A stretch of 64,000 nt of DNA, taken from Fusobacterium perfoetens. GTDB lineage: Bacteria; Fusobacteriota; Fusobacteriia; Fusobacteriales; Fusobacteriaceae. The translations under genes were made by a program, and so were the position numbers. Shown in pieces: positions 1-64,000 of this stretch. The notes under the pieces are model-generated. The model saw nothing but the letters and a program-made list of their open reading frames with translations. It was not told the origin of the DNA and searched no databases. The DNA lies in assembly GCF_021531595.1 (NCBI RefSeq), contig NZ_JADYUD010000010.1, positions 1 to 64,000 of the forward strand. Direction: 5' to 3'. Positions within the stretch are counted from its first letter, which is position 1, and the number at the start of each line of letters is the position of its first letter.

Positions 1-115
1 ATTTTACAAACTATATCTTTTATAAAATATATATTTTATATGTAAAGATGTTTTAAATACATGAAAGAAAAATTCATTTATGTAATTAAAACTTGTATTT
101 TAAATGCAAAATAAG

Positions 116-144
116 TTGTAATATTCTATAAAATATTTTATAAT
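116..144 (+). promoter_or_regulatory. Promoter of nagA
   Basis: TTGTAA (116-121), a 17-bp spacer and TATAAT (139-144) form a good sigma70-type promoter. It is followed by about 40 bp of A/T-rich leader and an AAAGGAG ribosome binding site just before nagA. Positions 1-115 show no gene or structure that I can support. Confidence 0.6.
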
Positions 145-196
145 ATAATTATAAAAAAACACAATAAATATATTTTAATAATAAAGGAGACAATCC

Positions 197-1360
197 ATGA
201 AAGAATTACTTTTAAAAAATGCTAAAATAGTTTTAAAAGACAGAGTAATTGAAGGTGATGTTCTTGTTGCTGATGGCATTATAAGAGACATTATTGAAAA
301 AAAGAGTCCAGTAAAGGCCGAAACTCTTGAAATTGAAAATACAATTGACCTTAATGGAAAATATCTTATTCCAGGATTTATAGATGTACATATTCATGGT
401 TCAAATGGTGCAGATGCTATGGATGGAACAGAAGAGGCTTTAAGAACTATATCTTCATATATAGTCACTAAAGGAACAACAAAATTTCTTGCAACAACAC
501 TTACAAGTTCAAAAGAAGAACTTTTAAATGTTTTAAGAATAGCAGGAGAACTTCAAAATAAAGAATTAGATGGAGCTACAATATTTGGAGTTCACATGGA
601 AGGACCGTATTTTGATGTTGAGTATAAAGGTGCTCAAAATGAAAAATATATGAAACCAGCAGCTGAAAAAGAGATAAAAGAATATCTTGATGTAAAACCT
701 GGATTAGTAAAACTTATGTCTTTATCTCCGCATACAGAACAATCTATTCAGACAGTTAAATTTTTAAAAGAAAATGGTGTAATTATTTCTGTAGGTCACT
801 CTGCAGCTAAATTTAACGATGTAATGAAGGCTGTAGAAGCAGGTCTTTCTCACTCTACTCATACATTTAATGGAATGAGAGGAATAAACCATAGAGAACC
901 TGGTGTTGCAGGTGCTGCTCTTATAAGTGATAAAATAAATGCAGAAGTTATTTTTGATAAAGTTCATATTCATCCAGAAATAGTAAGACTTATGATAAAA
1001 GCAAAAGGAACTGATAAAGTTGTATGTATAACAGATGCAATGGCAGCAACAGGTCTTCCTAATGGAGATTACAAATTAGGTGAACTTGATGTTTATGTTA
1101 AAGATGGAGAAGCAAGATTAAAATCAAATGACTCTCTTGCAGGAAGTGTTCTTACTCTTGATAAAGCATTTAGACATGTAATAGAGCTTGGATATCCTGT
1201 TTATGAAGCAGTAAAATTAACAAGTACAAATGTAGCAAAAGAATTTGGATTAAATGCTGGTGTTATTGAAGTAGGAAAAGATGCAGACTTTGCTGTTCTT
1301 GATGACAGTTATAATGTGGACATGACCATCGTAAATGGAAATGTAAAATATCAAAGATAA
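197..1360 (+). CDS. nagA: N-acetylglucosamine-6-phosphate deacetylase
   Basis: Cytoplasmic metal-dependent amidohydrolase that removes acetate from GlcNAc-6-phosphate, giving glucosamine-6-phosphate for glycolysis or cell-wall synthesis. The 387-residue length is normal for the family. Visible motifs are HIHG near residues 65-68, the metal-binding Glu in GVHMEGPYFD (about 135), His in SVGHSAA (about 201), His in STHTFNGMRG (about 222) and the catalytic Asp in ITDAMAATG (about 280). It stands alone: its own promoter lies upstream and a strong terminator follows. No nagB or PTS gene is adjacent in the window, so its operon partners, if any, are elsewhere. Confidence 0.95.
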   Translation: MKELLLKNAKIVLKDRVIEGDVLVADGIIRDIIEKKSPVKAETLEIENTIDLNGKYLIPGFIDVHIHGSNGADAMDGTEEALRTISSYIVTKGTTKFLATTLTSSKEELLNVLRIAGELQNKELDGATIFGVHMEGPYFDVEYKGAQNEKYMKPAAEKEIKEYLDVKPGLVKLMSLSPHTEQSIQTVKFLKENGVIISVGHSAAKFNDVMKAVEAGLSHSTHTFNGMRGINHREPGVAGAALISDKINAEVIFDKVHIHPEIVRLMIKAKGTDKVVCITDAMAATGLPNGDYKLGELDVYVKDGEARLKSNDSLAGSVLTLDKAFRHVIELGYPVYEAVKLTSTNVAKEFGLNAGVIEVGKDADFAVLDDSYNVDMTIVNGNVKYQR

Positions 1361-1376
1361 TTAAATTTGAACTTAA

Positions 1377-1407
1377 AAGTCGCTATTTCGTTTAGCGACT
1401 TTTTTAT
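1377..1407 (+). terminator. Intrinsic terminator after nagA
   Basis: A 9-bp stem AAGTCGCTA / TAGCGACTT with a short loop is followed by a T run, 16 bp after the nagA stop codon. Confidence 0.9.
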
Positions 1408-1650
1408 TTACGATAACATACAATTTTAGGGCATGATTTTTTTACAGTAGGATTTTACATTAAAATTTAATGAACATTATAGGCTGTGTTGTTTTTTTTA
1501 TAAAAATTTTACTTTAATAAAAATCAAAGTTTAGATATAAAAGCTCTTCCTTTTCTTGTACTATTGCTGAAATTTAGAAAATAATTCTAAAAAAATTCTT
1601 TTAAATATGATAGAATTATTAATAACATAGTCTTAATATAGTTTAAAATA
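1408..1650. other. A/T-rich intergenic stretch without a gene
   Basis: The gap between nagA and glsA holds the nagA terminator and then about 240 bp of A/T-rich sequence. I see no ORF with a ribosome binding site, no tRNA and no clear hairpin; the glsA promoter must lie near its right end but no convincing pair of hexamers stands out. Confidence 0.5.
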
Positions 1651-1661
1651 AGGAGGAGTAG

Positions 1662-2582
1662 TTGAAGAAAAATTTTTTTGACAATAGAGTATATGATATT
1701 TTCAATAAAGAAAGAGATTGCTGTGAAGGGCATTTAGCATCATATATTCCAGAACTTGCAAAAATAAATCCTAATCTTAAAGCATTAAGTATAATTACAA
1801 GTGAAAAAGAAGAAATAAATATCGGTAATTATAATTATAAATTTACGATACAAAGTATTTCAAAAATATTTCTTTTAGCTCTTGCGTTAATAGATAATAG
1901 TGAAGAAGAAGTATTTAGTAAAATAAGTGTTGAACCTACAGGAGATCCTTTTAATTCTACTTTAAGACTGGAAACAAATCAAAAGGTATTTAATCCTTTT
2001 ATTAATGCAGGAGCTCTTGCCAGTGCTTCAATGATAAAAGGAAAAAATGCTGAAGAAAAAATAGAAAGATTAAAAAAATTTATAAGCAATTTTACTGATA
2101 GAGAAGATATTGATATAGATAGAGATATATACGAATCTGAATATAAAACAGCTAATAAAAACAGAGCCATATCATATCTTTTAAAAAGTATAGGTGTTCT
2201 TGAAAATGATGTTGAAGAGAATTTGTCGTTTTATACAATGGCTTGTTCTATAACACTTTCTACTCGTGATTTAGCTAAAGCTGGTCTTGTGCTTGCTTCA
2301 AGGGGAGTAAATTTAAAAGGAGAAAGAGTTCTTTCATCAAAAATATGCAAAATAATGATAGCGCTTATGACTACTTGTGGAATGTATGATCATTCAGGAA
2401 GTTTTGCTACCAGTGTTGGTATTCCTGCAAAAAGTGGTGTCAGCGGGGGAATACTTGGAGTGGTTCCAAAAAGAATGGGAATATGTAGTTTCAGCCCAGT
2501 TATAACTAATCAAGGAAATAGTATTATAGGTGTTGAAATATATAAAGATTTATCAGATATATATGAACTTAATATATTCTAA
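1662..2582 (+). CDS. glsA: Glutaminase A
   Basis: Hydrolyses L-glutamine to glutamate and ammonia in the cytoplasm; serine-dependent beta-lactamase-fold glutaminase. The 306-residue length fits the family. The S-x-x-K catalytic motif is seen as SISK at residues 65-68, with the conserved NPFINAGAL segment at about residue 110 and the C-terminal SAKSGVSGG-type loop (here PAKSGVSGGI). The start is TTG, chosen because AGGAGGAG sits 5-8 bases upstream and no ATG is in a better place. It is the first gene of a three-gene unit: 33 bp separate it from the pseudouridine synthase gene. In an amino-acid-fermenting organism it would feed glutamate catabolism. Confidence 0.93.
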   Translation: MKKNFFDNRVYDIFNKERDCCEGHLASYIPELAKINPNLKALSIITSEKEEINIGNYNYKFTIQSISKIFLLALALIDNSEEEVFSKISVEPTGDPFNSTLRLETNQKVFNPFINAGALASASMIKGKNAEEKIERLKKFISNFTDREDIDIDRDIYESEYKTANKNRAISYLLKSIGVLENDVEENLSFYTMACSITLSTRDLAKAGLVLASRGVNLKGERVLSSKICKIMIALMTTCGMYDHSGSFATSVGIPAKSGVSGGILGVVPKRMGICSFSPVITNQGNSIIGVEIYKDLSDIYELNIF

Positions 2583-2615
2583 TCTTTTAGAATCAGTAAA
2601 ATTACAGGAGGAACA

Positions 2616-3497
2616 TTGAAAGAAAAAGGAAATTTAAAATTTAAGGTAAAAGAACAAAATGAGTTAATGAAGTTTCTTATAGAAAGTTTACCAAAAAAAA
2701 ATAGAAATAATATAAAGTCACTTTTAAAAAATAAACAAGTATTAGTTGACGGAGCAGCAATATCTCAATTTAATCATCCTCTAAGTCCTGGGCAAGAAGT
2801 CATGATAACTGAATCAAGACTTTCAGATAAGGACATGAAAGGAATTAAAGTAGTATATGAAGATGAATATCTTATTGCAGTAGAAAAAGCTTCAGGGATA
2901 CTTTCAATAGCTACAAATAAAGAAAGAGATAAAACAGCTTATAACATGGTTAAAAATTATGTTAAGTCAAGAAATCCTCTTGAAAAGTTGTTTATTGTTC
3001 ACAGATTGGATAGAGAAACATCAGGAGTTATGATTTTTGCAAAAACAGAAGAAATTCAACAGATTCTTCAGACAAATTGGCAGGATATGGTTCTTGAAAG
3101 AACTTATGTGGCAGTAGTTGAAGGAAAAGTAGAAAAAGATAATGATACTATTATTTCATATCTTAAAGAAAATTCAGCTTTTGTTACTTTTTCAAGTGAT
3201 AAAGAAATAGAGGGATCTAAAAAAGCGATTACTCATTATACTGTTTTAAAGAGAAGCAGAGGTTTTTCTCTTGTTGAAGCAAAAATAGAAACAGGAAGAA
3301 AAAATCAAATTCGTGTTCATATGCAGACTATAGGACATAGTGTTGTGGGAGATAAAAAGTATGGAGCATCAACAAATCCTTTAGGTCGTCTTGGGCTTCA
3401 TGCAAAATCAATAATATTCAAGCATCCTAAAACAGGAAAAGTTCTTTCTTTTCAAACAGGAATACCTGTTAAGTTTTTAGGAATGTTTAAAAAATAA
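2616..3497 (+). CDS. RluA-family pseudouridine synthase
   Basis: Isomerises uridine to pseudouridine in rRNA or tRNA. An S4-like RNA-binding region occupies about residues 12-70. The catalytic domain follows, with the hallmark HRLDRETSG motif whose Asp (about residue 132) is the catalytic residue, and the conserved GRKNQIRVHM segment further on. The length (293) is typical of RluD/RluC-like enzymes. The start is TTG after CAGGAGG. The RNA target cannot be told from the sequence: RluA, RluC, RluD and uncharacterised YlyB/YtzG-type members share these motifs. Probably co-transcribed with glsA and the DUF523 gene (gaps 33 and 32 bp). Confidence 0.9.
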   Translation: MKEKGNLKFKVKEQNELMKFLIESLPKKNRNNIKSLLKNKQVLVDGAAISQFNHPLSPGQEVMITESRLSDKDMKGIKVVYEDEYLIAVEKASGILSIATNKERDKTAYNMVKNYVKSRNPLEKLFIVHRLDRETSGVMIFAKTEEIQQILQTNWQDMVLERTYVAVVEGKVEKDNDTIISYLKENSAFVTFSSDKEIEGSKKAITHYTVLKRSRGFSLVEAKIETGRKNQIRVHMQTIGHSVVGDKKYGASTNPLGRLGLHAKSIIFKHPKTGKVLSFQTGIPVKFLGMFKK

Positions 3498-3529
3498 TAG
3501 GCCTGCATTTTAATATGGAGGAGATTAAA

Positions 3530-3985
3530 ATGATATTAGTAAGTTCATGTCTTGCAGGTATTAATTGCAAATATAGTGGAGCAAATAATCTTGTTCCTTC
3601 AATAAGAGATTTAGTAAATGAGGGAAAAGCTATTCCTATCTGTCCAGAACAGTTAGGAGGGCTTACTACACCAAGAGTACCTGCTGAAATTGTAAGGGAT
3701 ACAAAGGGAAAAATAAGAGTTGTTACAAAAGATGGGAAAGATGTTACAAAAGAATATATACTTGGGGCAGAGAGAGCACTTGCTGTTGCGAAGGTACTTG
3801 GGATAAAGGTGGCTATTCTTCAAAGAAGAAGTCCTTCATGTGGCTGCGGTGTTGTTTATGATGGTACTTTTACAAAATGTTTAATAGATGGTAATGGAAT
3901 AACTGCAGAATTATTTATTAAAAATGGTATAAAAGTTTTTTCTGATGAAAATTATTTAAAACAGTCTTTCAATGACCAAGTATAA
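3530..3985 (+). CDS. DUF523 family protein (TudS-like)
   Basis: Small 151-residue protein of the DUF523 family. It starts with the family signature, SSCLAGINCKYSGANN, and keeps further conserved cysteines, CPEQLGGL at about residue 39 and RRSPSCGCG at about 100; together these are the probable iron-sulfur ligands. Some DUF523 members are known to desulfurate thiouracil (TudS), so a role in handling thiolated pyrimidines is possible but not shown. I use the ATG at 3530 and not the in-frame ATG at 3515, because the latter overlaps the GGAGGAG ribosome binding site at 3517-3523. Last gene of the glsA unit; the stop codon lies inside the terminator. Confidence 0.85.
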   Translation: MILVSSCLAGINCKYSGANNLVPSIRDLVNEGKAIPICPEQLGGLTTPRVPAEIVRDTKGKIRVVTKDGKDVTKEYILGAERALAVAKVLGIKVAILQRRSPSCGCGVVYDGTFTKCLIDGNGITAELFIKNGIKVFSDENYLKQSFNDQV

Positions 3986-3999
3986 GAACTTGGTTTTTT
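3975..3999 (+). terminator. Terminator overlapping the DUF523 stop codon
   Basis: ACCAAGT / ACTTGGT stem with a 6-base loop followed by TTTTT; the TAA stop of the DUF523 gene is in the loop. The 3' arm also supplies the -35 hexamer of the next promoter. Confidence 0.8.
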
Positions 4000-4018
4000 G
4001 TTTATCTATTAATATAAC
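3990..4018 (+). promoter_or_regulatory. Promoter of the glycogen operon
   Basis: TTGGTT (3990-3995), 17 bp, TATAAC (4013-4018). It is the only good hexamer pair between the terminator and glgB, so the six glycogen genes probably start here. Confidence 0.5.
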
Positions 4019-4052
4019 AAATGTCATTCATCAAAATTAATGAGGTGAAAAT

Positions 4053-6014
4053 ATGGTTTCAAAAAATATTTTAAATTTTAACGATGAAATGAAAAAATTT
4101 CACCAGGAAATTAATCCTAGACTTCATCATCTTCTTGGATGCAAAGTTATTATTGAGAAAAATAGAAAAGGAGCAGAATTTAAAGTTTGGGCTCCAAATG
4201 CGAAAGAAGTGAGGGTAGTAGGAGAGTTTAATAATTGGAATGGGAAAAAACATTTGATGGAACTAGATTCTGAAAATGGAATTTGGTCTTTATTTATTCC
4301 AGGGATAAAAGAAGGGGACATATATAAATACGAGATACTTCCTCAAAATGGAGAAAGATTTCTGAAAGCAGATCCTTTTGCTTTTTATTCTGAACTTAGA
4401 CCAAATACAGCTTCAGTTGTAAAAAATGTTTTTTCTCCATATAAATGGGAAGATGAAGAGTGGTTAAAGAAAAGAGAAAGTTTTAATTCCTATGAAAATC
4501 CTATGAATATTTATGAGCTTCATTTGGGATCGTGGAGAAAAAGAGCTGTTGAAAAAGAATTAGGGAAAGAAAAAGAAGAAGATGGAAGAGGATTCTATTC
4601 ATATAAAGAGATAGCAGATAGACTTTTACCATATATATTAGAAATGGGCTATACTCATATAGAAATAATGCCGTTGGCAGAGCATCCTCTTGATGCTTCA
4701 TGGGGATACCAAGTAACAGGATATTTTTCAATAACAAGTAGATATGGTGATCCTGAAGGATTTAAATATTTTGTTAATGAATTTCATAAAGCAGGAATAG
4801 GAATTATAATGGACTGGGTGCCAGGGCATTTTTGTAAAGATGCTCACGGATTATATAGATTTGACGGAACACCTCTTTTTGAATATGAAGATGATAGAAG
4901 AGGGGAAAATTATGGCTGGGGAACTGCAAATTTTGATTTAGGAAAACCAGAAGTAAGAAGTTTTTTAGTTTCTAATGCTGTTTTTCTTTATGAGATATAT
5001 CATATTGATGGTATAAGAGCAGATGCTATTTCCAATGTTATATATATGGAATATGGAAAACCAGAAATACATGGTCTTAAAAATAAATATGGAGGAGATG
5101 AAGATTTAGATGCCATTGAATTTTTAAGACTTCTCAATAAGATAGTTTTTGAATATTTCAAAAATCCTCTTATGATTGCTGAAGAAGCTACAGCGTGGCC
5201 TCTTGTTACAAGACCTGCATATATAGGGGGACTTGGATTTAATTATAAATGGAATATGGGTTGGATGAATGATATGCTTAAATATATGGAGTTAGATCCT
5301 ATTTATAGAAAGTATAATCATAATCTTATTACATTTTCTTTAATGTATAGCTTTTCTGAAAACTTTGTTTTATCACTTTCACATGATGAAGTTGTACATG
5401 GTAAAAAATCACTTTTAGACAAGATGTTTGGACATTATGAAAATAAATTTGCTTCACTTAGAATGTTCTATGGATATATGTACACACATCCTGGTAAAAA
5501 ACTTCTGTTTATGGGAGGGGAATTTGGTCAGTTTATAGAATGGAGATATTATGAAGAACTTGAGTGGAAACTTCTTAAATATCCTATTCATGATAGTATG
5601 AAATCATATGTAAGAGATTTAAATCATCTTTATAAGAAAGAGAAATCTTTATGGGAATTAGATTGTACAAGTGATGGTTTCCAATGGATAGACCATAATA
5701 ATGCTGATCAAAGTATAATTTCATATGTCAGAAAAAGCAGAGATAAAGATGATTATCTTGTGATTATATGTAATTTCACCCCAGTTCACTATTCTAATTT
5801 TAAAGTAGGAATACCTAGAATAACAGATTATGAAGAGATATTTAACAGTGACAGAGATATTTATGGAGGATCAAATATAAGAAATATAGGAATTATAAAA
5901 CCTTTAATAGAGGAAAAACATGGAATGCCATATTCTGTATCTTTAGAGATTCCTCCGTTGTCTACTATAATTTTAAAGCCTAAATTTGTTTCAAAGCATA
6001 GTTTAATAAAATAA
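4053..6014 (+). CDS. glgB: 1,4-alpha-glucan branching enzyme
   Basis: Cuts alpha-1,4 chains and re-attaches them as alpha-1,6 branches during glycogen synthesis. The protein (653 residues) has an N-terminal CBM48 domain (about residues 30-120, FKVWAPNAKEVRVVGEFN) and a GH13 barrel. The catalytic Asp is in the GIRADAIS segment, the Glu in MIAEEATAWP and the third carboxylate in LSLSHDEVVHGK; the branching-enzyme signature YELHLGSW is also present. A beta-sandwich C-terminal domain completes it. First gene of the glg operon, 70 bp before glgC. A GAGGTG ribosome binding site precedes the ATG. Confidence 0.95.
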   Translation: MVSKNILNFNDEMKKFHQEINPRLHHLLGCKVIIEKNRKGAEFKVWAPNAKEVRVVGEFNNWNGKKHLMELDSENGIWSLFIPGIKEGDIYKYEILPQNGERFLKADPFAFYSELRPNTASVVKNVFSPYKWEDEEWLKKRESFNSYENPMNIYELHLGSWRKRAVEKELGKEKEEDGRGFYSYKEIADRLLPYILEMGYTHIEIMPLAEHPLDASWGYQVTGYFSITSRYGDPEGFKYFVNEFHKAGIGIIMDWVPGHFCKDAHGLYRFDGTPLFEYEDDRRGENYGWGTANFDLGKPEVRSFLVSNAVFLYEIYHIDGIRADAISNVIYMEYGKPEIHGLKNKYGGDEDLDAIEFLRLLNKIVFEYFKNPLMIAEEATAWPLVTRPAYIGGLGFNYKWNMGWMNDMLKYMELDPIYRKYNHNLITFSLMYSFSENFVLSLSHDEVVHGKKSLLDKMFGHYENKFASLRMFYGYMYTHPGKKLLFMGGEFGQFIEWRYYEELEWKLLKYPIHDSMKSYVRDLNHLYKKEKSLWELDCTSDGFQWIDHNNADQSIISYVRKSRDKDDYLVIICNFTPVHYSNFKVGIPRITDYEEIFNSDRDIYGGSNIRNIGIIKPLIEEKHGMPYSVSLEIPPLSTIILKPKFVSKHSLIK

Positions 6015-6084
6015 AATATATATTAAAAAATGTATAATTTGGTAATTCATATAAAACTGAAAAACTAGGAAGGAGTAGATATTT

Positions 6085-7224
6085 ATGAAAAAAGAAATGG
6101 TTGCAATGGTACTAGCCGGTGGACAAGGAAGCAGACTTAAACTGCTTACTAAAAATAATGCAAAACCTGCTGTTCCTTTTGGTGGAAAGTACAGAATTAT
6201 TGACTTCCCTTTAAGTAACTGTACAAACTCAGGAATTGATACTGTTGGAGTTCTTATCCAATATAAGCCTCAGATTTTAAATAACTATATTGGTATAGGT
6301 AGAGCTTGGGATTTAGACAGAAACTTTGGAGGAATCAGTTTATTACCTCCATATATGCAGGAAAATGGTGGTTGGTGGTATAAGGGAACTGCTAACTCTA
6401 TATATCAAAATATGGACTTTATTGATGAATATGATCCAGAATATGTTCTTATTCTTTCAGGAGACCATATTTATAAAATGGACTACAATGAAATGCTTAA
6501 ATATCATAAAAAGCATAATGCTGATGCAACAATAGCTGTTATTGAAGTAAGTCTTGAAGAAGCATCAAGATTTGGTATTATGAATGTTAGAGAAGATAAA
6601 CAAATCTATGAATTTGAGGAAAAACCTGCTCATCCTAAGAGCACACTTGCTTCAATGGGAATTTATATTTTCAACTGGAAAGCTCTTAAACAAGCACTGA
6701 TTGAAGATGAAGCAAATCCAAATTCTTCTAATGACTTTGGTAAAGATATTATCCCTAAAATGCTTGGAGAAGGTCGTAAACTTATGGCATATCCATTTAA
6801 GGGATACTGGAAAGATGTTGGTACAATTGAAAGCCTTTGGGAAGCAAATATGGATTTAATTAATGAAGACATTGATTTTGACATCTATGATAAAAACTGG
6901 AGAATTTATTCACAAGCTCCAAATAAGCCAGGGCAAGTTATAGGTGAAAATGCAACAATTAAAAACTCTCTTATTACAGAAGGGTGCGTAATAAAAGGTG
7001 AAGTTGATAACTCAGTTCTTTTCTCAGGAGTATATATTGAAGAAGGAGCAAAGGTTACAAACTCTGTTATTATGTGTGATACAAGAATAGGAAAAAATTC
7101 AAAAGTAGATAAAGCTATATTTGGAAGAAAGGTTGTTGTAGGGGATAACCTTGAAGTTGCAGGTAAGTCTGAAATCCTTCTTATTGAAGAAGACAGAATA
7201 GTAAATGAAAATATAGTTAAATAA
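6085..7224 (+). CDS. glgC: Glucose-1-phosphate adenylyltransferase
   Basis: Makes ADP-glucose from ATP and glucose-1-phosphate, the committed step of bacterial glycogen synthesis. The 379-residue length matches Firmicutes-type GlgC. The nucleotide-binding AGGQGSRL motif lies near residues 11-18, followed by [19 protein letters not shown]; the sugar-phosphate region FEEKP is at about 180, and a left-handed beta-helix with hexapeptide-like repeats forms the C-terminal third. It is followed within 19 bp by the paralogue glgD, the arrangement seen where GlgC and GlgD form one hetero-oligomer. Confidence 0.96.
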
Positions 7225-7243
7225 TTGAAGGGAGAGGTAAATT

Positions 7244-8356
7244 ATGCTTAAAAATTATATTGGAATATTAAGTGCTATTGAAAATAAAGAAAATTTAAGA
7301 AGACTTGCTGCACATAGAGCAGTAGCTTCTATACCATTAGCTGGAAAATACAGAGTAGTGGATTTCATGCTTTCTAATATGTCTAATGCAGGAATTACAA
7401 CTATTGGAATTTTTACAGATAATGACTCTCGTTCTTTAAGAGACCATGTAGGAACAGGAAGAGCATGGGAGTTAAACAGAAGACATGGAGGAATTTTTGT
7501 ATTCAGTTTTAACAGAAGTATGAATGCTAATTATGATGTACAAATGATTAAAGATAATCTTGAGTTTTTATATAAAGCAAAAGAAGAAAATGTTATTTTT
7601 TCTTCTACTTATATGATAGCAAATCTTGATTTAAAAGCAGCTGTTGCTGAACATGAATCATCTGGAAGAGATATAACTGTAATCTATAAAAAAATAAATG
7701 ATGGAGATAAAAACTTTATTGGATGTGACTGTTTAAAATTTGACAGTGATAACAGAGTCATAGATGTTTGTAAAAATACAGGAAATGAAAAGGATATAAA
7801 TATATGTGCTGAAATTTTTATAATGAAGAAAGAACTTCTTCTATCTTTAGTTGAAAAATGTGCATATATAGATTATGCTTACAAATTAAAAGCTGTTATA
7901 TATGAAAATATAGATAAACTTGTAGTTAAAGGATATGAATACAAAGGATATCTTGCTTGTATAAATTCACTTCTTGCTTATTATAAAACAAACATGGATA
8001 TGCTTTCAGTAGATATAACAAGAGAACTTTTCTTTAACGAATCTAACCCAATTTACAGTAAGTCAAAAGATTCACCTCCTACAAGATATTATGATGGATC
8101 TGTTGTAAAAAATGCTCTTGTTGCAAATGGATGTGTGATAAAAGGAACTGTAAAACATAGTATTGTTTCAAGATATACTGTTATTGAAGAGGGAGCTGAA
8201 ATAGAAAATTGTATTCTTCTTCAAAACTGCACTATTAAAAGTGGAGTTAAAATTAAAAATGTTATTATAGATAAAAATGTTACTCTTGATGCAGGAACAG
8301 AGCTAAAAGGAAGTGACATCTATCCTCTTGTAATAGAAAAAGAATTTTCTATGTAG
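7244..8356 (+). CDS. glgD: GlgD, regulatory subunit of ADP-glucose pyrophosphorylase
   Basis: Paralogue of GlgC (370 residues). It keeps the fold markers AGKYRVVDFMLSN and the GRAWELNR segment and has the C-terminal beta-helix, but the N-terminal GGxGxRL nucleotide-binding loop is replaced by an unrelated stretch (residues 8-20, SAIENKENLRRLA). This is the known state of GlgD in low-GC Gram-positives, where it is non-catalytic or nearly so and changes the kinetics of GlgC. It is therefore a functional partner, not a broken glgC. 34 bp separate it from glgA. Confidence 0.92.
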   Translation: MLKNYIGILSAIENKENLRRLAAHRAVASIPLAGKYRVVDFMLSNMSNAGITTIGIFTDNDSRSLRDHVGTGRAWELNRRHGGIFVFSFNRSMNANYDVQMIKDNLEFLYKAKEENVIFSSTYMIANLDLKAAVAEHESSGRDITVIYKKINDGDKNFIGCDCLKFDSDNRVIDVCKNTGNEKDINICAEIFIMKKELLLSLVEKCAYIDYAYKLKAVIYENIDKLVVKGYEYKGYLACINSLLAYYKTNMDMLSVDITRELFFNESNPIYSKSKDSPPTRYYDGSVVKNALVANGCVIKGTVKHSIVSRYTVIEEGAEIENCILLQNCTIKSGVKIKNVIIDKNVTLDAGTELKGSDIYPLVIEKEFSM

Positions 8357-8390
8357 GATAGTAATTTTAGAAATTTAGGAGGCACCAAAG

Positions 8391-9821
8391 ATGAAAGTAT
8401 TATTTGTAGCGTCTGAAGCTGCTCCATTTTTAAAAACAGGAGGACTTGCAGATGTGGCACATGCTCTTCCAAAATATCTGAAAAAATCAGGTGTTGATAT
8501 TAGAGTGATTATGCCTAAGTATGGAAAAATCTCAGATGAATTTAAAGAAAAAATGGATCATATTGCTGAGTATACTGTTCCTGTAGGTTGGAGAAATCAA
8601 TATTGTGGACTTGATCATTTAAAACATGATGGAGTTGACTTTTACTTCATGGATAATGAATATTATTTTAAAAGAAATGAGCCTTATGGACACTTTGACG
8701 ATGGAGAAATTTTTTCATTCTTTTCAAGAGGTGTCTTAGAATCAATAAAATATATTGATGGTTTTATTCCTGATATTATTCATTGTAATGACTGGCATAC
8801 AGGAATGGTTCCTGTTCTTCTTGATGCTTTTTACAGATATGATGTAAGATTCAAAGATATTAAAACTATTTACACTATACATAACCTTAAATATCAAGGA
8901 ATTTTCTCAAAAACTGTTTTAAATGAGCTTCTTGGACTTGATGATTCTTACTTTACTGAAGATAAATTAAAATTCTATGATGCAATTTCATTTATGAAAG
9001 GTGGAATAATTTACTCTGATATAGTAAATACAGTAAGCCAGTCTTATGCTGATGAAATAAGAACTCCATATTATGGAGAAAATCTTGATGGATTATTAAA
9101 TGGTATAAGTTATAAACTTTACGGTATTGTAAATGGTATAGATCACGATGCTTATAATCCTAGAAGAGATAAAGATATTCCGAAAAATTTCGGACTGACT
9201 ACAATGAAAAACAAATTAGTAAATAAAGCTGAATTACAAAAACAATTAGGTCTTCCTATTGACAAAGATATTCCTGTTATAGGGCTTGTATCAAGACTTG
9301 TTAATCAAAAAGGTTTAGATCTTATTAAAGGTGTAATCGAAGAAATCCTGCATCTTGATATGCAACTTGTAATATTAGGAACAGGAGATCAGGCTTATGA
9401 AGATTTATTTGAATACTACTCACATATCTACCCAGAAAAATTATCTTCAAATATTGGTTTCAGCGATAAACTAGCAAAACTTATATATGCTGGATCAGAC
9501 ATGTTCTTGATGCCATCACTATTTGAGCCTTGTGGAATAGGACAACTTATAGCTTTAAGATATGGAACAGTGCCTATTGTAAGAGAAACAGGAGGTCTTA
9601 AAGACACTATTACTCCTTATAATAAATATACAGGAGAAGGAAATGGATTCTCATTTACAAATTATAATGCACATGACATGCTTAATGTTATTCAGCTTGC
9701 TATTGAAACATATAAAAATAAAAAAGAATGGCTTGCTATTCAGAAGAATGGTATGAAAGCTGAAACTAGCTGGAAAGATTCTGCTAAAAAATATAACGAG
9801 CTTTACAAAAAACTTGTATAG
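8391..9821 (+). CDS. glgA: Glycogen synthase (ADP-glucose)
   Basis: GT5 glycosyltransferase that elongates alpha-1,4-glucan from ADP-glucose. At 476 residues it has the usual length. The N-terminal KTGGLADV motif (about residues 15-22) binds ADP-glucose; the second Rossmann domain carries GLVSRLVNQKG and the catalytic SLFEPCGIGQLIALRYG region followed by ETGGLKDT. Fourth gene of the operon, with an AGGAGG ribosome binding site and 44 bp to glgP. Confidence 0.96.
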   Translation: MKVLFVASEAAPFLKTGGLADVAHALPKYLKKSGVDIRVIMPKYGKISDEFKEKMDHIAEYTVPVGWRNQYCGLDHLKHDGVDFYFMDNEYYFKRNEPYGHFDDGEIFSFFSRGVLESIKYIDGFIPDIIHCNDWHTGMVPVLLDAFYRYDVRFKDIKTIYTIHNLKYQGIFSKTVLNELLGLDDSYFTEDKLKFYDAISFMKGGIIYSDIVNTVSQSYADEIRTPYYGENLDGLLNGISYKLYGIVNGIDHDAYNPRRDKDIPKNFGLTTMKNKLVNKAELQKQLGLPIDKDIPVIGLVSRLVNQKGLDLIKGVIEEILHLDMQLVILGTGDQAYEDLFEYYSHIYPEKLSSNIGFSDKLAKLIYAGSDMFLMPSLFEPCGIGQLIALRYGTVPIVRETGGLKDTITPYNKYTGEGNGFSFTNYNAHDMLNVIQLAIETYKNKKEWLAIQKNGMKAETSWKDSAKKYNELYKKLV

Positions 9822-9865
9822 CAAATTACAGTAATTTAGCTAAAGATAAGGAGAAGTGGAACAAA

Positions 9866-12298
9866 TTGCAAATAACAAAAGAACAAATTAAACAAGATTA
9901 TTTAAAAAGACTGACATTTACTTTTGCAGAGGGAGTAAGTGAAGCATCTATTGACCATAAATACTTAGCTCTTGGTAAGCTAATCAAAGATTATGTGACA
10001 GAAGGATGGGCTGAAACTAACAGAGCTTATACTGAGGGAAAAGTAAAGCAAACTTATTATTTTTCAATGGAATTCTTAATAGGTAAACTTTTAGATACAT
10101 ATTTAATTAATTTAGGAATTAAAGATTTATGTTCAGAAGCTCTTGCTGAATTAGGAATAGATTTAGATGAGTTAGCTGCTATGGAACCTGATGCAGGACT
10201 TGGAAACGGAGGTCTTGGAAGACTTGCTGCATGCTTTATGGACTCTATGGCATCTCTTTCTTTACCAGCACATGGATGTGGAATTCGTTTTAAACACGGT
10301 CTTTTCAAACAAAAAATTGTTAATGGTTATCAAGTAGAAAAACTAGATGACTGGTTAAAAACAGACTTTGTATGGGAAGTTAAAAAAGCAAACAGAGGTA
10401 TTAATATAAATTTTGGTGGAAATGTTTATATGAGAAAGGTGGGAAACAAGCTTCAGCCTGTTTATGAAAACTGTGAAGTTATAAGAGCTGTCCCTTATGA
10501 TGTTCCTATTGTAGGATTCCACACTAAAAATGTTAACACTTTAAGACTTTGGAGTGCAGAAATTGATGAAAGTGATATTAACTTATCATCACTTCAAAGA
10601 GGAGATTATTTAAGATATCTAGAACATAAATATTCTGTTGAAGAGATTTCTCAAGTTTTATATCCTGATGATTCTAGCGAATCAGGAAGAAGATTAAGGC
10701 TTAAACAGGAATACTTTTTTGTAAGTGCTGGAATTCAAACTATAGTAAACAGATTTAAGAAAACAGGAGAGCCTATAACTGAATTACATAATTATATAGC
10801 TATTCATATAAATGATACTCACCCTGCTGTTGCCGTTGCTGAACTTATGAGAATTCTTCTTGATCAAGAAGGACTTGAATGGGATGAAGCATGGAGAATT
10901 ACAGTGAAAACACTTGCTTATACTAACCATACAATAATGGCAGAGGCTCTTGAAAAATGGCCTAAAGATATGTTTGCAAAACTTCTTCCTAGAATATATA
11001 TGATTGTTGAGGAAATAAACAGAAGATTCTGTCTTGAAGTTTCTAAAAAATATTATGGAGACTGGAACAAGATAAATAATATGGCCATTATTCAAAATGG
11101 AAATATAAGAATGGCCAATCTTGCTATTATAGGATCACATTCTATAAATGGAGTTGCATGGTTACATACTGAAATTTTAAAACATAGAGAATTGAAAGAT
11201 TTCTATGAAATGTATCCTGAAAGATTTAATAATAAAACTAATGGTATAACACATAGAAGATGGCTTATAAAAGCAAATACAGATCTTGCAGATCTTCTAG
11301 TTGATACAATTGGAGATGAATGGGTAGAAAATCCTCTTCAAATAAAAAAATTAATGAATTTTATAGATGATAAAAAAGTTCTTGAAAGATTAGGAAATAT
11401 TAAATACAAAAGAAAAGCAGAAGTTGCTGCTTTTGTTAAAAAAGCTTATGGTATAGAAATAAGTCCAGATTCTATTTATGATATTCAAGTAAAAAGACTT
11501 CATGCTTATAAGCGTCAGCTTCTTAATATATTCCATATAATGAATTTATATAATGAACTGAAAGCTAATCCATCAAAAGATATTGTTCCAAGAACATTCT
11601 TCTTTGGAGCAAAAGCTGCACCTGCTTATTATTTAGCTAAACAAATTATAAAACTTATAAACTGTGTAGCTGACAAAGTTAATAATGATCCTGAAATTAA
11701 TGGAAAAATAAAAGTTGTTTTCCTTCAAAACTATGGAGTAACTCTTGCTGAAAAAGTAATTCCTTCAGGAGATATTAGTGAACAAATTTCAACTGCTTCA
11801 AAAGAAGCATCAGGAACAGGAAATATGAAGTTTATGATGAATGGTGCAATTACTATGGCTACTCTTGATGGAGCAAATGTAGAAATTGATCAAGCTGTTG
11901 GAAGAGACAATATTGTTGTATTTGGATTAACTTCAGAAGAAGTTATGGATTATTATGCTCATGGAGGATATAATGCTTATGAAACATTTAATAATGATCC
12001 AAGATTACAGCTTATTATCAGTCAATTAAAGAATGGTTTCTTTGGAGTAGGAGCAGATGAATTTAATCTTATACTTAGAAACTTATTTGATACTAATGAT
12101 GAATTCTTTGTATTCAAAGACTTTGACTCTTATGTAAAAGCTCAGGAAAAAGTTGATGAATTATATAAAGACAAAGAAAGATGGCTGAAAATGAGCTTAA
12201 CAAATATAGCAAATTCAGGTATATTCTCATCTGATAATACTATTAAGAAATATGCAGATGAAATCTGGAATATAAAACCTCATAAAATAAGTGAATAG
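9866..12298 (+). CDS. glgP: Glycogen/starch phosphorylase
   Basis: GT35 pyridoxal-phosphate enzyme releasing glucose-1-phosphate from alpha-1,4-glucan ends. The length (810) is typical. The PLP-lysine motif is clear in EASGTGNMKFMMNG, followed by TLDGANVEI; the N-terminal GLGNGGLGRLAACFMDS motif is also present. The start is TTG at 9866, with AAGGAG 12 bases upstream; a GTG at 9856 is out of frame. Its presence behind glgA means synthesis and breakdown are encoded on one transcript, so flux must be set by enzyme regulation and not by separate transcription. Confidence 0.96.
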   Translation: MQITKEQIKQDYLKRLTFTFAEGVSEASIDHKYLALGKLIKDYVTEGWAETNRAYTEGKVKQTYYFSMEFLIGKLLDTYLINLGIKDLCSEALAELGIDLDELAAMEPDAGLGNGGLGRLAACFMDSMASLSLPAHGCGIRFKHGLFKQKIVNGYQVEKLDDWLKTDFVWEVKKANRGININFGGNVYMRKVGNKLQPVYENCEVIRAVPYDVPIVGFHTKNVNTLRLWSAEIDESDINLSSLQRGDYLRYLEHKYSVEEISQVLYPDDSSESGRRLRLKQEYFFVSAGIQTIVNRFKKTGEPITELHNYIAIHINDTHPAVAVAELMRILLDQEGLEWDEAWRITVKTLAYTNHTIMAEALEKWPKDMFAKLLPRIYMIVEEINRRFCLEVSKKYYGDWNKINNMAIIQNGNIRMANLAIIGSHSINGVAWLHTEILKHRELKDFYEMYPERFNNKTNGITHRRWLIKANTDLADLLVDTIGDEWVENPLQIKKLMNFIDDKKVLERLGNIKYKRKAEVAAFVKKAYGIEISPDSIYDIQVKRLHAYKRQLLNIFHIMNLYNELKANPSKDIVPRTFFFGAKAAPAYYLAKQIIKLINCVADKVNNDPEINGKIKVVFLQNYGVTLAEKVIPSGDISEQISTASKEASGTGNMKFMMNGAITMATLDGANVEIDQAVGRDNIVVFGLTSEEVMDYYAHGGYNAYETFNNDPRLQLIISQLKNGFFGVGADEFNLILRNLFDTNDEFFVFKDFDSYVKAQEKVDELYKDKERWLKMSLTNIANSGIFSSDNTIKKYADEIWNIKPHKISE

Positions 12299-12337
12299 TT
12301 TTTAATATTCTTATATCTGAAACAGAGAGGACTAATT

Positions 12338-14407
12338 ATGGAATATCTTGCTTTAAACTGGAAAGATGAATATGTAATATTTAACTCACAGGATACAGAG
12401 TACAAAGCTCCTTATGGAGCTGTACCCTGTGGGGAAAAAATAACTTTTAAAATAAAAATCAATGAAAAGGCTATGCCTGAAAATGTAAGACTTCATGTGC
12501 TTGAAGATAACAAAGCTAATCCAAATTGCCCCAATAGAGTAGAATATTCTATGGAACAGCTTCCTGTTAAAAATAAACTAGAGAAAGAAGGAGAAGAAGT
12601 ATATTTGGAATATATATGCACTATTGATTCTCCAAGTGTTCCAAATCTTTTATTCTATTATTTTGAATTAAAACTTACAGGAGGAGTAATTAAGTATTAC
12701 GGTAATAATTATGATGAAATGAGTGGAAGAGGAAATGTTTATGATTCTTTTCCTAAATCATATCAAATAACAACATATTATCCTGAAAGTACAACTCCAG
12801 ATTGGTTTAAAAAATCTATTATTTATCAAATTTTTCCAGACAGATTTTTTAATGGAAATCCAGATGGGAAAATAAATTGCCATAAAAAAAATAGTTTTAT
12901 TTATGGTGATTGGAGTGACACTCCTTTATATATAAAAGGTAAAAATGGAGAGATTCTTCGTTGGGATTTTTTTGGAGGAAATCTTCTTGGTGTAACAAAA
13001 AAACTTGATTATTTAAAAGAAATGGGGATAAATCTTATTTATCTTAATCCTATATTCAAAGCTAGAAGTAATCATAGATATGATACAGGGGATTATAAAG
13101 AAATTGATCCTATGATTGGTACAGAAGATGATTTTAAACAGCTTATAAAAGAGGCTGAAAAAAGAGGAATTAATATAATACTTGATGGAGTTTTTAATCA
13201 TACTGGAATGGACAGCAGATATTTTAATGCCTGTGGAACTTATAATTCAGTGGGAGCTTACAATTCAGTAGGATCTCCATATTACGATTGGTATACTTTC
13301 TATAAACACCCAAATGATTATGAGTGTTGGTGGGGAGTTAAAGATCTTCCATGTGTAAATGAATTATCTCCATCTTTTATGGATTATATAATAAATGATG
13401 AAGATAGTGTTGTAAATAAATGGATGAAGATGGGAATTAAAGGATGGCGTCTTGATGTGGCTGATGAACTTCCAGGACTTTTCTTAAAAGCTTTAAGAAA
13501 AAAATGTCATGAAACAGATAAAGATTCAATTCTTCTTGGAGAAGTATGGGAAGATGCTACAAATAAAATAAGTTATAATGTAAGAAGGGAATATATGTGT
13601 GGAGAAGAACTTGATTCTGTCACAAATTATCCTTTCAGAAATTATTTTATTGACTTTTTCTCAAATAAATTTGACAGTTTTAAATTGGCAGGCTTTTTTG
13701 AAAAAATGAAAGAAAATTATCCCAAAGAAAATTTTTATTCTCTTGTAAATATATTAGGTACACATGATGTTGTAAGAATACTTACTATGACTGAAGGTGT
13801 AGCTGGAACTATGCAAGATATAGTTTATAAAAAAGAACTTTACAGGGAAAAGATTCTTCAAAAGGGAGGGCTTTTAAGAAACCTTGAGATTAAAATTTTC
13901 AAGCTTATAATTCTTATGCAAATGACTTTCCCAGGAGTTCCTATCATATACTATGGAGATGAAGCTGGAGTAAGGGGAGGAGCTGATCCTGATAACAGGC
14001 GTACATTCCCTTGGGGAAATGAAGATAAGAATATTCAAGATTGGTATAAGTCACTTACATCTTTAAGAAATAGAAATGATTTTTTTACAACAGGATATTT
14101 TAAACAAATACCGATAAATGAAGATGTTTATGGAATTCTTCGTTATTCTTTAAATGAAAAAGATTCTTTTAATAAAAATTTGAAAAAAAGCAACAGTCAT
14201 TTTGCTTTTGTATTTATTAACAGAAATCCGCTTCTTTCGTTTAATGTAAAATTGAGTATAAAAGATTATCCTTATATATTTAAAAACATTTCTTCAGATT
14301 CTTTAAAATCATTTTTTGATAAGGAAAATATAAAAATAACAGAAGAAGAAATAAACTTTACAATAGAACCTTTAAGTTCAAAGATTTTTTCAGATGAAAA
14401 TTTATAA
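12338..14407 (+). CDS. GH13 alpha-glucan hydrolase (neopullulanase/pullulanase-like)
   Basis: A 689-residue glycoside hydrolase of family 13. Residues 1 to about 125 form a beta-rich N-terminal domain of the CBM34 type; the barrel starts near PDWFKKSIIYQIFPDRF. Conserved GH13 regions are present: DGVFNHTG, the nucleophile Asp in GWRLDVADEL, the acid/base Glu in LLGEVWED and the third carboxylate in LGTHDVVRI. No signal peptide is seen, so it acts in the cytoplasm, probably on limit dextrins left by GlgP or on imported maltodextrins. Whether it cuts alpha-1,6 bonds, alpha-1,4 bonds or both cannot be decided from motifs alone. Last gene of the glg operon (39 bp after glgP). Confidence 0.9.
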   Translation: MEYLALNWKDEYVIFNSQDTEYKAPYGAVPCGEKITFKIKINEKAMPENVRLHVLEDNKANPNCPNRVEYSMEQLPVKNKLEKEGEEVYLEYICTIDSPSVPNLLFYYFELKLTGGVIKYYGNNYDEMSGRGNVYDSFPKSYQITTYYPESTTPDWFKKSIIYQIFPDRFFNGNPDGKINCHKKNSFIYGDWSDTPLYIKGKNGEILRWDFFGGNLLGVTKKLDYLKEMGINLIYLNPIFKARSNHRYDTGDYKEIDPMIGTEDDFKQLIKEAEKRGINIILDGVFNHTGMDSRYFNACGTYNSVGAYNSVGSPYYDWYTFYKHPNDYECWWGVKDLPCVNELSPSFMDYIINDEDSVVNKWMKMGIKGWRLDVADELPGLFLKALRKKCHETDKDSILLGEVWEDATNKISYNVRREYMCGEELDSVTNYPFRNYFIDFFSNKFDSFKLAGFFEKMKENYPKENFYSLVNILGTHDVVRILTMTEGVAGTMQDIVYKKELYREKILQKGGLLRNLEIKIFKLIILMQMTFPGVPIIYYGDEAGVRGGADPDNRRTFPWGNEDKNIQDWYKSLTSLRNRNDFFTTGYFKQIPINEDVYGILRYSLNEKDSFNKNLKKSNSHFAFVFINRNPLLSFNVKLSIKDYPYIFKNISSDSLKSFFDKENIKITEEEINFTIEPLSSKIFSDENL

Positions 14408-14421
14408 AGCTTATACAAAAT

Positions 14422-14454
14422 AAAACCGGGAAATAAAAATTCCCGGTTTTATTT
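14422..14454. terminator. Bidirectional terminator between the glg operon and the GNAT gene
   Basis: AAAACCGGGAA (14422-14432) pairs with TTCCCGGTTTT (14440-14450), giving an A-rich/T-rich flanked GC stem usable from both sides. It overlaps the stop codon of the convergent acetyltransferase gene. Confidence 0.92.
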
Positions 14455-14913
14455 AAATTTTTCCATTTTGTAGTTTTCACCATTACATGATTTTGCAATT
14501 CCACCAGAATACTCATATCCCATCTTCTTATAAAAAATATGTGAAGAAAGAGAAGCATCAACTTGAATTCTTTCTGCTCTTAAAAATATTTCATCTTTTT
14601 CAAGCTCTTTGATTAAACTTTTTCCTACTCCTTTTCCATGATATTCAGGAAGAATAAAAAAAGCGACAATAATACTTTCGTTTTCACTGTTAAAAGGTTT
14701 AATAGCTCCACAGCCTATAATTTTTTCATTTTCACATGCCACATACATATGTCCTTCCTGAGCAGTTTTTTTAACTGTTTCAGGGTTATAATATGAAGCA
14801 AATTCAATCATATGTTCTCTTGGATAGTCTTTTATATTTACTTCCATAAGATTTCGCTCTATAAGTTTTGAAATAATTTCAGCATCTTCTTTTTTAAATT
14901 TTCTGATAAACAT
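14449..14913 (-). CDS. GNAT-family N-acetyltransferase
   Basis: A 154-residue acetyl-CoA-dependent transferase. The acetyl-CoA binding motif A is recognisable as LPEYHGKGVGKSLIKELE (about residues 90-107), followed by the VDASLSSHIFYKKMGYE segment typical of motif B in this superfamily. The substrate is unknown. Start ATG has GGGAGGA upstream. Convergent with the glycogen operon; no clear functional partner nearby. Confidence 0.85.
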   Translation of the reverse strand: MFIRKFKKEDAEIISKLIERNLMEVNIKDYPREHMIEFASYYNPETVKKTAQEGHMYVACENEKIIGCGAIKPFNSENESIIVAFFILPEYHGKGVGKSLIKELEKDEIFLRAERIQVDASLSSHIFYKKMGYEYSGGIAKSCNGENYKMEKFK

Positions 14914-14985
14914 AAAAATCCTCCCTTAACAAAATATTTAATTAATTTTTCTAAAAAAATAAAAAAATCCTTTTTTTTAAGAAAA

Positions 14986-16173
14986 TTATTTTAATTTTTT
15001 ATATGTTGAAAGAATGTTAAGTATTTGAATTTTTATTCCAATTAAAAGAGAATCCTCATCTATACTAAAGTTTTCACTATGAAGAGGGGCTGTGATTCCT
15101 TTTTCTTTATTTTTTGTTCCAAGATGAAAAAAAGCACCTGGAACTTTTTCTAAATAATATGCAAAGTCTTCAACTCCCATATCAGTTAATGCTTTTATAA
15201 TAGTATTTTCTTTACCTAAAAGGTTTTCACTGTTTTCTTTTATGATATTAACATATTCATCATGGTTTATAAGAGCATTATAGCTGTCTTTAAAAAGAAT
15301 TTCACCTTTTGCACCATAAGCATTGCTTATCATTTTAACCATATCTTCAAGTCGTTTTTTTAAAACTTCTTTTGTATGATTTGATATGGTTCTCATAGTT
15401 CCTATACATGTAACTTCTTGAGCAATTATATTTTCAGTTTCTCCTCCAGATATTTGTCCAAAAGTTATTACAGCAGAATCCCTAGAATCTATATTTCTAC
15501 TTATAATTGATTGTATACTGCTTATAACTTGTGCAGCAGTTACAATAGCATCTACTCCTTTGCTTGGATATGCTCCATGACAGCTTTTTCCAGTTATTTT
15601 AAATTTTATTCTAGTTGAAGAAGCATTCATTGCCCCATATTTTATTCCTATTTTTCCTGTTTCTAAAGATGGATCCATATGAAGTCCAAAAATAGCACTT
15701 ACATCTTTAAGACAATTATCATTTATCATAGGAAGAGCTCCTCCAGTTGTTTCTTCTGCTGGCTGAAATAAGAATTTTACATTACATGGAAGGTATTCTT
15801 TATTTTCAGATAAAATTTTAGCTACTCCAAGAAGAACAGCCATATGAGCATCATGACCACAGGCATGCATATTTCCATGAAATTTGGAAGTATAAGGACA
15901 TTTATTTTTTTCTATAATTGGAAGAGCATCCATATCTGCTCTTAGTGCAATTGTTATATTTTTATTTTTTCCTTTTAATTCAGCAATAATTCCACTTTTC
16001 CCTATTCCTGTTTTAAATGGAATATTTAATTCTTTAAGTGAAGTTGTGATTATTTTTATTGTTTCAGGAAGATTAAAATCAAGTTCAGGATATTTGTGAA
16101 GCTCATGTCTTATATTAATAACCCAAGGTAAATATTTTTCACTGTCTTTTAAAAATATATTTTGAATTTCCAT
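14986..16173 (-). CDS. M20-family deacylase; candidate N-acetyldiaminopimelate deacetylase
   Basis: A 395-residue zinc-dependent amidohydrolase of the M20 (hippurate hydrolase/AmhX) type. Metal ligands are seen in RADMDALPI, the ACGHDAHMA motif, PAEETTGGA, and FGLHMDPS; a dimerisation lid follows with the GKSCHGAYPSKGVDA segment. It starts at ATG after AAAGGAG and is divergent from the lysine riboswitch-controlled dap operon. That operon encodes the acetylase and aminotransferase of the N-acetyl branch but no deacetylase; this gene would fill the gap. That assignment rests on position and family only; other M20 amidohydrolases hydrolyse N-acyl amino acids or hippurate. Confidence 0.8.
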   Translation of the reverse strand: MEIQNIFLKDSEKYLPWVINIRHELHKYPELDFNLPETIKIITTSLKELNIPFKTGIGKSGIIAELKGKNKNITIALRADMDALPIIEKNKCPYTSKFHGNMHACGHDAHMAVLLGVAKILSENKEYLPCNVKFLFQPAEETTGGALPMINDNCLKDVSAIFGLHMDPSLETGKIGIKYGAMNASSTRIKFKITGKSCHGAYPSKGVDAIVTAAQVISSIQSIISRNIDSRDSAVITFGQISGGETENIIAQEVTCIGTMRTISNHTKEVLKKRLEDMVKMISNAYGAKGEILFKDSYNALINHDEYVNIIKENSENLLGKENTIIKALTDMGVEDFAYYLEKVPGAFFHLGTKNKEKGITAPLHSENFSIDEDSLLIGIKIQILNILSTYKKLK

Positions 16174-16270
16174 AGTTGGTCTCCTTTATTTTATATTTTT
16201 GATAATTGTAAGACGGAGATATTTAAAAGTACAATATATTTTATATATATTTAAAATTTATATTTTAAAC

Positions 16271-16299
16271 TTTTATTTTTTTAGTATTTGCTGTAAAAT
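16271..16299 (+). promoter_or_regulatory. Probable promoter of the lysine operon
   Basis: TTTTAT (16271-16276), 17 bp, TAAAAT (16294-16299). Transcription would begin near 16306, just upstream of the L-box P1 helix. The -35 match is weak. Confidence 0.4.
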
Positions 16300-16316
16300 T
16301 CTTACAAAATCAATAT

Positions 16317-16500
16317 GAACAGATTGAGGCGCAGTTGATAATAGTAGCTGTATAGAGCTTCCCGGCTTTGATATACAGTGAAAGGAGAAACTGCCGAAGT
16401 GTAAAATTTTATGGGGATAGATTTTATGCTGGGAATGCAGATAATATCTGTATAACTGTCACTAGAATTTGCAGGAGTTCTAGTGTTGTGCTTTCTGTTG
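16317..16500 (+). promoter_or_regulatory. Lysine riboswitch (L-box)
   Basis: The L-box core is easy to see: GAGGCGC at 16325-16331, AGTAGC at 16343-16348, and AAAGGAGAAACTGCCGAAG at 16381-16399, followed by the ATGCTGGG and AACTGTCACTAG parts. AACAGA (16318-16323) and TCTGTT (16494-16499) close helix P1. The aptamer binds L-lysine; in this class bound lysine favours the downstream terminator and so shuts off lysC and the dap genes. Placed directly before lysC, this is the expected target. Confidence 0.95.
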
Positions 16501-16544
16501 CGTTTTTTTTAATATAATTTTTTTTAGATTATTTTTAAAATTAC

Positions 16545-16573
16545 CCAGCAGAGAACAATCTGCTGGTTTTTTT
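16545..16573 (+). terminator. Regulated terminator of the L-box
   Basis: CCAGCAGA (16545-16552) pairs with TCTGCTGG (16559-16566) and is followed by seven T, 33 bp before the lysC start. It is the expression platform of the riboswitch. Confidence 0.9.
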
Positions 16574-16605
16574 ATGCAAAAAATTATGTAAAGGAGACGA
16601 ATATA

Positions 16606-17808
16606 ATGAGAGCTGTACTTAAATATGGTGGTTCAAGTGTTGCTGATATAAAAAAAATACAAGCAATAGCAGATTATATAGTAAATTTTAAAGAAATATG
16701 TGATGAAATAGTAGTAGTAGCCTCAGCAATGGGAAAAACAACAGATTTTCTTATTAAAATGGCAAAAGATACATCAGAAAATCCTGATCAAAGAGAACTT
16801 GATTCTCTCCTTGCAACTGGAGAACAACAAACAGTTGCTCTTCTTTCAATGGCGATTAATTCAAAAGGTAAAAAAGCAGTTTCATTAACAGGATATCAAG
16901 CAGAAATAAAAACAATGGGAGTCCATACAAAAAGTAAAATAGAAAGTATAGGAACTGAAAAAATAGAGAACTATCTAAAGAAAGGATATATAGTTATTGT
17001 TGCAGGATTTCAGGGAATAAATGAGAAAGGAGATATTACAACTTTAGGAAGAGGGGGTTCAGATACAAGTGCAGTTGCTCTTGCTGCTTCTCTTAAATGC
17101 CAGTGTAGAATATATACTGATGTTGATGGAATTTATAATGTAGATCCTAGAATTTATTCAAAAGCAAAACTTTTAAAAGAAATTTCTTATGAAGAAATGA
17201 TGGAAATGTCAAATTTGGGAGCTGGTGTAATGGAAACTAGAGCTGTTGAGATTGGCAAAAAATTTGATATACCTATTTTTGTAGGAAAAACTTTAAGTGA
17301 AACAGGAGGAACATATATTATGAACAGAAGTACAGCTTTAGAAGAAAAACTTGTGACAGGAATTAGTATTGCAAAAGATATTTTAATAACAACAATTTTA
17401 AATATACCTTATTCATCAGAAAAAATTGCAGAAATTTTTACTGCAGTTGATAATTATGGACTTAATATAAATATGATAACTCAAAATATTTTAAGAGACG
17501 GAACAACTGAAATTTCTTTTAGCTGTCAAGCATCAGAAAAGTATCTTCTTAATCAGGTAATAAAAAGAGTAGAAGAAATATTTCCAGAAGCTGATATTGA
17601 ATATAGAGAAGGGCTTGGTATGATTTCAGTAATAGGTGTTGGAATGATTAATAATTCAGGAATAGCAGGAAGATTTTTTTCTGCTCTAAGTAAAGCAGGG
17701 GTTAATTTTTATCAAGTGACGACATCAGAAATTAGTATTTCATGTAGCATAGACAGAGGAATGATAGAACAGGCTGTAAATGCAGCAGCAGAAGAATTTT
17801 GCTTGTGA
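16606..17808 (+). CDS. lysC: Aspartate kinase
   Basis: Phosphorylates L-aspartate, first step of lysine/DAP biosynthesis. The kinase domain starts with LKYGGSSVAD (residues 4-13) and contains TLGRGGSDTSAVALA and the TDVDGIYNVDPR motif; two ACT domains (about residues 265-400) give allosteric control. The 400-residue length is typical of the single-function, Firmicutes-type enzyme. Expression is set by the upstream L-box. First of six genes with short gaps (20, 10, -10, 37, 21 bp). Confidence 0.96.
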   Translation: MRAVLKYGGSSVADIKKIQAIADYIVNFKEICDEIVVVASAMGKTTDFLIKMAKDTSENPDQRELDSLLATGEQQTVALLSMAINSKGKKAVSLTGYQAEIKTMGVHTKSKIESIGTEKIENYLKKGYIVIVAGFQGINEKGDITTLGRGGSDTSAVALAASLKCQCRIYTDVDGIYNVDPRIYSKAKLLKEISYEEMMEMSNLGAGVMETRAVEIGKKFDIPIFVGKTLSETGGTYIMNRSTALEEKLVTGISIAKDILITTILNIPYSSEKIAEIFTAVDNYGLNINMITQNILRDGTTEISFSCQASEKYLLNQVIKRVEEIFPEADIEYREGLGMISVIGVGMINNSGIAGRFFSALSKAGVNFYQVTTSEISISCSIDRGMIEQAVNAAAEEFCL

Positions 17809-17828
17809 GAATTAAGTAAGGAGGCATT

Positions 17829-18818
17829 ATGAAAATAGCGATAGTAGGAGCAACAGGTCTTGTAGGAACAACATTTTTAAAAGTTTTGGAAGAAAGAGAT
17901 TTAGGAATTACTGAGCTTTATCTTTTTGCTTCTGCAAAAAGTGCAGGTAAAAAAATAGAATTTAAAGGAAGAGAATATATTGTAAAAGAACTTACAGAAA
18001 AAAGTTTTGATTTAGAAATAGATATAGCATTATTTTCAGCTGGAGGAGATATCAGTAAAAAATATGCTCCAATAGCAGCAGAAAAAGGGATTTTAGTTAT
18101 TGATAATTCATCAGCTTGGAGAATGGATGAGAAAGTGCCTTTGGTTGTACCAGAAGTAAATAAAGAAGTTGCTTTTAAACACATGGGAATAATTGCGAAT
18201 CCAAACTGTTCAACAATCCAATGCATGCTTCCATTAAAAGTACTTTCAGAAAAATATGGACTTAAAAGAGTAATATACAGTACATATCAAGCCGTATCTG
18301 GAACAGGACACAAAGGAATAGAAGATCTTCAGAATGGATTAAAAGGTTTAAAAGCAAAGACTTACCCACATGATATAGTAAATAACTGTCTTCCACATAT
18401 AGACTCTTTTCTTGATAATGGGTATACTAAAGAAGAGATGAAAATGATAAATGAAACAAAAAAAATTCTTGGTCTTCCAAATCTTCCAGTAACAGCAACA
18501 TGTGTAAGAGTACCTGTTATAAATTCTCATTCAGTATCAATAACAGCAGAATTGGAAAATGATTTTGATATAGATGAGATTAAAAAGGATTTTGCTGCTT
18601 TTGAAGGAATAATTCTTATAGATGAGCCTCAAAAAAATATGTATCCTCTTGCAGCTGATGCAACAGGACAAGATAAAGTTTTGGTTGGAAGAGTAAGAAG
18701 AGATTTCAGTAAAGAAAAAAGTATAAATTTATGGGTAGTTGCTGATAATATAAGAAAAGGGGCAGCAACAAATGCAGTTCAGATAGCTGAACTTTTTAAA
18801 AATACAGAAAAATTTTAA
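17829..18818 (+). CDS. asd: Aspartate-semialdehyde dehydrogenase
   Basis: NADPH-dependent reduction of aspartyl-phosphate to aspartate semialdehyde. 329 residues. The Rossmann motif GATGLVGTTFL is at residues 7-17, the catalytic Cys lies in ANPNCSTIQ (about residue 128) and the QAVSGTGHKG and HIDSF segments follow. Co-transcribed between lysC and dapA. Confidence 0.96.
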   Translation: MKIAIVGATGLVGTTFLKVLEERDLGITELYLFASAKSAGKKIEFKGREYIVKELTEKSFDLEIDIALFSAGGDISKKYAPIAAEKGILVIDNSSAWRMDEKVPLVVPEVNKEVAFKHMGIIANPNCSTIQCMLPLKVLSEKYGLKRVIYSTYQAVSGTGHKGIEDLQNGLKGLKAKTYPHDIVNNCLPHIDSFLDNGYTKEEMKMINETKKILGLPNLPVTATCVRVPVINSHSVSITAELENDFDIDEIKKDFAAFEGIILIDEPQKNMYPLAADATGQDKVLVGRVRRDFSKEKSINLWVVADNIRKGAATNAVQIAELFKNTEKF

Positions 18819-18828
18819 GGAGGAAAAA

Positions 18829-19716
18829 ATGGCACTATTTACAGGTTCGGGGGTTGCACTTGTAACTCCATTTAATGAAAATAATGAGGTAAATTTTGAA
18901 AAATTAAGAGAGCTTTTAGAGTTTCACATTGCAAACAGAACAGATGCAATAATAGTTACAGGAACTACAGGAGAGGGTTCTACAATGTCTGACGAAGAAA
19001 AACTTGCAGTAATAAAGTTTTCTGTTGATGTGGCAGGAGGAAGAATTCCTATTATAGCAGGAACAGGTTCAAATAATACGAAGCATGCTGTATGGCTTAG
19101 TAAAGAAGCAGAAAAATTAGGAGCAGATGGACTTCTTGTAGTTACTCCTTATTATAATAAAGGAAATGAAAGCGGAATTTACAGTCACTATAAAGCAATA
19201 GCTGAAAGTGTAAAAATTCCTATAATTCTTTATAATGTTCCTGGAAGAACAGGAGTAAATATGTCTGTAAATCTTATAAAAATTCTTTCAGAAATAGAAA
19301 ATATAACAGGAATAAAAGAAGCCAGTGGTAATATATCTTATGCAGCAGAAATTGCAAGAGAAGTTCCAGAATTAGATCTTTATTCAGGAAATGATGATAT
19401 GACTGTTCCTCTTCTTTCAATAGGAGGAAAGGGAGTTATATCTGTATCAGCAAATATAATCCCAGAAACAGTTCACAATATGGTTATGGCATTTTTTAAT
19501 AGAGATATTGATAAAGCAAGAGAGCTTCAGCTTAAATACAATAATCTTGTAAATTCTCTTTTCATAGAGGTAAATCCAGTTCCTATAAAAGAAGCTATGA
19601 ATTTTTTAGGATATGAAGTAGGTGGATGCAGACTTCCTCTTGGTTCTATGAGTGATAAAAATAAAGAAATACTTTATGATATTTTAAAGGAACATGGGGT
19701 ATCTGAATGGAAATAA
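18829..19716 (+). CDS. dapA: 4-hydroxy-tetrahydrodipicolinate synthase
   Basis: Condenses pyruvate with aspartate semialdehyde. 295 residues, TIM-barrel. The GTTGEG motif (about residues 44-49), Tyr in YYNKG and YNVPGRTG, and the Schiff-base Lys in GIKEASG (about 163) are all present. Its last 10 bases overlap dapB, which suggests coupled translation. Confidence 0.96.
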   Translation: MALFTGSGVALVTPFNENNEVNFEKLRELLEFHIANRTDAIIVTGTTGEGSTMSDEEKLAVIKFSVDVAGGRIPIIAGTGSNNTKHAVWLSKEAEKLGADGLLVVTPYYNKGNESGIYSHYKAIAESVKIPIILYNVPGRTGVNMSVNLIKILSEIENITGIKEASGNISYAAEIAREVPELDLYSGNDDMTVPLLSIGGKGVISVSANIIPETVHNMVMAFFNRDIDKARELQLKYNNLVNSLFIEVNPVPIKEAMNFLGYEVGGCRLPLGSMSDKNKEILYDILKEHGVSEWK

Positions 19717-20402
19717 TAATACATGGAACAGGAACAATGGGGAAAATTTTAAAAGAAACTGCAGAACAAAGTAAAAATTTTACTGTAACTGGATTTGCAG
19801 ATGAACTTACAAATGAAAAAGGAGATATTATTATAGATTTTTCTCATTTTTCAAGAATAAGCTCTTTACTTGAATTTGCAGAAGTAAAAAATCTTCCAGT
19901 TATTTTGGCTACAACTGGATATTCAGAAGAAATTTTTGAAAGAATAAAAAAAGCATCTCAGAAAATACCTATTCTTCTTTCTTCAAATATGTCATTGGGA
20001 ATAAATCTTATGCAAGAGATACTTTCAAGAATAGTTCCAGTCCTTTATGAAAATTATGATATAGAAATTGTTGAGACTCATCATAGTAAAAAAATAGATT
20101 CGCCAAGTGGAACAGCAAAAACTCTTGCAGAAGTTATAGAAAGAAACTGTAGAGAAATTTTAAAAAGACAATATGGAAGAGAAGGAAATAATCCAAGAGA
20201 AAAAAAAGAAATAGGTATACATTCTTTAAGAGGAGGAACAGTAGTTGGAGAACATTCTGTTTTCTTTTATGGAAATGATGAAATATTTGAAATAAAGCAT
20301 ACAGCTCTATCTAAAAAGATTTTTGCAGAAGGAGCTTTAAAGGCAACTGAATTTTTAGTGAAACAAAAAGCAGGACTTTATTCAATGAAAGATATATTTT
20401 AA
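19707..20402 (+). CDS. dapB: 4-hydroxy-tetrahydrodipicolinate reductase
   Basis: Reduces the DapA product to tetrahydrodipicolinate with NAD(P)H. At 231 residues it is a short member of the family. N-terminal GTGTMGK nucleotide-binding motif, SSNMSLGINL, and the catalytic region ETHHSKKIDSPSGTA with HSLRGGTVVGEH further on. The start overlaps the dapA end by 10 bp. Confidence 0.95.
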   Translation: MEIIIHGTGTMGKILKETAEQSKNFTVTGFADELTNEKGDIIIDFSHFSRISSLLEFAEVKNLPVILATTGYSEEIFERIKKASQKIPILLSSNMSLGINLMQEILSRIVPVLYENYDIEIVETHHSKKIDSPSGTAKTLAEVIERNCREILKRQYGREGNNPREKKEIGIHSLRGGTVVGEHSVFFYGNDEIFEIKHTALSKKIFAEGALKATEFLVKQKAGLYSMKDIF

Positions 20403-20439
20403 ATTAGATACTAATGAAATGTTTGGAGGACAAAAATAG

Positions 20440-21144
20440 ATGAACAGTTTAAATACAGCAGAAGAGATAATAGCTTTTATAAAAAGTTCAGAGAAAAAAA
20501 CACCTGTAAAAGCATATATAAATGGAAATCTTTCAGGAATTTCAACTTCAGCAAAAATTTTTAAGGGAGACGAATCTTATATTTTAATAGGTGAGTCTTC
20601 TGAAATTGATAGAATAATAGAAGAAAATAAGGATAGAATACTAGATTTCTATATTGAAAATGACAGAAGAAATTCAGGAGTCCCTACTCTTGATTTGAGG
20701 AATATAGATGCAAGAATAGAGCCTGGAGCTATAATAAGAGATAAGGTAACAATAGGAAAAAATGCTGTTATAATGATGGGAGCAGTTATAAATATTGGAG
20801 CTGTTATTGGTGAAAATACAATGATTGATATGGGAGCAGTTCTAGGTGGAAGAGCAACTGTTGGAAAAAATTGTCATATAGGAGCAGGAGCAGTTTTAGC
20901 AGGAGTAATAGAACCTCCTTCAGCAAATCCTGTAATTATTGAAGATGGCGTTCTTGTAGGAGCAAATGCAGTTATAATTGAGGGGGTAAAAGTAGGAGCA
21001 GGAGCAGTTGTAGGAGCAGGAGCAGTTGTTCTTGAAGATGTTCCAGCAGGAGCAGTTGTAACAGGAAATCCTGCTAAAATAATAAAAACTGTTGATAAAA
21101 AAACTTTAGAAAAGACACAGCTTGTAGAAGACTTAAGAAAATAA
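20440..21144 (+). CDS. dapH: Tetrahydrodipicolinate N-acetyltransferase
   Basis: Acetylates tetrahydrodipicolinate, opening the ring and committing the pathway to the acetylated branch. The 234-residue size matches DapH, not the succinylase DapD. The C-terminal two thirds are a left-handed beta-helix made of hexapeptide repeats ([20 protein letters not shown] and following). The N-terminal DapH domain covers about residues 1-80. Repeated GCAGGAGCAGTTG-like DNA in the repeat region is due to the hexapeptides. Followed at 21 bp by an aminotransferase, the next enzyme in the branch. Confidence 0.93.
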
Positions 21145-21165
21145 GAGTAAGCAGGTATATTTTTT

Positions 21166-22302
21166 ATGATAGGATTAAATAAAAAAACAGAAAAATTAAA
21201 ATATTCTTTAATAAGAGTTCTTAAAGAAGAAGCAACTAAATATTCGGATGTAATAAATCTTACAATAGGAGAGCCAGATATTCCTACTCCTAAAAATCTT
21301 GTTGAAGAAGCCATGGAATATGGAAAAAATAATCAGCTTAATTATGCACAGGCAGGAGGAAGTGAAAAAATAAGAACTCTTGTAGCTGAATATTATAATA
21401 AAAAATATAAATCAACTTATAATGCAGAAAATGTTGTAATGAATGTAGGTGCTTCTGAGGCTCTTTCTTCATGCTTTAAAACAATTATAAATCCAGGAGA
21501 TGAAGTGGTTATAACCTCACCTTTTTATCCTGCTTATCCTCCAATGATTGAATTGTGTTATGGGATACCAGTAATTTTAAATATACATGAAACAAAATTT
21601 AAAATAACCCGTAAAACATTAGAAAAATATATAACACCAAAAACAAAAGCAATTTTATTAAATAATCCATGTAACCCTACAGGGAATGTTATGACCTTGG
21701 AAGAAATGGAAGTAGTAGCAGACTTTATATCAGAAAGAGATATTTTCTTAATAGCAGATGAAGTTTATAGCAGTCTTGTTTTTTATGAATTTTATTCTTT
21801 TGCTTCTTTTGAGAAGATAAAGGATAAACTTATAATAATAAATGGTTTCTCAAAATCATATTCAATGACAGGATGGAGAATAGGCTACACATTATGTCCT
21901 GAAAGATATAGAAAAAATTTTTTAAATGCAACTTTTTATACTTTGAGCTGTCCTATGTCATTATCTCTTAAAGGTGCTGAAATAGCCTTAGAAAAATTTT
22001 CAGATTTTAATACAGCAGATATTTATAAAGAAAGGGCTGAATATATGGCTTCTGCTTTAGAGAAGATAGGTTTTAAGGTTTTAAAACCTAAAGGAGCTTT
22101 TTATATTTTTGCAGATTATACTGATCTTTCAAAATTAGATTCTTTTAAATTTACAATGGATATTTTAGAAAAAGTAAAAGTGGCAGTTGTTCCTGGAATA
22201 TCATTTGGAACAGAGGGATATATAAGAATTGCTCTTACTGTTGATATGGAAAAACTTAAAGAAGCAGTTAAAAGGCTGGAGAAATATTTTAAAGCAATAT
22301 AG
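21166..22302 (+). CDS. PLP aminotransferase class I/II; probable N-acetyl-diaminopimelate aminotransferase
   Basis: 378-residue fold-type I aminotransferase. The NNPCNPTGNV motif, ADEVYSSLVF and the PLP-lysine segment INGFSKSYSMTGWRIGY are clear. In Bacillus the same place in the pathway is held by PatA, which uses glutamate to aminate N-acetyl-2-amino-6-oxopimelate. Its position right behind dapH under the L-box supports this substrate; by sequence alone it could be another aspartate or aromatic aminotransferase. The ribosome binding site is weak (AAGCAGG). The operon lacks dapF and lysA. Confidence 0.85.
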   Translation: MIGLNKKTEKLKYSLIRVLKEEATKYSDVINLTIGEPDIPTPKNLVEEAMEYGKNNQLNYAQAGGSEKIRTLVAEYYNKKYKSTYNAENVVMNVGASEALSSCFKTIINPGDEVVITSPFYPAYPPMIELCYGIPVILNIHETKFKITRKTLEKYITPKTKAILLNNPCNPTGNVMTLEEMEVVADFISERDIFLIADEVYSSLVFYEFYSFASFEKIKDKLIIINGFSKSYSMTGWRIGYTLCPERYRKNFLNATFYTLSCPMSLSLKGAEIALEKFSDFNTADIYKERAEYMASALEKIGFKVLKPKGAFYIFADYTDLSKLDSFKFTMDILEKVKVAVVPGISFGTEGYIRIALTVDMEKLKEAVKRLEKYFKAI

Positions 22303-22314
22303 TTTATTATTAAA

Positions 22315-22360
22315 AAATGGGGTTGTTGTATTTTTGTGAATTTACAATAGCCCCCATTTT
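22315..22360. terminator. Terminator after the dap operon, with MITE-like ends
   Basis: GGGGTTGTTGTA (22319-22330) pairs with TACAATAGCCCC (22343-22354) using G-T pairs; A-rich left and T-rich right flanks make it a bidirectional terminator for the dap operon and the convergent MATE gene. The ends resemble those of the palindrome at 54502-54600. Confidence 0.8.
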
Positions 22361-22374
22361 AATAATATATATTT

Positions 22375-23818
22375 TTAATCTATTTTTGCTCTAAGTTCAA
22401 TTTCTTCTTCTTCAAGAAGTCTTCCTTCTACTTTAGATTTAACTAGTTCTTTATGTCTTTTTCTAAGCTGTTCTTTTAAAATTCTCATTTCTCTCTTTAT
22501 AAGAAGATAAGTAAGAAGTGTTGAAAGAAAATCTGCAACAGGAGCAGAGAACCATATTCCAGTAAGGCCAAATAATTTTCCCATTATTTTAATACATGGA
22601 ATAAGAATGATTATTTGTCTTGAAAGACTTATAAATAAACTTAATTTTGGTTTTCCAACAGCTTGAAAGTATACAGAAGAAATAATTTGAAAACCTATTA
22701 TAGGAAACATTATAGTATTTATTCTAAGACCATTAATAGCTATATCTAAAATTTCTTGCTCTCTTGTAAAAATAAAAATAAAATACTTTGATAAAAATTG
22801 AGTTGTTATAAAAGCAACAACACATATAGCAGTTGCAGCAAAGATTGCTTTGAAAAGAGCCTCTTTTACTCTTCCATAAAGTCTTGCACCATAGTTATAT
22901 CCTAAAATTGGCTGAACACCTTGGTTTATTCCAAAAATAGGCATAGCTAGGAAGATTACTATTCCTTGAATAATTGCCATTGCTCCTATTGAAGCATCAC
23001 CACCATAAATTTTTAAAGTACTGTTATTATGTATAATTTACAAAACTAGATCCAAGCTGAAGAGCAAAAGGAGCAGATCCCATCATAGTAATGTCCTTAA
23101 CTCTTTTTAATTTTGGAATAAGATTTGAAGCATATAATTTTAATCCACTGAAACGAGAATTAAAATAAAATATTGTCCATGCAGCTGAAGCATACTGAGA
23201 TATAATTGTAGCAAGAGCAGCTCCTTTTACACCCATTTCAAAATAAAAAATAAAAATAGGATCAAGAACTATATTTATTATTGCTCCTATAAGAAGAGTT
23301 GCCATAGACATTCTTGGGTTACCATCAGAACGGATTCCAACATTTGCTACATATCCTACAATAGCAGCAGGAAATCCAAATGCAACAATAGATAGATATT
23401 GTTTTGTAAAAATTCCTGTATTTTCACTTCCACCAAGAATATCAACAAGGCTGTCCATAGAAATTAAGACAAGAATCATCAGAATTACTGAAACAATTAT
23501 TCCATATCCTATAGCATTTCCAAGAAAACATTCTGCCTCTTCTTTTTTCTTTCTTCCAAGATTAAGTGATATATTTGTTCCAGAACCAAGTCCTATAAGA
23601 ACTGCAAAAGCAAAAGATAAAATAACTACAGGAAAAGTAAGTCCAACTCCAGCTATTGCAAAGTGTCCTATTTCTTTAATATTTCCTATATAAATTCTAT
23701 CTACAATATTATACAAAGCATTAACAAGCATTCCTATAACTGCAGGTACTGAAAACTGCACCAAAAGTTTTGTAATTTTTTCTGTTCCCATAAATTTATG
23801 TTTGACATCGCTACTCAT
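22375..23818 (-). pseudogene. MATE-family efflux transporter, split by a frameshift
   Basis: Two neighbouring minus-strand reading frames (23027-23818, 263 residues, and 22375-22980, 201 residues) are the N- and C-terminal parts of one MATE transporter. The first begins GTEKITKLLVQFSVPAVIGM and has six membrane segments; it stops after SSFVNYT. Removing one base near 23035-23040 would join it to a frame reading IHNNSTLKIYGGDAS and then straight into the second part, which carries the usual GINQGVQPILGYNYGAR motif. It is therefore either a recent inactivating one-base insertion or a sequencing/assembly error. The start (ATG at 23818) is 33 bp downstream of the marR gene, which probably controls it. 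Confidence 0.85.
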
Positions 23819-23851
23819 ATTATTTTTCCATCCTTTTTTCCTTTAAAAAAA

Positions 23852-24289
23852 TTATACATTCCAACTATCAAGAAGTTTTTTATTTATTCTATAGAGTGTT
23901 TCTAAATCCTCTTCTCCTATTATTTCTTTCACTTTATCTTGAAATATTTCTGATACTTCAAAAATTGTGTCAAGTAATTCTTGAGATTTTTCTTTTAGCT
24001 CTATATAAGTTATTCTTTTATCTGACTGGCATATTGTTTTTTTGATATATCCTTCAGATTCAAGTTTGTTTATAAGAGTTGTAACAGTAGATTTATCTCG
24101 TCCTAAATGTTCTGTAAGTTCTTTCATAGAAAGTTTTTTATTAAAGTGAAGTATAATAATTATTCTCATATAAGAATAACTTAAAGTTATACCTTTTTTT
24201 TTAGCTTCTTTTTCAATAAAACAACAACTTTTTATTCTTATCCTGGAAATATAACTGAAAAGAGTATTTTCCAGCTTTTTATTTTTCAT
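23852..24289 (-). CDS. MarR-family transcriptional regulator
   Basis: 145-residue winged-helix regulator. The DNA-binding core is LSMKELTEHLGRDKSTVTTLINKLE followed by the wing ESEGYIKKTICQSDKRI; the DKR wing motif is typical of MarR. I use the ATG at 24289 because GGGAGGAGG lies just upstream; an in-frame ATG at 24307 overlaps that site. It sits immediately upstream of the frameshifted MATE gene, the usual arrangement for a local drug-responsive repressor. Confidence 0.9.
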   Translation of the reverse strand: MKNKKLENTLFSYISRIRIKSCCFIEKEAKKKGITLSYSYMRIIIILHFNKKLSMKELTEHLGRDKSTVTTLINKLESEGYIKKTICQSDKRITYIELKEKSQELLDTIFEVSEIFQDKVKEIIGEEDLETLYRINKKLLDSWNV

Positions 24290-24386
24290 TTTATCCTCCT
24301 CCCTCATCTAAAAATTTTACCATAAATTTAGTTTTATATCCAACTTTTTTTAAAATTAATAAAGATATGAAAAAGGATATAATAAA

Positions 24387-24426
24387 AATCTCCTTTAAAA
24401 TTATTTTTGCAATTTTAAAGGAGATT
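24387..24426 (-). terminator. Terminator of the flavoprotein gene
   Basis: A 16-base perfect inverted repeat, from AATCTCCTTTAAAATT (24387-24402) to its complement ending at 24426, followed on the minus strand by a T-rich run. It ends transcription coming from the gene at 24462. Confidence 0.85.
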
Positions 24427-24461
24427 GTCTATCTTTTGAAATAATTGTTTTTTAATAAAAA

Positions 24462-26099
24462 TTAATTATATTCTTTTTTTACTTTTATATAGCCATTTTC
24501 TTTAAAAACTATAATTTTATATACTATATCTGATTGCTTAGGGAAATCTTCTCTATAATGAGCCCCTCTGCTTTCTTCTCTGTTAAGCATTGCAGTAAAT
24601 AAAACTTTAGCAGTTTCTGTTTTAAAATATATTTCAAAATCTATTTTATTAGAAGTTTTTATATTGTAGTCTTTTTTTATTTTCTCAATTTCTATAAGAG
24701 CTTCTTTTAATTTTTCACCATTTCTTTTAATTCCACCTTTTTCTGTTATAAGTTTTTTTATAGATTTAATGATGTCATTTTTAGAAGAAGATTTTGTAGT
24801 ATTGTTAGATTCTAATGAATTAACCCAGTTTGTGAATTCATTTTTTAAATACTCATTAGAAATATTTTCTAAAGGATTATTTTTTATATATTCATCAGCA
24901 GTGCAGGCAGCTCTTCTTCCAAATACTAAAGCACCTCCTACAGAGTTTCCTCCAAGTCTGTTTGCTCCTTCAACTCCTGATATAATTTCTCCAGCAGCAA
25001 AAATTCCAGGAATATTTGTTTCTCCATTACAGCTGACTTTTACTCCACCATTACAACTGTGGGCAAATGGAGCAACAACAACTTCATCATTGCACATATC
25101 TATACCTATACTTTTTTTTAGCCAATCAAGATAAACTTTATAAAATTCTCCTTCATCTAAATATAAATCTTTATGAAATTTTAGTTTTACTCCATTTATA
25201 TTATCTGCCATTTTTAAATCTATTACAGAACTTTTAAAATCACAGCTAAATGGAGCATAGGAACTTCTTTCCAGCCATAAATCTTTTATATTTTTATCCT
25301 CAATTCCTGAAAATAATTTTTTATCATCATGAGTATACATTCCAAGACAATATTTTAAAGTATGTTCTCCAAAAAGAGTATTATATACAGGTTTTATAAA
25401 TGCAGGAATAAATTGAATAAATTCCATATTCTGAAGTTGAGCTCCTGCATCAAGAAGAACAACATGTCCTGATCCATCAATATCTGAAGGATAAAGATTG
25501 TGCTCATAAAGTCCAGCTATTCCTCCTGAAGCCATTATTATTACAGGAGCTTTTATTATAAAAAGTTCTCCTTCGTTACTTTGAAAAACAGCTCCAGCTG
25601 TTTTGTTATTATATTTTAAAATTTTTATTATTTTAGCTTGTTCTTTTATTTTTATATTTTCAATATTTTTAAATATTATTTTTGCTTCTTCTTTAGCCTT
25701 TTCCCATTCATTTATAAGGAAAATATCTCTGGCATATTTAGCAAAACATGCAGGTCTCTTATCGTTTCTTAGCCATGGTTTAAAACCAATTTCATTAAGA
25801 GAAGTTATACTTTCTTTGATATCTTTTATATATGTGTCAATCATATGAGGGTTTTCCATTCCTCTTCCTATTGTTCTTATATCATTTTTAAAAAAATCTA
25901 AATCTTCTTTTTGGTCAGCTGTTGCTTGTATTCCTAAAGTTCCTTTTAGAGGGAAATAACTAGCTCCTCCACATAATTTTCCATTTGTGACAAGAATGAC
26001 ATTTCTTCCTCTTTCAGCAGCTTTCTTAGCAGCAGTAAGTCCTCCTATCCCACTTCCTACAACTATGATATCACAGTTTAAAATTTTATTTATTTTCAT
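24462..26099 (-). CDS. FAD-dependent oxidoreductase of the fumarate reductase / L-aspartate oxidase family
   Basis: 545-residue flavoprotein. The FAD-binding GSGIGGLTAAKKAAERG motif is at residues 17-33; the capping domain region and the second FAD segment GIFAAGEIISGVEGANRLGGNS follow, and the C-terminal SRGAHYREDFP matches the C-terminal domain of succinate dehydrogenase/NadB flavoproteins. No nadA, nadC or iron-sulfur subunit gene is adjacent, so a soluble oxidase (NadB-like), a fumarate reductase or another unsaturated-acid reductase are all possible. No signal peptide or heme-binding domain is seen. Divergent from the second MATE gene. Confidence 0.8.
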   Translation of the reverse strand: MKINKILNCDIIVVGSGIGGLTAAKKAAERGRNVILVTNGKLCGGASYFPLKGTLGIQATADQKEDLDFFKNDIRTIGRGMENPHMIDTYIKDIKESITSLNEIGFKPWLRNDKRPACFAKYARDIFLINEWEKAKEEAKIIFKNIENIKIKEQAKIIKILKYNNKTAGAVFQSNEGELFIIKAPVIIMASGGIAGLYEHNLYPSDIDGSGHVVLLDAGAQLQNMEFIQFIPAFIKPVYNTLFGEHTLKYCLGMYTHDDKKLFSGIEDKNIKDLWLERSSYAPFSCDFKSSVIDLKMADNINGVKLKFHKDLYLDEGEFYKVYLDWLKKSIGIDMCNDEVVVAPFAHSCNGGVKVSCNGETNIPGIFAAGEIISGVEGANRLGGNSVGGALVFGRRAACTADEYIKNNPLENISNEYLKNEFTNWVNSLESNNTTKSSSKNDIIKSIKKLITEKGGIKRNGEKLKEALIEIEKIKKDYNIKTSNKIDFEIYFKTETAKVLFTAMLNREESRGAHYREDFPKQSDIVYKIIVFKENGYIKVKKEYN

Positions 26100-26300
26100 T
26101 AGATCTTCCTTTCAAATTAAAAATAGATTTTATTATATAGTATATCAGAAAAATTTTTAAAAAGAGATATTTGTTTTTGAAAAATTTTTCAGTGCCGCCG
26201 CGTCCTTAATTATAAAAGATTATTTTTAATATTTATATTTTATTTACAGATTAAAAAAATTTTGTCATAATATAGGTATATTAAGAGGGAAGGAGGCGTG

Positions 26301-27671
26301 ATGGGAATTATGGTAAATAACTCACAGATACAATTTTTAAAAATGACAGAAACACCTATTCCTAAATTAGTAAGTTCATTAGCTGTCCCTACAATTATAA
26401 GTATGCTAACATCTTCAATATATAATATGGCTGATACATTTTTTGTTGCTAAGTTAGGAACAAGTGCAGCAGGAGCAGTTGGAATAGTTTTTTCTTTAAT
26501 GGCTGTAATACAAGCTGTGGGTTTTGGACTTGGGATGGGTTCTGGAAGTAACATTTCAAGACTTTTAGGACAACAGAAAAATAAGGATGCAGATATGATT
26601 GCATCTACTGGATTTTTTTCAGCTATAACTTTTGGGTTAATTCTTACTATTACAGGAACTATTTTTATAAATATACTTATGAGAAACTTAGGAGCTACAG
26701 AAACAATTCTTCCATATGCGAGGGATTATGCAAAATATATTCTTTTTGGAGCTCCTATCATGTGTGCCTCATTTGTGATGAATAATATTCTTCGTTCAGA
26801 GGGAAAAGCGGCTCTTTCTATGGTAGGGATTACTTTTGGTGGAATTCTTAATATAGTTTTAGATCCAATTTTTATTTTTGTATTTAAATTAGGAATTTCA
26901 GGAGCTGCTATAGCCACTCTTTTAAGTCAATGTGTAAGTTTTTCTTTATTGTTATCATGTTTCATAAAAGGAAAAAGTACTACGAAGCTTCGTGTAAAAA
27001 ATATTTCAAAGAAGATAGGGACATATTTTTTAATAATAAAAACAGGTCTTCCTTCTTTATGTAGACAGGCTTTAGCAAGTATTGCTACTATAGTTTTAAA
27101 TGTGAATGCTGCTTTTTATGGAGATTCTGCTGTTGCAGCTATGTCAATAGTGGGAAGGATATTTATGTTTACTATGTCTGCTATGATAGGTTTAGGACAA
27201 GGATTTCAGCCTGTTGTAGGATATAATTATGGAGCAAGAAAATACGATAGAGTAAAGGAAGCTATCTTTTTTACTGGTAAAGTAGGTACTTTTGTGATGA
27301 CATCTTTTGCTGTTTTAGGTTTTATATTTGCAGAGAATATAATGGAATTTTTTAGGAAAGAAGATATGGCTGTAATTGCAATAGGAACTTTTGCTATTAG
27401 AGCTCAGTGTCTTGCTCTTCCTATTCATCCAATGATTGTTGTTTCAAATATGACATTGCAAATGGTAGGAAAATCATGGCAAGGAACATTTCTTTCAGCA
27501 GCAAGACAAGGAATATTTTTTATTCCAGTTATTTTGATTCTCTCACAGACAATTGGGCTTACAGGTATACAAATAACACAGCCAATAGCAGATGTTTTAA
27601 ATGCTTTGTGTTCAATACCATTTATGGTAGCCTTTTTTAAAGAAATTACAGCTAAAAAAACTAAATTTTAG
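26301..27671 (+). CDS. MATE-family efflux transporter
   Basis: About 456-residue, 12-helix multidrug/toxin exporter. Typical features: TPIPKLVSSLAVPTIISML at the N terminus, SIYNMADTFFVAKLG, and the duplicated half with GLGQGFQPVVGYNYGAR. The ribosome binding site AAGGAGG ends at 26296; in-frame starts are GTG 26298, ATG 26301 and ATG 26310, and I prefer 26301. Intact, unlike the copy at 22-24 kb. Only 9 bp separate it from the activase gene downstream, so the pump and the double-cubane pair are probably one transcript. Confidence 0.9.
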   Translation: MGIMVNNSQIQFLKMTETPIPKLVSSLAVPTIISMLTSSIYNMADTFFVAKLGTSAAGAVGIVFSLMAVIQAVGFGLGMGSGSNISRLLGQQKNKDADMIASTGFFSAITFGLILTITGTIFINILMRNLGATETILPYARDYAKYILFGAPIMCASFVMNNILRSEGKAALSMVGITFGGILNIVLDPIFIFVFKLGISGAAIATLLSQCVSFSLLLSCFIKGKSTTKLRVKNISKKIGTYFLIIKTGLPSLCRQALASIATIVLNVNAAFYGDSAVAAMSIVGRIFMFTMSAMIGLGQGFQPVVGYNYGARKYDRVKEAIFFTGKVGTFVMTSFAVLGFIFAENIMEFFRKEDMAVIAIGTFAIRAQCLALPIHPMIVVSNMTLQMVGKSWQGTFLSAARQGIFFIPVILILSQTIGLTGIQITQPIADVLNALCSIPFMVAFFKEITAKKTKF

Positions 27672-27680
27672 GAGGAAAAA

Positions 27681-28442
27681 TTGTATAAGATAGGAATAGA
27701 TATAGGATCTACTGCAGCTAAAGTAGCTGTTATGGAAAAAAATGACATTATTGATTATTTTGTTATGCCTACAGGATGGAGCAGTGTTGAAACTGCTGAA
27801 AATATTTTTAAAAAATTAAATGAGAAAGGTTATAATAAAGGAAATTCAAAGTATGTTGCAACGGGATATGGAAGAATTTCAGTTCCTTTTGCAGATAAAA
27901 CTGTAACTGAGATAACATGTCATGGAGCAGGTGCATATTATTTTTATGATAAAGATTGTACAGTTATTGATATAGGGGGACAAGATACTAAAATTATAAC
28001 TATACAAGATGGTATGGTTTCAGATTTTACTATGAACGATAAATGCTCTGCAGGAACAGGAAGATTTATTGAAGTTATGGCAAATACTTTGGGAGTGTCA
28101 ATAGATGAATTAACAGAATTGGCAGAAAAAGGTAAAGATGTAAAAATAACTTCAATGTGTACAGTATTTGCAGAATCAGAGGTTATAAGCCTTATAGGGC
28201 GTGGTGAAAAAAGAGAAGATATTGCTTTTGGAATTATAAATTCAGTTGTGACTAGAGTTGTTTCATTATGCAAAAAACATGGAAAAAATAATACTTTTTT
28301 CCTTACAGGAGGACTTAGCAGCAATAAATATATTCTTTCTCTTTTAAGGGAACAACTTCAAAGTGAAGTTGTAACAAATGAAATGGGAAGATATGCAGGA
28401 GCTGTTGGAGCAGCTGTTGTAGCAGGAAAAATAAAAAAATAA
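27681..28442 (+). CDS. yjiL: 2-hydroxyacyl-CoA dehydratase-type activase (YjiL-like ATPase)
   Basis: 253-residue ASKHA-fold ATPase of the BadF/BadG/HgdC family. It holds one [4Fe-4S] cluster per dimer and uses ATP to push low-potential electrons into its partner. GIDIGSTAAKVAV at residues 4-16, IDIGGQDTK at about 97, NDKCSAGTGRF (cluster Cys) near 117 and CTVFAESE (second cluster Cys) near 155 are all visible. The start is TTG after GGAGGA. It is followed 32 bp later by its partner protein. Size and order match the E. coli yjiL-yjiM pair. Confidence 0.92.
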   Translation: MYKIGIDIGSTAAKVAVMEKNDIIDYFVMPTGWSSVETAENIFKKLNEKGYNKGNSKYVATGYGRISVPFADKTVTEITCHGAGAYYFYDKDCTVIDIGGQDTKIITIQDGMVSDFTMNDKCSAGTGRFIEVMANTLGVSIDELTELAEKGKDVKITSMCTVFAESEVISLIGRGEKREDIAFGIINSVVTRVVSLCKKHGKNNTFFLTGGLSSNKYILSLLREQLQSEVVTNEMGRYAGAVGAAVVAGKIKK

Positions 28443-28474
28443 ATTAAAATATATTAATGGAGGAACTAAAACTA

Positions 28475-29626
28475 ATGAATAATTTACCTAAAAATTTTGA
28501 AACTTTTTCCGATGCCAGAAGACAAGGATTTTTAAAAGTAAAAGAACTTAAAGATGCTGGAAAAAATGTTGTAGGAACTTACTGTACATACACTCCTAAG
28601 GAAGTAATATATGCAGCAGGGGCATACCCTGTATCTCTTTGTGCTTCAAGTGAAGAAACTATTCCAGATGCAGAAAGACATCTTCCTAAAAATTTATGTC
28701 CACTTATTAAAGCAAGTTATGGTTTTGCACTGACTGATAAATGTCCTTATATGTATTTTTCAGATTTAATTATAGGTGAAACTACTTGTGATGGAAAGAA
28801 AAAAATGTATGAATTACTTGGAGAATTAAAAGATACTTATGTTATGAACCTTCCAAATTCTCAAAACAATAGTTTTTCTCTTGAACTTTGGAAATCAGAG
28901 ATAAAAGCATTTATAAAAAAAATGGAAGAAAAATTTGGTGTAGTTATTGATGATGAAAAACTGAAATCTGCAATAAAATTATGTAATGAGGAAAGAAGAG
29001 TCTTAAAGGAATTATATTCACTAGGAAAACTTGTACCTCCTCCTATTTCTGGATATGATATGTATAAAGTTCTTGATGGAGCAAAATTTACTTTTGATAA
29101 AGAAGAACAAAATGCAAGAATAAGAGAAATGATAAAAGAACTTAAAAAAATTCATGAAAGAGGAGAAAGTAAAATACCTACATCAGCTCCTCGTATTCTT
29201 ATTACAGGTTGTCCTATGGGAGGAGTTATTGATAAAGTAGCAAAGCCTATAGAGGAAATGGGAGCAGTTGTAGTTGCATATGAAAGTTGCAGTGGTATGA
29301 AAAACTTAGAAGAACTTGTGAGAGAAGATATAGATCCAATTGATGCAATAGCTGAAAAATATCTTAATATTCCATGTTCTGTAATGACTCCTAATAAAGG
29401 AAGAGAAGAACTTTTAAAACAAGTAATAAAAGAATATAAAATAGATGGTGTTGTTGAAGTAATTCTTCAAGCATGCCACACATATAATATTGAGGCATAT
29501 AACATTAAAAAACTTGTAATGAAAGAAAAAGAAATACCTTATCTTGCTCTTGAAACAGATTATTCTTTATCTGATTCAGGACAAGTAAAAATAAGATTAG
29601 AAGCTTTCCTTGAACTTCTAGGATAA
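28475..29626 (+). CDS. yjiM: YjiM-like double-cubane cluster protein (HgdB/FldC superfamily)
   Basis: 383-residue member of the 2-hydroxyacyl-CoA dehydratase component superfamily, close to E. coli YjiM. Conserved cysteine blocks are TYCTYTPKE, NLCPLIKAS, DKCPYMYFSDL, GETTCDGKKKMYE, TGCPMGG and QACHTYN. There is only one such subunit here, not the two (B and C) of true dehydratases; single-subunit relatives studied in Carboxydothermus carry a double-cubane [8Fe-9S] cluster and catalyse difficult reductions such as acetylene. The natural substrate is unknown. ATG 28475 is chosen over 28457 because the latter is part of the TGGAGGA ribosome binding site. Cytosolic, oxygen-sensitive by expectation. 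Confidence 0.9.
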   Translation: MNNLPKNFETFSDARRQGFLKVKELKDAGKNVVGTYCTYTPKEVIYAAGAYPVSLCASSEETIPDAERHLPKNLCPLIKASYGFALTDKCPYMYFSDLIIGETTCDGKKKMYELLGELKDTYVMNLPNSQNNSFSLELWKSEIKAFIKKMEEKFGVVIDDEKLKSAIKLCNEERRVLKELYSLGKLVPPPISGYDMYKVLDGAKFTFDKEEQNARIREMIKELKKIHERGESKIPTSAPRILITGCPMGGVIDKVAKPIEEMGAVVVAYESCSGMKNLEELVREDIDPIDAIAEKYLNIPCSVMTPNKGREELLKQVIKEYKIDGVVEVILQACHTYNIEAYNIKKLVMKEKEIPYLALETDYSLSDSGQVKIRLEAFLELLG

Positions 29627-29656
29627 TACAATAATCTTGAATTTATAGAAAATTTT

Positions 29657-29697
29657 AATAACCTTAGTACTTGTTCAAGCATTAAGGTTATTTTTAA
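29657..29697 (+). terminator. Terminator after yjiM
   Basis: AATAACCTTA (29657-29666) and TAAGGTTATT (29683-29692) form a 10-bp stem followed by TTT. Confidence 0.8.
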
Positions 29698-29818
29698 TTA
29701 TAGCAATTAAATAAAAATATTTTATTTTCAAAAGATAAAATATTTATTAAGAATTTTAATTTAATATTTTATATAAAAAATAAATTAGAAATGATATTGA
29801 TGTTTTCTATAAGTTGTT

Positions 29819-29868
29819 TATTTTATCGGGAAAATTTATTTGAATTTTAACTGATAAAATAGTAAAAT
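29819..29868 (+). promoter_or_regulatory. Promoter with flanking inverted repeat, XRE regulator gene
   Basis: TTGAAT (29840-29845), 17 bp, TAAAAT (29863-29868). The 9-bp inverted repeat TATTTTATC (29819-29827) / GATAAAATA (29853-29861) brackets the -35 hexamer and ends next to the -10, so it could be the site at which the downstream HTH protein represses its own gene. That last point is inference. Confidence 0.45.
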
Positions 29869-29893
29869 AGCAGGAGTGTAAAGGAGGCATCAA

Positions 29894-30655
29894 ATGAGTA
29901 AGAACGGAATTTTAAGGACACTGAGACTGGAAAAAAGATTTTCTAAAGAGGAGCTTTGTGAAATATTTAATAAAGAATATGATTTAAAAATAAATAGAAA
30001 TATGATTTCAAAATGGGAAAGTGGTCAAATAACTCCTACAGGAATTTATCTTTCGGCTTATGCAAGATATTTTAATATAAGTTCAGGTTATATAGCTAGT
30101 CTTATTGAAAGCAGGCAGGAAGAAGATAATGGAAGTGATTTAAATGAGACTACAGAAGAAATAAATATAGTAAAAAGATTAAGAGAAGAACAAGGTTTTT
30201 CTCAAGAGCAACTTGCAGAACTTACAGGTTATAAAACAAAGAAGAAAATAGAAGAGATAGAAGAAGGAATTTCATTTATTCCTGAATCTAAAATTTCTAA
30301 GTTTGTGAAAGTCTTAAAAACTTCTAAAGAAATATTATGTCAAAGTATTTCAGAAGGAAAGAAAAAAGATACAAACAAAAAATTTTTAAAGCCAGATGTT
30401 ATTCTTGAAGATGGAAAAGAATTATATTTTGATATTATAAATATAGGGAAAATAGCATTTCACTATTATGAAAATAATGAGGAAAAAAAGTTAGAGCTGA
30501 CTAATAAGGAATTGAATGAATTTAATAAGTCTATGAATATTGTTAATATTTTATTTGATAGCCCTTATATAACAAAGACTGATAAATTTGGATTAAAAAG
30601 AGAAGCTTTAAAATGTTATATAAAAAATTTAATGAGTTTTCCAAGGAATAACTAA
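29894..30655 (+). CDS. XRE-family regulator with two HTH domains
   Basis: 253-residue predicted DNA-binding protein. The first Cro/CI-type HTH lies at residues 1-65 (ending MISKWESGQITPTGIYLSAY). A second one follows at about 95-150, starting IVKRLREEQGFSQEQLAELTGY. A C-terminal part (about 160-253) of unknown fold follows and has no metal or cupin motif that I recognise. Two tandem HTHs in one chain are unusual; one could bind DNA while the other helps dimerise. The targets are unknown; the bracketed inverted repeat over its own promoter suggests autoregulation. Confidence 0.8.
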   Translation: MSKNGILRTLRLEKRFSKEELCEIFNKEYDLKINRNMISKWESGQITPTGIYLSAYARYFNISSGYIASLIESRQEEDNGSDLNETTEEINIVKRLREEQGFSQEQLAELTGYKTKKKIEEIEEGISFIPESKISKFVKVLKTSKEILCQSISEGKKKDTNKKFLKPDVILEDGKELYFDIINIGKIAFHYYENNEEKKLELTNKELNEFNKSMNIVNILFDSPYITKTDKFGLKREALKCYIKNLMSFPRNN

Positions 30656-30664
30656 TATAAAAAT

Positions 30665-30699
30665 AAAAATCTCTGTTTAAATATCAGAGATTTTTATTT
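30665..30699. terminator. Bidirectional terminator between XRE and YczE-like genes
   Basis: AAAAATCTCTG (30665-30675) pairs with CAGAGATTTTT (30685-30695); usable by both convergent genes. Confidence 0.85.
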
Positions 30700-30706
30700 T
30701 ATAATT

Positions 30707-31381
30707 CTATTTAGTTGCTTTTATTGAGTTTTTAAATAAATATGCTTTAAGAAGTTTAACTTCAGAAACAATACTTCTATGTTCAATTTTTTTGACATCA
30801 TCTTTAAAAATTTTGAAGAAAAATTGAATGATATATCCTGCGGTAAGAGAAAAAGCAGCAGTTCCTATTCCAACTTTTCCTCCAAGAAAATATCCTAAAG
30901 TAAGAGCCATAGCTTCAAGGCATAATCTTACTGTTCCAAGAGGAAAACCTGTCATTTTTGTAAAGACAACCATAAGTCCGTCTCTAGGTCCACAACCACA
31001 TCCTGTAGATATATACATATAACTTCCAAGAGAAAAAACAGTTATTCCTTCAGCAAAAAGAAGAGCCTGCTGAAAATATGTATTTCCGACTGGGATTATA
31101 TCAAGATATATAAATAAATCTACAAAAAGTCCTACAAAAGTTACATTTAAAATTGTTCCACTGCCAAGAGGCTGTTTAAAATAAAGACCTATAAATATTA
31201 CAATAAATCCAACAGCTATATTTGCTTGACCTAAAGTAATTCCAATTTGTTTGTTAAGCCCTTGATTAAGAACATCCCACGGAGAAAGTCCTAAATTTGA
31301 ATTAAGAATAGAGACTATTCCGAAAGAACATAATATAAGTCCACTCATAAGTTTAACATATTTTAGTATTTCTTTTTTCAT
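30707..31381 (-). CDS. YczE/YyaS/YitT-type integral membrane protein
   Basis: 224-residue membrane protein with about five hydrophobic segments. The N-terminal pattern LCSFGIVSILNSNLGLSPWD and the STGCGCGPRDGLMV loop are characteristic of the YczE group of small bacterial membrane proteins. The function is not established: YczE in Bacillus is linked to surfactin synthesis, others are called putative transporters. The gene is monocistronic; a 13-bp palindrome ACTATT-A-AATAGT at 31418-31430 lies about 40 bp upstream of its start and may be an operator. Confidence 0.75.
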   Translation of the reverse strand: MKKEILKYVKLMSGLILCSFGIVSILNSNLGLSPWDVLNQGLNKQIGITLGQANIAVGFIVIFIGLYFKQPLGSGTILNVTFVGLFVDLFIYLDIIPVGNTYFQQALLFAEGITVFSLGSYMYISTGCGCGPRDGLMVVFTKMTGFPLGTVRLCLEAMALTLGYFLGGKVGIGTAAFSLTAGYIIQFFFKIFKDDVKKIEHRSIVSEVKLLKAYLFKNSIKATK

Positions 31382-31484
31382 TTTTCCTCACTCACTTTAA
31401 ATACTGTTTATTTTTACACTATTAAATAGTATATCATAATTAGTAGAGAATTTTAACTTTTTTTATAAAATAATTAAAGAAAAA

Positions 31485-31513
31485 TTTTAAAATATATAGA
31501 TATATGTTATAAT
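31485..31513 (+). promoter_or_regulatory. Promoter of the split chromate transporter genes
   Basis: TTTTAA (31485-31490), 17 bp, TATAAT (31508-31513). The -10 is perfect, the -35 weak. Confidence 0.45.
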
Positions 31514-31564
31514 CATTATTGAACTTATTATGTATCTATTTTATTTTGAAGAGGGATATTGTAT

Positions 31565-32134
31565 ATGAAAAAAAGTGTATATTTTGAATTATTCCTTGTA
31601 TTTTTTAAAATAGGAGCTTTTACTATAGGAGGAGGTTATGCAATGGTTCCTCTTATAAAAGAAGCTCTTGTTGATAAGAAAAAATGGCTGAATGATGAAG
31701 AATTTGTAGATGGTCTTGCAGTTGCACAGTCAGCACCAGGAATACTTGCAGTTAATACAGCTATTATTACGGGCAATAAAATAGCAGGCCCTTTTGGAAC
31801 GATAGCAGGAACTTTAGGAGCTGTTCTTCCATCATTTTTAATGATTCTTGCTTTGGCAACTTTTTTATCAGGAGTGAGAGATTCTAAAATATTTATTTCA
31901 TTTTTTAATGGAATAAAACCGGTAACAGTGGCTCTTATTTTTATATCTGTTATAAAAATGGCAAAGAGTACAAAAATTAATATGAAAACAGCAATAATTC
32001 CTCTGGGAGTAGGTATTCTTGTAGCTTATACTCCTGTATCTCCTATTGTTGTTATTATTTTTGCAATGATTTTAGGAAATGTTTATTTTAAAATAAAAGA
32101 TAAGAATATAGAAAAAAGAGGAGGTAAAAAATGA
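31565..32134 (+). CDS. ChrA-family transporter, first half (short-chain chromate transporter)
   Basis: 189-residue membrane protein equal to one repeat of the ChrA/CHR family: FKIGAFTIGGGYAMVPLI near the N terminus and the AVAQSAPGILAVNTA motif. In this family either one long protein with two repeats or two short proteins from adjacent genes form the transporter. Here the second half overlaps by four bases (ATGA), implying coupled translation. I use ATG 31565 because the GAGGG site lies 10 bases upstream; a TTG at 31559 is too close. Chromate efflux is the classic role but the native substrate in an anaerobe is uncertain. Confidence 0.88.
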   Translation: MKKSVYFELFLVFFKIGAFTIGGGYAMVPLIKEALVDKKKWLNDEEFVDGLAVAQSAPGILAVNTAIITGNKIAGPFGTIAGTLGAVLPSFLMILALATFLSGVRDSKIFISFFNGIKPVTVALIFISVIKMAKSTKINMKTAIIPLGVGILVAYTPVSPIVVIIFAMILGNVYFKIKDKNIEKRGGKK

Positions 32135-32658
32135 TTTACTTTCAGCTTTTTTATGTATTTTTTAGAATAGGATTATTTAGTTTTGGAGGAGGATATGCAA
32201 TTCTATCTCTTATTCAGAAAGATGTAGTTGAAAAGTTTCAATGGATAACTACAAGTGAATTTACAGAGATAGTAGCACTTTCACAAATAACTCCTGGACC
32301 TATAGCAATAAACTCAGCAACATATATAGGATATAGAGTTACAGGCAGTGTTTTTGGATCTTTGTTTACAACATTAGGAGTTGTAATGCCTTCTTTTCTT
32401 GTGTTGTCTCTTATAGTGATATTTTTAAATAAATTTAAAAAATCAATTGTAGTGGAAAGAGCATTTAAAGGACTTAGACCTGTCGTTTTAGGGCTTATTC
32501 TTGCTGCAGGGCTTTCCCTGTTAAAGCCTGAAAATTTTATAGATTTTAAGAGTTGTATAATTTTTATATTATCTATAATTCTTTCTCTTAAATGGAATAT
32601 AGGAGTTATTCCTCTTATAATAGGTTCAGGTATTTTAGGAGTAATTCTTTATATGTAA
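32131..32658 (+). CDS. ChrA-family transporter, second half
   Basis: 175-residue partner of the preceding gene. It repeats the same pattern, FRIGLFSFGGGYAILSLI and ALSQITPGPIAINSATYIG, and has five to six membrane segments. The overlap with the first gene and the paired sizes point to a heterodimer. It is followed 47 bp later by the TSCPD protein gene. Confidence 0.88.
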   Translation: MIYFQLFYVFFRIGLFSFGGGYAILSLIQKDVVEKFQWITTSEFTEIVALSQITPGPIAINSATYIGYRVTGSVFGSLFTTLGVVMPSFLVLSLIVIFLNKFKKSIVVERAFKGLRPVVLGLILAAGLSLLKPENFIDFKSCIIFILSIILSLKWNIGVIPLIIGSGILGVILYM

Positions 32659-32705
32659 AACAAATAAAAATAATTATATTTTATAAAAATTTAGGGGTGA
32701 TATTT

Positions 32706-32945
32706 ATGACAATGTTCAGAACATCAGGAGTTTGTGCAAGAGGAATAGAATTAGAAGTAGAAAATGGAATAATTAAAGATATTAAATTTTTAGGTGGCTG
32801 TGATGGTAATACCAAAGGACTTGCAAGCCTTATAAAAGGAATGAAAGTTGAAGAAGTAAAGAGAAAACTTAGAGGAATAAGATGTGGTGCAAAATCTACT
32901 TCATGTCCAGATCAACTTGCACAGATATTAGAACAAAATTTCTAA
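32706..32945 (+). CDS. TSCPD domain protein
   Basis: 79-residue protein. It matches the small stand-alone TSCPD family (TIGR03905 type): a CARGIELEVENG start, GGCDGNTKGLASLIKGM, and the naming motif TSCPDQLAQ near the C terminus, with four cysteines in all. The TSCPD domain is also found at the end of some vitamin B12-dependent ribonucleotide reductases; the stand-alone form has no known role. The ATG at 32706 follows AGGGGTGA; a longer in-frame reading back to 32592 runs inside chrA and has no such site. Confidence 0.85.
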   Translation: MTMFRTSGVCARGIELEVENGIIKDIKFLGGCDGNTKGLASLIKGMKVEEVKRKLRGIRCGAKSTSCPDQLAQILEQNF

Positions 32946-32959
32946 AATTGAAAATAATG

Positions 32960-33010
32960 ATAAAAAGATGATAGATTAAATTAAAAATAATTTTAAAATC
33001 ATCTTTTTAT
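32960..33010 (+). terminator. Terminator after the TSCPD gene
   Basis: ATAAAAAGATGAT (32960-32972) and ATCATCTTTTTAT (32998-33010) form a 13-bp A/T-rich stem with a T run in its 3' arm. Confidence 0.7.
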
Positions 33011-33118
33011 TTTTTTGTTACTTGTCTGTAAATTTATATTAAAAATAAATTTTTTCATAAAAAAGAAGTACTATATTTGACTTATTTAAGTAAATTTATG
33101 ATTTTATTAAAAAACTCA

Positions 33119-33147
33119 TTGCAAGAGACTGTGAAATATGATATAAC
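33119..33147 (+). promoter_or_regulatory. Promoter of the HU gene
   Basis: TTGCAA (33119-33124), 17 bp, TATAAC (33142-33147). A small hairpin ACCTT/AAGGT (33146-33161) follows at the likely 5' end of the mRNA. Confidence 0.6.
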
Positions 33148-33197
33148 CTTTACTAGAAGGTATTTTTACAGAAAGAAAGAACAATGAGGAGGGAAAA

Positions 33198-33476
33198 ATG
33201 ACTAAAAAGGAATTTGTTAATCTTTATTTTGAAAAAGGTGGATTTGAGACAAAAATTGATGCAGAAAAAAAAGCTATGGCATTTTTAGCAACAATTGAAG
33301 AAGCTCTTGTAAATGGAGATGGAGTTACTTTTACTGGATGGGGAAAATTTGAAGTTTCTGAAAGAGCAGCAAGAGTATGTAAAAACCCTAGAACTGGTGA
33401 AGCTGTAAATGTTGAAGCTAAAAAAGTAATTAAATTTAAAGCTGGAAAAATGTTAGAAGAAAGCGTAAACAGATAA
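33198..33476 (+). CDS. HU/IHF-family DNA-binding protein
   Basis: 92-residue nucleoid protein. Family features: the N-terminal helices with TKKEFVNLYFEKGGFETKID, the GWGKFEVSERAARVCKNPRTGE beta-arm segment (the Pro that inserts into the DNA minor groove is in KNPRTGE), and the C-terminal helix. Bends and compacts DNA. It is a single gene between a promoter and a strong terminator, as expected for an abundant protein. HU versus IHF cannot be told apart here. Confidence 0.94.
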   Translation: MTKKEFVNLYFEKGGFETKIDAEKKAMAFLATIEEALVNGDGVTFTGWGKFEVSERAARVCKNPRTGEAVNVEAKKVIKFKAGKMLEESVNR

Positions 33477-33488
33477 TTAAAATAGTTC

Positions 33489-33540
33489 AGACGGGCTGTT
33501 GCTTATTTTATATAGCAGTCCGTCTATTTTTATATATACG
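33489..33540 (+). terminator. Terminator after the HU gene
   Basis: AGACGGGCTG pairs with the segment around CAGTCCGTCT (G-T pair included), then a T-rich tract. Confidence 0.9.
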
Positions 33541-33653
33541 AAAAAATTTCATAATTATTCTTAAAATTTTTTCTTAGATATAATATAATAATATTTAGAA
33601 AGTAACATTTAAAAGTTTTTTATAAATGTATTGGATAAATAAGGAGGAATTTT

Positions 33654-33839
33654 ATGAATAAATTAAAATTGATTACAATAGGACTACTTCTTTTTATTTT
33701 AGGAGGATGTTCAGGAGTAACACCAAGAGCAGGAGCAGGAATAGGTGTTGGGCTTGGTGTTGATTTTACAAGAAAGACTCCTGTGATAAGACCTTATATA
33801 GGTGGTGGAATAGGAGCAGGATTATTTAAGTTTTTCTAA
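33654..33839 (+). CDS. Small glycine-rich lipoprotein
   Basis: 61-residue protein with a signal peptide of the lipoprotein type: KLK, a hydrophobic stretch ITIGLLLFILGG and the lipobox LGGC at about residues 16-19, giving a mature lipoprotein of about 43 residues. The mature part is rich in Gly (AGAGIGVGLGVDF and IGGGIGAGLF), a pattern seen in small envelope proteins but not assignable to a family. An AGGAGG site precedes the ATG. Isolated gene. Confidence 0.75.
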   Translation: MNKLKLITIGLLLFILGGCSGVTPRAGAGIGVGLGVDFTRKTPVIRPYIGGGIGAGLFKFF

Positions 33840-33869
33840 AATTAAAAATTAGATTTTAAATACTTTTCC

Positions 33870-33936
33870 AGAGGAGATAGAAGTAAGTTTATAGATTATA
33901 GATCTATAAAAATTTGCTTTTATTTTCCTCTTTTTT
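33870..33936 (+). terminator. Long terminator hairpin after the lipoprotein gene
   Basis: Outer arms AGAGGA (33870-33875) and TCCTCT (33926-33931) enclose an inner perfect repeat TTTATAGAT / ATCTATAAA (33888-33896, 33902-33910). Six T follow. Confidence 0.75.
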
Positions 33937-33986
33937 AATATAAAATTATTTTTATATTAAATGATATAATTTAAAAATTGATTTTA

Positions 33987-34015
33987 TTGAATTTAAAATA
34001 TATAATTTATAATAT
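33987..34015 (+). promoter_or_regulatory. Promoter of the third MATE gene
   Basis: TTGAAT (33987-33992), 17 bp, TAATAT (34010-34015). Confidence 0.5.
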
Positions 34016-34039
34016 AGATTATATAAACTGGAGGAAAAA

Positions 34040-35395
34040 ATGTCTAGTGTAGATTTAAAAAGAGACAGTATAGGAAAATTATTTTTTTATTTTTCTTTTC
34101 CAGCAGTTACAGGAATGATGGTAAGTGCCTTATATGTAATTGTAGATGGAATATTTATAGGAAGAGGAATAGGAAGCAATGGACTTGCTGCTATAAATAT
34201 AGCTTATCCGATTACAAATTTTTTAGTGGGATTGAGTCTTATGTTTGGTGTGGGAGGAGCAACAATGATCTCAATTGCCAGAGGAAAAGAGGAAAATCAA
34301 GAGGTAAATAGAATTTTTACTCATACAATTTTGCTCACATTTTTTACTTATATAGTAGCTCTTATGGCAGTTATATTATTTGAAAAAGAATTGATTTTCT
34401 TTTTAGGTGGAAATGATATTTTATATAATGATATTAGAGCTTATCTTATTCCAAGTGCATGGTTTAATATATTTTTTATGCTTTCTATGGGGCTTAATGC
34501 TGTAGTAAGAAATGATAATGCACCAAAACATGCTATGTTTGCTATGATTTTAGGAGCACTTATAAATATATTATTAGATGCTCTATTTATTATTGTATTT
34601 AAGTGGGGAATGTGGGGAGCAGCTACAGCAACAGGAATATCACAAGTATGTTCATTTATTTTTTTATGGCTTCATTTTTATAATGGAACATCAGATATAA
34701 AGATAGAGAAAAAACTTAAGTTTTCTATAAAGATTATAATAAGAATTATAATAAATGGATTTCCATCTTTTATTATAGAATTTGCTATAGCAATAGTAAC
34801 TTTATTATTTAATATTGTTTTAATGCAAATGACAGGAGAAATAGGAGTAGCAGCTTTTTCAATAGTAGCTTATGTATTTTATATTTTCAGAATGTTATTT
34901 AATGGATTAGCACAGGGAATTCAACCAATAGTAAGTTTTAATTATGGGGCAGGAAGAAAAGATAGATTAAAAAAGATATTTCTTCTTGGGCATAGAACAG
35001 CACTAGTAATAGCTGTAATTATAATATTTATAGTAAATATTTTTAATAAAGAAATAGTTGCTGTATTTACTGAAAATAATAAAGAATTAGTAAAACTTGC
35101 TTCTTCAGGATTAGTTTGTTATACAAGTGGAATGGTATTTTTAGCAGTCAACTTTATAAATATTTCTTATCTTCAATCAATGGAAAAAGCTTTAATTTCA
35201 AATCTTATGTCTTTTGGAAGAAGTTTCTTTTTTGTAGTTGTAGGAATCCTTATTTATCCTAAAATATTTAATATTTATGGTGTTTGGCTTACTCCTCCTT
35301 TAGCAGACTTTACGGTTTTTATAATGACATTAGTTGGATATTTATGGATAAAGAAAAGAGGAATAAGAGAAAAAAATTATATTCAATCAGAATAA
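34040..35395 (+). CDS. MATE-family efflux transporter
   Basis: 451-residue, 12-helix exporter. It begins DLKRDSIGKLFFYFSFPAV and carries the YVIVDGIFIGRGIGSNGLAAIN segment in helix 1-2 and GLAQGIQPIVSFNYGAGR at the start of the second half. Its VDGIFIGRGIG pattern sets it apart from the two other MATE loci here, which have VDRIYIG or ADTFFVAKLG; the three are not recent duplicates. Monocistronic with its own promoter; substrate unknown. Confidence 0.92.
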   Translation: MSSVDLKRDSIGKLFFYFSFPAVTGMMVSALYVIVDGIFIGRGIGSNGLAAINIAYPITNFLVGLSLMFGVGGATMISIARGKEENQEVNRIFTHTILLTFFTYIVALMAVILFEKELIFFLGGNDILYNDIRAYLIPSAWFNIFFMLSMGLNAVVRNDNAPKHAMFAMILGALINILLDALFIIVFKWGMWGAATATGISQVCSFIFLWLHFYNGTSDIKIEKKLKFSIKIIIRIIINGFPSFIIEFAIAIVTLLFNIVLMQMTGEIGVAAFSIVAYVFYIFRMLFNGLAQGIQPIVSFNYGAGRKDRLKKIFLLGHRTALVIAVIIIFIVNIFNKEIVAVFTENNKELVKLASSGLVCYTSGMVFLAVNFINISYLQSMEKALISNLMSFGRSFFFVVVGILIYPKIFNIYGVWLTPPLADFTVFIMTLVGYLWIKKRGIREKNYIQSE

Positions 35396-35428
35396 AATTA
35401 GTTTTTAATAAAAATTTCAGGACTTCTA

Positions 35429-35457
35429 TTGAAAAAACAAAAATTGTAAGGTAAAAT
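35429..35457 (+). promoter_or_regulatory. Promoter of the 72-residue protein gene
   Basis: TTGAAA (35429-35434), 17 bp, TAAAAT (35452-35457). Confidence 0.55.
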
Positions 35458-35490
35458 TAAGTATACTCAATTAAAGGAGGCTGGATTATT

Positions 35491-35709
35491 ATGCTAGAAT
35501 TATTAAAAAAACTTAATACGGAAGTCTATGATATTGTGTGCAGTAAAAAAGTATATTACAATGTAAAAATATTAGAGGTAAAAGATAATTTTATGTTGAT
35601 AGAAAATAAAAAAGAAGATAAATTCCTTTTAAATTTATCTTTAATTTCATCAATTTCAGCAGGAAAAGATATTGCATTTGGAACTATTCCTAAAAATATA
35701 AGATTATAA
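35491..35709 (+). CDS. Small protein of unknown function, possibly Sm-like
   Basis: 72 residues, with its own promoter, AAAGGAGG site and terminator, so certainly expressed. No family recognised. The centre alternates hydrophobic and polar residues in a way that suggests five short beta strands (VYYNVKILEVKDNFMLIEN, then KFLLNLSLISSIS), somewhat like an Sm/LSm core after an N-terminal helix. That is pattern impression only. It has no membrane segment and no cysteine cluster (one Cys near residue 17). Confidence 0.7.
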   Translation: MLELLKKLNTEVYDIVCSKKVYYNVKILEVKDNFMLIENKKEDKFLLNLSLISSISAGKDIAFGTIPKNIRL

Positions 35710-35748
35710 ATATAAAAGAAATAATATATTTTTAATTATTAATTTTAT

Positions 35749-35796
35749 AATGCATTTAAAAGCTTAAAAGTTAAGTTTTTAAATGCATTTTTTTTA
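35749..35796 (+). terminator. Terminator after the 72-residue protein gene
   Basis: AATGCATTTAAAA pairs with TTTTTAAATGCATT, followed by eight T. Confidence 0.85.
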
Positions 35797-35822
35797 TAAA
35801 AAATAAAATTTAAAGAAATTAA

Positions 35823-35859
35823 AAGGATTAATCTTTATATTTAATAAAAATTAATCCTT
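35823..35859 (-). terminator. Terminator of the 2HCT transporter gene
   Basis: AAGGATTAAT (35823-35832) and ATTAATCCTT (35850-35859); on the minus strand it is followed by TTTTAATT. A closely similar hairpin sits at 51355-51390. Confidence 0.75.
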
Positions 35860-35915
35860 GATATAATAAAATTAAAAAATAAACTTATATAAAATAATAA
35901 TTTATTTCAAGTGGT

Positions 35916-37181
35916 TTATAATAAATTAATTAATAGAGAAGTTAACAATAGCATAAATGCTCCTCCAATTCTTGAAGAGATTTGAGAAAATGGCATAAGT
36001 TCCATTCTATGACAGGCCGACATTACAGCTACATCCCCTGTTCCTCCCATGTTAGCCATACATAGTCCAGCTGTTATTGAAGCTTCAACTACATAGAATC
36101 CGGCTAAATGCCCTACTATTGCAGTCCCAATAATAGCTCCAACTACTGTTGTTGCTACTAATAAAAGATATATAGGTGTGAAAGAAGAAATTACCTCTCC
36201 AAGATTTGTATAAGCTACTCCGATTCCAACTAAAAGAGCTGCTGTAAAATTTTTCATTATAAAGTTAAACCATTTTGCACAACATTCTTCATAATAATCA
36301 TTTATAATACCTAATATTTTAGCAATAGCTACTGATATAATCATTAAAGCATAAGAATGAATAGGGATAAATTTACTTAAAATATTTCCTAAAATAAAGA
36401 ATGTAGTAGCGATTATAAGACCTATTCCCAATTCATTATAAGTAGGAACAGAAAGTTCTTTTTGTTGACACATTGAATCATCTTGAACTTTTAAAAGTTT
36501 TCCTTCTCCTGAAAGATTTTTATATTTTTTCCCAATTCTGTCTAAAAGTCCTGCGGAAACAATTGCTAGTGCATTTCCAAGAGCTACTGCTGGAACCATA
36601 ACAGATAGTAATTCACTTGGTTCTTTATTTAAAGCTTGTCCAAATATTTGAGATAATGGTACAGCACCTGCTCCCATTCCACCACCCATTATAGGAATAG
36701 CAATATAAAATATTGCCTTTTTAAAACCATAACCTAAAAGAGCGCCAACTACTCCAGTAAGTAAAAGAGATACAAGAACTCCTCCTAGAATGACTGGAAG
36801 ATAACCAACAGCTGCTTTTATCAAAAGTTTTCTATTCATTCCTAAAATACTTCCAACTATTAAAGCAGCTATGTAAAAATCTAAGAAGCGCTGTGAAATC
36901 ATAAAATCTGTTATAATTTTTACTTCTTTGGCAGGAAGTATATTAAAATAAAGTAAAGCAGCAGATACAAAGATTATAACAATAGGCCCTCCTCCTAAGT
37001 AATCTTTTACAAGAGGAGTTTTATTTCCAATATAATCTAATACAGCTCCTATTATCATCATTAAAGGAAAGGCTCCTAACATTCCTGGCGGCAATTTTCC
37101 TAAAATTATTGCTACGATTAAAATAATTGTTATAGGAATAAAATATTTCATTTCTAATCCTATTAACTTAAATTTCTCCAT
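35916..37181 (-). CDS. 2-hydroxycarboxylate transporter (2HCT, CitS/CimH type)
   Basis: 421-residue secondary transporter for citrate, malate or lactate, usually with sodium. The two re-entrant-loop motifs are visible: PIMGGGMGAGAVPLSQI in the first half and CMANMGGTGDVAVMSACHRM in the second, the latter with the SRIGG segment that contains the substrate-binding Arg. I use the ATG at 37181, preceded by GGAGGGG; an in-frame ATG at 37241 overlaps the promoter. Malate or citrate fermentation is the natural context but no lyase gene is nearby. Confidence 0.9.
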   Translation of the reverse strand: MEKFKLIGLEMKYFIPITIILIVAIILGKLPPGMLGAFPLMMIIGAVLDYIGNKTPLVKDYLGGGPIVIIFVSAALLYFNILPAKEVKIITDFMISQRFLDFYIAALIVGSILGMNRKLLIKAAVGYLPVILGGVLVSLLLTGVVGALLGYGFKKAIFYIAIPIMGGGMGAGAVPLSQIFGQALNKEPSELLSVMVPAVALGNALAIVSAGLLDRIGKKYKNLSGEGKLLKVQDDSMCQQKELSVPTYNELGIGLIIATTFFILGNILSKFIPIHSYALMIISVAIAKILGIINDYYEECCAKWFNFIMKNFTAALLVGIGVAYTNLGEVISSFTPIYLLLVATTVVGAIIGTAIVGHLAGFYVVEASITAGLCMANMGGTGDVAVMSACHRMELMPFSQISSRIGGAFMLLLTSLLINLL

Positions 37182-37212
37182 ATTATCCCCTCCGAAATTT
37201 TTTGTATAATTA

Positions 37213-37241
37213 ATTATAATTTGTAAATCATGATTAATCAA
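37213..37241 (-). promoter_or_regulatory. Promoter of the 2HCT gene with a palindrome in the spacer
   Basis: Minus strand: TTGATT (37241-37236), 17 bp, TATAAT (37218-37213). The spacer holds the perfect 10-bp palindrome AATCATGATT (37226-37235), a likely repressor site. Confidence 0.6.
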
Positions 37242-37311
37242 GGGGCTTTAGTAAAAAAAATAGAAAAATGTGAAAATAATAAATAAAAAATATATTATAT
37301 TAAAAATTTTT

Positions 37312-38370
37312 CTAAAAAAATGTTGAAATTATTTTAATTAGTATAGGATAAAATGCTATTACTGATACAAGTCTACAAAATTGCATAACAGCAACTTTTG
37401 GTGTATCTGCTCCAAGCTCTCCTGCAATAATTGACATATCAGAAATTCCTCCAGGAGCAGCAGAAAAAAGAGAAGTTTGTACAGAAAAATCTGTAATTTT
37501 ATAAATAAACATTCCAAGTATAAAGTTCATAAGAGAAAAACCAATAATAACAACTAAAACAGGAATAGCAATACTTTTTAAACTTATAACATCAGCCATT
37601 GTCATTTTTGCTCCAATAAGAGCACCAGCAAAAGTTTGAATAAATTGTCTTAATTTTAAAGGCATATAAGCATTATTTGAAAAAATATTGTAAAGGGCAG
37701 TTCCCGTCATAGCAATACTCATAGCACCAGCAGGAATTTTTAAAAAGAATCCTAAAAGTCCTGTTATTACTCCAATAAAAACAGTAATAAGAGATTTTTT
37801 TAACATAATAGAAAAAGGAAGCTTTTTCTTTGTATTTACATTGATACCATTATAAGAAGAAGGTTTATTTTGCCCAGCTTTGTCAAATTTTTTAACTAAA
37901 AATTTTATGAAAAAAGGAAAAAATCCTAATACTGAAATAACACGAATAAGCTGAAGAATTGCAACCTTTGAAGAGTCAGCTCCAAAATCGTAGGATAATA
38001 TACTCATATCTGTAATTCCTCCAGGGGCAGTTGCAAAAAGAGCAGTTACTATGTCAATATTAGTTGTATAATAAATAAAAAATCCCATTATAAAGTTAAA
38101 AATGGCCATAGAAATTACAAGGAAAATAGCAGGAAAAAAAATATCTTTAAGTCCTTTAATATCTGCAGAAGTTATTTTTGCTCCAATAAAAGTTCCTGTA
38201 CTTATTTGAGTTATAATTTTAATATTTTGTGGAATATAAGCATCTCCTGTGATAATATTAAATATAGCTACTGCAAAAAGAGAACCAGTCATAGCTCCTG
38301 CAGGAAATTTTAATTTGAGAGCAATGTGTGACCCTATAAATCCAACTAAAATAGTAATAAAAAATGGCAA
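37312..38370 (-). CDS. AbrB-family membrane protein (duplicated)
   Basis: 352-residue integral membrane protein of the AbrB/YrmI family, misnamed 'ammonia monooxygenase' in older annotation. It is an internal duplication: GAMTGSLFAVAIFNI with GTFIGAKITSADI in the first half returns as GAMSIAMTGTALYNI with GALIGAKMTMADV in the second, and TAPGGITDMSIL returns as AAPGGISDMSII. The role is unproven; a transporter is likely from the topology. Its neighbour is the 2HCT transporter (130 bp downstream), which may indicate organic acid transport. Confidence 0.82.
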   Translation of the reverse strand: MPFFITILVGFIGSHIALKLKFPAGAMTGSLFAVAIFNIITGDAYIPQNIKIITQISTGTFIGAKITSADIKGLKDIFFPAIFLVISMAIFNFIMGFFIYYTTNIDIVTALFATAPGGITDMSILSYDFGADSSKVAILQLIRVISVLGFFPFFIKFLVKKFDKAGQNKPSSYNGINVNTKKKLPFSIMLKKSLITVFIGVITGLLGFFLKIPAGAMSIAMTGTALYNIFSNNAYMPLKLRQFIQTFAGALIGAKMTMADVISLKSIAIPVLVVIIGFSLMNFILGMFIYKITDFSVQTSLFSAAPGGISDMSIIAGELGADTPKVAVMQFCRLVSVIAFYPILIKIISTFF

Positions 38371-38396
38371 AGTAATTCCTCCTAATTATATAACTT

Positions 38397-38425
38397 CATT
38401 GTTTTTTATAAAATAAAAAACAATG
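38397..38425 (-). promoter_or_regulatory. Perfect hairpin in the leader of the AbrB-family gene
   Basis: CATTGTTTTTTAT and ATAAAAAACAATG form a 13-bp perfect inverted repeat with a 3-base centre, ending about 10 bases before the AGGAGG site of the gene at 38370. It could be an operator or a leader terminator/stabiliser; nothing in the sequence decides which. Confidence 0.45.
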
Positions 38426-38456
38426 AAAATATTTTACCATATATTTTAAAATGAAA

Positions 38457-38489
38457 AAAGACCTAAATTCAAAAATAATTTAGGTCTTT
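38457..38489 (-). terminator. Terminator of galU
   Basis: AAAGACCTAAATT / AATTTAGGTCTTT, 13-bp stem, then T-rich on the minus strand. Confidence 0.9.
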
Positions 38490-38536
38490 ATTTCGTTTGT
38501 TTTTAAATATTAAAATATTTTTTGTTATTTAAAAAT

Positions 38537-39415
38537 TTATTTTATTATAAGTTCATTTTTAAGATAATTAATTAATTCTTCTCTAGTCTCTTCATTTCTA
38601 AGACCAAATTCAATATTAGCTTTAAGAAGTCCTATTTTATTACCTATATCATATCTTTTTCCTATAAAGTTATGAGCAAGAACTTTTTCTCCATCTTTCA
38701 TCATTTTTAAAATACCATCTGTAAGCTGAATTTCTCCACCTTTTCCAGCTTCTGTTTTTTCAAGATATTCAAATATTTTTCCACTTAAAAGATATCTTCC
38801 AAGGCAGGCAAGTCTTGAAGGAGCTTCCTCTTTTGATGGCTTTTCAATAAAATCTTCTATTTCTGTTGTTCTTTCATCAAGGACTTTTACAGGTTTTACT
38901 ATTCCATATTTTGATACATCATCTTCAGGCACTTCTTGACATCCAAGAATACTTCCACCATATTTCTCATAAGTTTCTATAAGTTGTTTTGTAGCAGTTT
39001 TATCATTATAAACAATATCGTCTCCAAGAGCTATTACAAAAGGTTCATCTCCAATAAAAGGTTTTGCTTTTAAGATAGCATGTCCAAGTCCAAGAGGATG
39101 GTTTTGTCTTACATAAAATATATTTGCCATTGAAGAAAGATGAGTTACTTTTTCAAGAAGTTCTTCTTTTCCTTTTTCCTTTAAAGTTTCCTCAAGCTCA
39201 AAAGAATAATCAAAATGATCTTCAATGGAATTTTTATTTCTTCCTGTAATAATTATAATATCTTCAATTCCTGATTGAACAAGCTCTTCTACAATATATT
39301 GAAGAGAAGGTTTATCTACTATTACAAGCATTTCTTTAGGCTGTGCTTTTGTAGCCGGAAGAACTCTTGTACCAAGTCCTGCTGCTGGAATTATTGCTTT
39401 AGTTACTTTTTTCAT
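38537..39415 (-). CDS. galU: UTP-glucose-1-phosphate uridylyltransferase
   Basis: Makes UDP-glucose for envelope polysaccharides and galactose metabolism. 292 residues. The nucleotidyltransferase start AIIPAAGLGTRVLPATKAQPKEML (about residues 8-31), GLGHAILKAK, and FVIALGDDIVY with the metal-binding Asp are all present. It is the last gene of the acyltransferase-metG-galU unit (21 bp after metG) and carries its own AGGAGGGG site. It shares glucose-1-phosphate with glgC and glgP. Confidence 0.95.
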   Translation of the reverse strand: MKKVTKAIIPAAGLGTRVLPATKAQPKEMLVIVDKPSLQYIVEELVQSGIEDIIIITGRNKNSIEDHFDYSFELEETLKEKGKEELLEKVTHLSSMANIFYVRQNHPLGLGHAILKAKPFIGDEPFVIALGDDIVYNDKTATKQLIETYEKYGGSILGCQEVPEDDVSKYGIVKPVKVLDERTTEIEDFIEKPSKEEAPSRLACLGRYLLSGKIFEYLEKTEAGKGGEIQLTDGILKMMKDGEKVLAHNFIGKRYDIGNKIGLLKANIEFGLRNEETREELINYLKNELIIK

Positions 39416-39436
39416 AGTCCCCTCCTAATTAAAATC

Positions 39437-41353
39437 TTATTTTATTTTTGATCCAACTTTTACTGAACTGTCTATTTCAACAAGTTTTATTCTTTTCTTT
39501 TCTTCAGAACTTAAAAGCATTCCCTGTGATAGTTCTCCCATTAAAGTTACAGGATTTAAGTTTACTACAGCTAAAACTTTTTTCCCAACAAGTTCTTCAG
39601 GATTTGGATAGTATTTTGCAATTCCTGATACTATTTGTCTTATATTTTTTCCATCATTAACTTTAAATTTTAAAAGTTTATCAGAACCTTTAACTCTATC
39701 AGCTTCTAAAAGTTCAACTACTCTTATATCAACTTTTCCAAATTCATCTATTGAAATAGGATTTTCAATTTTTAAATCTTTATTTACAGGATTTTTTTCT
39801 TTTACTTCTTTTTGGACTTCTATTCTTGGGAAAATAGGTGTTGCTTCTCCAAGCTTATGTCCAGCAGGAATTATATCCCAGTTTCTTACATTTTCAATAA
39901 GAGCTTTTTCAATATCTTCATTAAATCCTAATTGATTCCATATTTTTTGAGCTGATTCAGGCATGTATGGAGATACAAGCACAGCTATTTTATATAGAGA
40001 TTCAACTAACATATTCATTACAGTAGCAAGTCTTTCTTTTTTACTTTCATCTTTTACTAAAATCCAAGGCATAGTTTCATCAATATATTTATTCATTCTT
40101 GAAATAAATTTCCAAATAAATTCTAATGCTCTTGAAAATTCAAGTCTTGACATTGCATCATCAACAGAAGCAAGAGTTTCTGTAAATAGTGTTTTTATTT
40201 CATTGTCAATTTCTTCGTATACTCCACCTTTTACAATTTCGTCTCCAAAATATTTTTTATACATTCCAAGAGTTCTGTTTAAAAGGTTTCCAAGATCGTT
40301 TGCAAGATCAGAATTGATTCTTGTTATAACCCCTTTTGTAGAATAGTCTCCGTCGTTTCCAAAAGTAACTTCTCTTAGAAGATAATATCTGAAAGCATCA
40401 AGTCCATATTTTGCAACTTCTTCAAGAGGTGCAACAACATTTCCTTTAGATTTTGACATTTTTTCTCCTTCAGAAGTCCACCATCCGTGTGCAACTATTT
40501 TATCAGGAAGTTTTACTCCTGCAGATAGAAGCATACAAGGCCAAATTATAGCATGGAATCTTACAATATCTTTTCCTAACAGATGAACTACTTCACCATT
40601 TGTCCATCTTTTTGCAAATTCTTCAGCATTATTTTCATACCCAACAGCTGTAATATAGTTTGTAAGAGCATCAAACCATACATAAGTAATATGACCAGGA
40701 GCGAATTCAATAGGAATTCCCCATTCAAATGTATTTCTTGAAATAGATAAGTCTTGAAGTCCTTGTTTAATAAATGAGATTACTTCATTTCTTCTTGAAC
40801 GAGGAAGAATAAAGTCAGGATGTTCATCTATGTGTTTTAAAAGAGCATCTTGGTATTTAGACATTCTAAAGAAATAAGATTCTTCTTTAACCATTCTTAA
40901 TTCTTTTCCACAGTCAGGACAGCAGTTTCCATTTACAACTTGGTTTTCAGGAACAAAAGTTTCACAAGAAACACAATATTTTCCTTCGTATTCTCCTTTA
41001 TATATATCTCCTTTTTCCCAAACAGTTTTTAAGATTTTTGCTACAGCTTTTTTATGTCTTTCTTCTGTTGTTCTTATAAAGTCATCATTTTTTATATTTA
41101 ATTTTTTCCACATTTCCATGAATCTTGGAGCCATAGAATCTGTCCATTGTTGAGGAGTCATTCCTTTTGCTTTAGCAGTTTCCTCTACTTTTTGACCATG
41201 TTCATCTGTTCCTGTAAGAAAATAAACATCATATCCCATAGTTTTTTTGTATCTTGCAATTACATCTGCAGCTATTGTAGTGTATGCACTTCCTACATGT
41301 GGATCTCCATTAACATAATATATCGGTGTTGTTACATAAAAGTTTTTTGTCAT
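39437..41353 (-). CDS. metG: Methionyl-tRNA synthetase
   Basis: 638-residue class I synthetase charging tRNA-Met. HIGH-type motif as GDPHVGSAYT (about residues 16-25), a zinc knuckle with CVSC and CCPDC between about residues 127 and 147, KMSKSKGN as the KMSKS loop (about 300), and a C-terminal EMAP/OB-fold tRNA-binding domain (about 535-638, starting SIDEFGKVDIRVVE). No T-box or SAM leader is visible upstream: the 30 bp before the start belong to the end of the acyltransferase gene region. Confidence 0.96.
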   Translation of the reverse strand: MTKNFYVTTPIYYVNGDPHVGSAYTTIAADVIARYKKTMGYDVYFLTGTDEHGQKVEETAKAKGMTPQQWTDSMAPRFMEMWKKLNIKNDDFIRTTEERHKKAVAKILKTVWEKGDIYKGEYEGKYCVSCETFVPENQVVNGNCCPDCGKELRMVKEESYFFRMSKYQDALLKHIDEHPDFILPRSRRNEVISFIKQGLQDLSISRNTFEWGIPIEFAPGHITYVWFDALTNYITAVGYENNAEEFAKRWTNGEVVHLLGKDIVRFHAIIWPCMLLSAGVKLPDKIVAHGWWTSEGEKMSKSKGNVVAPLEEVAKYGLDAFRYYLLREVTFGNDGDYSTKGVITRINSDLANDLGNLLNRTLGMYKKYFGDEIVKGGVYEEIDNEIKTLFTETLASVDDAMSRLEFSRALEFIWKFISRMNKYIDETMPWILVKDESKKERLATVMNMLVESLYKIAVLVSPYMPESAQKIWNQLGFNEDIEKALIENVRNWDIIPAGHKLGEATPIFPRIEVQKEVKEKNPVNKDLKIENPISIDEFGKVDIRVVELLEADRVKGSDKLLKFKVNDGKNIRQIVSGIAKYYPNPEELVGKKVLAVVNLNPVTLMGELSQGMLLSSEEKKRIKLVEIDSSVKVGSKIK

Positions 41354-41383
41354 ATATTTCCCCCTCGGTAATTTTTAAACTTA

Positions 41384-42034
41384 TTATTTTAATTTTAATA
41401 TTTCTTCTTCTGCTTGTCTTTCAAGTTCCATAAGTTTTTCTTTTATTATTTTACTGTATTCTTTAGGATCTGCATCATTTGGAACATCAATAGGTTCACC
41501 TACAACACATATAACTTTTGAAAAAGGTTTAGGAAGTTGGAATTTATCCCATGTTTTAGAAAAAATCCATTTTTTGCTGTATGCTCCTCCAACAAGAACT
41601 AATTGTTTCCCTGATTTTTGAGCAGCATATATCATTCCTGGTTTTACTTCATAAACAGGACCTTTTGGCCCATCAAGAGGAGTTCCCAGGCTATATCCTT
41701 CATTTTTCACAAGTTTTATAATTTGTACAAGGCTTTTTACTGATTCTTTTCCAGAAGAACCTCTTACCATTTTGTATCCCATTTTTTCAAGAGGAACAGA
41801 TATAAGTTCTCCATCTTTTGAAGGGCTTGCAAGTCCAGCTCTTTTTTTCAGAGATTTAAGACATAGAAGAATTACAAGAAGTTTATTATGCCACATTCCA
41901 CAGACATAACTTTTTTTCCCGTCAATTTTATTTTCTGCTCCTAGTATTTTCACATCTAAAGTAAGAAAAATAAATTTAAGTAAATAATATAAAATATTTC
42001 CATATATTCTGTATTTTGCATTCTTCATTTTCAT
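41384..42034 (-). CDS. DUF374 family acyltransferase-like protein
   Basis: 216-residue protein with the LPLAT-related DUF374 pattern: an early membrane-anchoring segment (residues 10-25), CGMWHNKLLVILL with the His that stands for the acyltransferase HX4D box, SPSKDGELISVPLEKMGY, and GTPLDGPKGPVYEVKPG. In outer-membrane bacteria such proteins lie near lipid A/Kdo genes and are thought to acylate lipid A or a related glycolipid. First gene of the unit containing metG and galU. Confidence 0.88.
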   Translation of the reverse strand: MKMKNAKYRIYGNILYYLLKFIFLTLDVKILGAENKIDGKKSYVCGMWHNKLLVILLCLKSLKKRAGLASPSKDGELISVPLEKMGYKMVRGSSGKESVKSLVQIIKLVKNEGYSLGTPLDGPKGPVYEVKPGMIYAAQKSGKQLVLVGGAYSKKWIFSKTWDKFQLPKPFSKVICVVGEPIDVPNDADPKEYSKIIKEKLMELERQAEEEILKLK

Positions 42035-42041
42035 ACTCTCC

Positions 42042-42090
42042 CGTATAAGTCTATACGAAGAATTATATCACAAATTGGGATTTTATTAAA
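42042..42090 (-). promoter_or_regulatory. Promoter and palindrome of the DUF374-metG-galU unit
   Basis: Minus strand: TTTAAT (42090-42085), 17 bp, TATAAT (42067-42062). The transcription start would fall in the palindrome CGTATA-N4-TATACG (42042-42057), which lies directly before the ribosome binding site and may be an operator or a 5' hairpin. Confidence 0.5.
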
Positions 42091-42169
42091 TAATATTAGA
42101 TATAAATTTATAATTCTTTCTGATATTTAAATGAGAATATTTATAAAATTATTAAAAATCTAATATTTA

Positions 42170-42269
42170 TTAAAAAAGAAAAACAGAGAAATTTATTATC
42201 TCTGTTTTTCTTTTGAAATGATTAGGAATAGATTTTACTAAAAATTGATGTTTGTTATCTTGAAACTCT
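42170..42269 (-). ncRNA. Candidate small RNA divergent from the heme operon
   Basis: About 100 nt, bounded by a strong minus-strand promoter and a terminator: AAAGAAAAACAGAGA (42174-42189 region) pairs with TCTCTGTTTTTCTTT, followed by TTTAAT on the minus strand. Between them there is no ORF with a ribosome binding site. The 5' part contains an open, low-structure stretch AACAAACATCAATTTTT suited to base pairing with mRNA. It lies between two divergent genes, where a terminator has no other reason to exist. Confidence 0.6.
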
Positions 42270-42275
42270 GCTAAT

Positions 42276-42304
42276 TTTATATCACATTTTAATTTGCTTG
42301 TCAA
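42276..42304 (-). promoter_or_regulatory. Promoter of the candidate sRNA
   Basis: Minus strand: TTGACA (42304-42299), exactly 17 bp, TATAAA (42281-42276). Confidence 0.65.
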
Positions 42305-42331
42305 AATATTTTTTATTTTAATTTTTTGCTA

Positions 42332-42360
42332 TTGACATATTTTTAATTTTAGAGTATCAT
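42332..42360 (+). promoter_or_regulatory. Promoter of the heme acquisition operon
   Basis: Perfect TTGACA (42332-42337), 17 bp, TATCAT (42355-42360), 30 bp before the DUF454 start. The spacer and flanks show no canonical Fur box that I can recognise. Confidence 0.75.
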
Positions 42361-42389
42361 ACCTCTGAAATGCTACACAGGAGGTCTTT

Positions 42390-42752
42390 GTGCTGAAAAA
42401 AAATATTTTAATATTATTTGGTTTTATTTTTTTAACTTTTGGAATTATAGGGATAATAACACCAATTCTTCCAACAACACCTTTTATTTTATTAAGTGCT
42501 TATTTATTTAGTAAATCATCTCAAAAATGGCATTATTTTATTTTAAATAATAAATTATTTGGGAAATATATAAAAGATTATCAAGAAAGAAGAGGAATAA
42601 CACTGAAAAATAAAATAAATGCTTTTATTTTTCTTACAGTTAGTTTGAGCATATCAACATTGAAAACTGAAAATTTATATTTAAGAATATTTTTTGTAGT
42701 TATTTTTATTAGTGTGTCTTTTCATATTATGAAACTTCGCACATTAAAATAA
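42390..42752 (+). CDS. DUF454 (YbaN-like) small membrane protein
   Basis: 120-residue membrane protein with the DUF454 signature GIIGIITPILPTTPFILLSAYLFSKSS at the N terminus and two further hydrophobic stretches at the C terminus. The start is GTG with AGGAGG five bases upstream. It is only 36 bp from exbB and shares the strong promoter, so it belongs to the heme/TonB operon. The family has no agreed function; this context suggests a role in heme or iron uptake across the inner membrane. Confidence 0.85.
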   Translation: MLKKNILILFGFIFLTFGIIGIITPILPTTPFILLSAYLFSKSSQKWHYFILNNKLFGKYIKDYQERRGITLKNKINAFIFLTVSLSISTLKTENLYLRIFFVVIFISVSFHIMKLRTLK

Positions 42753-42787
42753 AAATTTAATTTTTAAAAAACGGGGGTTAATAAAAA

Positions 42788-43399
42788 ATGATGTATTATT
42801 TAAAAGTAGGTGGACCATTAATGTGGATTTTATTTGGTCTTTCAATAGCTTCTACGGCTATTATTATAGAAAGGGTTGTTTTCTTCTTTAAAAGAGAAAG
42901 AGGTCTTAGTAAAGACTTTAAATCTAATATTATTATGTCAGTTTCTTCTAACGATATGGGAAGAGCAGTTGAAATTTGCATGAGGGAAAAAAATACAGTA
43001 GGAGATACTGTGAAATGTTTTCTTACAAGATGCGATAAAAATGGGGATTTTCATCATTTTGATCAGCTTGTAAAAGAAATAGGAATGGAGGAGATAGGAC
43101 CTTTAGAAAAAAGACTTCATCTTCTTGCAATCATAGGTTATATAGCTCCAATGATTGGACTTCTTGGAACAGTAACTGGAATGATTGATGCTTTTAGAAA
43201 TCTTTCAACTTTTGGTGCAGGAGATCCTTCTCTTGTTGCTGATGGAATTTCAAAAGCACTTCTTACAACAGCAGCAGGACTTTCAATAGCTATTCCAGCT
43301 ATAGTAGTATATAATCTTTTAAATAAAAAGATAGAAGAAATAGAAGAAAATATAGATAAAGTAACTACTAACATAATAAATATCATAAGACAAAAATAG
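42788..43399 (+). CDS. exbB: ExbB/TolQ/MotA-family proton channel subunit
   Basis: 203-residue inner membrane protein with three helices: residues about 10-30, and a pair near 115-135 and 155-180. The conserved segment LHLLAIIGYIAPMIGLLGTVTGMIDAF and the AISKALLTTAAGLSIAIPA-type helix (here GISKALLTTAAGLSIAIPAIV) identify the family. With ExbD it uses the proton gradient to energise TonB. Followed by exbD at 9 bp. Confidence 0.93.
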   Translation: MMYYLKVGGPLMWILFGLSIASTAIIIERVVFFFKRERGLSKDFKSNIIMSVSSNDMGRAVEICMREKNTVGDTVKCFLTRCDKNGDFHHFDQLVKEIGMEEIGPLEKRLHLLAIIGYIAPMIGLLGTVTGMIDAFRNLSTFGAGDPSLVADGISKALLTTAAGLSIAIPAIVVYNLLNKKIEEIEENIDKVTTNIINIIRQK

Positions 43400-43408
43400 G
43401 AGAAAAAA

Positions 43409-43798
43409 ATGGGAAGATACAGGAAAAAAAGAAATATAATGTCATTGGACTTAACTCCTCTTATAGATGTAGTCTTTCTTCTTCTAATATTTTTTATGGT
43501 ATCAACAACCTTTAATAAATATGGAAAAATAGAAATAGATGTTCCTACTTCCAATGTTACAGCTGAAAGTAAAGAATCTAAAATAGAAATTGTAATAGAT
43601 AAAAATCAAAACTATTTTATTATAAAAGATGAAAAGACATATCCTATAAAAATAGAAGATTTAGGAAATCATTTAGCAGGAATAAAAGAAGTTTCAATAA
43701 CAGGAGATAAAAATTTAAAATACCAAATAATTATGGATACAATAACTAAAGTAAAAGAACAAGGTGTAGAAAATTTAGGAATAAATTTTTATGAATAG
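43409..43798 (+). CDS. exbD: ExbD/TolR-family protein
   Basis: 129-residue single-span protein. The membrane helix starts with LDLTPLIDVVFLLLIFFMVS, containing the essential Asp (about residue 16) of the proton path, and a periplasmic domain follows. Sits between exbB and tonB with gaps of 9 and 12 bp. Confidence 0.93.
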   Translation: MGRYRKKRNIMSLDLTPLIDVVFLLLIFFMVSTTFNKYGKIEIDVPTSNVTAESKESKIEIVIDKNQNYFIIKDEKTYPIKIEDLGNHLAGIKEVSITGDKNLKYQIIMDTITKVKEQGVENLGINFYE

Positions 43799-43810
43799 GG
43801 GCTGAGGAAA

Positions 43811-44521
43811 ATGATGAAATATTTTATAATAGCCTTTATTCTACATGGAATTTTTTTCTTTAATATGGATAGAACTAAAACATTGGGAATGCCAGATAAT
43901 TTAAAAAAAAGTAAGATTCCTATTTCTTATAATACTGTAAGTGTTCATGAAAGAATAGATGGAATGAAAATGAAAAAGGAATCTTCTGAAAAAGTTTATA
44001 CAGAATCTGCTCCAAAAGAAATAGAAAAGAAAAAAGAGAAAATTTCTGAGCCAGAAATTAAAAGTAAGATAAGTCAAAATAAGAAAAATGAAGTTAAAAA
44101 GCAAAAGCAAAATAATAAATCTGATTTTCAAGAGAAAAAAGATATAAAAACGAAAAAAGATGAAAAGGTTAAAGAAAATAATCTTGCAGAAAATGGAAAT
44201 TTTACTCTTAATTCTGATGGAACTTATACAGCTGTATCATCAAAAGGTATAAATTTTGAAATTATACATCAAATAGATCCTTCTTATCCAAGACAAGCAG
44301 AAATTGCAAGATATAATCAAATTGTAAAAGTTGAAGTTAAATTTCTAGTGAATCTTGAAGGAGATGTAGAAGATATAAAAATTTTAAAATCTCATAATAA
44401 ATTTGGATTTGATAAAGAGGTAATTTCTGCATTGAAAAAATGGAAATTTAAACCTATTAAATATAATGGTAAAGGAATAAAAGTTTATTTTAATAAGGAG
44501 TTTGTATTTACTCCAAAATAA
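43811..44521 (+). CDS. tonB: TonB energy-transducing protein
   Basis: 236 residues: an N-terminal membrane anchor (residues 3-17), a long Lys/Glu-rich linker (about 45-120, low complexity and almost no Pro, unlike the Pro-rich linker of enterobacteria), and a C-terminal TonB domain (about 150-236) with PSYPRQAEIARYNQIVKVEV and ALKKWKFKPIKYNGK. Couples ExbBD to outer-membrane receptors. No receptor gene is in the window. Confidence 0.92.
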   Translation: MMKYFIIAFILHGIFFFNMDRTKTLGMPDNLKKSKIPISYNTVSVHERIDGMKMKKESSEKVYTESAPKEIEKKKEKISEPEIKSKISQNKKNEVKKQKQNNKSDFQEKKDIKTKKDEKVKENNLAENGNFTLNSDGTYTAVSSKGINFEIIHQIDPSYPRQAEIARYNQIVKVEVKFLVNLEGDVEDIKILKSHNKFGFDKEVISALKKWKFKPIKYNGKGIKVYFNKEFVFTPK

Positions 44522-44546
44522 AAAATCAATATAGAAGGGAAAGAAA

Positions 44547-45782
44547 ATGTTTAAAATAAGATATAAATCACACCATGATGTGAAAAATGTCATTGAAAAA
44601 ATGATGAAAAGAAAAATTGTAACACCTTTTACTTTTAATAAAGTTTTAAAAGGAAAGCCAGAATCAGAAGAGGGAGGAATATATGTTCATACTCCTTACT
44701 GTGATAAAATTTGTTCTTTTTGCAATATGAACAGAAAACAGATAGATAATGATCTTGATGATTACACAGAGTTTTTATGTAAAGAATTTAAAAAATATGG
44801 AGAGAAAAAATATATAAAAGAAAAAAAGATAACAACTATATTTTTTGGTGGAGGAACACCAACTATATATAAAGCTCATCAGCTTGAAAAAATTCTTTTG
44901 TCTCTAAAAGAAAATTTTAATATTAGTGAAGATTGTGAATTTACTTTTGAAACAACTCTCCATAATCTTACATGGGAAAAATTAGAGATTATGGAAAAAT
45001 ATGGAGTTAATAGAATAAGCATAGGAATACAAACTTTTTCTGATAGAGGAAGAAAACTTTTGAACAGAACATATGATAAAGAATATATTGTATCTAAAAT
45101 AAAAGATATAAGAAAAAAGTTCAAAGGTCTTATATGTATAGATATAATATATAATTATCCTGATCAGACAGATGAAGAAATTATAAATGATGCAGAAACA
45201 GCATGTGAACTTGGAGTAGACAGTATAAGTTTTTATTCACTTATGATTCAAGAAGGATCACAGATTTCAAAAGACAGAGAAGAGAATAAAGTTGTATTTA
45301 AATATAATCTTGTAAGAGATAAAGAGCTTCATGATAAATTTCTTGAAATAGCTCTTTCAAGAGGATATTCTGTTCTTGAGCATACAAAAATTACAAATGG
45401 AAAAGATAAATATAAATATATAAGAAATGTAAATTCTTTTTCAGATCTTATAGCTATAGGTATAGGAGCAGGAGGAAGAATAGAAAACTATGAATTTTTC
45501 CATTTGAATAAACTTATATCTTTTTATGCTTATGATAATGAACTAAAAATGAGAGTAAAAAAATTATCAGGAATTTTACAGTATAAGACTGTAAAACTAG
45601 ATGAAATAAAAGAATTATCAGGTAATTCTTATGAAAATATTTTAAATTTACTTAAGAGATTTGAAAAAGAAGGGTTAATAAAGTTAAATGATAAAATGAT
45701 GGAATATACATTAGATGGAGTATTTTGGGGAAATAGTATTACAGCATGTATTACAGAACAAATGATTAATGATAATAAATAA
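44547..45782 (+). CDS. hmuW: Radical SAM heme-opening enzyme (HmuW/ChuW/HutW-like anaerobilin synthase)
   Basis: 411-residue class C-like radical SAM protein, a paralogue of HemN/HemW. The cluster motif C-x3-C-x2-C is in YCDKICSFCNMNRK at about residue 52; IFFGGGTPT, RISIGIQTFSDRGRKLLNR and the IGIGAGGRIENY segment follow. Members in enterohemorrhagic E. coli (ChuW) and Fusobacterium nucleatum (HmuW) open the heme ring without oxygen, releasing iron. The place behind tonB and before a flavodoxin gene supports this and argues against HemW or coproporphyrinogen oxidase, which do not belong in a TonB operon. Confidence 0.85.
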   Translation: MFKIRYKSHHDVKNVIEKMMKRKIVTPFTFNKVLKGKPESEEGGIYVHTPYCDKICSFCNMNRKQIDNDLDDYTEFLCKEFKKYGEKKYIKEKKITTIFFGGGTPTIYKAHQLEKILLSLKENFNISEDCEFTFETTLHNLTWEKLEIMEKYGVNRISIGIQTFSDRGRKLLNRTYDKEYIVSKIKDIRKKFKGLICIDIIYNYPDQTDEEIINDAETACELGVDSISFYSLMIQEGSQISKDREENKVVFKYNLVRDKELHDKFLEIALSRGYSVLEHTKITNGKDKYKYIRNVNSFSDLIAIGIGAGGRIENYEFFHLNKLISFYAYDNELKMRVKKLSGILQYKTVKLDEIKELSGNSYENILNLLKRFEKEGLIKLNDKMMEYTLDGVFWGNSITACITEQMINDNK

Positions 45783-45800
45783 ATTTAAACAGGAGGTAAA

Positions 45801-46328
45801 ATGTTACAAAAAACATTAGTTACTTATTCTTCTTTAACAGGAAATACAAAAAAGGTAGCAGAAAAAATTTATGAAATAGTAGACGGAGAAAAAGCAATAA
45901 TTTCTCTGAATGAAATTAATAGTGTAAACTATAATGAATATGATAGAATAATCATTGGTTTTTGGGTTGATAAAGGAACTGCTGACAAGAGAACAAGAGA
46001 ATTTATTAAAAAGTTATCAGGAAAAAAAGTTGCATATTTTGGAACTCTTGGGGCAGATCCAGCTTCAGATCACGGTAGAACCGTAAGAGAAAGAGTCTCA
46101 GCATTATGTAATGAAAATAATACTCTTTTTGGAGAATTTCTATGTAGAGGGAAAATAGATCCTAAACTTGTTGAAAAAATGGGAAAATTTCCTTTAAAAC
46201 TAATTCATCCTTTAACTCCTGAAAGACTTCAAAGAATAGAAGATGCAAAGCCTCATCCAAATGAAAAAGATTTTCAGGAAGCACAAAATTATTTTATGAA
46301 GATTTTAAAACTAAATTTGAAAAAATAA
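45801..46328 (+). CDS. hmuF: Flavodoxin-family protein (HmuF-like)
   Basis: 175-residue flavodoxin. The FMN phosphate loop is TYSSLTGNTKKVAEKIYE at residues 7-24, and ATFGTLGAD-type (here YFGTLGADPASDHG) forms the third FMN loop. In F. nucleatum a flavodoxin of this kind encoded with HmuW supplies electrons, and binds heme and reduces anaerobilin. It is 18 bp behind hmuW and ends the operon at a terminator. Confidence 0.75.
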   Translation: MLQKTLVTYSSLTGNTKKVAEKIYEIVDGEKAIISLNEINSVNYNEYDRIIIGFWVDKGTADKRTREFIKKLSGKKVAYFGTLGADPASDHGRTVRERVSALCNENNTLFGEFLCRGKIDPKLVEKMGKFPLKLIHPLTPERLQRIEDAKPHPNEKDFQEAQNYFMKILKLNLKK

Positions 46329-46356
46329 AAAGCAGAGATTTTTCTCTGCTTTTTCT
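46329..46356. terminator. Terminator of the heme operon, also usable by the tRNA
   Basis: AGCAGAGA (46331-46338) pairs with TCTCTGCT (46343-46350), flanked by A and T runs on both sides. Confidence 0.9.
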
Positions 46357-46400
46357 ATTTATATATTTTAGAAAATAGCTTCTAAAATAATATTTTCAAA

Positions 46401-46488
46401 TGGTGCCTAGAGCCGGAATCGAACCGGCACGGTACTAAGTACCACGGGATTTTAAGTCCCGTGCGTCTACCTGTTCCGCCATCCAGGC
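46401..46488 (-). tRNA. tRNA-Leu (UAA)
   Basis: Read on the minus strand: acceptor GCCTGGA / TCTAGGC, a D-arm, an anticodon stem GGGA-CTTAAAA-TCCC with anticodon TAA, a long variable arm (GTGGTACTTAGTACCGT region) typical of class II tRNA-Leu, and a T-arm CCGGTTCGAATCCGG. The 3' CCA is encoded. Confidence 0.97.
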
Positions 46489-46549
46489 AATTTGCTTTAT
46501 GCTCAATTATAATATAACAATTTTTTTATTTTGTCAATAAATTTTTATA

Positions 46550-47947
46550 TTATTTTGAGAAAGCTTTTGCTCTTACTTTTTCAATTTCATCAGCGTATTT
46601 AGGCATAGAATCTCCAAGTCTTCTGTTTCCATCTTCAGTTACAAGATAATCTCCTTCGTATCTCATTCCACCAAAGTCAAGATAACTTTCAAGAATATCA
46701 TAGTTAATAAATTCAGTAAATTTATTTTCAGATTTCCATTTAGAAATAAGTTCAGGAATAAAATATATTCCAGGTTCAACAGTAAAAACAAATCCAGGTT
46801 CTAAAATTCTTCCTAATCTCAAAGAACTTAAACCAAATTGTGTGCTTTTTTCTTTTCCATTATAACCAACAATAGGCTCTCCTATATTTTCCATATCATG
46901 AACATCAAGTCCCATCATATGTCCAAGTCCATGAGGCATGAAAAGAGCATGAACACCTTCCCTAACAATTTCATCGGCATTTCCTTTTAATATTCCTCTT
47001 GAAATCATTCCTTCAGCAAGTACTTTGCAGACAGCAAGATGTACATCCATATAAGTTATTCCTGGTTTTATTAATTCTTCAGCCTTATCAAACATGGCAA
47101 TTAAAAGATTATAAATATCTCTTTGTTTTTCAGAGAATTTTCCTGAAACAGGATGAGTTGTTGTCATATCTCCACAATATCCATTTTCAAGTCTTGCACC
47201 AGCATCAATAAGTAAAAGATCTCCTTCTTTTATTTTATTTCCATGATAATGATTGTGAAGTGTTTGTCCATTTATACTGCAGATAGTTGGAAAAGATAGA
47301 CCACAATTTTGACTTTTTGCTACATTTTCAAGAAGAGCAGCTATTTCGTATTCCATCATTCCTGGTTTAATATATTCCATAGCAGTAAGATGCATTTTTC
47401 TAGTAACATTTACAGCTTTTTCAATTTCCTTTATTTCTTCATCAGATTTTATATTTCTTTGATCAGCAACAGCAAAACATAAATCTTGAGAAACATATTT
47501 ATTAATATCGTTAGGAGAAATATTTAACCAATCAGCCATTTTTATCATAATGCTATGTCTATATTGAGGAATATAATGTATTGTTTTTTTATTTTTCTGT
47601 GCATTTGAAATAAATTCAGGAAGCTCTTTTAAGCATTTTAGTTCTGTTATTCCAACAGTTTTACACTGTTCCTTAAGAGTGATTTGAGGTCCCATCCATA
47701 TAATTTCATCCATAGTAAGTTCGTTTCCAAAAATATATTCTTTGTTATTATCAATGTCAATTAGACCAAAAAGATTTTCTCTATTAAGGCCAAAGTAATA
47801 AAGGAATGTAGAATCTTGCATAAAAGGATAAGTATTGTCTTCACAATTCATAGGAGAAAGATCATTTCCACATATTAGAATAATTCCACTTTTAACTTTT
47901 TCTTTTAATATTTTTCTTCTTTCAATGTATATATCTTTTGTAAACAT
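46550..47947 (-). CDS. pepP: M24-family Xaa-Pro aminopeptidase
   Basis: 465-residue creatinase-fold metallopeptidase that removes N-terminal residues before proline. Metal ligands lie in LLIDAGARLENGYCGDMTT (two Asp), HGLGHMMGLDVHD (His) and FTVEPGIYF (Glu), with a fifth in the RYEGDYLV segment (GGMRYEGD). The N-terminal creatinase-like domain covers about residues 1-170. I use the ATG at 47947, since the GTG at 47956 overlaps the AAGAGG ribosome binding site. That site lies in one arm of an inverted repeat (47957-47987). Confidence 0.92.
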   Translation of the reverse strand: MFTKDIYIERRKILKEKVKSGIILICGNDLSPMNCEDNTYPFMQDSTFLYYFGLNRENLFGLIDIDNNKEYIFGNELTMDEIIWMGPQITLKEQCKTVGITELKCLKELPEFISNAQKNKKTIHYIPQYRHSIMIKMADWLNISPNDINKYVSQDLCFAVADQRNIKSDEEIKEIEKAVNVTRKMHLTAMEYIKPGMMEYEIAALLENVAKSQNCGLSFPTICSINGQTLHNHYHGNKIKEGDLLLIDAGARLENGYCGDMTTTHPVSGKFSEKQRDIYNLLIAMFDKAEELIKPGITYMDVHLAVCKVLAEGMISRGILKGNADEIVREGVHALFMPHGLGHMMGLDVHDMENIGEPIVGYNGKEKSTQFGLSSLRLGRILEPGFVFTVEPGIYFIPELISKWKSENKFTEFINYDILESYLDFGGMRYEGDYLVTEDGNRRLGDSMPKYADEIEKVRAKAFSK

Positions 47948-47956
47948 GTCTGTCAC

Positions 47957-47987
47957 CTCTTAAATGATATAATTTATGATTTAAGAG
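47957..47987 (-). promoter_or_regulatory. Inverted repeat covering the pepP ribosome binding site
   Basis: CTCTTAAAT (47957-47965) and ATTTAAGAG (47979-47987) form a perfect 9-bp repeat; on the minus strand the second arm read contains the AAGAG part of the ribosome binding site. It may be an RNA hairpin that hides the site or a DNA operator. Confidence 0.45.
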
Positions 47988-48060
47988 TATTACAAAATAA
48001 AATGAAAGTCAAATTTATTTAATATATTTTTAAAATAAATTTTTATTTTTCTGACTGGAC

Positions 48061-48089
48061 TTGGAAAATAGATAAAATGATGATATTAT
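48061..48089 (+). promoter_or_regulatory. Promoter of the sulfatase-maturase gene
   Basis: TTGGAA (48061-48066), 17 bp, TATTAT (48084-48089). Confidence 0.55.
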
Positions 48090-48130
48090 AAAAGATAAGC
48101 AGTAAAAAAGAAGTATAATTAGGGGGCATA

Positions 48131-49270
48131 ATGAGAAATTTAAATCTTTTAATAAAGCCAGCGTCAAGTACTTGTAATCTTCGTTGCAGATATTGTTTTT
48201 ATTATGATGTAGCTGATAACAGAGAAGTAAAAAATTATGGAATTATGAATGATAGAACTTTAGAAAATATGGTCAAAAAAGTTTTTGAAGATGTAGAATA
48301 TTCAGCAAATTTTGCTTTTCAAGGGGGAGAACCTACAGCAGCAGGATTGGAATACTTTGAAAAATTTCATAAATTAGTTGAGAAGTATAATACCAAAAAT
48401 ATTATTGTAAACTTTTCACTTCAGACAAATGGAACACTTCTTAATAAAAAGTGGCTGGAATTATTTAAAAAATATAATTATTTGATAGGTCTTTCTTTAG
48501 ATGGAAATAAAGATATACATGACACATTCAGAATAGACAGCAAGGGAGAAGGAACTTTTTCAAAAGTATTAAAAGCTACTAAAATGCTTAAGAAAGCAGA
48601 TGTAGATTTTAACATTTTATGTGTAGTAAATAAGCTTACTGCTCAAAATGGAAAACTTGTATATAATTTTTTAAGAAATAATGGATTCAGGTATTATCAA
48701 TTTATACCATGTCTTGACAGTTTAAGCTACTCAGAAGAAAAAGACTATACTCTTACAGCTTCAGATTATGGAAAATTTTTAGATGAAACTTTTAATCTTT
48801 GGTATGAGGATATTATGTCAGGAAAAAGGATAAGTGTAAGACATTTTGATAACTATATAAAAATCCTTTTAGGTGAAGAACCAGAAGCTTGTGATATGGT
48901 TGGACACTGCAATATGAATGCTGTTCTTGAGTCTGATGGAAGTATGTATCCTTGTGATTTCTATGTTCTTGATGAATATAAGGTAGGAAATATAAATGAC
49001 AGTAGTTTCATAGAACTATTTAAAAGTGATAAGGAAATGGCTTTCTTAAATTCATCACTTGCTGTGGATAAAAAATGCAGAGTGTGCAGATATTTCAGAA
49101 TATGTCGTGGTGGATGTAGAAGACATAAAGAGATAGTAGAAGATGGATTACTTGAAAATAGATTTTGTGAAAGTTATAAATATTTTTTTGAAAGAAATAT
49201 AGAAAAAATGATGCAGGTGGCAGAATATATTATAAAAATAAGAAAAGAAAATTTTTTAAAAAATAAGTAA
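48131..49270 (+). CDS. Anaerobic sulfatase-maturating enzyme-like radical SAM/SPASM protein
   Basis: 379-residue protein. The radical SAM motif C-x3-C-x2-C is in CNLRCRYCFYYDVA (about residues 15-28); GGEPT follows, and a C-terminal SPASM domain carries the cysteines CDMVGHCNM, YPCDFYVLDE and CRVCRYFRICRGGCRRH. Such enzymes turn an active-site Cys or Ser of sulfatases into formylglycine without oxygen. No sulfatase is encoded nearby, so it must act on a distant one or on another peptide. Confidence 0.88.
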   Translation: MRNLNLLIKPASSTCNLRCRYCFYYDVADNREVKNYGIMNDRTLENMVKKVFEDVEYSANFAFQGGEPTAAGLEYFEKFHKLVEKYNTKNIIVNFSLQTNGTLLNKKWLELFKKYNYLIGLSLDGNKDIHDTFRIDSKGEGTFSKVLKATKMLKKADVDFNILCVVNKLTAQNGKLVYNFLRNNGFRYYQFIPCLDSLSYSEEKDYTLTASDYGKFLDETFNLWYEDIMSGKRISVRHFDNYIKILLGEEPEACDMVGHCNMNAVLESDGSMYPCDFYVLDEYKVGNINDSSFIELFKSDKEMAFLNSSLAVDKKCRVCRYFRICRGGCRRHKEIVEDGLLENRFCESYKYFFERNIEKMMQVAEYIIKIRKENFLKNK

Positions 49271-49275
49271 TTAAT

Positions 49276-49312
49276 AAAGGGCTATGAAAGATAAGTTTCA
49301 TAAGCCCTTTTG
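49276..49312. terminator. Bidirectional terminator between the maturase and the Tyr/Gly protein genes
   Basis: AAAGGGCT-ATGAAA pairs with TTTCAT-AAGCCCTTT (one bulged base). Confidence 0.88.
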
Positions 49313-49323
49313 TATATTATATT

Positions 49324-49563
49324 TTATAAGTTTTCAGGAAAATCATTTTCATCAAGATCATTTATTTTTATATTTTCATTTCTTTCATAACTTCCGTCTC
49401 CTCCATAACCATATTTTTTCTTAATATTATTTTTACTATTTTTTAAATACATTTTTTTATGCTCTGTATAAAAAAGTTTTATATCTTTAATTTCATTTCC
49501 GCTTTTATCATAAAATTTTCCATTTTCAAAATAAGAGCCATATCCATAGTTTTTTTTAGTCAT
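49324..49563 (-). CDS. Small Tyr/Gly/Asn-rich protein of unknown function
   Basis: 79 residues, very polar and Lys/Asn-rich. Two related segments are seen: YGYGSYFENGKFYDKSG near the N terminus and YGYGGDGSYERNENIK near the C terminus. No signal peptide, membrane segment or known domain. It has its own promoter (49603-49630), an AAAGGTAG site and a terminator. I cannot assign a function; the first segment resembles the toxin-antidote-like MORN/WG tyrosine repeats only loosely. Confidence 0.6.
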   Translation of the reverse strand: MTKKNYGYGSYFENGKFYDKSGNEIKDIKLFYTEHKKMYLKNSKNNIKKKYGYGGDGSYERNENIKINDLDENDFPENL

Positions 49564-49602
49564 AAAATCACTACCTTTTATTTTTAATATATGTTCTATT
49601 TT

Positions 49603-49630
49603 ATTATAGTGGTTTTAAGGAAAAAGTCAA
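49603..49630 (-). promoter_or_regulatory. Promoter of the Tyr/Gly protein gene
   Basis: Minus strand: TTGACT (49630-49625), 16 bp, TATAAT (49608-49603). It starts right after the sRNA terminator, so the small gene does not depend on the upstream RNA's promoter. Confidence 0.6.
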
Positions 49631-49635
49631 AAATT

Positions 49636-49759
49636 TTTAAACAGAAAAAGCCGTCCTTTCACTCTGCAAAGAAAGCCGGCTTTTTCTGTTATTTTTTAAA
49701 GTTTAGGGTAGGAATCAAGGCTGTTCATCACCACTTGCCTTGAAATAGAAATTAATCTT
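49636..49759 (-). ncRNA. Candidate small RNA
   Basis: About 125 nt on the minus strand, from a near-consensus promoter to a terminator (AACAGAAAAAGCCG at 49640-49653 paired with CGGCTTTTTCTGTT at 49677-49690). A second stem, TCAAGGC / GCCTTGA (minus strand), closes a 15-base loop AAGTGGTGATGAACA. The RNA also contains a possible 10-codon ORF (MNSLDSYPKL) starting in that loop with AAGG nine bases upstream, so a leader peptide or a dual-function RNA is possible. It is not tmRNA, SRP RNA, RNase P RNA or any riboswitch I know. Confidence 0.6.
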
Positions 49760-49765
49760 GAATTA

Positions 49766-49794
49766 ATAATATCATAAAATATTTTGAATGTCAA
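49766..49794 (-). promoter_or_regulatory. Promoter of the small RNA at 49.7 kb
   Basis: Minus strand: TTGACA (49794-49789), exactly 17 bp, TATTAT (49771-49766). Confidence 0.7.
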
Positions 49795-49878
49795 ATATAT
49801 TTTTAAAAATATTTTATTAATAGTCTTTTTATAGATAAATTCAGTCTAAATATTAAGAATAAAAAAATTTAAAAATCA

Positions 49879-49907
49879 TTGTATAAAATAGTGTTTTAGT
49901 ATATAAT
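49879..49907 (+). promoter_or_regulatory. Promoter of the NADH oxidase-type gene
   Basis: TTGTAT (49879-49884), 17 bp, TATAAT (49902-49907), then AGGAGG before the start at 49941. Confidence 0.65.
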
Positions 49908-49940
49908 TAAAGTATAAAGAAATAGGAGGTAAAGAAAGTT

Positions 49941-51272
49941 ATGAGTAAAATAGTAGTTGTAGGGGCAAATCACGCAGGAACAGCTGCAATTAACACAATT
50001 CTTGACAATTATAAAGGGAATGAAGTAGTTGTTTTTGATAGAAATTCTAATATTAGTTTTTTAGGGTGTGGAATGGCATTATGGATAGGAAATCAAATAG
50101 ATGGACCAGAGGGACTTTTTTATTCTTCAAAGGAAAAATTAGAAGCTAAAGGTGCAGTAATCCATATGGAAACTGACATTGAGAAAATAGATTTTGATAA
50201 TAAAATAGTGTATGCAGTAACAAAAGAAGGAAAGCATATAGAGGAAACTTATGATAAAATTATTTTAGCTACAGGTTCTCTTCCAATAGTTCCAAATATT
50301 CCAGGTAAAGATTTAGAAAATGTTCAATTTGTAAAGTTATATCAAGATGCAGCTTCAGTAATTGAAAAATTAAAGCATAAAGAAATAGAAAATATAACAG
50401 TAGTAGGAGCAGGATATATAGGAGTAGAACTTGCAGAAGCTTTTGAGCGTCATGGAAAAAAAGTAACTCTTATAGATTCAGCTGAAACTTGTCTACCAAA
50501 TTATTATGATGAAGAATTTACAGAAATGATGAAGAATAATTTAAAATCTCATAATATAAATCTTCAATTTGGACAGCTAGTAAAGGAAATAAAAGGAAAT
50601 GGAAAAGTAGAAGAAGTTGTTACAGATAAAGGAACATATAAGTCAGATATGGTAATTCTTGCAATAGGATTTAAACCTAATAATGCTCTTGGAAAAGATA
50701 AACTTGAACTATATAAAAATGGAGCATATAAAGTTGACTTGAAACAAGAAACAAGTATTAAAGATGTTTATGCAATAGGAGATTGTGCAACAGTATTTGA
50801 CAATTCTATTCATGAGACAAACTATATAGCTCTTGCAACAAATGCAGTTCGTTCAGGGGTTGTAGCAGCTCATAATATTTGTGGTACAGAAATAGAATCA
50901 GAAGGTGTACAGGGATCTAATGGGATTTCTATCTATGGTCTTAATATGGTTTCAACAGGTTTAACTTTGAAAAAAGCAAAATTATTAGGTATGAATGCTG
51001 TTGCAACAGATTATGAAGACCTTCAGAAGCCTGCATTTATTAAGAAAAATAATCCTGTAAAAATAAGAATAGTTTATGATTTTGATACTAGAAAAATATT
51101 AGGAGCTCAAATGGCTTCAAAAGAAGATATTTCTATGGGAATTCATATGTTCTCACTAGCTATTCAAGAAGGAGTGACAATTGATAAATTAAAACTTTTA
51201 GATATTTTATTCCTTCCACATTTTAATCAACCATATAATTATATAACAATGGCTGCATTAACAGCGAAATAA
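49941..51272 (+). CDS. NADH oxidase / CoA-disulfide reductase family flavoprotein
   Basis: 443-residue pyridine nucleotide-disulfide oxidoreductase. FAD-binding [13 protein letters not shown] at the N terminus, the redox-active single Cys in [12 protein letters not shown] (about residue 43), NAD-binding [15 protein letters not shown] (about 155), the second FAD motif [10 protein letters not shown] and the C-terminal dimerisation domain are present. Water-forming NADH oxidase of lactic acid bacteria and CoA-disulfide reductase share these features. In an anaerobe it would detoxify traces of oxygen. Monocistronic. Confidence 0.9.
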
Positions 51273-51354
51273 AAATTAGAAAATATTTTATAATAAGAAC
51301 TGGCATGAAATAAATAAAGTTAGTTGATTTTAAAAAATGATATTTAATTATAAA

Positions 51355-51398
51355 AAGGATTGATTTCTATATTTATAGAAGTTAATCCTTTTAATTTT
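51355..51398 (+). terminator. Terminator after the NADH oxidase-type gene
   Basis: AAGGATTGATTTCTATA pairs with TATAGAAGTTAATCCTT, then TTTAATTTT. The outer arms match the hairpin at 35823-35859. Confidence 0.85.
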
Positions 51399-51500
51399 AT
51401 CAATTTTTTATTTTTTTTACACTATCTTTACAAAAGTTATATGCTCTTATTACACATTGATTTTATCATATATTAAAAAGTATGAGGAGGAATGTGTGTT

Positions 51501-52430
51501 ATGGATTATGGTGTAATAGATTTGGGATCTAATACAATAAGATTATCTGTATTTAGATATGAAGAGGGAAAAATAAGACTTGTTCAGAACAAAAAAACAA
51601 TAGCAGGTCTAGCATCTTGTATAAAAGATGGTGGCCTTACAGAAATTGGTGTTGTGAGAGCTTGTATGGCTTTAAATAGATATAAAGCAATTTTAGAGGA
51701 ACAAAAAATAGAAAAATATTCTGTATTTGCAACAGCTTCTCTTAGAAATATTAATAATAGAGAAATAGTTTTAAATGAGATAAAAGAAAGAACAGGAATT
51801 GTTCCTGAAATACTTTTTGGTGATGAAGAAGCAAGACTTGATTTTATAGGTGTAAAAAATGGTTCTGAATTAACAAGAGGTGTTCTTATAGATATTGGAG
51901 GAGGAAGTACAGAGCTTGTCTTATTTGAAAATGGTGAAATAAAAAGGCTAGCAAGTATACCTATAGGGGCTTTAAATCTTCAAAATAAATCAACAAAAGG
52001 AATTATTCCAACAGACAGAGAAATAAGAAAAATGAGAAAAATTATAAACAAAGCAATAGATGAACTTCAATGGGATTTTGAAAGTGATTATGAAACAATG
52101 TATGCAGTTGGAGGAACTTCAAGGGCAGCTCTTGAGATAGCAAAAGAATTATTTAGAATTTCTTCTGAGGAAAAATCTTTTAATAAAGAAAATGTTAAAG
52201 ATATTGTAAATAAACTTAGAAGTTCTGATCCTAAAGAATATAAACCTATATATAAAATAAATCCTGAGCGTATTTTTTCTCTTGCAGGTGGACTTGTAAT
52301 TTTAAATGAAGTAGTAAAAAGATTTGGTTGTGAAATAATAAATATAAGCAAAAATGGCATAAGAGAAGGATATTTTATAGATAGAATTTTAAGTAAAATA
52401 AATAATAAGGCGGAAAATAATGAAAATTAA
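51501..52430 (+). CDS. ppx: Ppx/GppA-family exopolyphosphatase
   Basis: 309-residue ASKHA-fold phosphatase acting on polyphosphate or pppGpp. Phosphate-binding GVIDLGSNTIRLSVF at the start, DIGGGSTELVLFENG in the middle and AVGGTSRAALEIA later. It is shorter than E. coli Ppx (about 510) and lacks the C-terminal HD-like domain, as in many short family members. The ATG at 51501 is 10 bases from GAGGAGG; an ATG at 51492 is too close. Its end overlaps ppk by 11 bp. Confidence 0.9.
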   Translation: MDYGVIDLGSNTIRLSVFRYEEGKIRLVQNKKTIAGLASCIKDGGLTEIGVVRACMALNRYKAILEEQKIEKYSVFATASLRNINNREIVLNEIKERTGIVPEILFGDEEARLDFIGVKNGSELTRGVLIDIGGGSTELVLFENGEIKRLASIPIGALNLQNKSTKGIIPTDREIRKMRKIINKAIDELQWDFESDYETMYAVGGTSRAALEIAKELFRISSEEKSFNKENVKDIVNKLRSSDPKEYKPIYKINPERIFSLAGGLVILNEVVKRFGCEIINISKNGIREGYFIDRILSKINNKAENNEN

Positions 52431-54474
52431 AAATAAATATGATTATATAGACAATCGTGAACTTTCATGGTTAAAATTTAATGAAAGGGTTTTAGAAGAA
52501 GCAGACTGTGAAACTACCCCTCTTCTTGAGAGACTTAAATTTATTTCAATTTTTACAACAAACCTTGATGAATTTTTTATGGTAAGAGTTGGTACTCTTA
52601 ATGATTATATGAAATATATTCCTGATTATTCAGATGATAAAACAGGAATGAGTGCTAAAGAACAACTTTTAGAAATTTATAAAAATACAGAAACTCTTTA
52701 CAGACTTCGTGATTATGTTTTTAAAAAGTTAGATGTCTCTTTAAGAGAAAATAATATAAATTTTGAAAAAATGTCAAATCTTGATGAAAATAAGATAAAA
52801 AAAATAGAAAAATATTTTAAAAGAAATATACTTCCGATTTTATCTCCTCAAATTATAGATGTATGGCATCCATTTCCATTTATACAAAATAAGAAATTAC
52901 ATATTGCAGTTCATTTGGAAAATAAAAAAAATAAACTTATAGGAATTATACCTGTACCTGAAGGTATTGACAGAATAATTGTTCTTGATAAAGAAAAAAA
53001 TACTTTTCTTTTATTAGAAGATATTATTCTCTATTTTGCACAGGATATTTTTTCAATGTATAAATTTATAGATAGTACTGTAATGTGTATTACAAGAAAT
53101 GCAGATATAGATACAGACTTAGAAATCTATGATGATTCAACAGATTACAGACAACATATGAAAAAGCTTATAAAAAATCGTTCAAAACTTTCTCCAGTAA
53201 GAATTGAAATGCAAAAGAAAATGAATAAAGATTTTAATAAATATTTTATGGAAAAATTAAATTTAAATAAAGAACAGCTATTTATTTCAGAAACTCCATT
53301 GGACACAATATATTGCTTTTCTTTAGAAAATTTTATTCCTGCAGATGTAAAGGAAAAACTTACTTATACTCCTTTTACACCAATTCAAACTATAGAGACA
53401 GAAAATATGATAGAAGAAATTTTAAAAAAAGACAGATTACTTCATTTTCCTTTTGAAAGGATGAAACCTTTTTTAAATCTTATAAAAGAAGCTTCAAATA
53501 ACTCCAAGGTAAAAGCAATAAAAATGACTTTATACCGTATTTCAAAAGAATCTAAATTAGCTAGTTATCTTATAAATGCAGCTGAAAATGGAAAAGAAGT
53601 TACAGTGTTAATGGAGCTAAGGGCAAGATTTGATGAAGAAAATAATATTGAATGGGCCCAAAAATTAGAAGAAGCAGGATGCAGAGTTATATATGGAACA
53701 GATAAATTTAAGGTTCACTCTAAAATTTGCCTTATAACATATAAAGATGAGAATGAATTTAAATATATAACTCAGATAGGAACAGGAAATTATAATGAAA
53801 AAACAGCAAAAATCTATACAGATCTTTCTTTTATGACATCTGATGAAGAAATAGGTATAGATGCTGATAAATTTTTTAAGAATATGGCAATAGGAAATCT
53901 TTCAGGAGTATATAAAAAATTATGGATTGCTCCTGTAGGATTTAAAAATAATATAATTGCTTCTATTGAAGAGGAAATAAAAAAATGTGAAGAAGGAAAG
54001 ACAGGAACTGTAATAATAAAATGTAACTCTTTTACAGATAAAGATATTATAAAAGCCCTTGTAAGAGCTTCTGAAAAAGGAGTTCAAGTGACTCTTATTG
54101 TGAGAGGAATATGCTGTCTTATTCCAGAAGTAATAGGAAAAACTGAAAATATAAAAGTAATAAGTATTGTAGGACGCTTTCTTGAGCATTCAAGAATCTA
54201 TGCTTTTGGTATGAAAGAAGAGAGAAAAATATATATTTCTTCAGGTGATATGATGACAAGAAATACAGAGCATAGAGTTGAAATCTCATGTCCTATTACT
54301 TCAGAGGAAAATAAAGAAAAAATAGAACATATTCTTGATGTAATTATGAGAGATAATATTAAAGCAAGAAGACTTCAAAATGATAAGAAATATATAAGAT
54401 TGCTTCCTAAAGAAAATGAAGAGAATATAAATTCTCAGGAAGTATTTATGAAAGAAACTTTAGAAAATAAATAA
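52420..54474 (+). CDS. ppk1: Polyphosphate kinase
   Basis: 684-residue PPK1 that reversibly moves the terminal phosphate of ATP onto polyphosphate. The N-terminal domain starts NRELSWLKFNERVLEEA; the autophosphorylated His lies in FKVHSKICLI and the second conserved His in GRFLEHSRIYAFG. Translationally coupled to ppx by an 11-bp overlap, so synthesis and breakdown of polyphosphate are made together. Confidence 0.95.
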   Translation: MKIKNKYDYIDNRELSWLKFNERVLEEADCETTPLLERLKFISIFTTNLDEFFMVRVGTLNDYMKYIPDYSDDKTGMSAKEQLLEIYKNTETLYRLRDYVFKKLDVSLRENNINFEKMSNLDENKIKKIEKYFKRNILPILSPQIIDVWHPFPFIQNKKLHIAVHLENKKNKLIGIIPVPEGIDRIIVLDKEKNTFLLLEDIILYFAQDIFSMYKFIDSTVMCITRNADIDTDLEIYDDSTDYRQHMKKLIKNRSKLSPVRIEMQKKMNKDFNKYFMEKLNLNKEQLFISETPLDTIYCFSLENFIPADVKEKLTYTPFTPIQTIETENMIEEILKKDRLLHFPFERMKPFLNLIKEASNNSKVKAIKMTLYRISKESKLASYLINAAENGKEVTVLMELRARFDEENNIEWAQKLEEAGCRVIYGTDKFKVHSKICLITYKDENEFKYITQIGTGNYNEKTAKIYTDLSFMTSDEEIGIDADKFFKNMAIGNLSGVYKKLWIAPVGFKNNIIASIEEEIKKCEEGKTGTVIIKCNSFTDKDIIKALVRASEKGVQVTLIVRGICCLIPEVIGKTENIKVISIVGRFLEHSRIYAFGMKEERKIYISSGDMMTRNTEHRVEISCPITSEENKEKIEHILDVIMRDNIKARRLQNDKKYIRLLPKENEENINSQEVFMKETLENK

Positions 54475-54501
54475 TGATATTATTAAGATAACAAAATAGA
54501 A

Positions 54502-54600
54502 GGGGCTGTTGCAAATCTATAAAAATAAAATTTTATCTTATGAAAATATTTTCAATATTCTAAAATTTTATTTTTATAAATTAGAAAATGCAACAGCTCC
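54502..54600. repeat. 99-bp MITE-like palindrome
   Basis: Nearly the whole element is one inverted repeat: ends GGGGCTGTTGCA (54502-54513) and TGCAACAGCTCC (54589-54600), and inner perfect 18-base arms TATAAAAATAAAATTTTA and their complement. The centre is GAAAATATTTTC. GGGCTGTTGCA-type ends are common at the termini of several IS families, so it may be a non-autonomous element; no flanking duplication is evident. It now lies between convergent ppk1 and the antiporter gene and can act as their terminator. Confidence 0.65.
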
Positions 54601-54634
54601 AAATTTTATTTTTATATTTGAGAATTTTAAAAAA

Positions 54635-55843
54635 TTATAAAAGGGTATCTCTGCCAAGTCTTATTCCAGTAACTCCTATAGGAACTGTTATTATTATAGC
54701 AAGGACTCCTATAGCAAGAATTGTATCTCCGTGAGGGACTCCTGCAGCAAGTGGGATACCAGCAGTGGCAGCTTGAACAGTTGCTTTAGGAATATATGAT
54801 ATTCCACAGAAAAGCTTTTCTTTAGTATTAAGATTTGAGTTATAAAGAGCCGTTGTGACTCCAATAAGTCTTCCTATAAGACCAATTAAAACAATAAGAA
54901 CTCCAATATGACCTGATTCAAAAATAACCCGAATATTTACAGCAGCTCCTATAAGAACAAAAAGAAGAATTTCTCCAAAAACCCATATTTTATTAAATTT
55001 CAATGCTATTCTTTTTGCAAGAGAATTGTCTTTAGCAAGAATAATAAATCCCATACTCATAATTCCTAGAAGACTTGCAATAGGAAAGATATTCATTTCT
55101 TCTACATGGTGAAGCATAATGGCAGCAGTCATGAAAATAAGAGCTTTTCTAGTATCTCTTATATGGAAAAATTTAAATAAAAGATAAAGTATGTATCCTG
55201 CAGCAAGTCCAAGTAAAAGACCGGATAAAATACTTACAGGTATTTTTAAAATTTCCTGAAAGATATTTATTTCTTGTCCTAAAGACATTCCAAGAAAAGC
55301 AGTGAAAAGTGTGATAGCGAAAACATCATCTATAGAAGCTCCTGCTAAAATTATAGTAGGAATTTCTTTTTCTTTTCCAAGTCCCTTTTCTTTTAAAGAA
55401 AGCATTTCAGGAACAATAACAGCAGGAGAAACAGCTGCTAGAATAAAACCAAGACATCCAGCTACAGGAAGAGAGTACCCAAGGATAAAATGAGTTGCAA
55501 ACATTACTGTAAATCCTTCAAAAAGACATGGAAGAGATGCCATTTTTACAGCAGTTTTTCCTATTTTTTTAAGAACTTCTTTATCAATTCCAAGTCCAGC
55601 TCTAATTAAGATAATAATAAGTCCAAGAGTTCTTAATTCATTAGAAACATCAAGAATTTTGTCAGAAATGAAAAAACTATTTAAAAATGTAAGTCCTTTT
55701 TCAGTTACAAAATAATCTTTAGAATAAGATCCTAAAAGAATTCCTGTAAAAAGCATTCCAAGAAGAGGGGGCATATGAAGTTTTTCAAATCCTTTTGCTA
55801 GAAGCATAGCGGTCAGAATAAAAACAGCGAAACTAAAAAGCAT
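54635..55843 (-). CDS. Cation:proton antiporter (CPA family)
   Basis: 402-residue, 12-13-helix membrane antiporter. It begins MLFSFAVFILTAMLLAKG and MPPLLGMLFTGILLGSYSKD, and contains the family's paired acid residues in GASIDDVFAITLFTAF (about residue 165). There is no C-terminal TrkA-N/RCK domain, so it is the short NhaP/KefB-like form for Na+ or K+ exchange. The ATG at 55843 has AGGAGG nine bases upstream; an upstream in-frame ATG at 55912 lacks any site and reads through a terminator hairpin. Expression is controlled by the leader at 55861-55980. Confidence 0.88.
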   Translation of the reverse strand: MLFSFAVFILTAMLLAKGFEKLHMPPLLGMLFTGILLGSYSKDYFVTEKGLTFLNSFFISDKILDVSNELRTLGLIIILIRAGLGIDKEVLKKIGKTAVKMASLPCLFEGFTVMFATHFILGYSLPVAGCLGFILAAVSPAVIVPEMLSLKEKGLGKEKEIPTIILAGASIDDVFAITLFTAFLGMSLGQEINIFQEILKIPVSILSGLLLGLAAGYILYLLFKFFHIRDTRKALIFMTAAIMLHHVEEMNIFPIASLLGIMSMGFIILAKDNSLAKRIALKFNKIWVFGEILLFVLIGAAVNIRVIFESGHIGVLIVLIGLIGRLIGVTTALYNSNLNTKEKLFCGISYIPKATVQAATAGIPLAAGVPHGDTILAIGVLAIIITVPIGVTGIRLGRDTLL

Positions 55844-55860
55844 AAAAAATCCTCCTAAAA

Positions 55861-55980
55861 TTAAAAAATAAGCTCCTGCAAATATAAAAATTACACCTGC
55901 AGAAGCTATCATCTTTTTTTATTATAAATTAAGAAAAGCATTCTGAAATTAAATCTAATTTCATGGAGAGCCTCATCTCC
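55861..55980 (-). promoter_or_regulatory. Structured leader with terminator: riboswitch or attenuator of the antiporter gene
   Basis: On the minus strand the RNA starts with GGAGATGAGGCTCTCC (55980-55965), a 5-bp stem with loop, then a second stem TGAAATTA/TAATTTCA (55963-55944), GAATGCTTTTC, and finally an intrinsic terminator AGCTTCTGCA (55907-55898) / TGCAGGAGCT (55880-55871) followed by TATTTTTT, all before AGGAGG and the start. CAGAA-T-GC at about 55945-55938 can pair with GCTTCTG of the terminator, which gives an antiterminator. The first hairpin resembles the 5' half of the fluoride aptamer, but the conserved CCTAC 3' part is missing; an 11-codon ORF (55964-55929) with GAGG upstream also fits a leader peptide. 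Confidence 0.55.
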
Positions 55981-55998
55981 AATATTATTTATTGAATT

Positions 55999-56027
55999 AT
56001 TATAGCATATTTTTTTTCTTTTTTCAA
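55999..56027 (-). promoter_or_regulatory. Promoter of the antiporter leader
   Basis: Minus strand: TTGAAA (56027-56022), 17 bp, TATAAT (56004-55999). Transcription would start about 10 bases before the first leader hairpin. Confidence 0.65.
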
Positions 56028-56054
56028 TTTTCAAAAACTATTATTTTATAATTC

Positions 56055-57308
56055 TTAAGCAGCTTTTCTTCTTTCTTTTTCTTCAGTTCTCTTTTCAATT
56101 CTGTCAATAACAACAGAACATACTAAGTTTCCAATAACATTTACTGTTGTTCTTCCCATATCAACAATTCTATCAACAGCAAGGATAAGTCCTATACCTT
56201 CAAGAGGAAGTCCTACTTGTGCAAGAACCATAGAAAGCATGATTGTTCCAACACCTGGAACTCCAGCTGTACCTATTGAAGCTAAAACTGCTGTTAAAAC
56301 AACCATAAAATAATCATTTGTAGTAAGATGAATATTGTAAAGTTGAGCAATGAAAACAGTAGCAACTCCTTGCATAATAGCTGTTCCGTCCATATTTATA
56401 GTTGTTCCAAGAGGAATAGTAAATGAAGATATTTTATCTTCAACATTAAATTCTTCTTTTAATGTTTTAAGTGCAAGAGGAATACATGCAGCACTGCTTG
56501 ATGTAGAGAATGCAAGAGTCATAGGAGCAAGTATTTTCTTTAAGAAAACTATAGGGTTTTCTTTTGCATAAATACGAAGAAGTATTTGATACACAACAAG
56601 TCCATGGAAAATAAGAAGTATATATGTAACTATTATAAATGAAGCAAGAGGTTTCATAGCAGCCCATCCAAGAGTTATGAATGTTTTACCAATAAGACCA
56701 AATATTCCAAATGGAGCAAGTTCCATTATAATACTAACCATTCTTAGCATTAATTCATTAGCTTCTTCAAAAAGACCTTGAAGTCTTTTAGCCTTGTCTC
56801 CAAGAAGAGTTATAACAACCCCAGTCATTATAGCAAAGAATATAACTTGAAGCATTTCTCCTTTCACAAGAGCATCAAATGGATTTGTAGGAATGATATT
56901 AAGCAGAACTTTTACAAAAGAATCAGCTTGTTTTGCTACAAATTGAGATTGCTGAACATTTTCAAGAGCAACTCCTACACCAGGTTTTAAAATATTTGCT
57001 CCCATTATTGCAGCAATAATTCCAAGAGCTGTAGTAGCCATGAAGAAAAGTAATGTTTTTATTCCAATTCTTCCAAGTTTTTTAACATCATTCATTGCAG
57101 CTGTACCTGTAACAAGAGATGCAAATACAAGAGGAACAATGATCATCTTAACAAGTCTTAAGAAACCTTGTCCAAGAAGTTCAAATAAAAATCCAATAAC
57201 ATATTTGCTTACAAAAGGTTGTTCTTTCATAGGATATAATAAAGCTCCTACAAGAATACCTAAAACCAAACCAATGAAAACTTTGTGAATTAATTTCAAG
57301 TTTTTCAT
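56055..57308 (-). CDS. Dicarboxylate/amino acid:cation symporter (DAACS/GltP family)
   Basis: 417-residue secondary transporter for glutamate, aspartate or C4-dicarboxylates. The serine-rich re-entrant loop FSTSSSAACIPLALKTL, TTINMDGTAIMQGVATVFIAQ and the C-terminal DRIVDMGRTTVNVIGN motif, with its substrate-binding Asp and Arg, are unmistakable. Start ATG after AGGGGG. Own promoter; it precedes the antiporter gene on the same strand but the latter has a separate promoter. Confidence 0.93.
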   Translation of the reverse strand: MKNLKLIHKVFIGLVLGILVGALLYPMKEQPFVSKYVIGFLFELLGQGFLRLVKMIIVPLVFASLVTGTAAMNDVKKLGRIGIKTLLFFMATTALGIIAAIMGANILKPGVGVALENVQQSQFVAKQADSFVKVLLNIIPTNPFDALVKGEMLQVIFFAIMTGVVITLLGDKAKRLQGLFEEANELMLRMVSIIMELAPFGIFGLIGKTFITLGWAAMKPLASFIIVTYILLIFHGLVVYQILLRIYAKENPIVFLKKILAPMTLAFSTSSSAACIPLALKTLKEEFNVEDKISSFTIPLGTTINMDGTAIMQGVATVFIAQLYNIHLTTNDYFMVVLTAVLASIGTAGVPGVGTIMLSMVLAQVGLPLEGIGLILAVDRIVDMGRTTVNVIGNLVCSVVIDRIEKRTEEKERRKAA

Positions 57309-57416
57309 CTTTACCCCCTAGATAAATTTATTTTAATTTTTAAGTTGCTGTGATTTTCAATTTTTTATTGAAAAAATACTTAAGTATACACAGATATATT
57401 AAAAATAACCTAATGA

Positions 57417-57445
57417 ATTTTAACATAATCCATTAATTTCGTCAA
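57417..57445 (-). promoter_or_regulatory. Promoter of the dicarboxylate symporter gene
   Basis: Minus strand: TTGACG (57445-57440), 17 bp, TAAAAT (57422-57417). The resulting leader is about 100 nt and contains a small TTTTCAAT/ATTGAAAA hairpin. Confidence 0.55.
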
Positions 57446-57522
57446 TAAAAGTTTTTAATAATTATTAATGATTTTTATATTAAGTAAAAAAATAAAAAAT
57501 ATGAATGTAATTAAAAAAATGC

Positions 57523-57551
57523 TTGTATTTTTTTTCTCTCAATGATATCAT
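57523..57551 (+). promoter_or_regulatory. Promoter of the Trp-leader and NSS transporter
   Basis: TTGTAT (57523-57528), 17 bp, TATCAT (57546-57551); about 45 bp before the leader peptide start. Confidence 0.55.
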
Positions 57552-57596
57552 AATGAATATAAATTTTTATGACTAAAAATTGGAGGTGTGTTATTT

Positions 57597-57665
57597 ATGA
57601 AAAAGTTTTATCAATTTAATAAAAATATAAATAATACATCTTTATCACATTGGTGGAGTTCTTAA
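57597..57665 (+). CDS. Leader peptide with tandem tryptophan codons
   Basis: 22-codon ORF that translates to MKKFYQFNKNINNTSLSHWW plus two Ser. GGAGGTG lies eight bases upstream of its ATG, a site nearly identical to that of the transporter gene itself (TTGGAGGTGTGTT in both). The two TGG codons at 57651-57656 stand three codons from the stop. Tandem Trp codons are rare in such a short ORF and are the hallmark of trp attenuator leaders, where ribosomes stall if charged tRNA-Trp is scarce. Confidence 0.8.
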   Translation: MKKFYQFNKNINNTSLSHWWSS

Positions 57666-57668
57666 GCA

Positions 57669-57800
57669 GAGTTTGTAATCTTTTAAAGATACAGACTCAT
57701 TTTATGTTTAAGAAATAAAAATAAGATGAATGTGTATTTAGAGGAGTAGAAATTTATAAAAATAGTTTGTAATCCACAGATACATCTGTGGATTTTTTTA
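57669..57800 (+). promoter_or_regulatory. Transcription attenuator (Trp-responsive) of the NSS transporter gene
   Basis: Right after the leader stop, arm A (57669-57682, GAGTTTGTAATCTT) pairs with arm B (57686-57698, AAGATACAGACTC). A second copy of arm A, AGTTTGTAATC at 57764-57774, can pair with B instead. This second copy shares its last three bases with the terminator stem ATCCACAGA (57772-57780) / TCTGTGGAT (57785-57793), followed by seven T. A ribosome stalled on the Trp codons would cover the start of arm A, so B pairs with A' and the terminator base is opened; with ample Trp, A:B forms and the terminator stops transcription. Confidence 0.75.
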
Positions 57801-57817
57801 TTTGGAGGTGTGTTGTT

Positions 57818-59131
57818 TTGAAAGAGAAAAGAGAAAAGTTCAGTAACAGAATAGGGTTTATTTTATCATGTGTAGGAGCAGCAATAGGACTGGGAAATAT
57901 TTGGCTTTTTTCTTGGAAACTTGGAACATTTGGTGGAGGAGCTTTTCTTATTCCTTATTTTATATTTGTAATATTATTTTCATTTGTAGGATTGATTTCA
58001 GAAATATCATTTGGAAGAATGATGAAAAAAGGAGTTCTTGGTGTAGGGGAACTTATGAAAAAGAAAAATATACCTTTTAGTTCAGTTATATCTTGGGTGC
58101 CAGTTATTTCTGTTTCAGGAATATTTACTTTTTATGTAATTGTTTTTGGATGGGTAATAAAATATTTTATAATGTATCTTACAACAGATATGAATAGCAT
58201 TAATTATGGTGAATATTTTAATAATTTTGCAGGGAGTAGCAGTTCTATAGTATGGCATATAACAGCAGCAATTTTAAGTATAGTTGTAATATCTTTTGGT
58301 GTTGTAAAAGGAATAGAGAAACTTAATAAAATTATTATGCCTCTTATGTTTATGATATTTATAGGTTTAGTATTTAAATCACTTTCTCTTCCAGGAGCAG
58401 CAGAAGGAGTAAAATACCTTTTAGTTCCAAGATGGGAGTTGCTTGCAAAACCTGTTACATGGATTATGGCCTTAGGGCAGGCATTTTTTACTGTAGGGTT
58501 AAGTGGATCAGCTCTTCTTGTATATGGAAGTTATTTAGATAAAGATATTGATATTCCAGCTAGTGTTTTTCATACATGTATATTAGATACTTGCGCAGCC
58601 TTACTTGCTGGGTTTATAATAATACCAGCAGCATTTGCTTTTGGATTTAAACCAGATGCAGGACCAAGTCTTTTATTTATAACACTGCCTGCTGTTTTTT
58701 CACAAATGACAGGAGGAAAGATTTTAGGAACGGTATTTTTCTTAAGTATAATATTTGCAGCTGTCTCTTCTGCTGTAAATCAATTAGAAGTTCCTGTAGA
58801 AGCTATAATGGAAAAATTTAATCTTTCAAGGAAGAAGGCAAGCTTTATTGTAGGAAGCGTTTTATTATTAATAGGTATACCTCTTGATATTAATATGAAT
58901 CTTTTTGGGAAATTTGCAGATATAATGTCTGTATATATGATTCCCTTAGGAGCAGTATTTGTACTTGGATTTTATTTCTTTTTTGTAGGAAAAGAAAAAG
59001 TTATAAATGAAATTAATGAAGGATCTAAATATAAAATAGGAGCTTTTGTATTAAATGTAGGAAAATATATTTTCACTCCTGGCGTAATTATAATACTTAT
59101 ATTAGGATTTTGTTATGGAAGTATAGGATAG
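57818..59131 (+). CDS. Sodium-dependent transporter of the NSS family, probably for tryptophan
   Basis: 437-residue, 11-12-helix LeuT-fold symporter. The N terminus reads RIGFILSCVGAAIGLGNIW; the unwound part of helix 1 is GLGNIWLFSW instead of the usual GNIWRFP, so the arginine of the outer gate is absent, as in some other short bacterial members. Start TTG at 57818 with GGAGGTG eight bases upstream; the GTG at 57788 lies in the terminator. The Trp leader upstream suggests tryptophan as substrate, and related bacterial NSS proteins transport tryptophan (TnaT) or tyrosine (Tyt1 of Fusobacterium). The assignment to tryptophan is inference from regulation. Confidence 0.85.
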   Translation: MKEKREKFSNRIGFILSCVGAAIGLGNIWLFSWKLGTFGGGAFLIPYFIFVILFSFVGLISEISFGRMMKKGVLGVGELMKKKNIPFSSVISWVPVISVSGIFTFYVIVFGWVIKYFIMYLTTDMNSINYGEYFNNFAGSSSSIVWHITAAILSIVVISFGVVKGIEKLNKIIMPLMFMIFIGLVFKSLSLPGAAEGVKYLLVPRWELLAKPVTWIMALGQAFFTVGLSGSALLVYGSYLDKDIDIPASVFHTCILDTCAALLAGFIIIPAAFAFGFKPDAGPSLLFITLPAVFSQMTGGKILGTVFFLSIIFAAVSSAVNQLEVPVEAIMEKFNLSRKKASFIVGSVLLLIGIPLDINMNLFGKFADIMSVYMIPLGAVFVLGFYFFFVGKEKVINEINEGSKYKIGAFVLNVGKYIFTPGVIIILILGFCYGSIG

Positions 59132-59161
59132 ATTATTTTATTTTGCTAGATTGGAGGTAAA

Positions 59162-60937
59162 ATGGGACTAAATAGGAAAGATATAGATTTATTAGAAGAA
59201 ATAAATGGAAAAATTTTACCTTTAAAATACTTTGCAGAAAAATATTCTGTAAGTGAAAGGAATATAAGATACAGTATTGATAATATAAATTTTTATCTTA
59301 GAAAAGAAAATCTTGATGAGATAGAAATAAAAAAAGGAAGCCTTGTTTTTAGTACAGATGAAAAAAATCTTAACTTTCTTATTAAAAATCTTGATATGGT
59401 TACTTACACTTTTTCTCAGGAAGAAAGAGAAAGTTATATTCTTACTAAATATCTTTTTGAAGAAAATGTTACTTTGAAAGAGATAGAGTTGTTTTTAAAT
59501 GTAAGCAGAACAACAATAAAAAAAGATTTAAAAAATGTTGAAAAGCAAATCTCATATTTTGAACTTTATTTTTTAAGAGATGGCAATAAAATAGAGATAT
59601 CAGGAAATGAGAAAAAATTAAGACACTTAAAACTTTTAAAATTATTAGACTATATTGAAGTAAAGGATAAAGAAATTTTCATATTTTCTAAAAAATATCT
59701 TAATGAAAAAATTGAGAGTCAAATAATAGAAAAATATATAAATAAATATTATGAGAAAAATATACCTGAATCAATATATGAAATAGAAGAAAAGTTTGGT
59801 ACAGAATTTCCTGAACAGTTTAAAAATATCATAACTTTGTATCTTACAGTAACTATTGAAAGAATGTCAAATAAATATATTATAAATAGGAAAATAAATA
59901 GTGAATTTTTAAAAACCTTAGATGAGTATAAAATTATTCAGAAAGTTCTTGATAAAATTATTGATATAAAACTTGAATATGAAATGTTGCATCTTTTAGA
60001 ATATTTTTTAAGTGGTCAGTATGTAAACTATTTCTATGAAAATTTTTTTATTGCAGAAAAGTTTATTAATAGATTATTGAGAGCTCTTGAAAAAGATATG
60101 AATAAAAAATTTTCAACGAGCAGAGAACTTACAGAAAAACTTCTTAAATATTTAATTCCTGCTATTTATAGAATAAAAAATAATTTTAAATTATATAAGA
60201 ATTTAGAAGCAAGAAAAATAAAAATAGATGAAAAGATATTTGAAAAAGTGAAAAAGGCTGTTTCAGAAAATAATAAATATCTTTTAGAACCCTTAAGAGA
60301 TGAAGAAACAGTATATATAGCAGAATGTATTGAATCTTATCTTCATTATGATAATATAAAAAAAATTTCTTTAAAAGAATTGACAGAAATAATTAAGAAA
60401 AATTCACTTGAAGCGAATATGGAAAATATAACAGAAGAAATAAGAGAGAAATTTGATATTCTTATAGAAGATGATATAAATTGTAAAAATGAAAATATTT
60501 TGCCTGAACTTTTAAAAATAAATAGAATATATTTGACAGAAGAAGAATTAAAATTTACAGAAGCAGTTAAAATTGGGATAAATCTTCTTGTAAAAGATGG
60601 CTGTGCAAAAGACAGAATGTTTGTAAAATTAAAAGATTTGGCAGGAAATTATGGAAGATATATGTTCATAGAGAAAGGGATACTTTTTTGCTACAATACA
60701 GATAATGAAGATTATTTAAAAGAAGGTCTTTCAGTAGTAATTTCTAAAAATGGAATAAAAGTGGAAGAAGGAGAAAAAGGATATGTTTTATTTGTTTTGT
60801 CAATAAAAAATAAAAGAGAATATTTAAAAATAATTTCAGAGTTGATGGATTTATCTGAGAAAAAAATTTTTTTAAAAAATCTTATTATAGCTGAAAGTAA
60901 TGATGAAGCATTGGAAATAATATTAAAATCAATATAG
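59162..60937 (+). CDS. BglG/MtlR-type PRD regulator with EIIA-like domain, lacking the usual histidines
   Basis: 591-residue modular regulator: an HTH at residues 1-60 (LKYFAEKYSVSERNIRYSID), a second HTH at about 85-130 (KEIELFLNVSRTTIKKDLK), two PRD domains at about 185-400, and a C-terminal domain that resembles PTS EIIA of the fructose/mannitol type (about 445-591). PRD and EIIA domains are normally phosphorylated on His; here the positions read LLKYLIPAIYRI in PRD2 and RYMFIEKGILFCY in EIIA, with Tyr or Ile where His is expected. It lies 30 bp behind the NSS gene and 122 bp before malX, so it may control malX-malY. Confidence 0.8.
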   Translation: MGLNRKDIDLLEEINGKILPLKYFAEKYSVSERNIRYSIDNINFYLRKENLDEIEIKKGSLVFSTDEKNLNFLIKNLDMVTYTFSQEERESYILTKYLFEENVTLKEIELFLNVSRTTIKKDLKNVEKQISYFELYFLRDGNKIEISGNEKKLRHLKLLKLLDYIEVKDKEIFIFSKKYLNEKIESQIIEKYINKYYEKNIPESIYEIEEKFGTEFPEQFKNIITLYLTVTIERMSNKYIINRKINSEFLKTLDEYKIIQKVLDKIIDIKLEYEMLHLLEYFLSGQYVNYFYENFFIAEKFINRLLRALEKDMNKKFSTSRELTEKLLKYLIPAIYRIKNNFKLYKNLEARKIKIDEKIFEKVKKAVSENNKYLLEPLRDEETVYIAECIESYLHYDNIKKISLKELTEIIKKNSLEANMENITEEIREKFDILIEDDINCKNENILPELLKINRIYLTEEELKFTEAVKIGINLLVKDGCAKDRMFVKLKDLAGNYGRYMFIEKGILFCYNTDNEDYLKEGLSVVISKNGIKVEEGEKGYVLFVLSIKNKREYLKIISELMDLSEKKIFLKNLIIAESNDEALEIILKSI

Positions 60938-60990
60938 AGATACAAAAACAGTTAAACTTTTTTTCAAAAAAATATGAAAAAGTATGTATA

Positions 60991-61019
60991 TTAACATTAC
61001 ATTTTGAATATTATATAAT
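60991..61019 (+). promoter_or_regulatory. Promoter of malX-malY
   Basis: TTAACA (60991-60996), 17 bp, TATAAT (61014-61019), 41 bp before the malX start. No RAT-type antiterminator hairpin is visible downstream, which favours control by an activator rather than a BglG-type antiterminator. Confidence 0.65.
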
Positions 61020-61059
61020 AATATCAAGTTAAAATAATATATGTAATGGAGGGATATAC

Positions 61060-62598
61060 ATGGCGAAAAAAGTTAGCTTTTGGGAGTTTTTCCAAGGATT
61101 AGGAAAAACATTTGTACTGCCTGTGTCTTTACTGGCAGCTTGTGGTATTATGTTAGGAGTAGGAAGTTCTTTTGCAAGTTCTGTTACAGCAGAAATTCTT
61201 CCGTTTTTAAAAAATCCTATATTAAATGCCTTCTTTAATTTTATGGCAACAATAGGTTCATTTGCATTTTCAAATCTTCCTGTAATGTTTGCAATAGCAA
61301 TTCCTTTAGGACTTGCAAAAGAAGACAAAGGAGTTGCAGCTTTTTCTGGATATGTAGGATTTACAATATCTCATCTTGCTGTAAACTTTTTATTAAAAAC
61401 TACAGGAACTTTAGCTTCTCCTGAAAATATGAAAGAAGCAGGACAAGCTATGGTTATGGGAATTCAAAGTATTGATACAGGAGTTATTGGAGGACTTATA
61501 ATAGGTATTATTGTATATAAAATACATGAAAAATACCGTACAATTTCTCTTCCAGATTTCTTAGGATTCTGGACAGGTTCAAGATTTGTTCCTTTAGCAA
61601 CAGCAGTTATTGTTGGTGTGGTAAGTCTTTTAATTCCTTTTATATGGCCTTTCTTCAACCGTATGATAATAGGAATAGGACATGTTATTAGTAAGTCAGG
61701 GCCATTTGGACCATTCCTTTTTGGTGCAGGAGAAGGACTTTTAAGACCGTTTGGATTACATCATATTCTTGTTGCAATGATTAGATTTACATCAGCAGGT
61801 GGAGATGCAGTTGTAAATGGAGAAACAGTTTCAGGTGCTCTTACAATATTCTATAAACAATTTGCAAATGGAATATTTGATCCAAATGTAACTAAGTTTT
61901 TATCACAAGGAAAAATGCCAGTATACATGTTTGGTCTTCCAGCAGCAGCTCTTGCAATGTACACTACAGCAAGACCTGAGAATAAAAGAAAAATAAAAGG
62001 ACTTTTAATATCAGGAGTAGTTGCTTGTGCAGTTGGTGGAATAACAGAACCACTTGAATTTATATTCTTATTCCTTGCTCCAGCTCTTTACTTATTCCAT
62101 TGTATTATGGTTGGACTTGGATTTATGGTAATGGGAATTTTAAAAGTAGCTATAGGTAATACAGATGGAAATATAATAGATTTCTTAGTATTCGGAGTTT
62201 TACAAGGAACAAAAACAAAATGGTATTTAGTAATAGCAGTTGGAATTGTATGGTTTATAATATACTATTTTGTATTTAAATGGGCAATAACTAAATTTAA
62301 CTTAAAAACTCCTGGAAGAGAAGTAATGGCTGAAGGAAAAGATGCTAAACTTGGAGGATATGACGAAGAAAAACTTCTTAAAGCATTAGGAGGAAAAGAC
62401 AATATTGTTTCTCTTGACAACTGTTTAACAAGATTAAGATTAGTTGTAAAAGATATGTCATTAGTAGATGAAAAAGAAATTAAAGATACTGGTGCAGTTG
62501 CAGTTGTAAAACTTGATAAAACAAATCTTCAAGTAATAATAGGACCTCAAGTTAATGTTGTTAAAAATAAATTAGAAAAACTAATGAGTAAAATGTAA
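61060..62598 (+). CDS. malX: PTS EIICB component, MalX type
   Basis: 512-residue sugar permease with an EIIC membrane domain (about 1-420) and a C-terminal EIIB domain. It follows E. coli MalX closely from WEFFQGLGKTFVLPV at the start, through GLHHILVAMIRFTSAGGD, FLSQGKMPVYMFGLPAAALAMY and GGITEPLEFIFLFLAP, to the phosphocysteine loop NIVSLDNCLTRLRL (about residue 452). E. coli MalX can carry glucose and maltose; the physiological substrate here is uncertain. 12 bp before malY. EIIA is not encoded nearby, so a shared EIIA-Glc must serve it. Confidence 0.94.
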   Translation: MAKKVSFWEFFQGLGKTFVLPVSLLAACGIMLGVGSSFASSVTAEILPFLKNPILNAFFNFMATIGSFAFSNLPVMFAIAIPLGLAKEDKGVAAFSGYVGFTISHLAVNFLLKTTGTLASPENMKEAGQAMVMGIQSIDTGVIGGLIIGIIVYKIHEKYRTISLPDFLGFWTGSRFVPLATAVIVGVVSLLIPFIWPFFNRMIIGIGHVISKSGPFGPFLFGAGEGLLRPFGLHHILVAMIRFTSAGGDAVVNGETVSGALTIFYKQFANGIFDPNVTKFLSQGKMPVYMFGLPAAALAMYTTARPENKRKIKGLLISGVVACAVGGITEPLEFIFLFLAPALYLFHCIMVGLGFMVMGILKVAIGNTDGNIIDFLVFGVLQGTKTKWYLVIAVGIVWFIIYYFVFKWAITKFNLKTPGREVMAEGKDAKLGGYDEEKLLKALGGKDNIVSLDNCLTRLRLVVKDMSLVDEKEIKDTGAVAVVKLDKTNLQVIIGPQVNVVKNKLEKLMSKM

Positions 62599-62610
62599 TA
62601 AGGTGAGAAT

Positions 62611-63795
62611 ATGAATTTTGATGATATAAAAGACAGAAGAGGGACATACTGTACACAGTGGGATTATATAAAAGATAGGTTTGGAAAAGAAGATCTTCTT
62701 CCTTTTACAATATCAGATATGGATTTAGAATCTCCAGATGAGATAGCTGAGGCTCTTATAAAAAGAATCAACCATAAAATATTTGGATACAGCAGATGGA
62801 ATCATGATGATTTTAAAAATGCTGTAACAGGATGGTATGAAAAAAGATTTAATTATATTCCTGATAAAGAGTGGATAGTTTATAGTCCAAGTGTAATTTA
62901 TTCTGTATCTAAATTCATAGAGATGAAGACAGAAAAAGGTGATGGAGTTCTTATAAATACTCCTGGATATGATGGATTTTTCAAAATGATAGAAGGAAAT
63001 GAAAGAAAACTAATATCTTCTCCTTTAAAAAATGTAAATGGAAGATATGAAGTTGATTTTGAAGATTTTGAAAAAAAATGTGACGAAGCTAAAGTATTTC
63101 TTTTATGCAGTCCTCATAATCCTGTAGGAAAAGTATGGACTGAAGAAGAACTGAAAAAAATGATTGATATATGCAGAAAAAAGAATGTTTTTATAATATC
63201 TGATGAGATTCATATGGATATAGTTTATAATGGTAAACATATTCCAATACTTTCTCTTGGAGGTGAGTATCTTGAGAATATGATTCTATGTACTTCTGCT
63301 TCAAAAACATTTAATATTCCAGCATTTACAGGTTCTTATCTTTTTATTCCATCTGAAAAAGATAGAGAAGAGTTTTTAAGAATTTTAAAAAATAGAGATG
63401 CTCTTTCTTCACCATCTATATTAGCTGTCATTGCAACTATTACAGCATATAATAAATGTGAATACTGGGTTGACGAGCTTGTAAAATATACTGAAAATAA
63501 TATTAGATTTACAAAAGAGTATCTTCAGAAAAATATTCCTGAATTAAAATGTGAAGTTCCTCAAGGTTCATACTTTGCATGGATTGATTTTTCAGAACTT
63601 GATTTGCCAAGTGAGGAATTCCAGAGATATTTGATAGATATAGGTAAAGTTGCTGTTATGCCAGGTCTTACTTATGGAGAAGAAGGAAGATACTTCTTAA
63701 GATTTAATGTGGCATGCTCAATAAAAAAAGTTCAAGATGGGCTTGAAAGAATTTTAAAAGCAGTAGAGCATATAAGAAATTTAAAAAATATTTAA
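62611..63795 (+). CDS. malY: MalY/PatB-type PLP C-S lyase/aminotransferase
   Basis: 394-residue fold-type I PLP enzyme. GTYCTQWDYIKDRFG, LLPFTISDMDLESP and the FGYSRWNHDDF stretch match E. coli MalY almost residue for residue; LCSPHNPVGKVW, ISDEIHMDIVY and the PLP lysine in CTSASKTFNIPAFTG follow. Such enzymes have cystathionine beta-lyase activity, and E. coli MalY also restrains the maltose regulator MalT. No malT is seen in the window, so the beta-lyase activity, which releases pyruvate and, from cysteine, hydrogen sulfide, may be the main role. Confidence 0.94.
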   Translation: MNFDDIKDRRGTYCTQWDYIKDRFGKEDLLPFTISDMDLESPDEIAEALIKRINHKIFGYSRWNHDDFKNAVTGWYEKRFNYIPDKEWIVYSPSVIYSVSKFIEMKTEKGDGVLINTPGYDGFFKMIEGNERKLISSPLKNVNGRYEVDFEDFEKKCDEAKVFLLCSPHNPVGKVWTEEELKKMIDICRKKNVFIISDEIHMDIVYNGKHIPILSLGGEYLENMILCTSASKTFNIPAFTGSYLFIPSEKDREEFLRILKNRDALSSPSILAVIATITAYNKCEYWVDELVKYTENNIRFTKEYLQKNIPELKCEVPQGSYFAWIDFSELDLPSEEFQRYLIDIGKVAVMPGLTYGEEGRYFLRFNVACSIKKVQDGLERILKAVEHIRNLKNI

Positions 63796-63810
63796 TGGGA
63801 ATTTAGAAAG

Positions 63811-63842
63811 AGACCGACTGAAAATCAGTCGGTCTCCTTTTA
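63811..63842 (+). terminator. Terminator after malY
   Basis: AGACCGACTGA (63811-63821) pairs with TCAGTCGGTCT (63825-63835), followed by CCTTTT. Confidence 0.92.
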
Positions 63843-64000
63843 ATATAATATAAAAAATGTTAAGGGCATATTAATTAATATAAAAGATATCTTTTATAGG
63901 AGAGTTATAACATTTTAAAAATGAAAAGTCAATAAAAAATTTTAACTTCTATTATTAAAGTCCTATAAAAAATAAATATATTTAAAATAGTTTATTCTAA
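63843..64000. other. A/T-rich end of the window, no gene seen
   Basis: I see no ORF with a ribosome binding site. AAAAGATATCTTTTA (63882-63896) is a small palindrome of unknown meaning; the promoter of the next gene may lie near the end. Confidence 0.4.

Follow-up and report, generated by a model that had tools for sequence, protein, structure and literature searches.

A tryptophan-codon leader upstream of a Fusobacterium perfoetens transporter gene, very probably one copy of a recodable attenuator family

Attenuation read by the ribosome is classical knowledge: in the trp, his and thr operons of enteric bacteria, a leader with runs of regulatory codons is combined with alternative hairpins and an intrinsic terminator. 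Each of these operons has its own leader family. T-boxes (RF00230) achieve a comparable output from a single scaffold, in which an exchangeable specifier codon and a terminator/antiterminator switch serve all kinds of amino-acid genes, with uncharged tRNA bound directly. Two further RNA families are relevant here. The trpB motif (RF04312; Narunsky et al. 2024) is an orphan riboswitch candidate with more than 900 members in Firmicutes and Fusobacteria (PMC11109978). Its associated genes vary, amino-acid transporters being the commonest, its antiterminator sits in the right shoulder of P1, and its authors did not exclude an attenuator (PMC11109978). The Enterococcus RNA sRNA_2410 (RF02863) has been described in E. 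faecium as a transcript of 195 nt (PMC5593968). Among the papers searched, a set without the candidate earlier study of Lopatovskaya et al. 2010, no description of leaders such as those reported below was found for Fusobacteria.

The window, i.e., the whole stretch of 64,000 nucleotides of F. perfoetens DNA analysed here, contains a leader that is very probably a ribosome-mediated transcription attenuator that senses charged tRNA-Trp and a member of a family of homologous attenuators that can be recoded. Its parts are as follows.

57582-57588, + strand: Shine-Dalgarno of the leader ORF (GGAGGTG), at the same position in all orthologous leaders
57597-57665, + strand: leader peptide ORF, MKKFYQFNKNINNTSLSHWWSS, 22 codons (57597-57662) and a TAA stop (57663-57665)
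57651-57656, + strand: tandem Trp codons TGG TGG, the specifier run
57669-57683, + strand: arm A (GAGTTTGTAATCTTT), beginning 3-4 nt past the stop codon
57687-57705, + strand: arm B (AGATACAGACTC, 57687-57698) with its extension CATTTTAT, partner of A or C
57721-57741, + strand: arm C (ATAAGATGAATGTGTATTTAG; core TGTATTT, 57733-57739), partner of B, or of D as antiterminator
57774-57784, + strand: arm D (CCACAGATACA), 5' side and loop of the terminator
57771-57800, + strand: intrinsic terminator, a 10-bp hairpin (57771-57794) and T run
57818-59131, + strand: NSS-family sodium:amino-acid symporter (NCBIfam NF037979), TTG start, predicted tryptophan importer

The leader ORF, the hairpin A:B behind its stop and the terminator had been described in a first-pass annotation of the same sequence, and all of them are present and conserved; A:B also covaries, and the terminator measures 10 bp instead of 9. 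A terminator search found one terminator in the window leader against 0.0 in shuffled sequences, and the leader region as a whole folds better than its shuffles (z -6.2). The annotated promoter is weak: a strict sigma-70 scan gave no match there, though a promoter-like stretch occurs at the equivalent place in relatives. Near the start of the ORF, the Shine-Dalgarno region (57584-57598) can pair with 57629-57644 inside the same ORF (AGGTGTGTTATTTAT with ATAAATAATACATCT), and a similar pairing is possible in the g4 leaders, a group that includes Cetobacterium somerae; it perhaps limits repeated initiation. At 57804-57820, the ribosome site of the transporter gene repeats that of the leader (GGAGGTGTGTT), and the gene begins with TTG.

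In an alignment of the leaders, arm A is AGTTTGT directly after the stop, arm B is GATACAAACT.ATTTT, arm C is TGTATCTG about 45 nt later, and the terminator loop carries GATAYA. Across 47 aligned scaffolds, changes on both sides affected 6 of 8 A:B pairs (92.7% of cells paired), 10 of 12 B:C pairs and 5 of 6 C:D pairs. The B:C duplex had z values of -3.6 to -4.7 in 12 orthologous leaders. Arm C also pairs more strongly with its cognate D than with D arms from other leaders (none of 5000 shuffles was as good; P about 0.02 with one leader per group), although C:D taken alone was not significant in most single orthologous leaders. Arm D is marked by its loop motif, GATAYA or GGTATA, which is conserved in orthologs despite a quite different stem.

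These pairings suggest the following order of events. When tryptophan is low, the leading ribosome would stall on the WW codons and leave arm A, which lies just past the stop, free to pair with B; this would release C, and C could then pair with D, so that the terminator fails and the transporter gene is transcribed. When tryptophan suffices, a ribosome at the stop codon would mask A, B would pair with C, and D, left unpaired by C, would form the terminator. Amino-acid specificity would reside only in the codons just before the leader stop, and the same scaffold could therefore serve other amino acids.

The first-pass annotation had likewise proposed ribosome-mediated attenuation with Trp codons as the signal in front of a transporter gene, a reading that stands, but it had built the switch differently: a stalled ribosome would mask A, B would pair with a second copy of A at 57764, and the base of the terminator would be disturbed. 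The 11-base exact repeat of arm A does exist at this position, and an equally long repeat occurred in only 18 of 2000 shuffles. However, it is absent from the leaders of relatives. Pairing of B with this repeat is also 8.5 kcal/mol worse than the free fold (-12.4 versus -20.9) and does not disrupt the 10-bp terminator. A ribosome on the Trp codons, moreover, ends short of A. We therefore regard a switch based on the repeat as very unlikely; the competing arm, which the annotation overlooked, is C, and C:D is the antiterminator.

The four-arm switch is compatible with the space that a ribosome takes up, which extends up to 12 nt past the stop (PMC4833913). If the 3' edge is assumed to lie 15 nt from the first base of the P-site codon, then in 12 leaders a ribosome whose A site holds the first Trp codon ends 4-10 nt upstream of arm A, whereas 5-8 nt of the arm are masked once the ribosome stands at the stop codon. 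Since A is uncovered in the first position and covered in the second, A:B is assigned to the starvation state. As in classical attenuators, different arms are thus free at the regulatory codons and at the stop, the hairpins, including the intrinsic terminator, are mutually exclusive by covariation, terminator search and folding, and the leader with its tandem codons is presumably translated, judging from its conserved Shine-Dalgarno, start and stop.

With the ribosome placed on the first Trp codon, the free RNA as far as D folded into A:B plus C:D in 11 of 12 leaders, and with the ribosome at the stop the full transcript formed B:C and the terminator. The exception in the starved state was the window itself. 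Its C:D duplex has 7 bp, one of them G-U, and B:C has a slight advantage at equilibrium even under starvation (-26.3 versus -24.7 kcal/mol), so the switch must rely here on co-transcriptional order, with ribosome and polymerase presumably coupled. Compared with its relatives, the window copy exemplifies the switch less well.

Orthologs of the NSS gene, 60-73% identical, occur in four genera of the order. Both in the window's own genus (g1) and in g4, it stands behind a leader whose peptide has WW or WWW one to three residues before the stop. These leader peptides diverge outside the Trp run, and the run itself is kept in all 13 orthologs that bear the scaffold, from two genera. Among the orthologs, none had the hairpins but lacked the Trp codons, the pattern that the first-pass annotation had named as fatal to its reading. 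In two g4 records (L044, L062) the leader and arms A-C are lost together, and the terminator is kept with a loop that lacks the D motif. In g13, the NSS gene has no leader and follows another gene. In the g10 ortholog (L051) a WW leader is kept, the peptide is longer and the downstream RNA is different, possibly an independent attenuator. A search of relatives with the 261-bp region at the DNA level returned mostly short AT-rich matches and was discarded.

Tryptophan had been assigned to the transporter in the first-pass annotation on the strength of the leader, and further evidence supports this. The closest solved structure to the NSS protein is 4us3 (MhsT; E 8e-72). In addition, no trpB above the cutoff was found in the window genome or in any genome with the leader-NSS pair, while G004 and G006, two congeners without the pair, do have it. 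We infer from these sequence patterns that tryptophan is the substrate and that its import would respond to tryptophan supply; unlike enteric trp, the Trp version here would then drive an importer in genomes without trpB. In G004 and G006, a WCWC leader stands before another NSS gene, with cysK next in G006, where this was checked. The PRD regulator gene behind the transporter, once proposed to share its control, follows it only in the window; this arrangement is not conserved, and co-control was dropped.

The scaffold is not specific for tryptophan, which the first-pass annotation had overlooked. R1, a covariance model built on the Trp leaders, also recovered this RNA before other amino-acid genes. 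We then used a model (R2) that starts at the leader stop and contains no leader codons, except in three long-tailed leaders, where the stop falls within arm A; as it begins at the stop codon, codon content was not selected. R2 matched in 64 of 96 Fusobacteriales genomes. Shine-Dalgarno, start codon and position of the stop were the sole criteria for choosing a leader, whatever its composition, and one was found for 144 of the 146 matches listed, with gene identities taken from NCBIfam.

The codon runs corresponded to the genes behind them: TTTT before thrS, YYYYY before tyrS, WW before trpS, NNNN before asnA, HHHHH before his genes, HHHH before hisZ, MMMM before metN, two or three Pro before putP, TTTIIIM before asd, WYFYYYF or WYWY before DAHP synthase (aromatic) operons, and WW or WWW before NSS1. 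Codons and gene agreed in 71 of 75 matches with a defined expectation. Counted per genus-by-gene unit, agreement was 28 of 31, compared with a mean of 8.06 and a maximum of 17 in 20,000 shuffles. The model had not been trained on thrS, asnA, metN, metY, asd or the TrpY-like permease, so they served as blind tests; the codons matched the gene in five of these, and for metY no leader satisfied the criteria. In the window genome, five copies are supported: the window leader with WW before the NSS gene, and leaders SYWWC before trpS (C5), IHHHHR before an amino-acid ABC transporter (C2), INNNNGN before asnA (C3) and NPMVP before putP (C5).

This exchange of codons bears on the ligand-binding reading proposed for RF04312, in which a free metabolite would set the B:C hairpin and translation would not be needed. 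RF04312 has been published as a strong riboswitch candidate (PMC11109978), and its architecture, an antiterminator in the right shoulder of P1 with a terminator behind it, is found here: P1 corresponds to our B:C hairpin and P2 to our terminator (alignment of L111-L113; the same helices in alignment A3). However, the leader codon run varies with the gene while the RNA core stays constant for Trp, His, Tyr, Thr, Asn, Pro and Met, and one aptamer could hardly read all seven amino acids, which makes a metabolite riboswitch highly improbable. An arrest peptide of the TnaC type, in which free tryptophan would stall the ribosome at the leader stop and induce or repress without tRNA sensing, has equally little to recommend it: the leader C-terminus is Trp-rich and some leaders carry Pro before the stop (WWWP), after which termination is slow, but the residue in this place varies (S, F, P or C in Trp leaders; R, H, Y and others elsewhere), the fixed arrest residues of such leaders, among them a Pro next to the stop, were not found, and the same geometry with His, Thr, Asn or Tyr runs argues for codon reading.

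The ribosome-read scaffold is related to RF04312, though below its gathering cutoff of 59 bits, which was reached in 0 of 96 genomes (best 52.4 bits); Rfam searches of the window and related loci listed no RF04312 match for the window leader. The Rfam model omits the leader ORF and arm A, both of which are part of the scaffold here. Because the same scaffold stands with swapped codons before many amino-acid genes, it probably explains the trpB motif. Several weak RF04312 matches in Fusobacteriales had no leaders and were discarded.

RF02863 likewise shows A, B, C and D segments, before a TrpX-type ABC transporter. It is annotated as an sRNA, unlike the scaffold here, and the length of the 195-nt transcript is as expected of a terminated leader. 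In E. gallinarum and S. suis, the A-D arms lie upstream of TrpX-type ABC operons, after leaders that read YFSYFR and YFYGYFR, respectively, up to the stop; the E. gallinarum copy is Rfam sRNA_2410 (89.5 bits), and the support from Firmicutes consists of these two plasmid records. RF04312 or R2 also gave matches in L. eligens, Monoglobus and E. faecalis (there in a leuS leader with a T-box-like stretch), which on inspection were put down to chance.

Compared with the enteric attenuators, the scaffold shares the regulatory-codon runs, alternative hairpins and intrinsic terminator. Its longer chain of alternating arms resembles the enteric his leader, and the asd leader resembles the enteric Thr/Ile leader. 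In contrast to the separate leader families of enteric operons, one homologous scaffold with swapped codons serves synthetases, biosynthesis and transporters here; we infer this homology from the shared A-D sequences, with convergence as the alternative. The Trp operon leader RF00513 had no match in the window at the gathering threshold, and none at related loci with E up to 1. The window does contain a lysine riboswitch (RF00168, 16316-16501, 103.5 bits). In its exchangeable codons and range of genes, the scaffold resembles the T-box, whereas its reader would be the translating ribosome. T-box matches occurred in 20 of 96 genomes, 2 of them above the cutoff, and none in the window or the window genome.

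Together, we consider it likely that, across Fusobacteriota, codon changes have adapted one homologous scaffold to nine or more amino acids (W, Y, F, H, T, M, N, P, I; perhaps C and L), that this scaffold extends to Lactobacillales, and that the trpB motif and sRNA_2410 belong to one ribosome-read family, a functional counterpart of the T-box whose codons give the substrates. This offers a testable mechanism for an orphan riboswitch candidate and an orphan Enterococcus sRNA, and it indicates that codon-read attenuation can act as a device that is portable, recodable and regulon-wide, here in an order with rare T-boxes. Read as a substrate code, the leaders would assign Trp to the NSS transporter, His to the ABC system left ambiguous by NCBIfam, and Pro to PutP, in agreement with its known substrate. 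A YYYYY leader before AGCS-family carriers (L152, L169, L179, L250, L257) predicts that these are tyrosine transporters instead of alanine/glycine transporters.

Several single leaders deserve mention. A YYYYYY leader before a TrpX-family binding-protein gene (L264) is one of a few odd matches, and the substrate of this protein may therefore be tyrosine. In g4, the leader MKNIAIKEIKFNNVLLLLADLL before another NSS paralog (L163, L164; RF04312 match weak, 34.8 bits) suggests a version read by leucine codons. Two asd genes (L229, L244) are preceded by an attenuator with a TITTTIIIM leader and then a putative tandem glycine riboswitch. In a C. somerae relative (G044, L246), an MFWFMYYF leader stands before a glycerol-dehydrogenase-like gene. 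Finally, in one trpS leader (L109, genome G019) a TGG codon has become TGA and the peptide ends early, a natural mutant of the switch.
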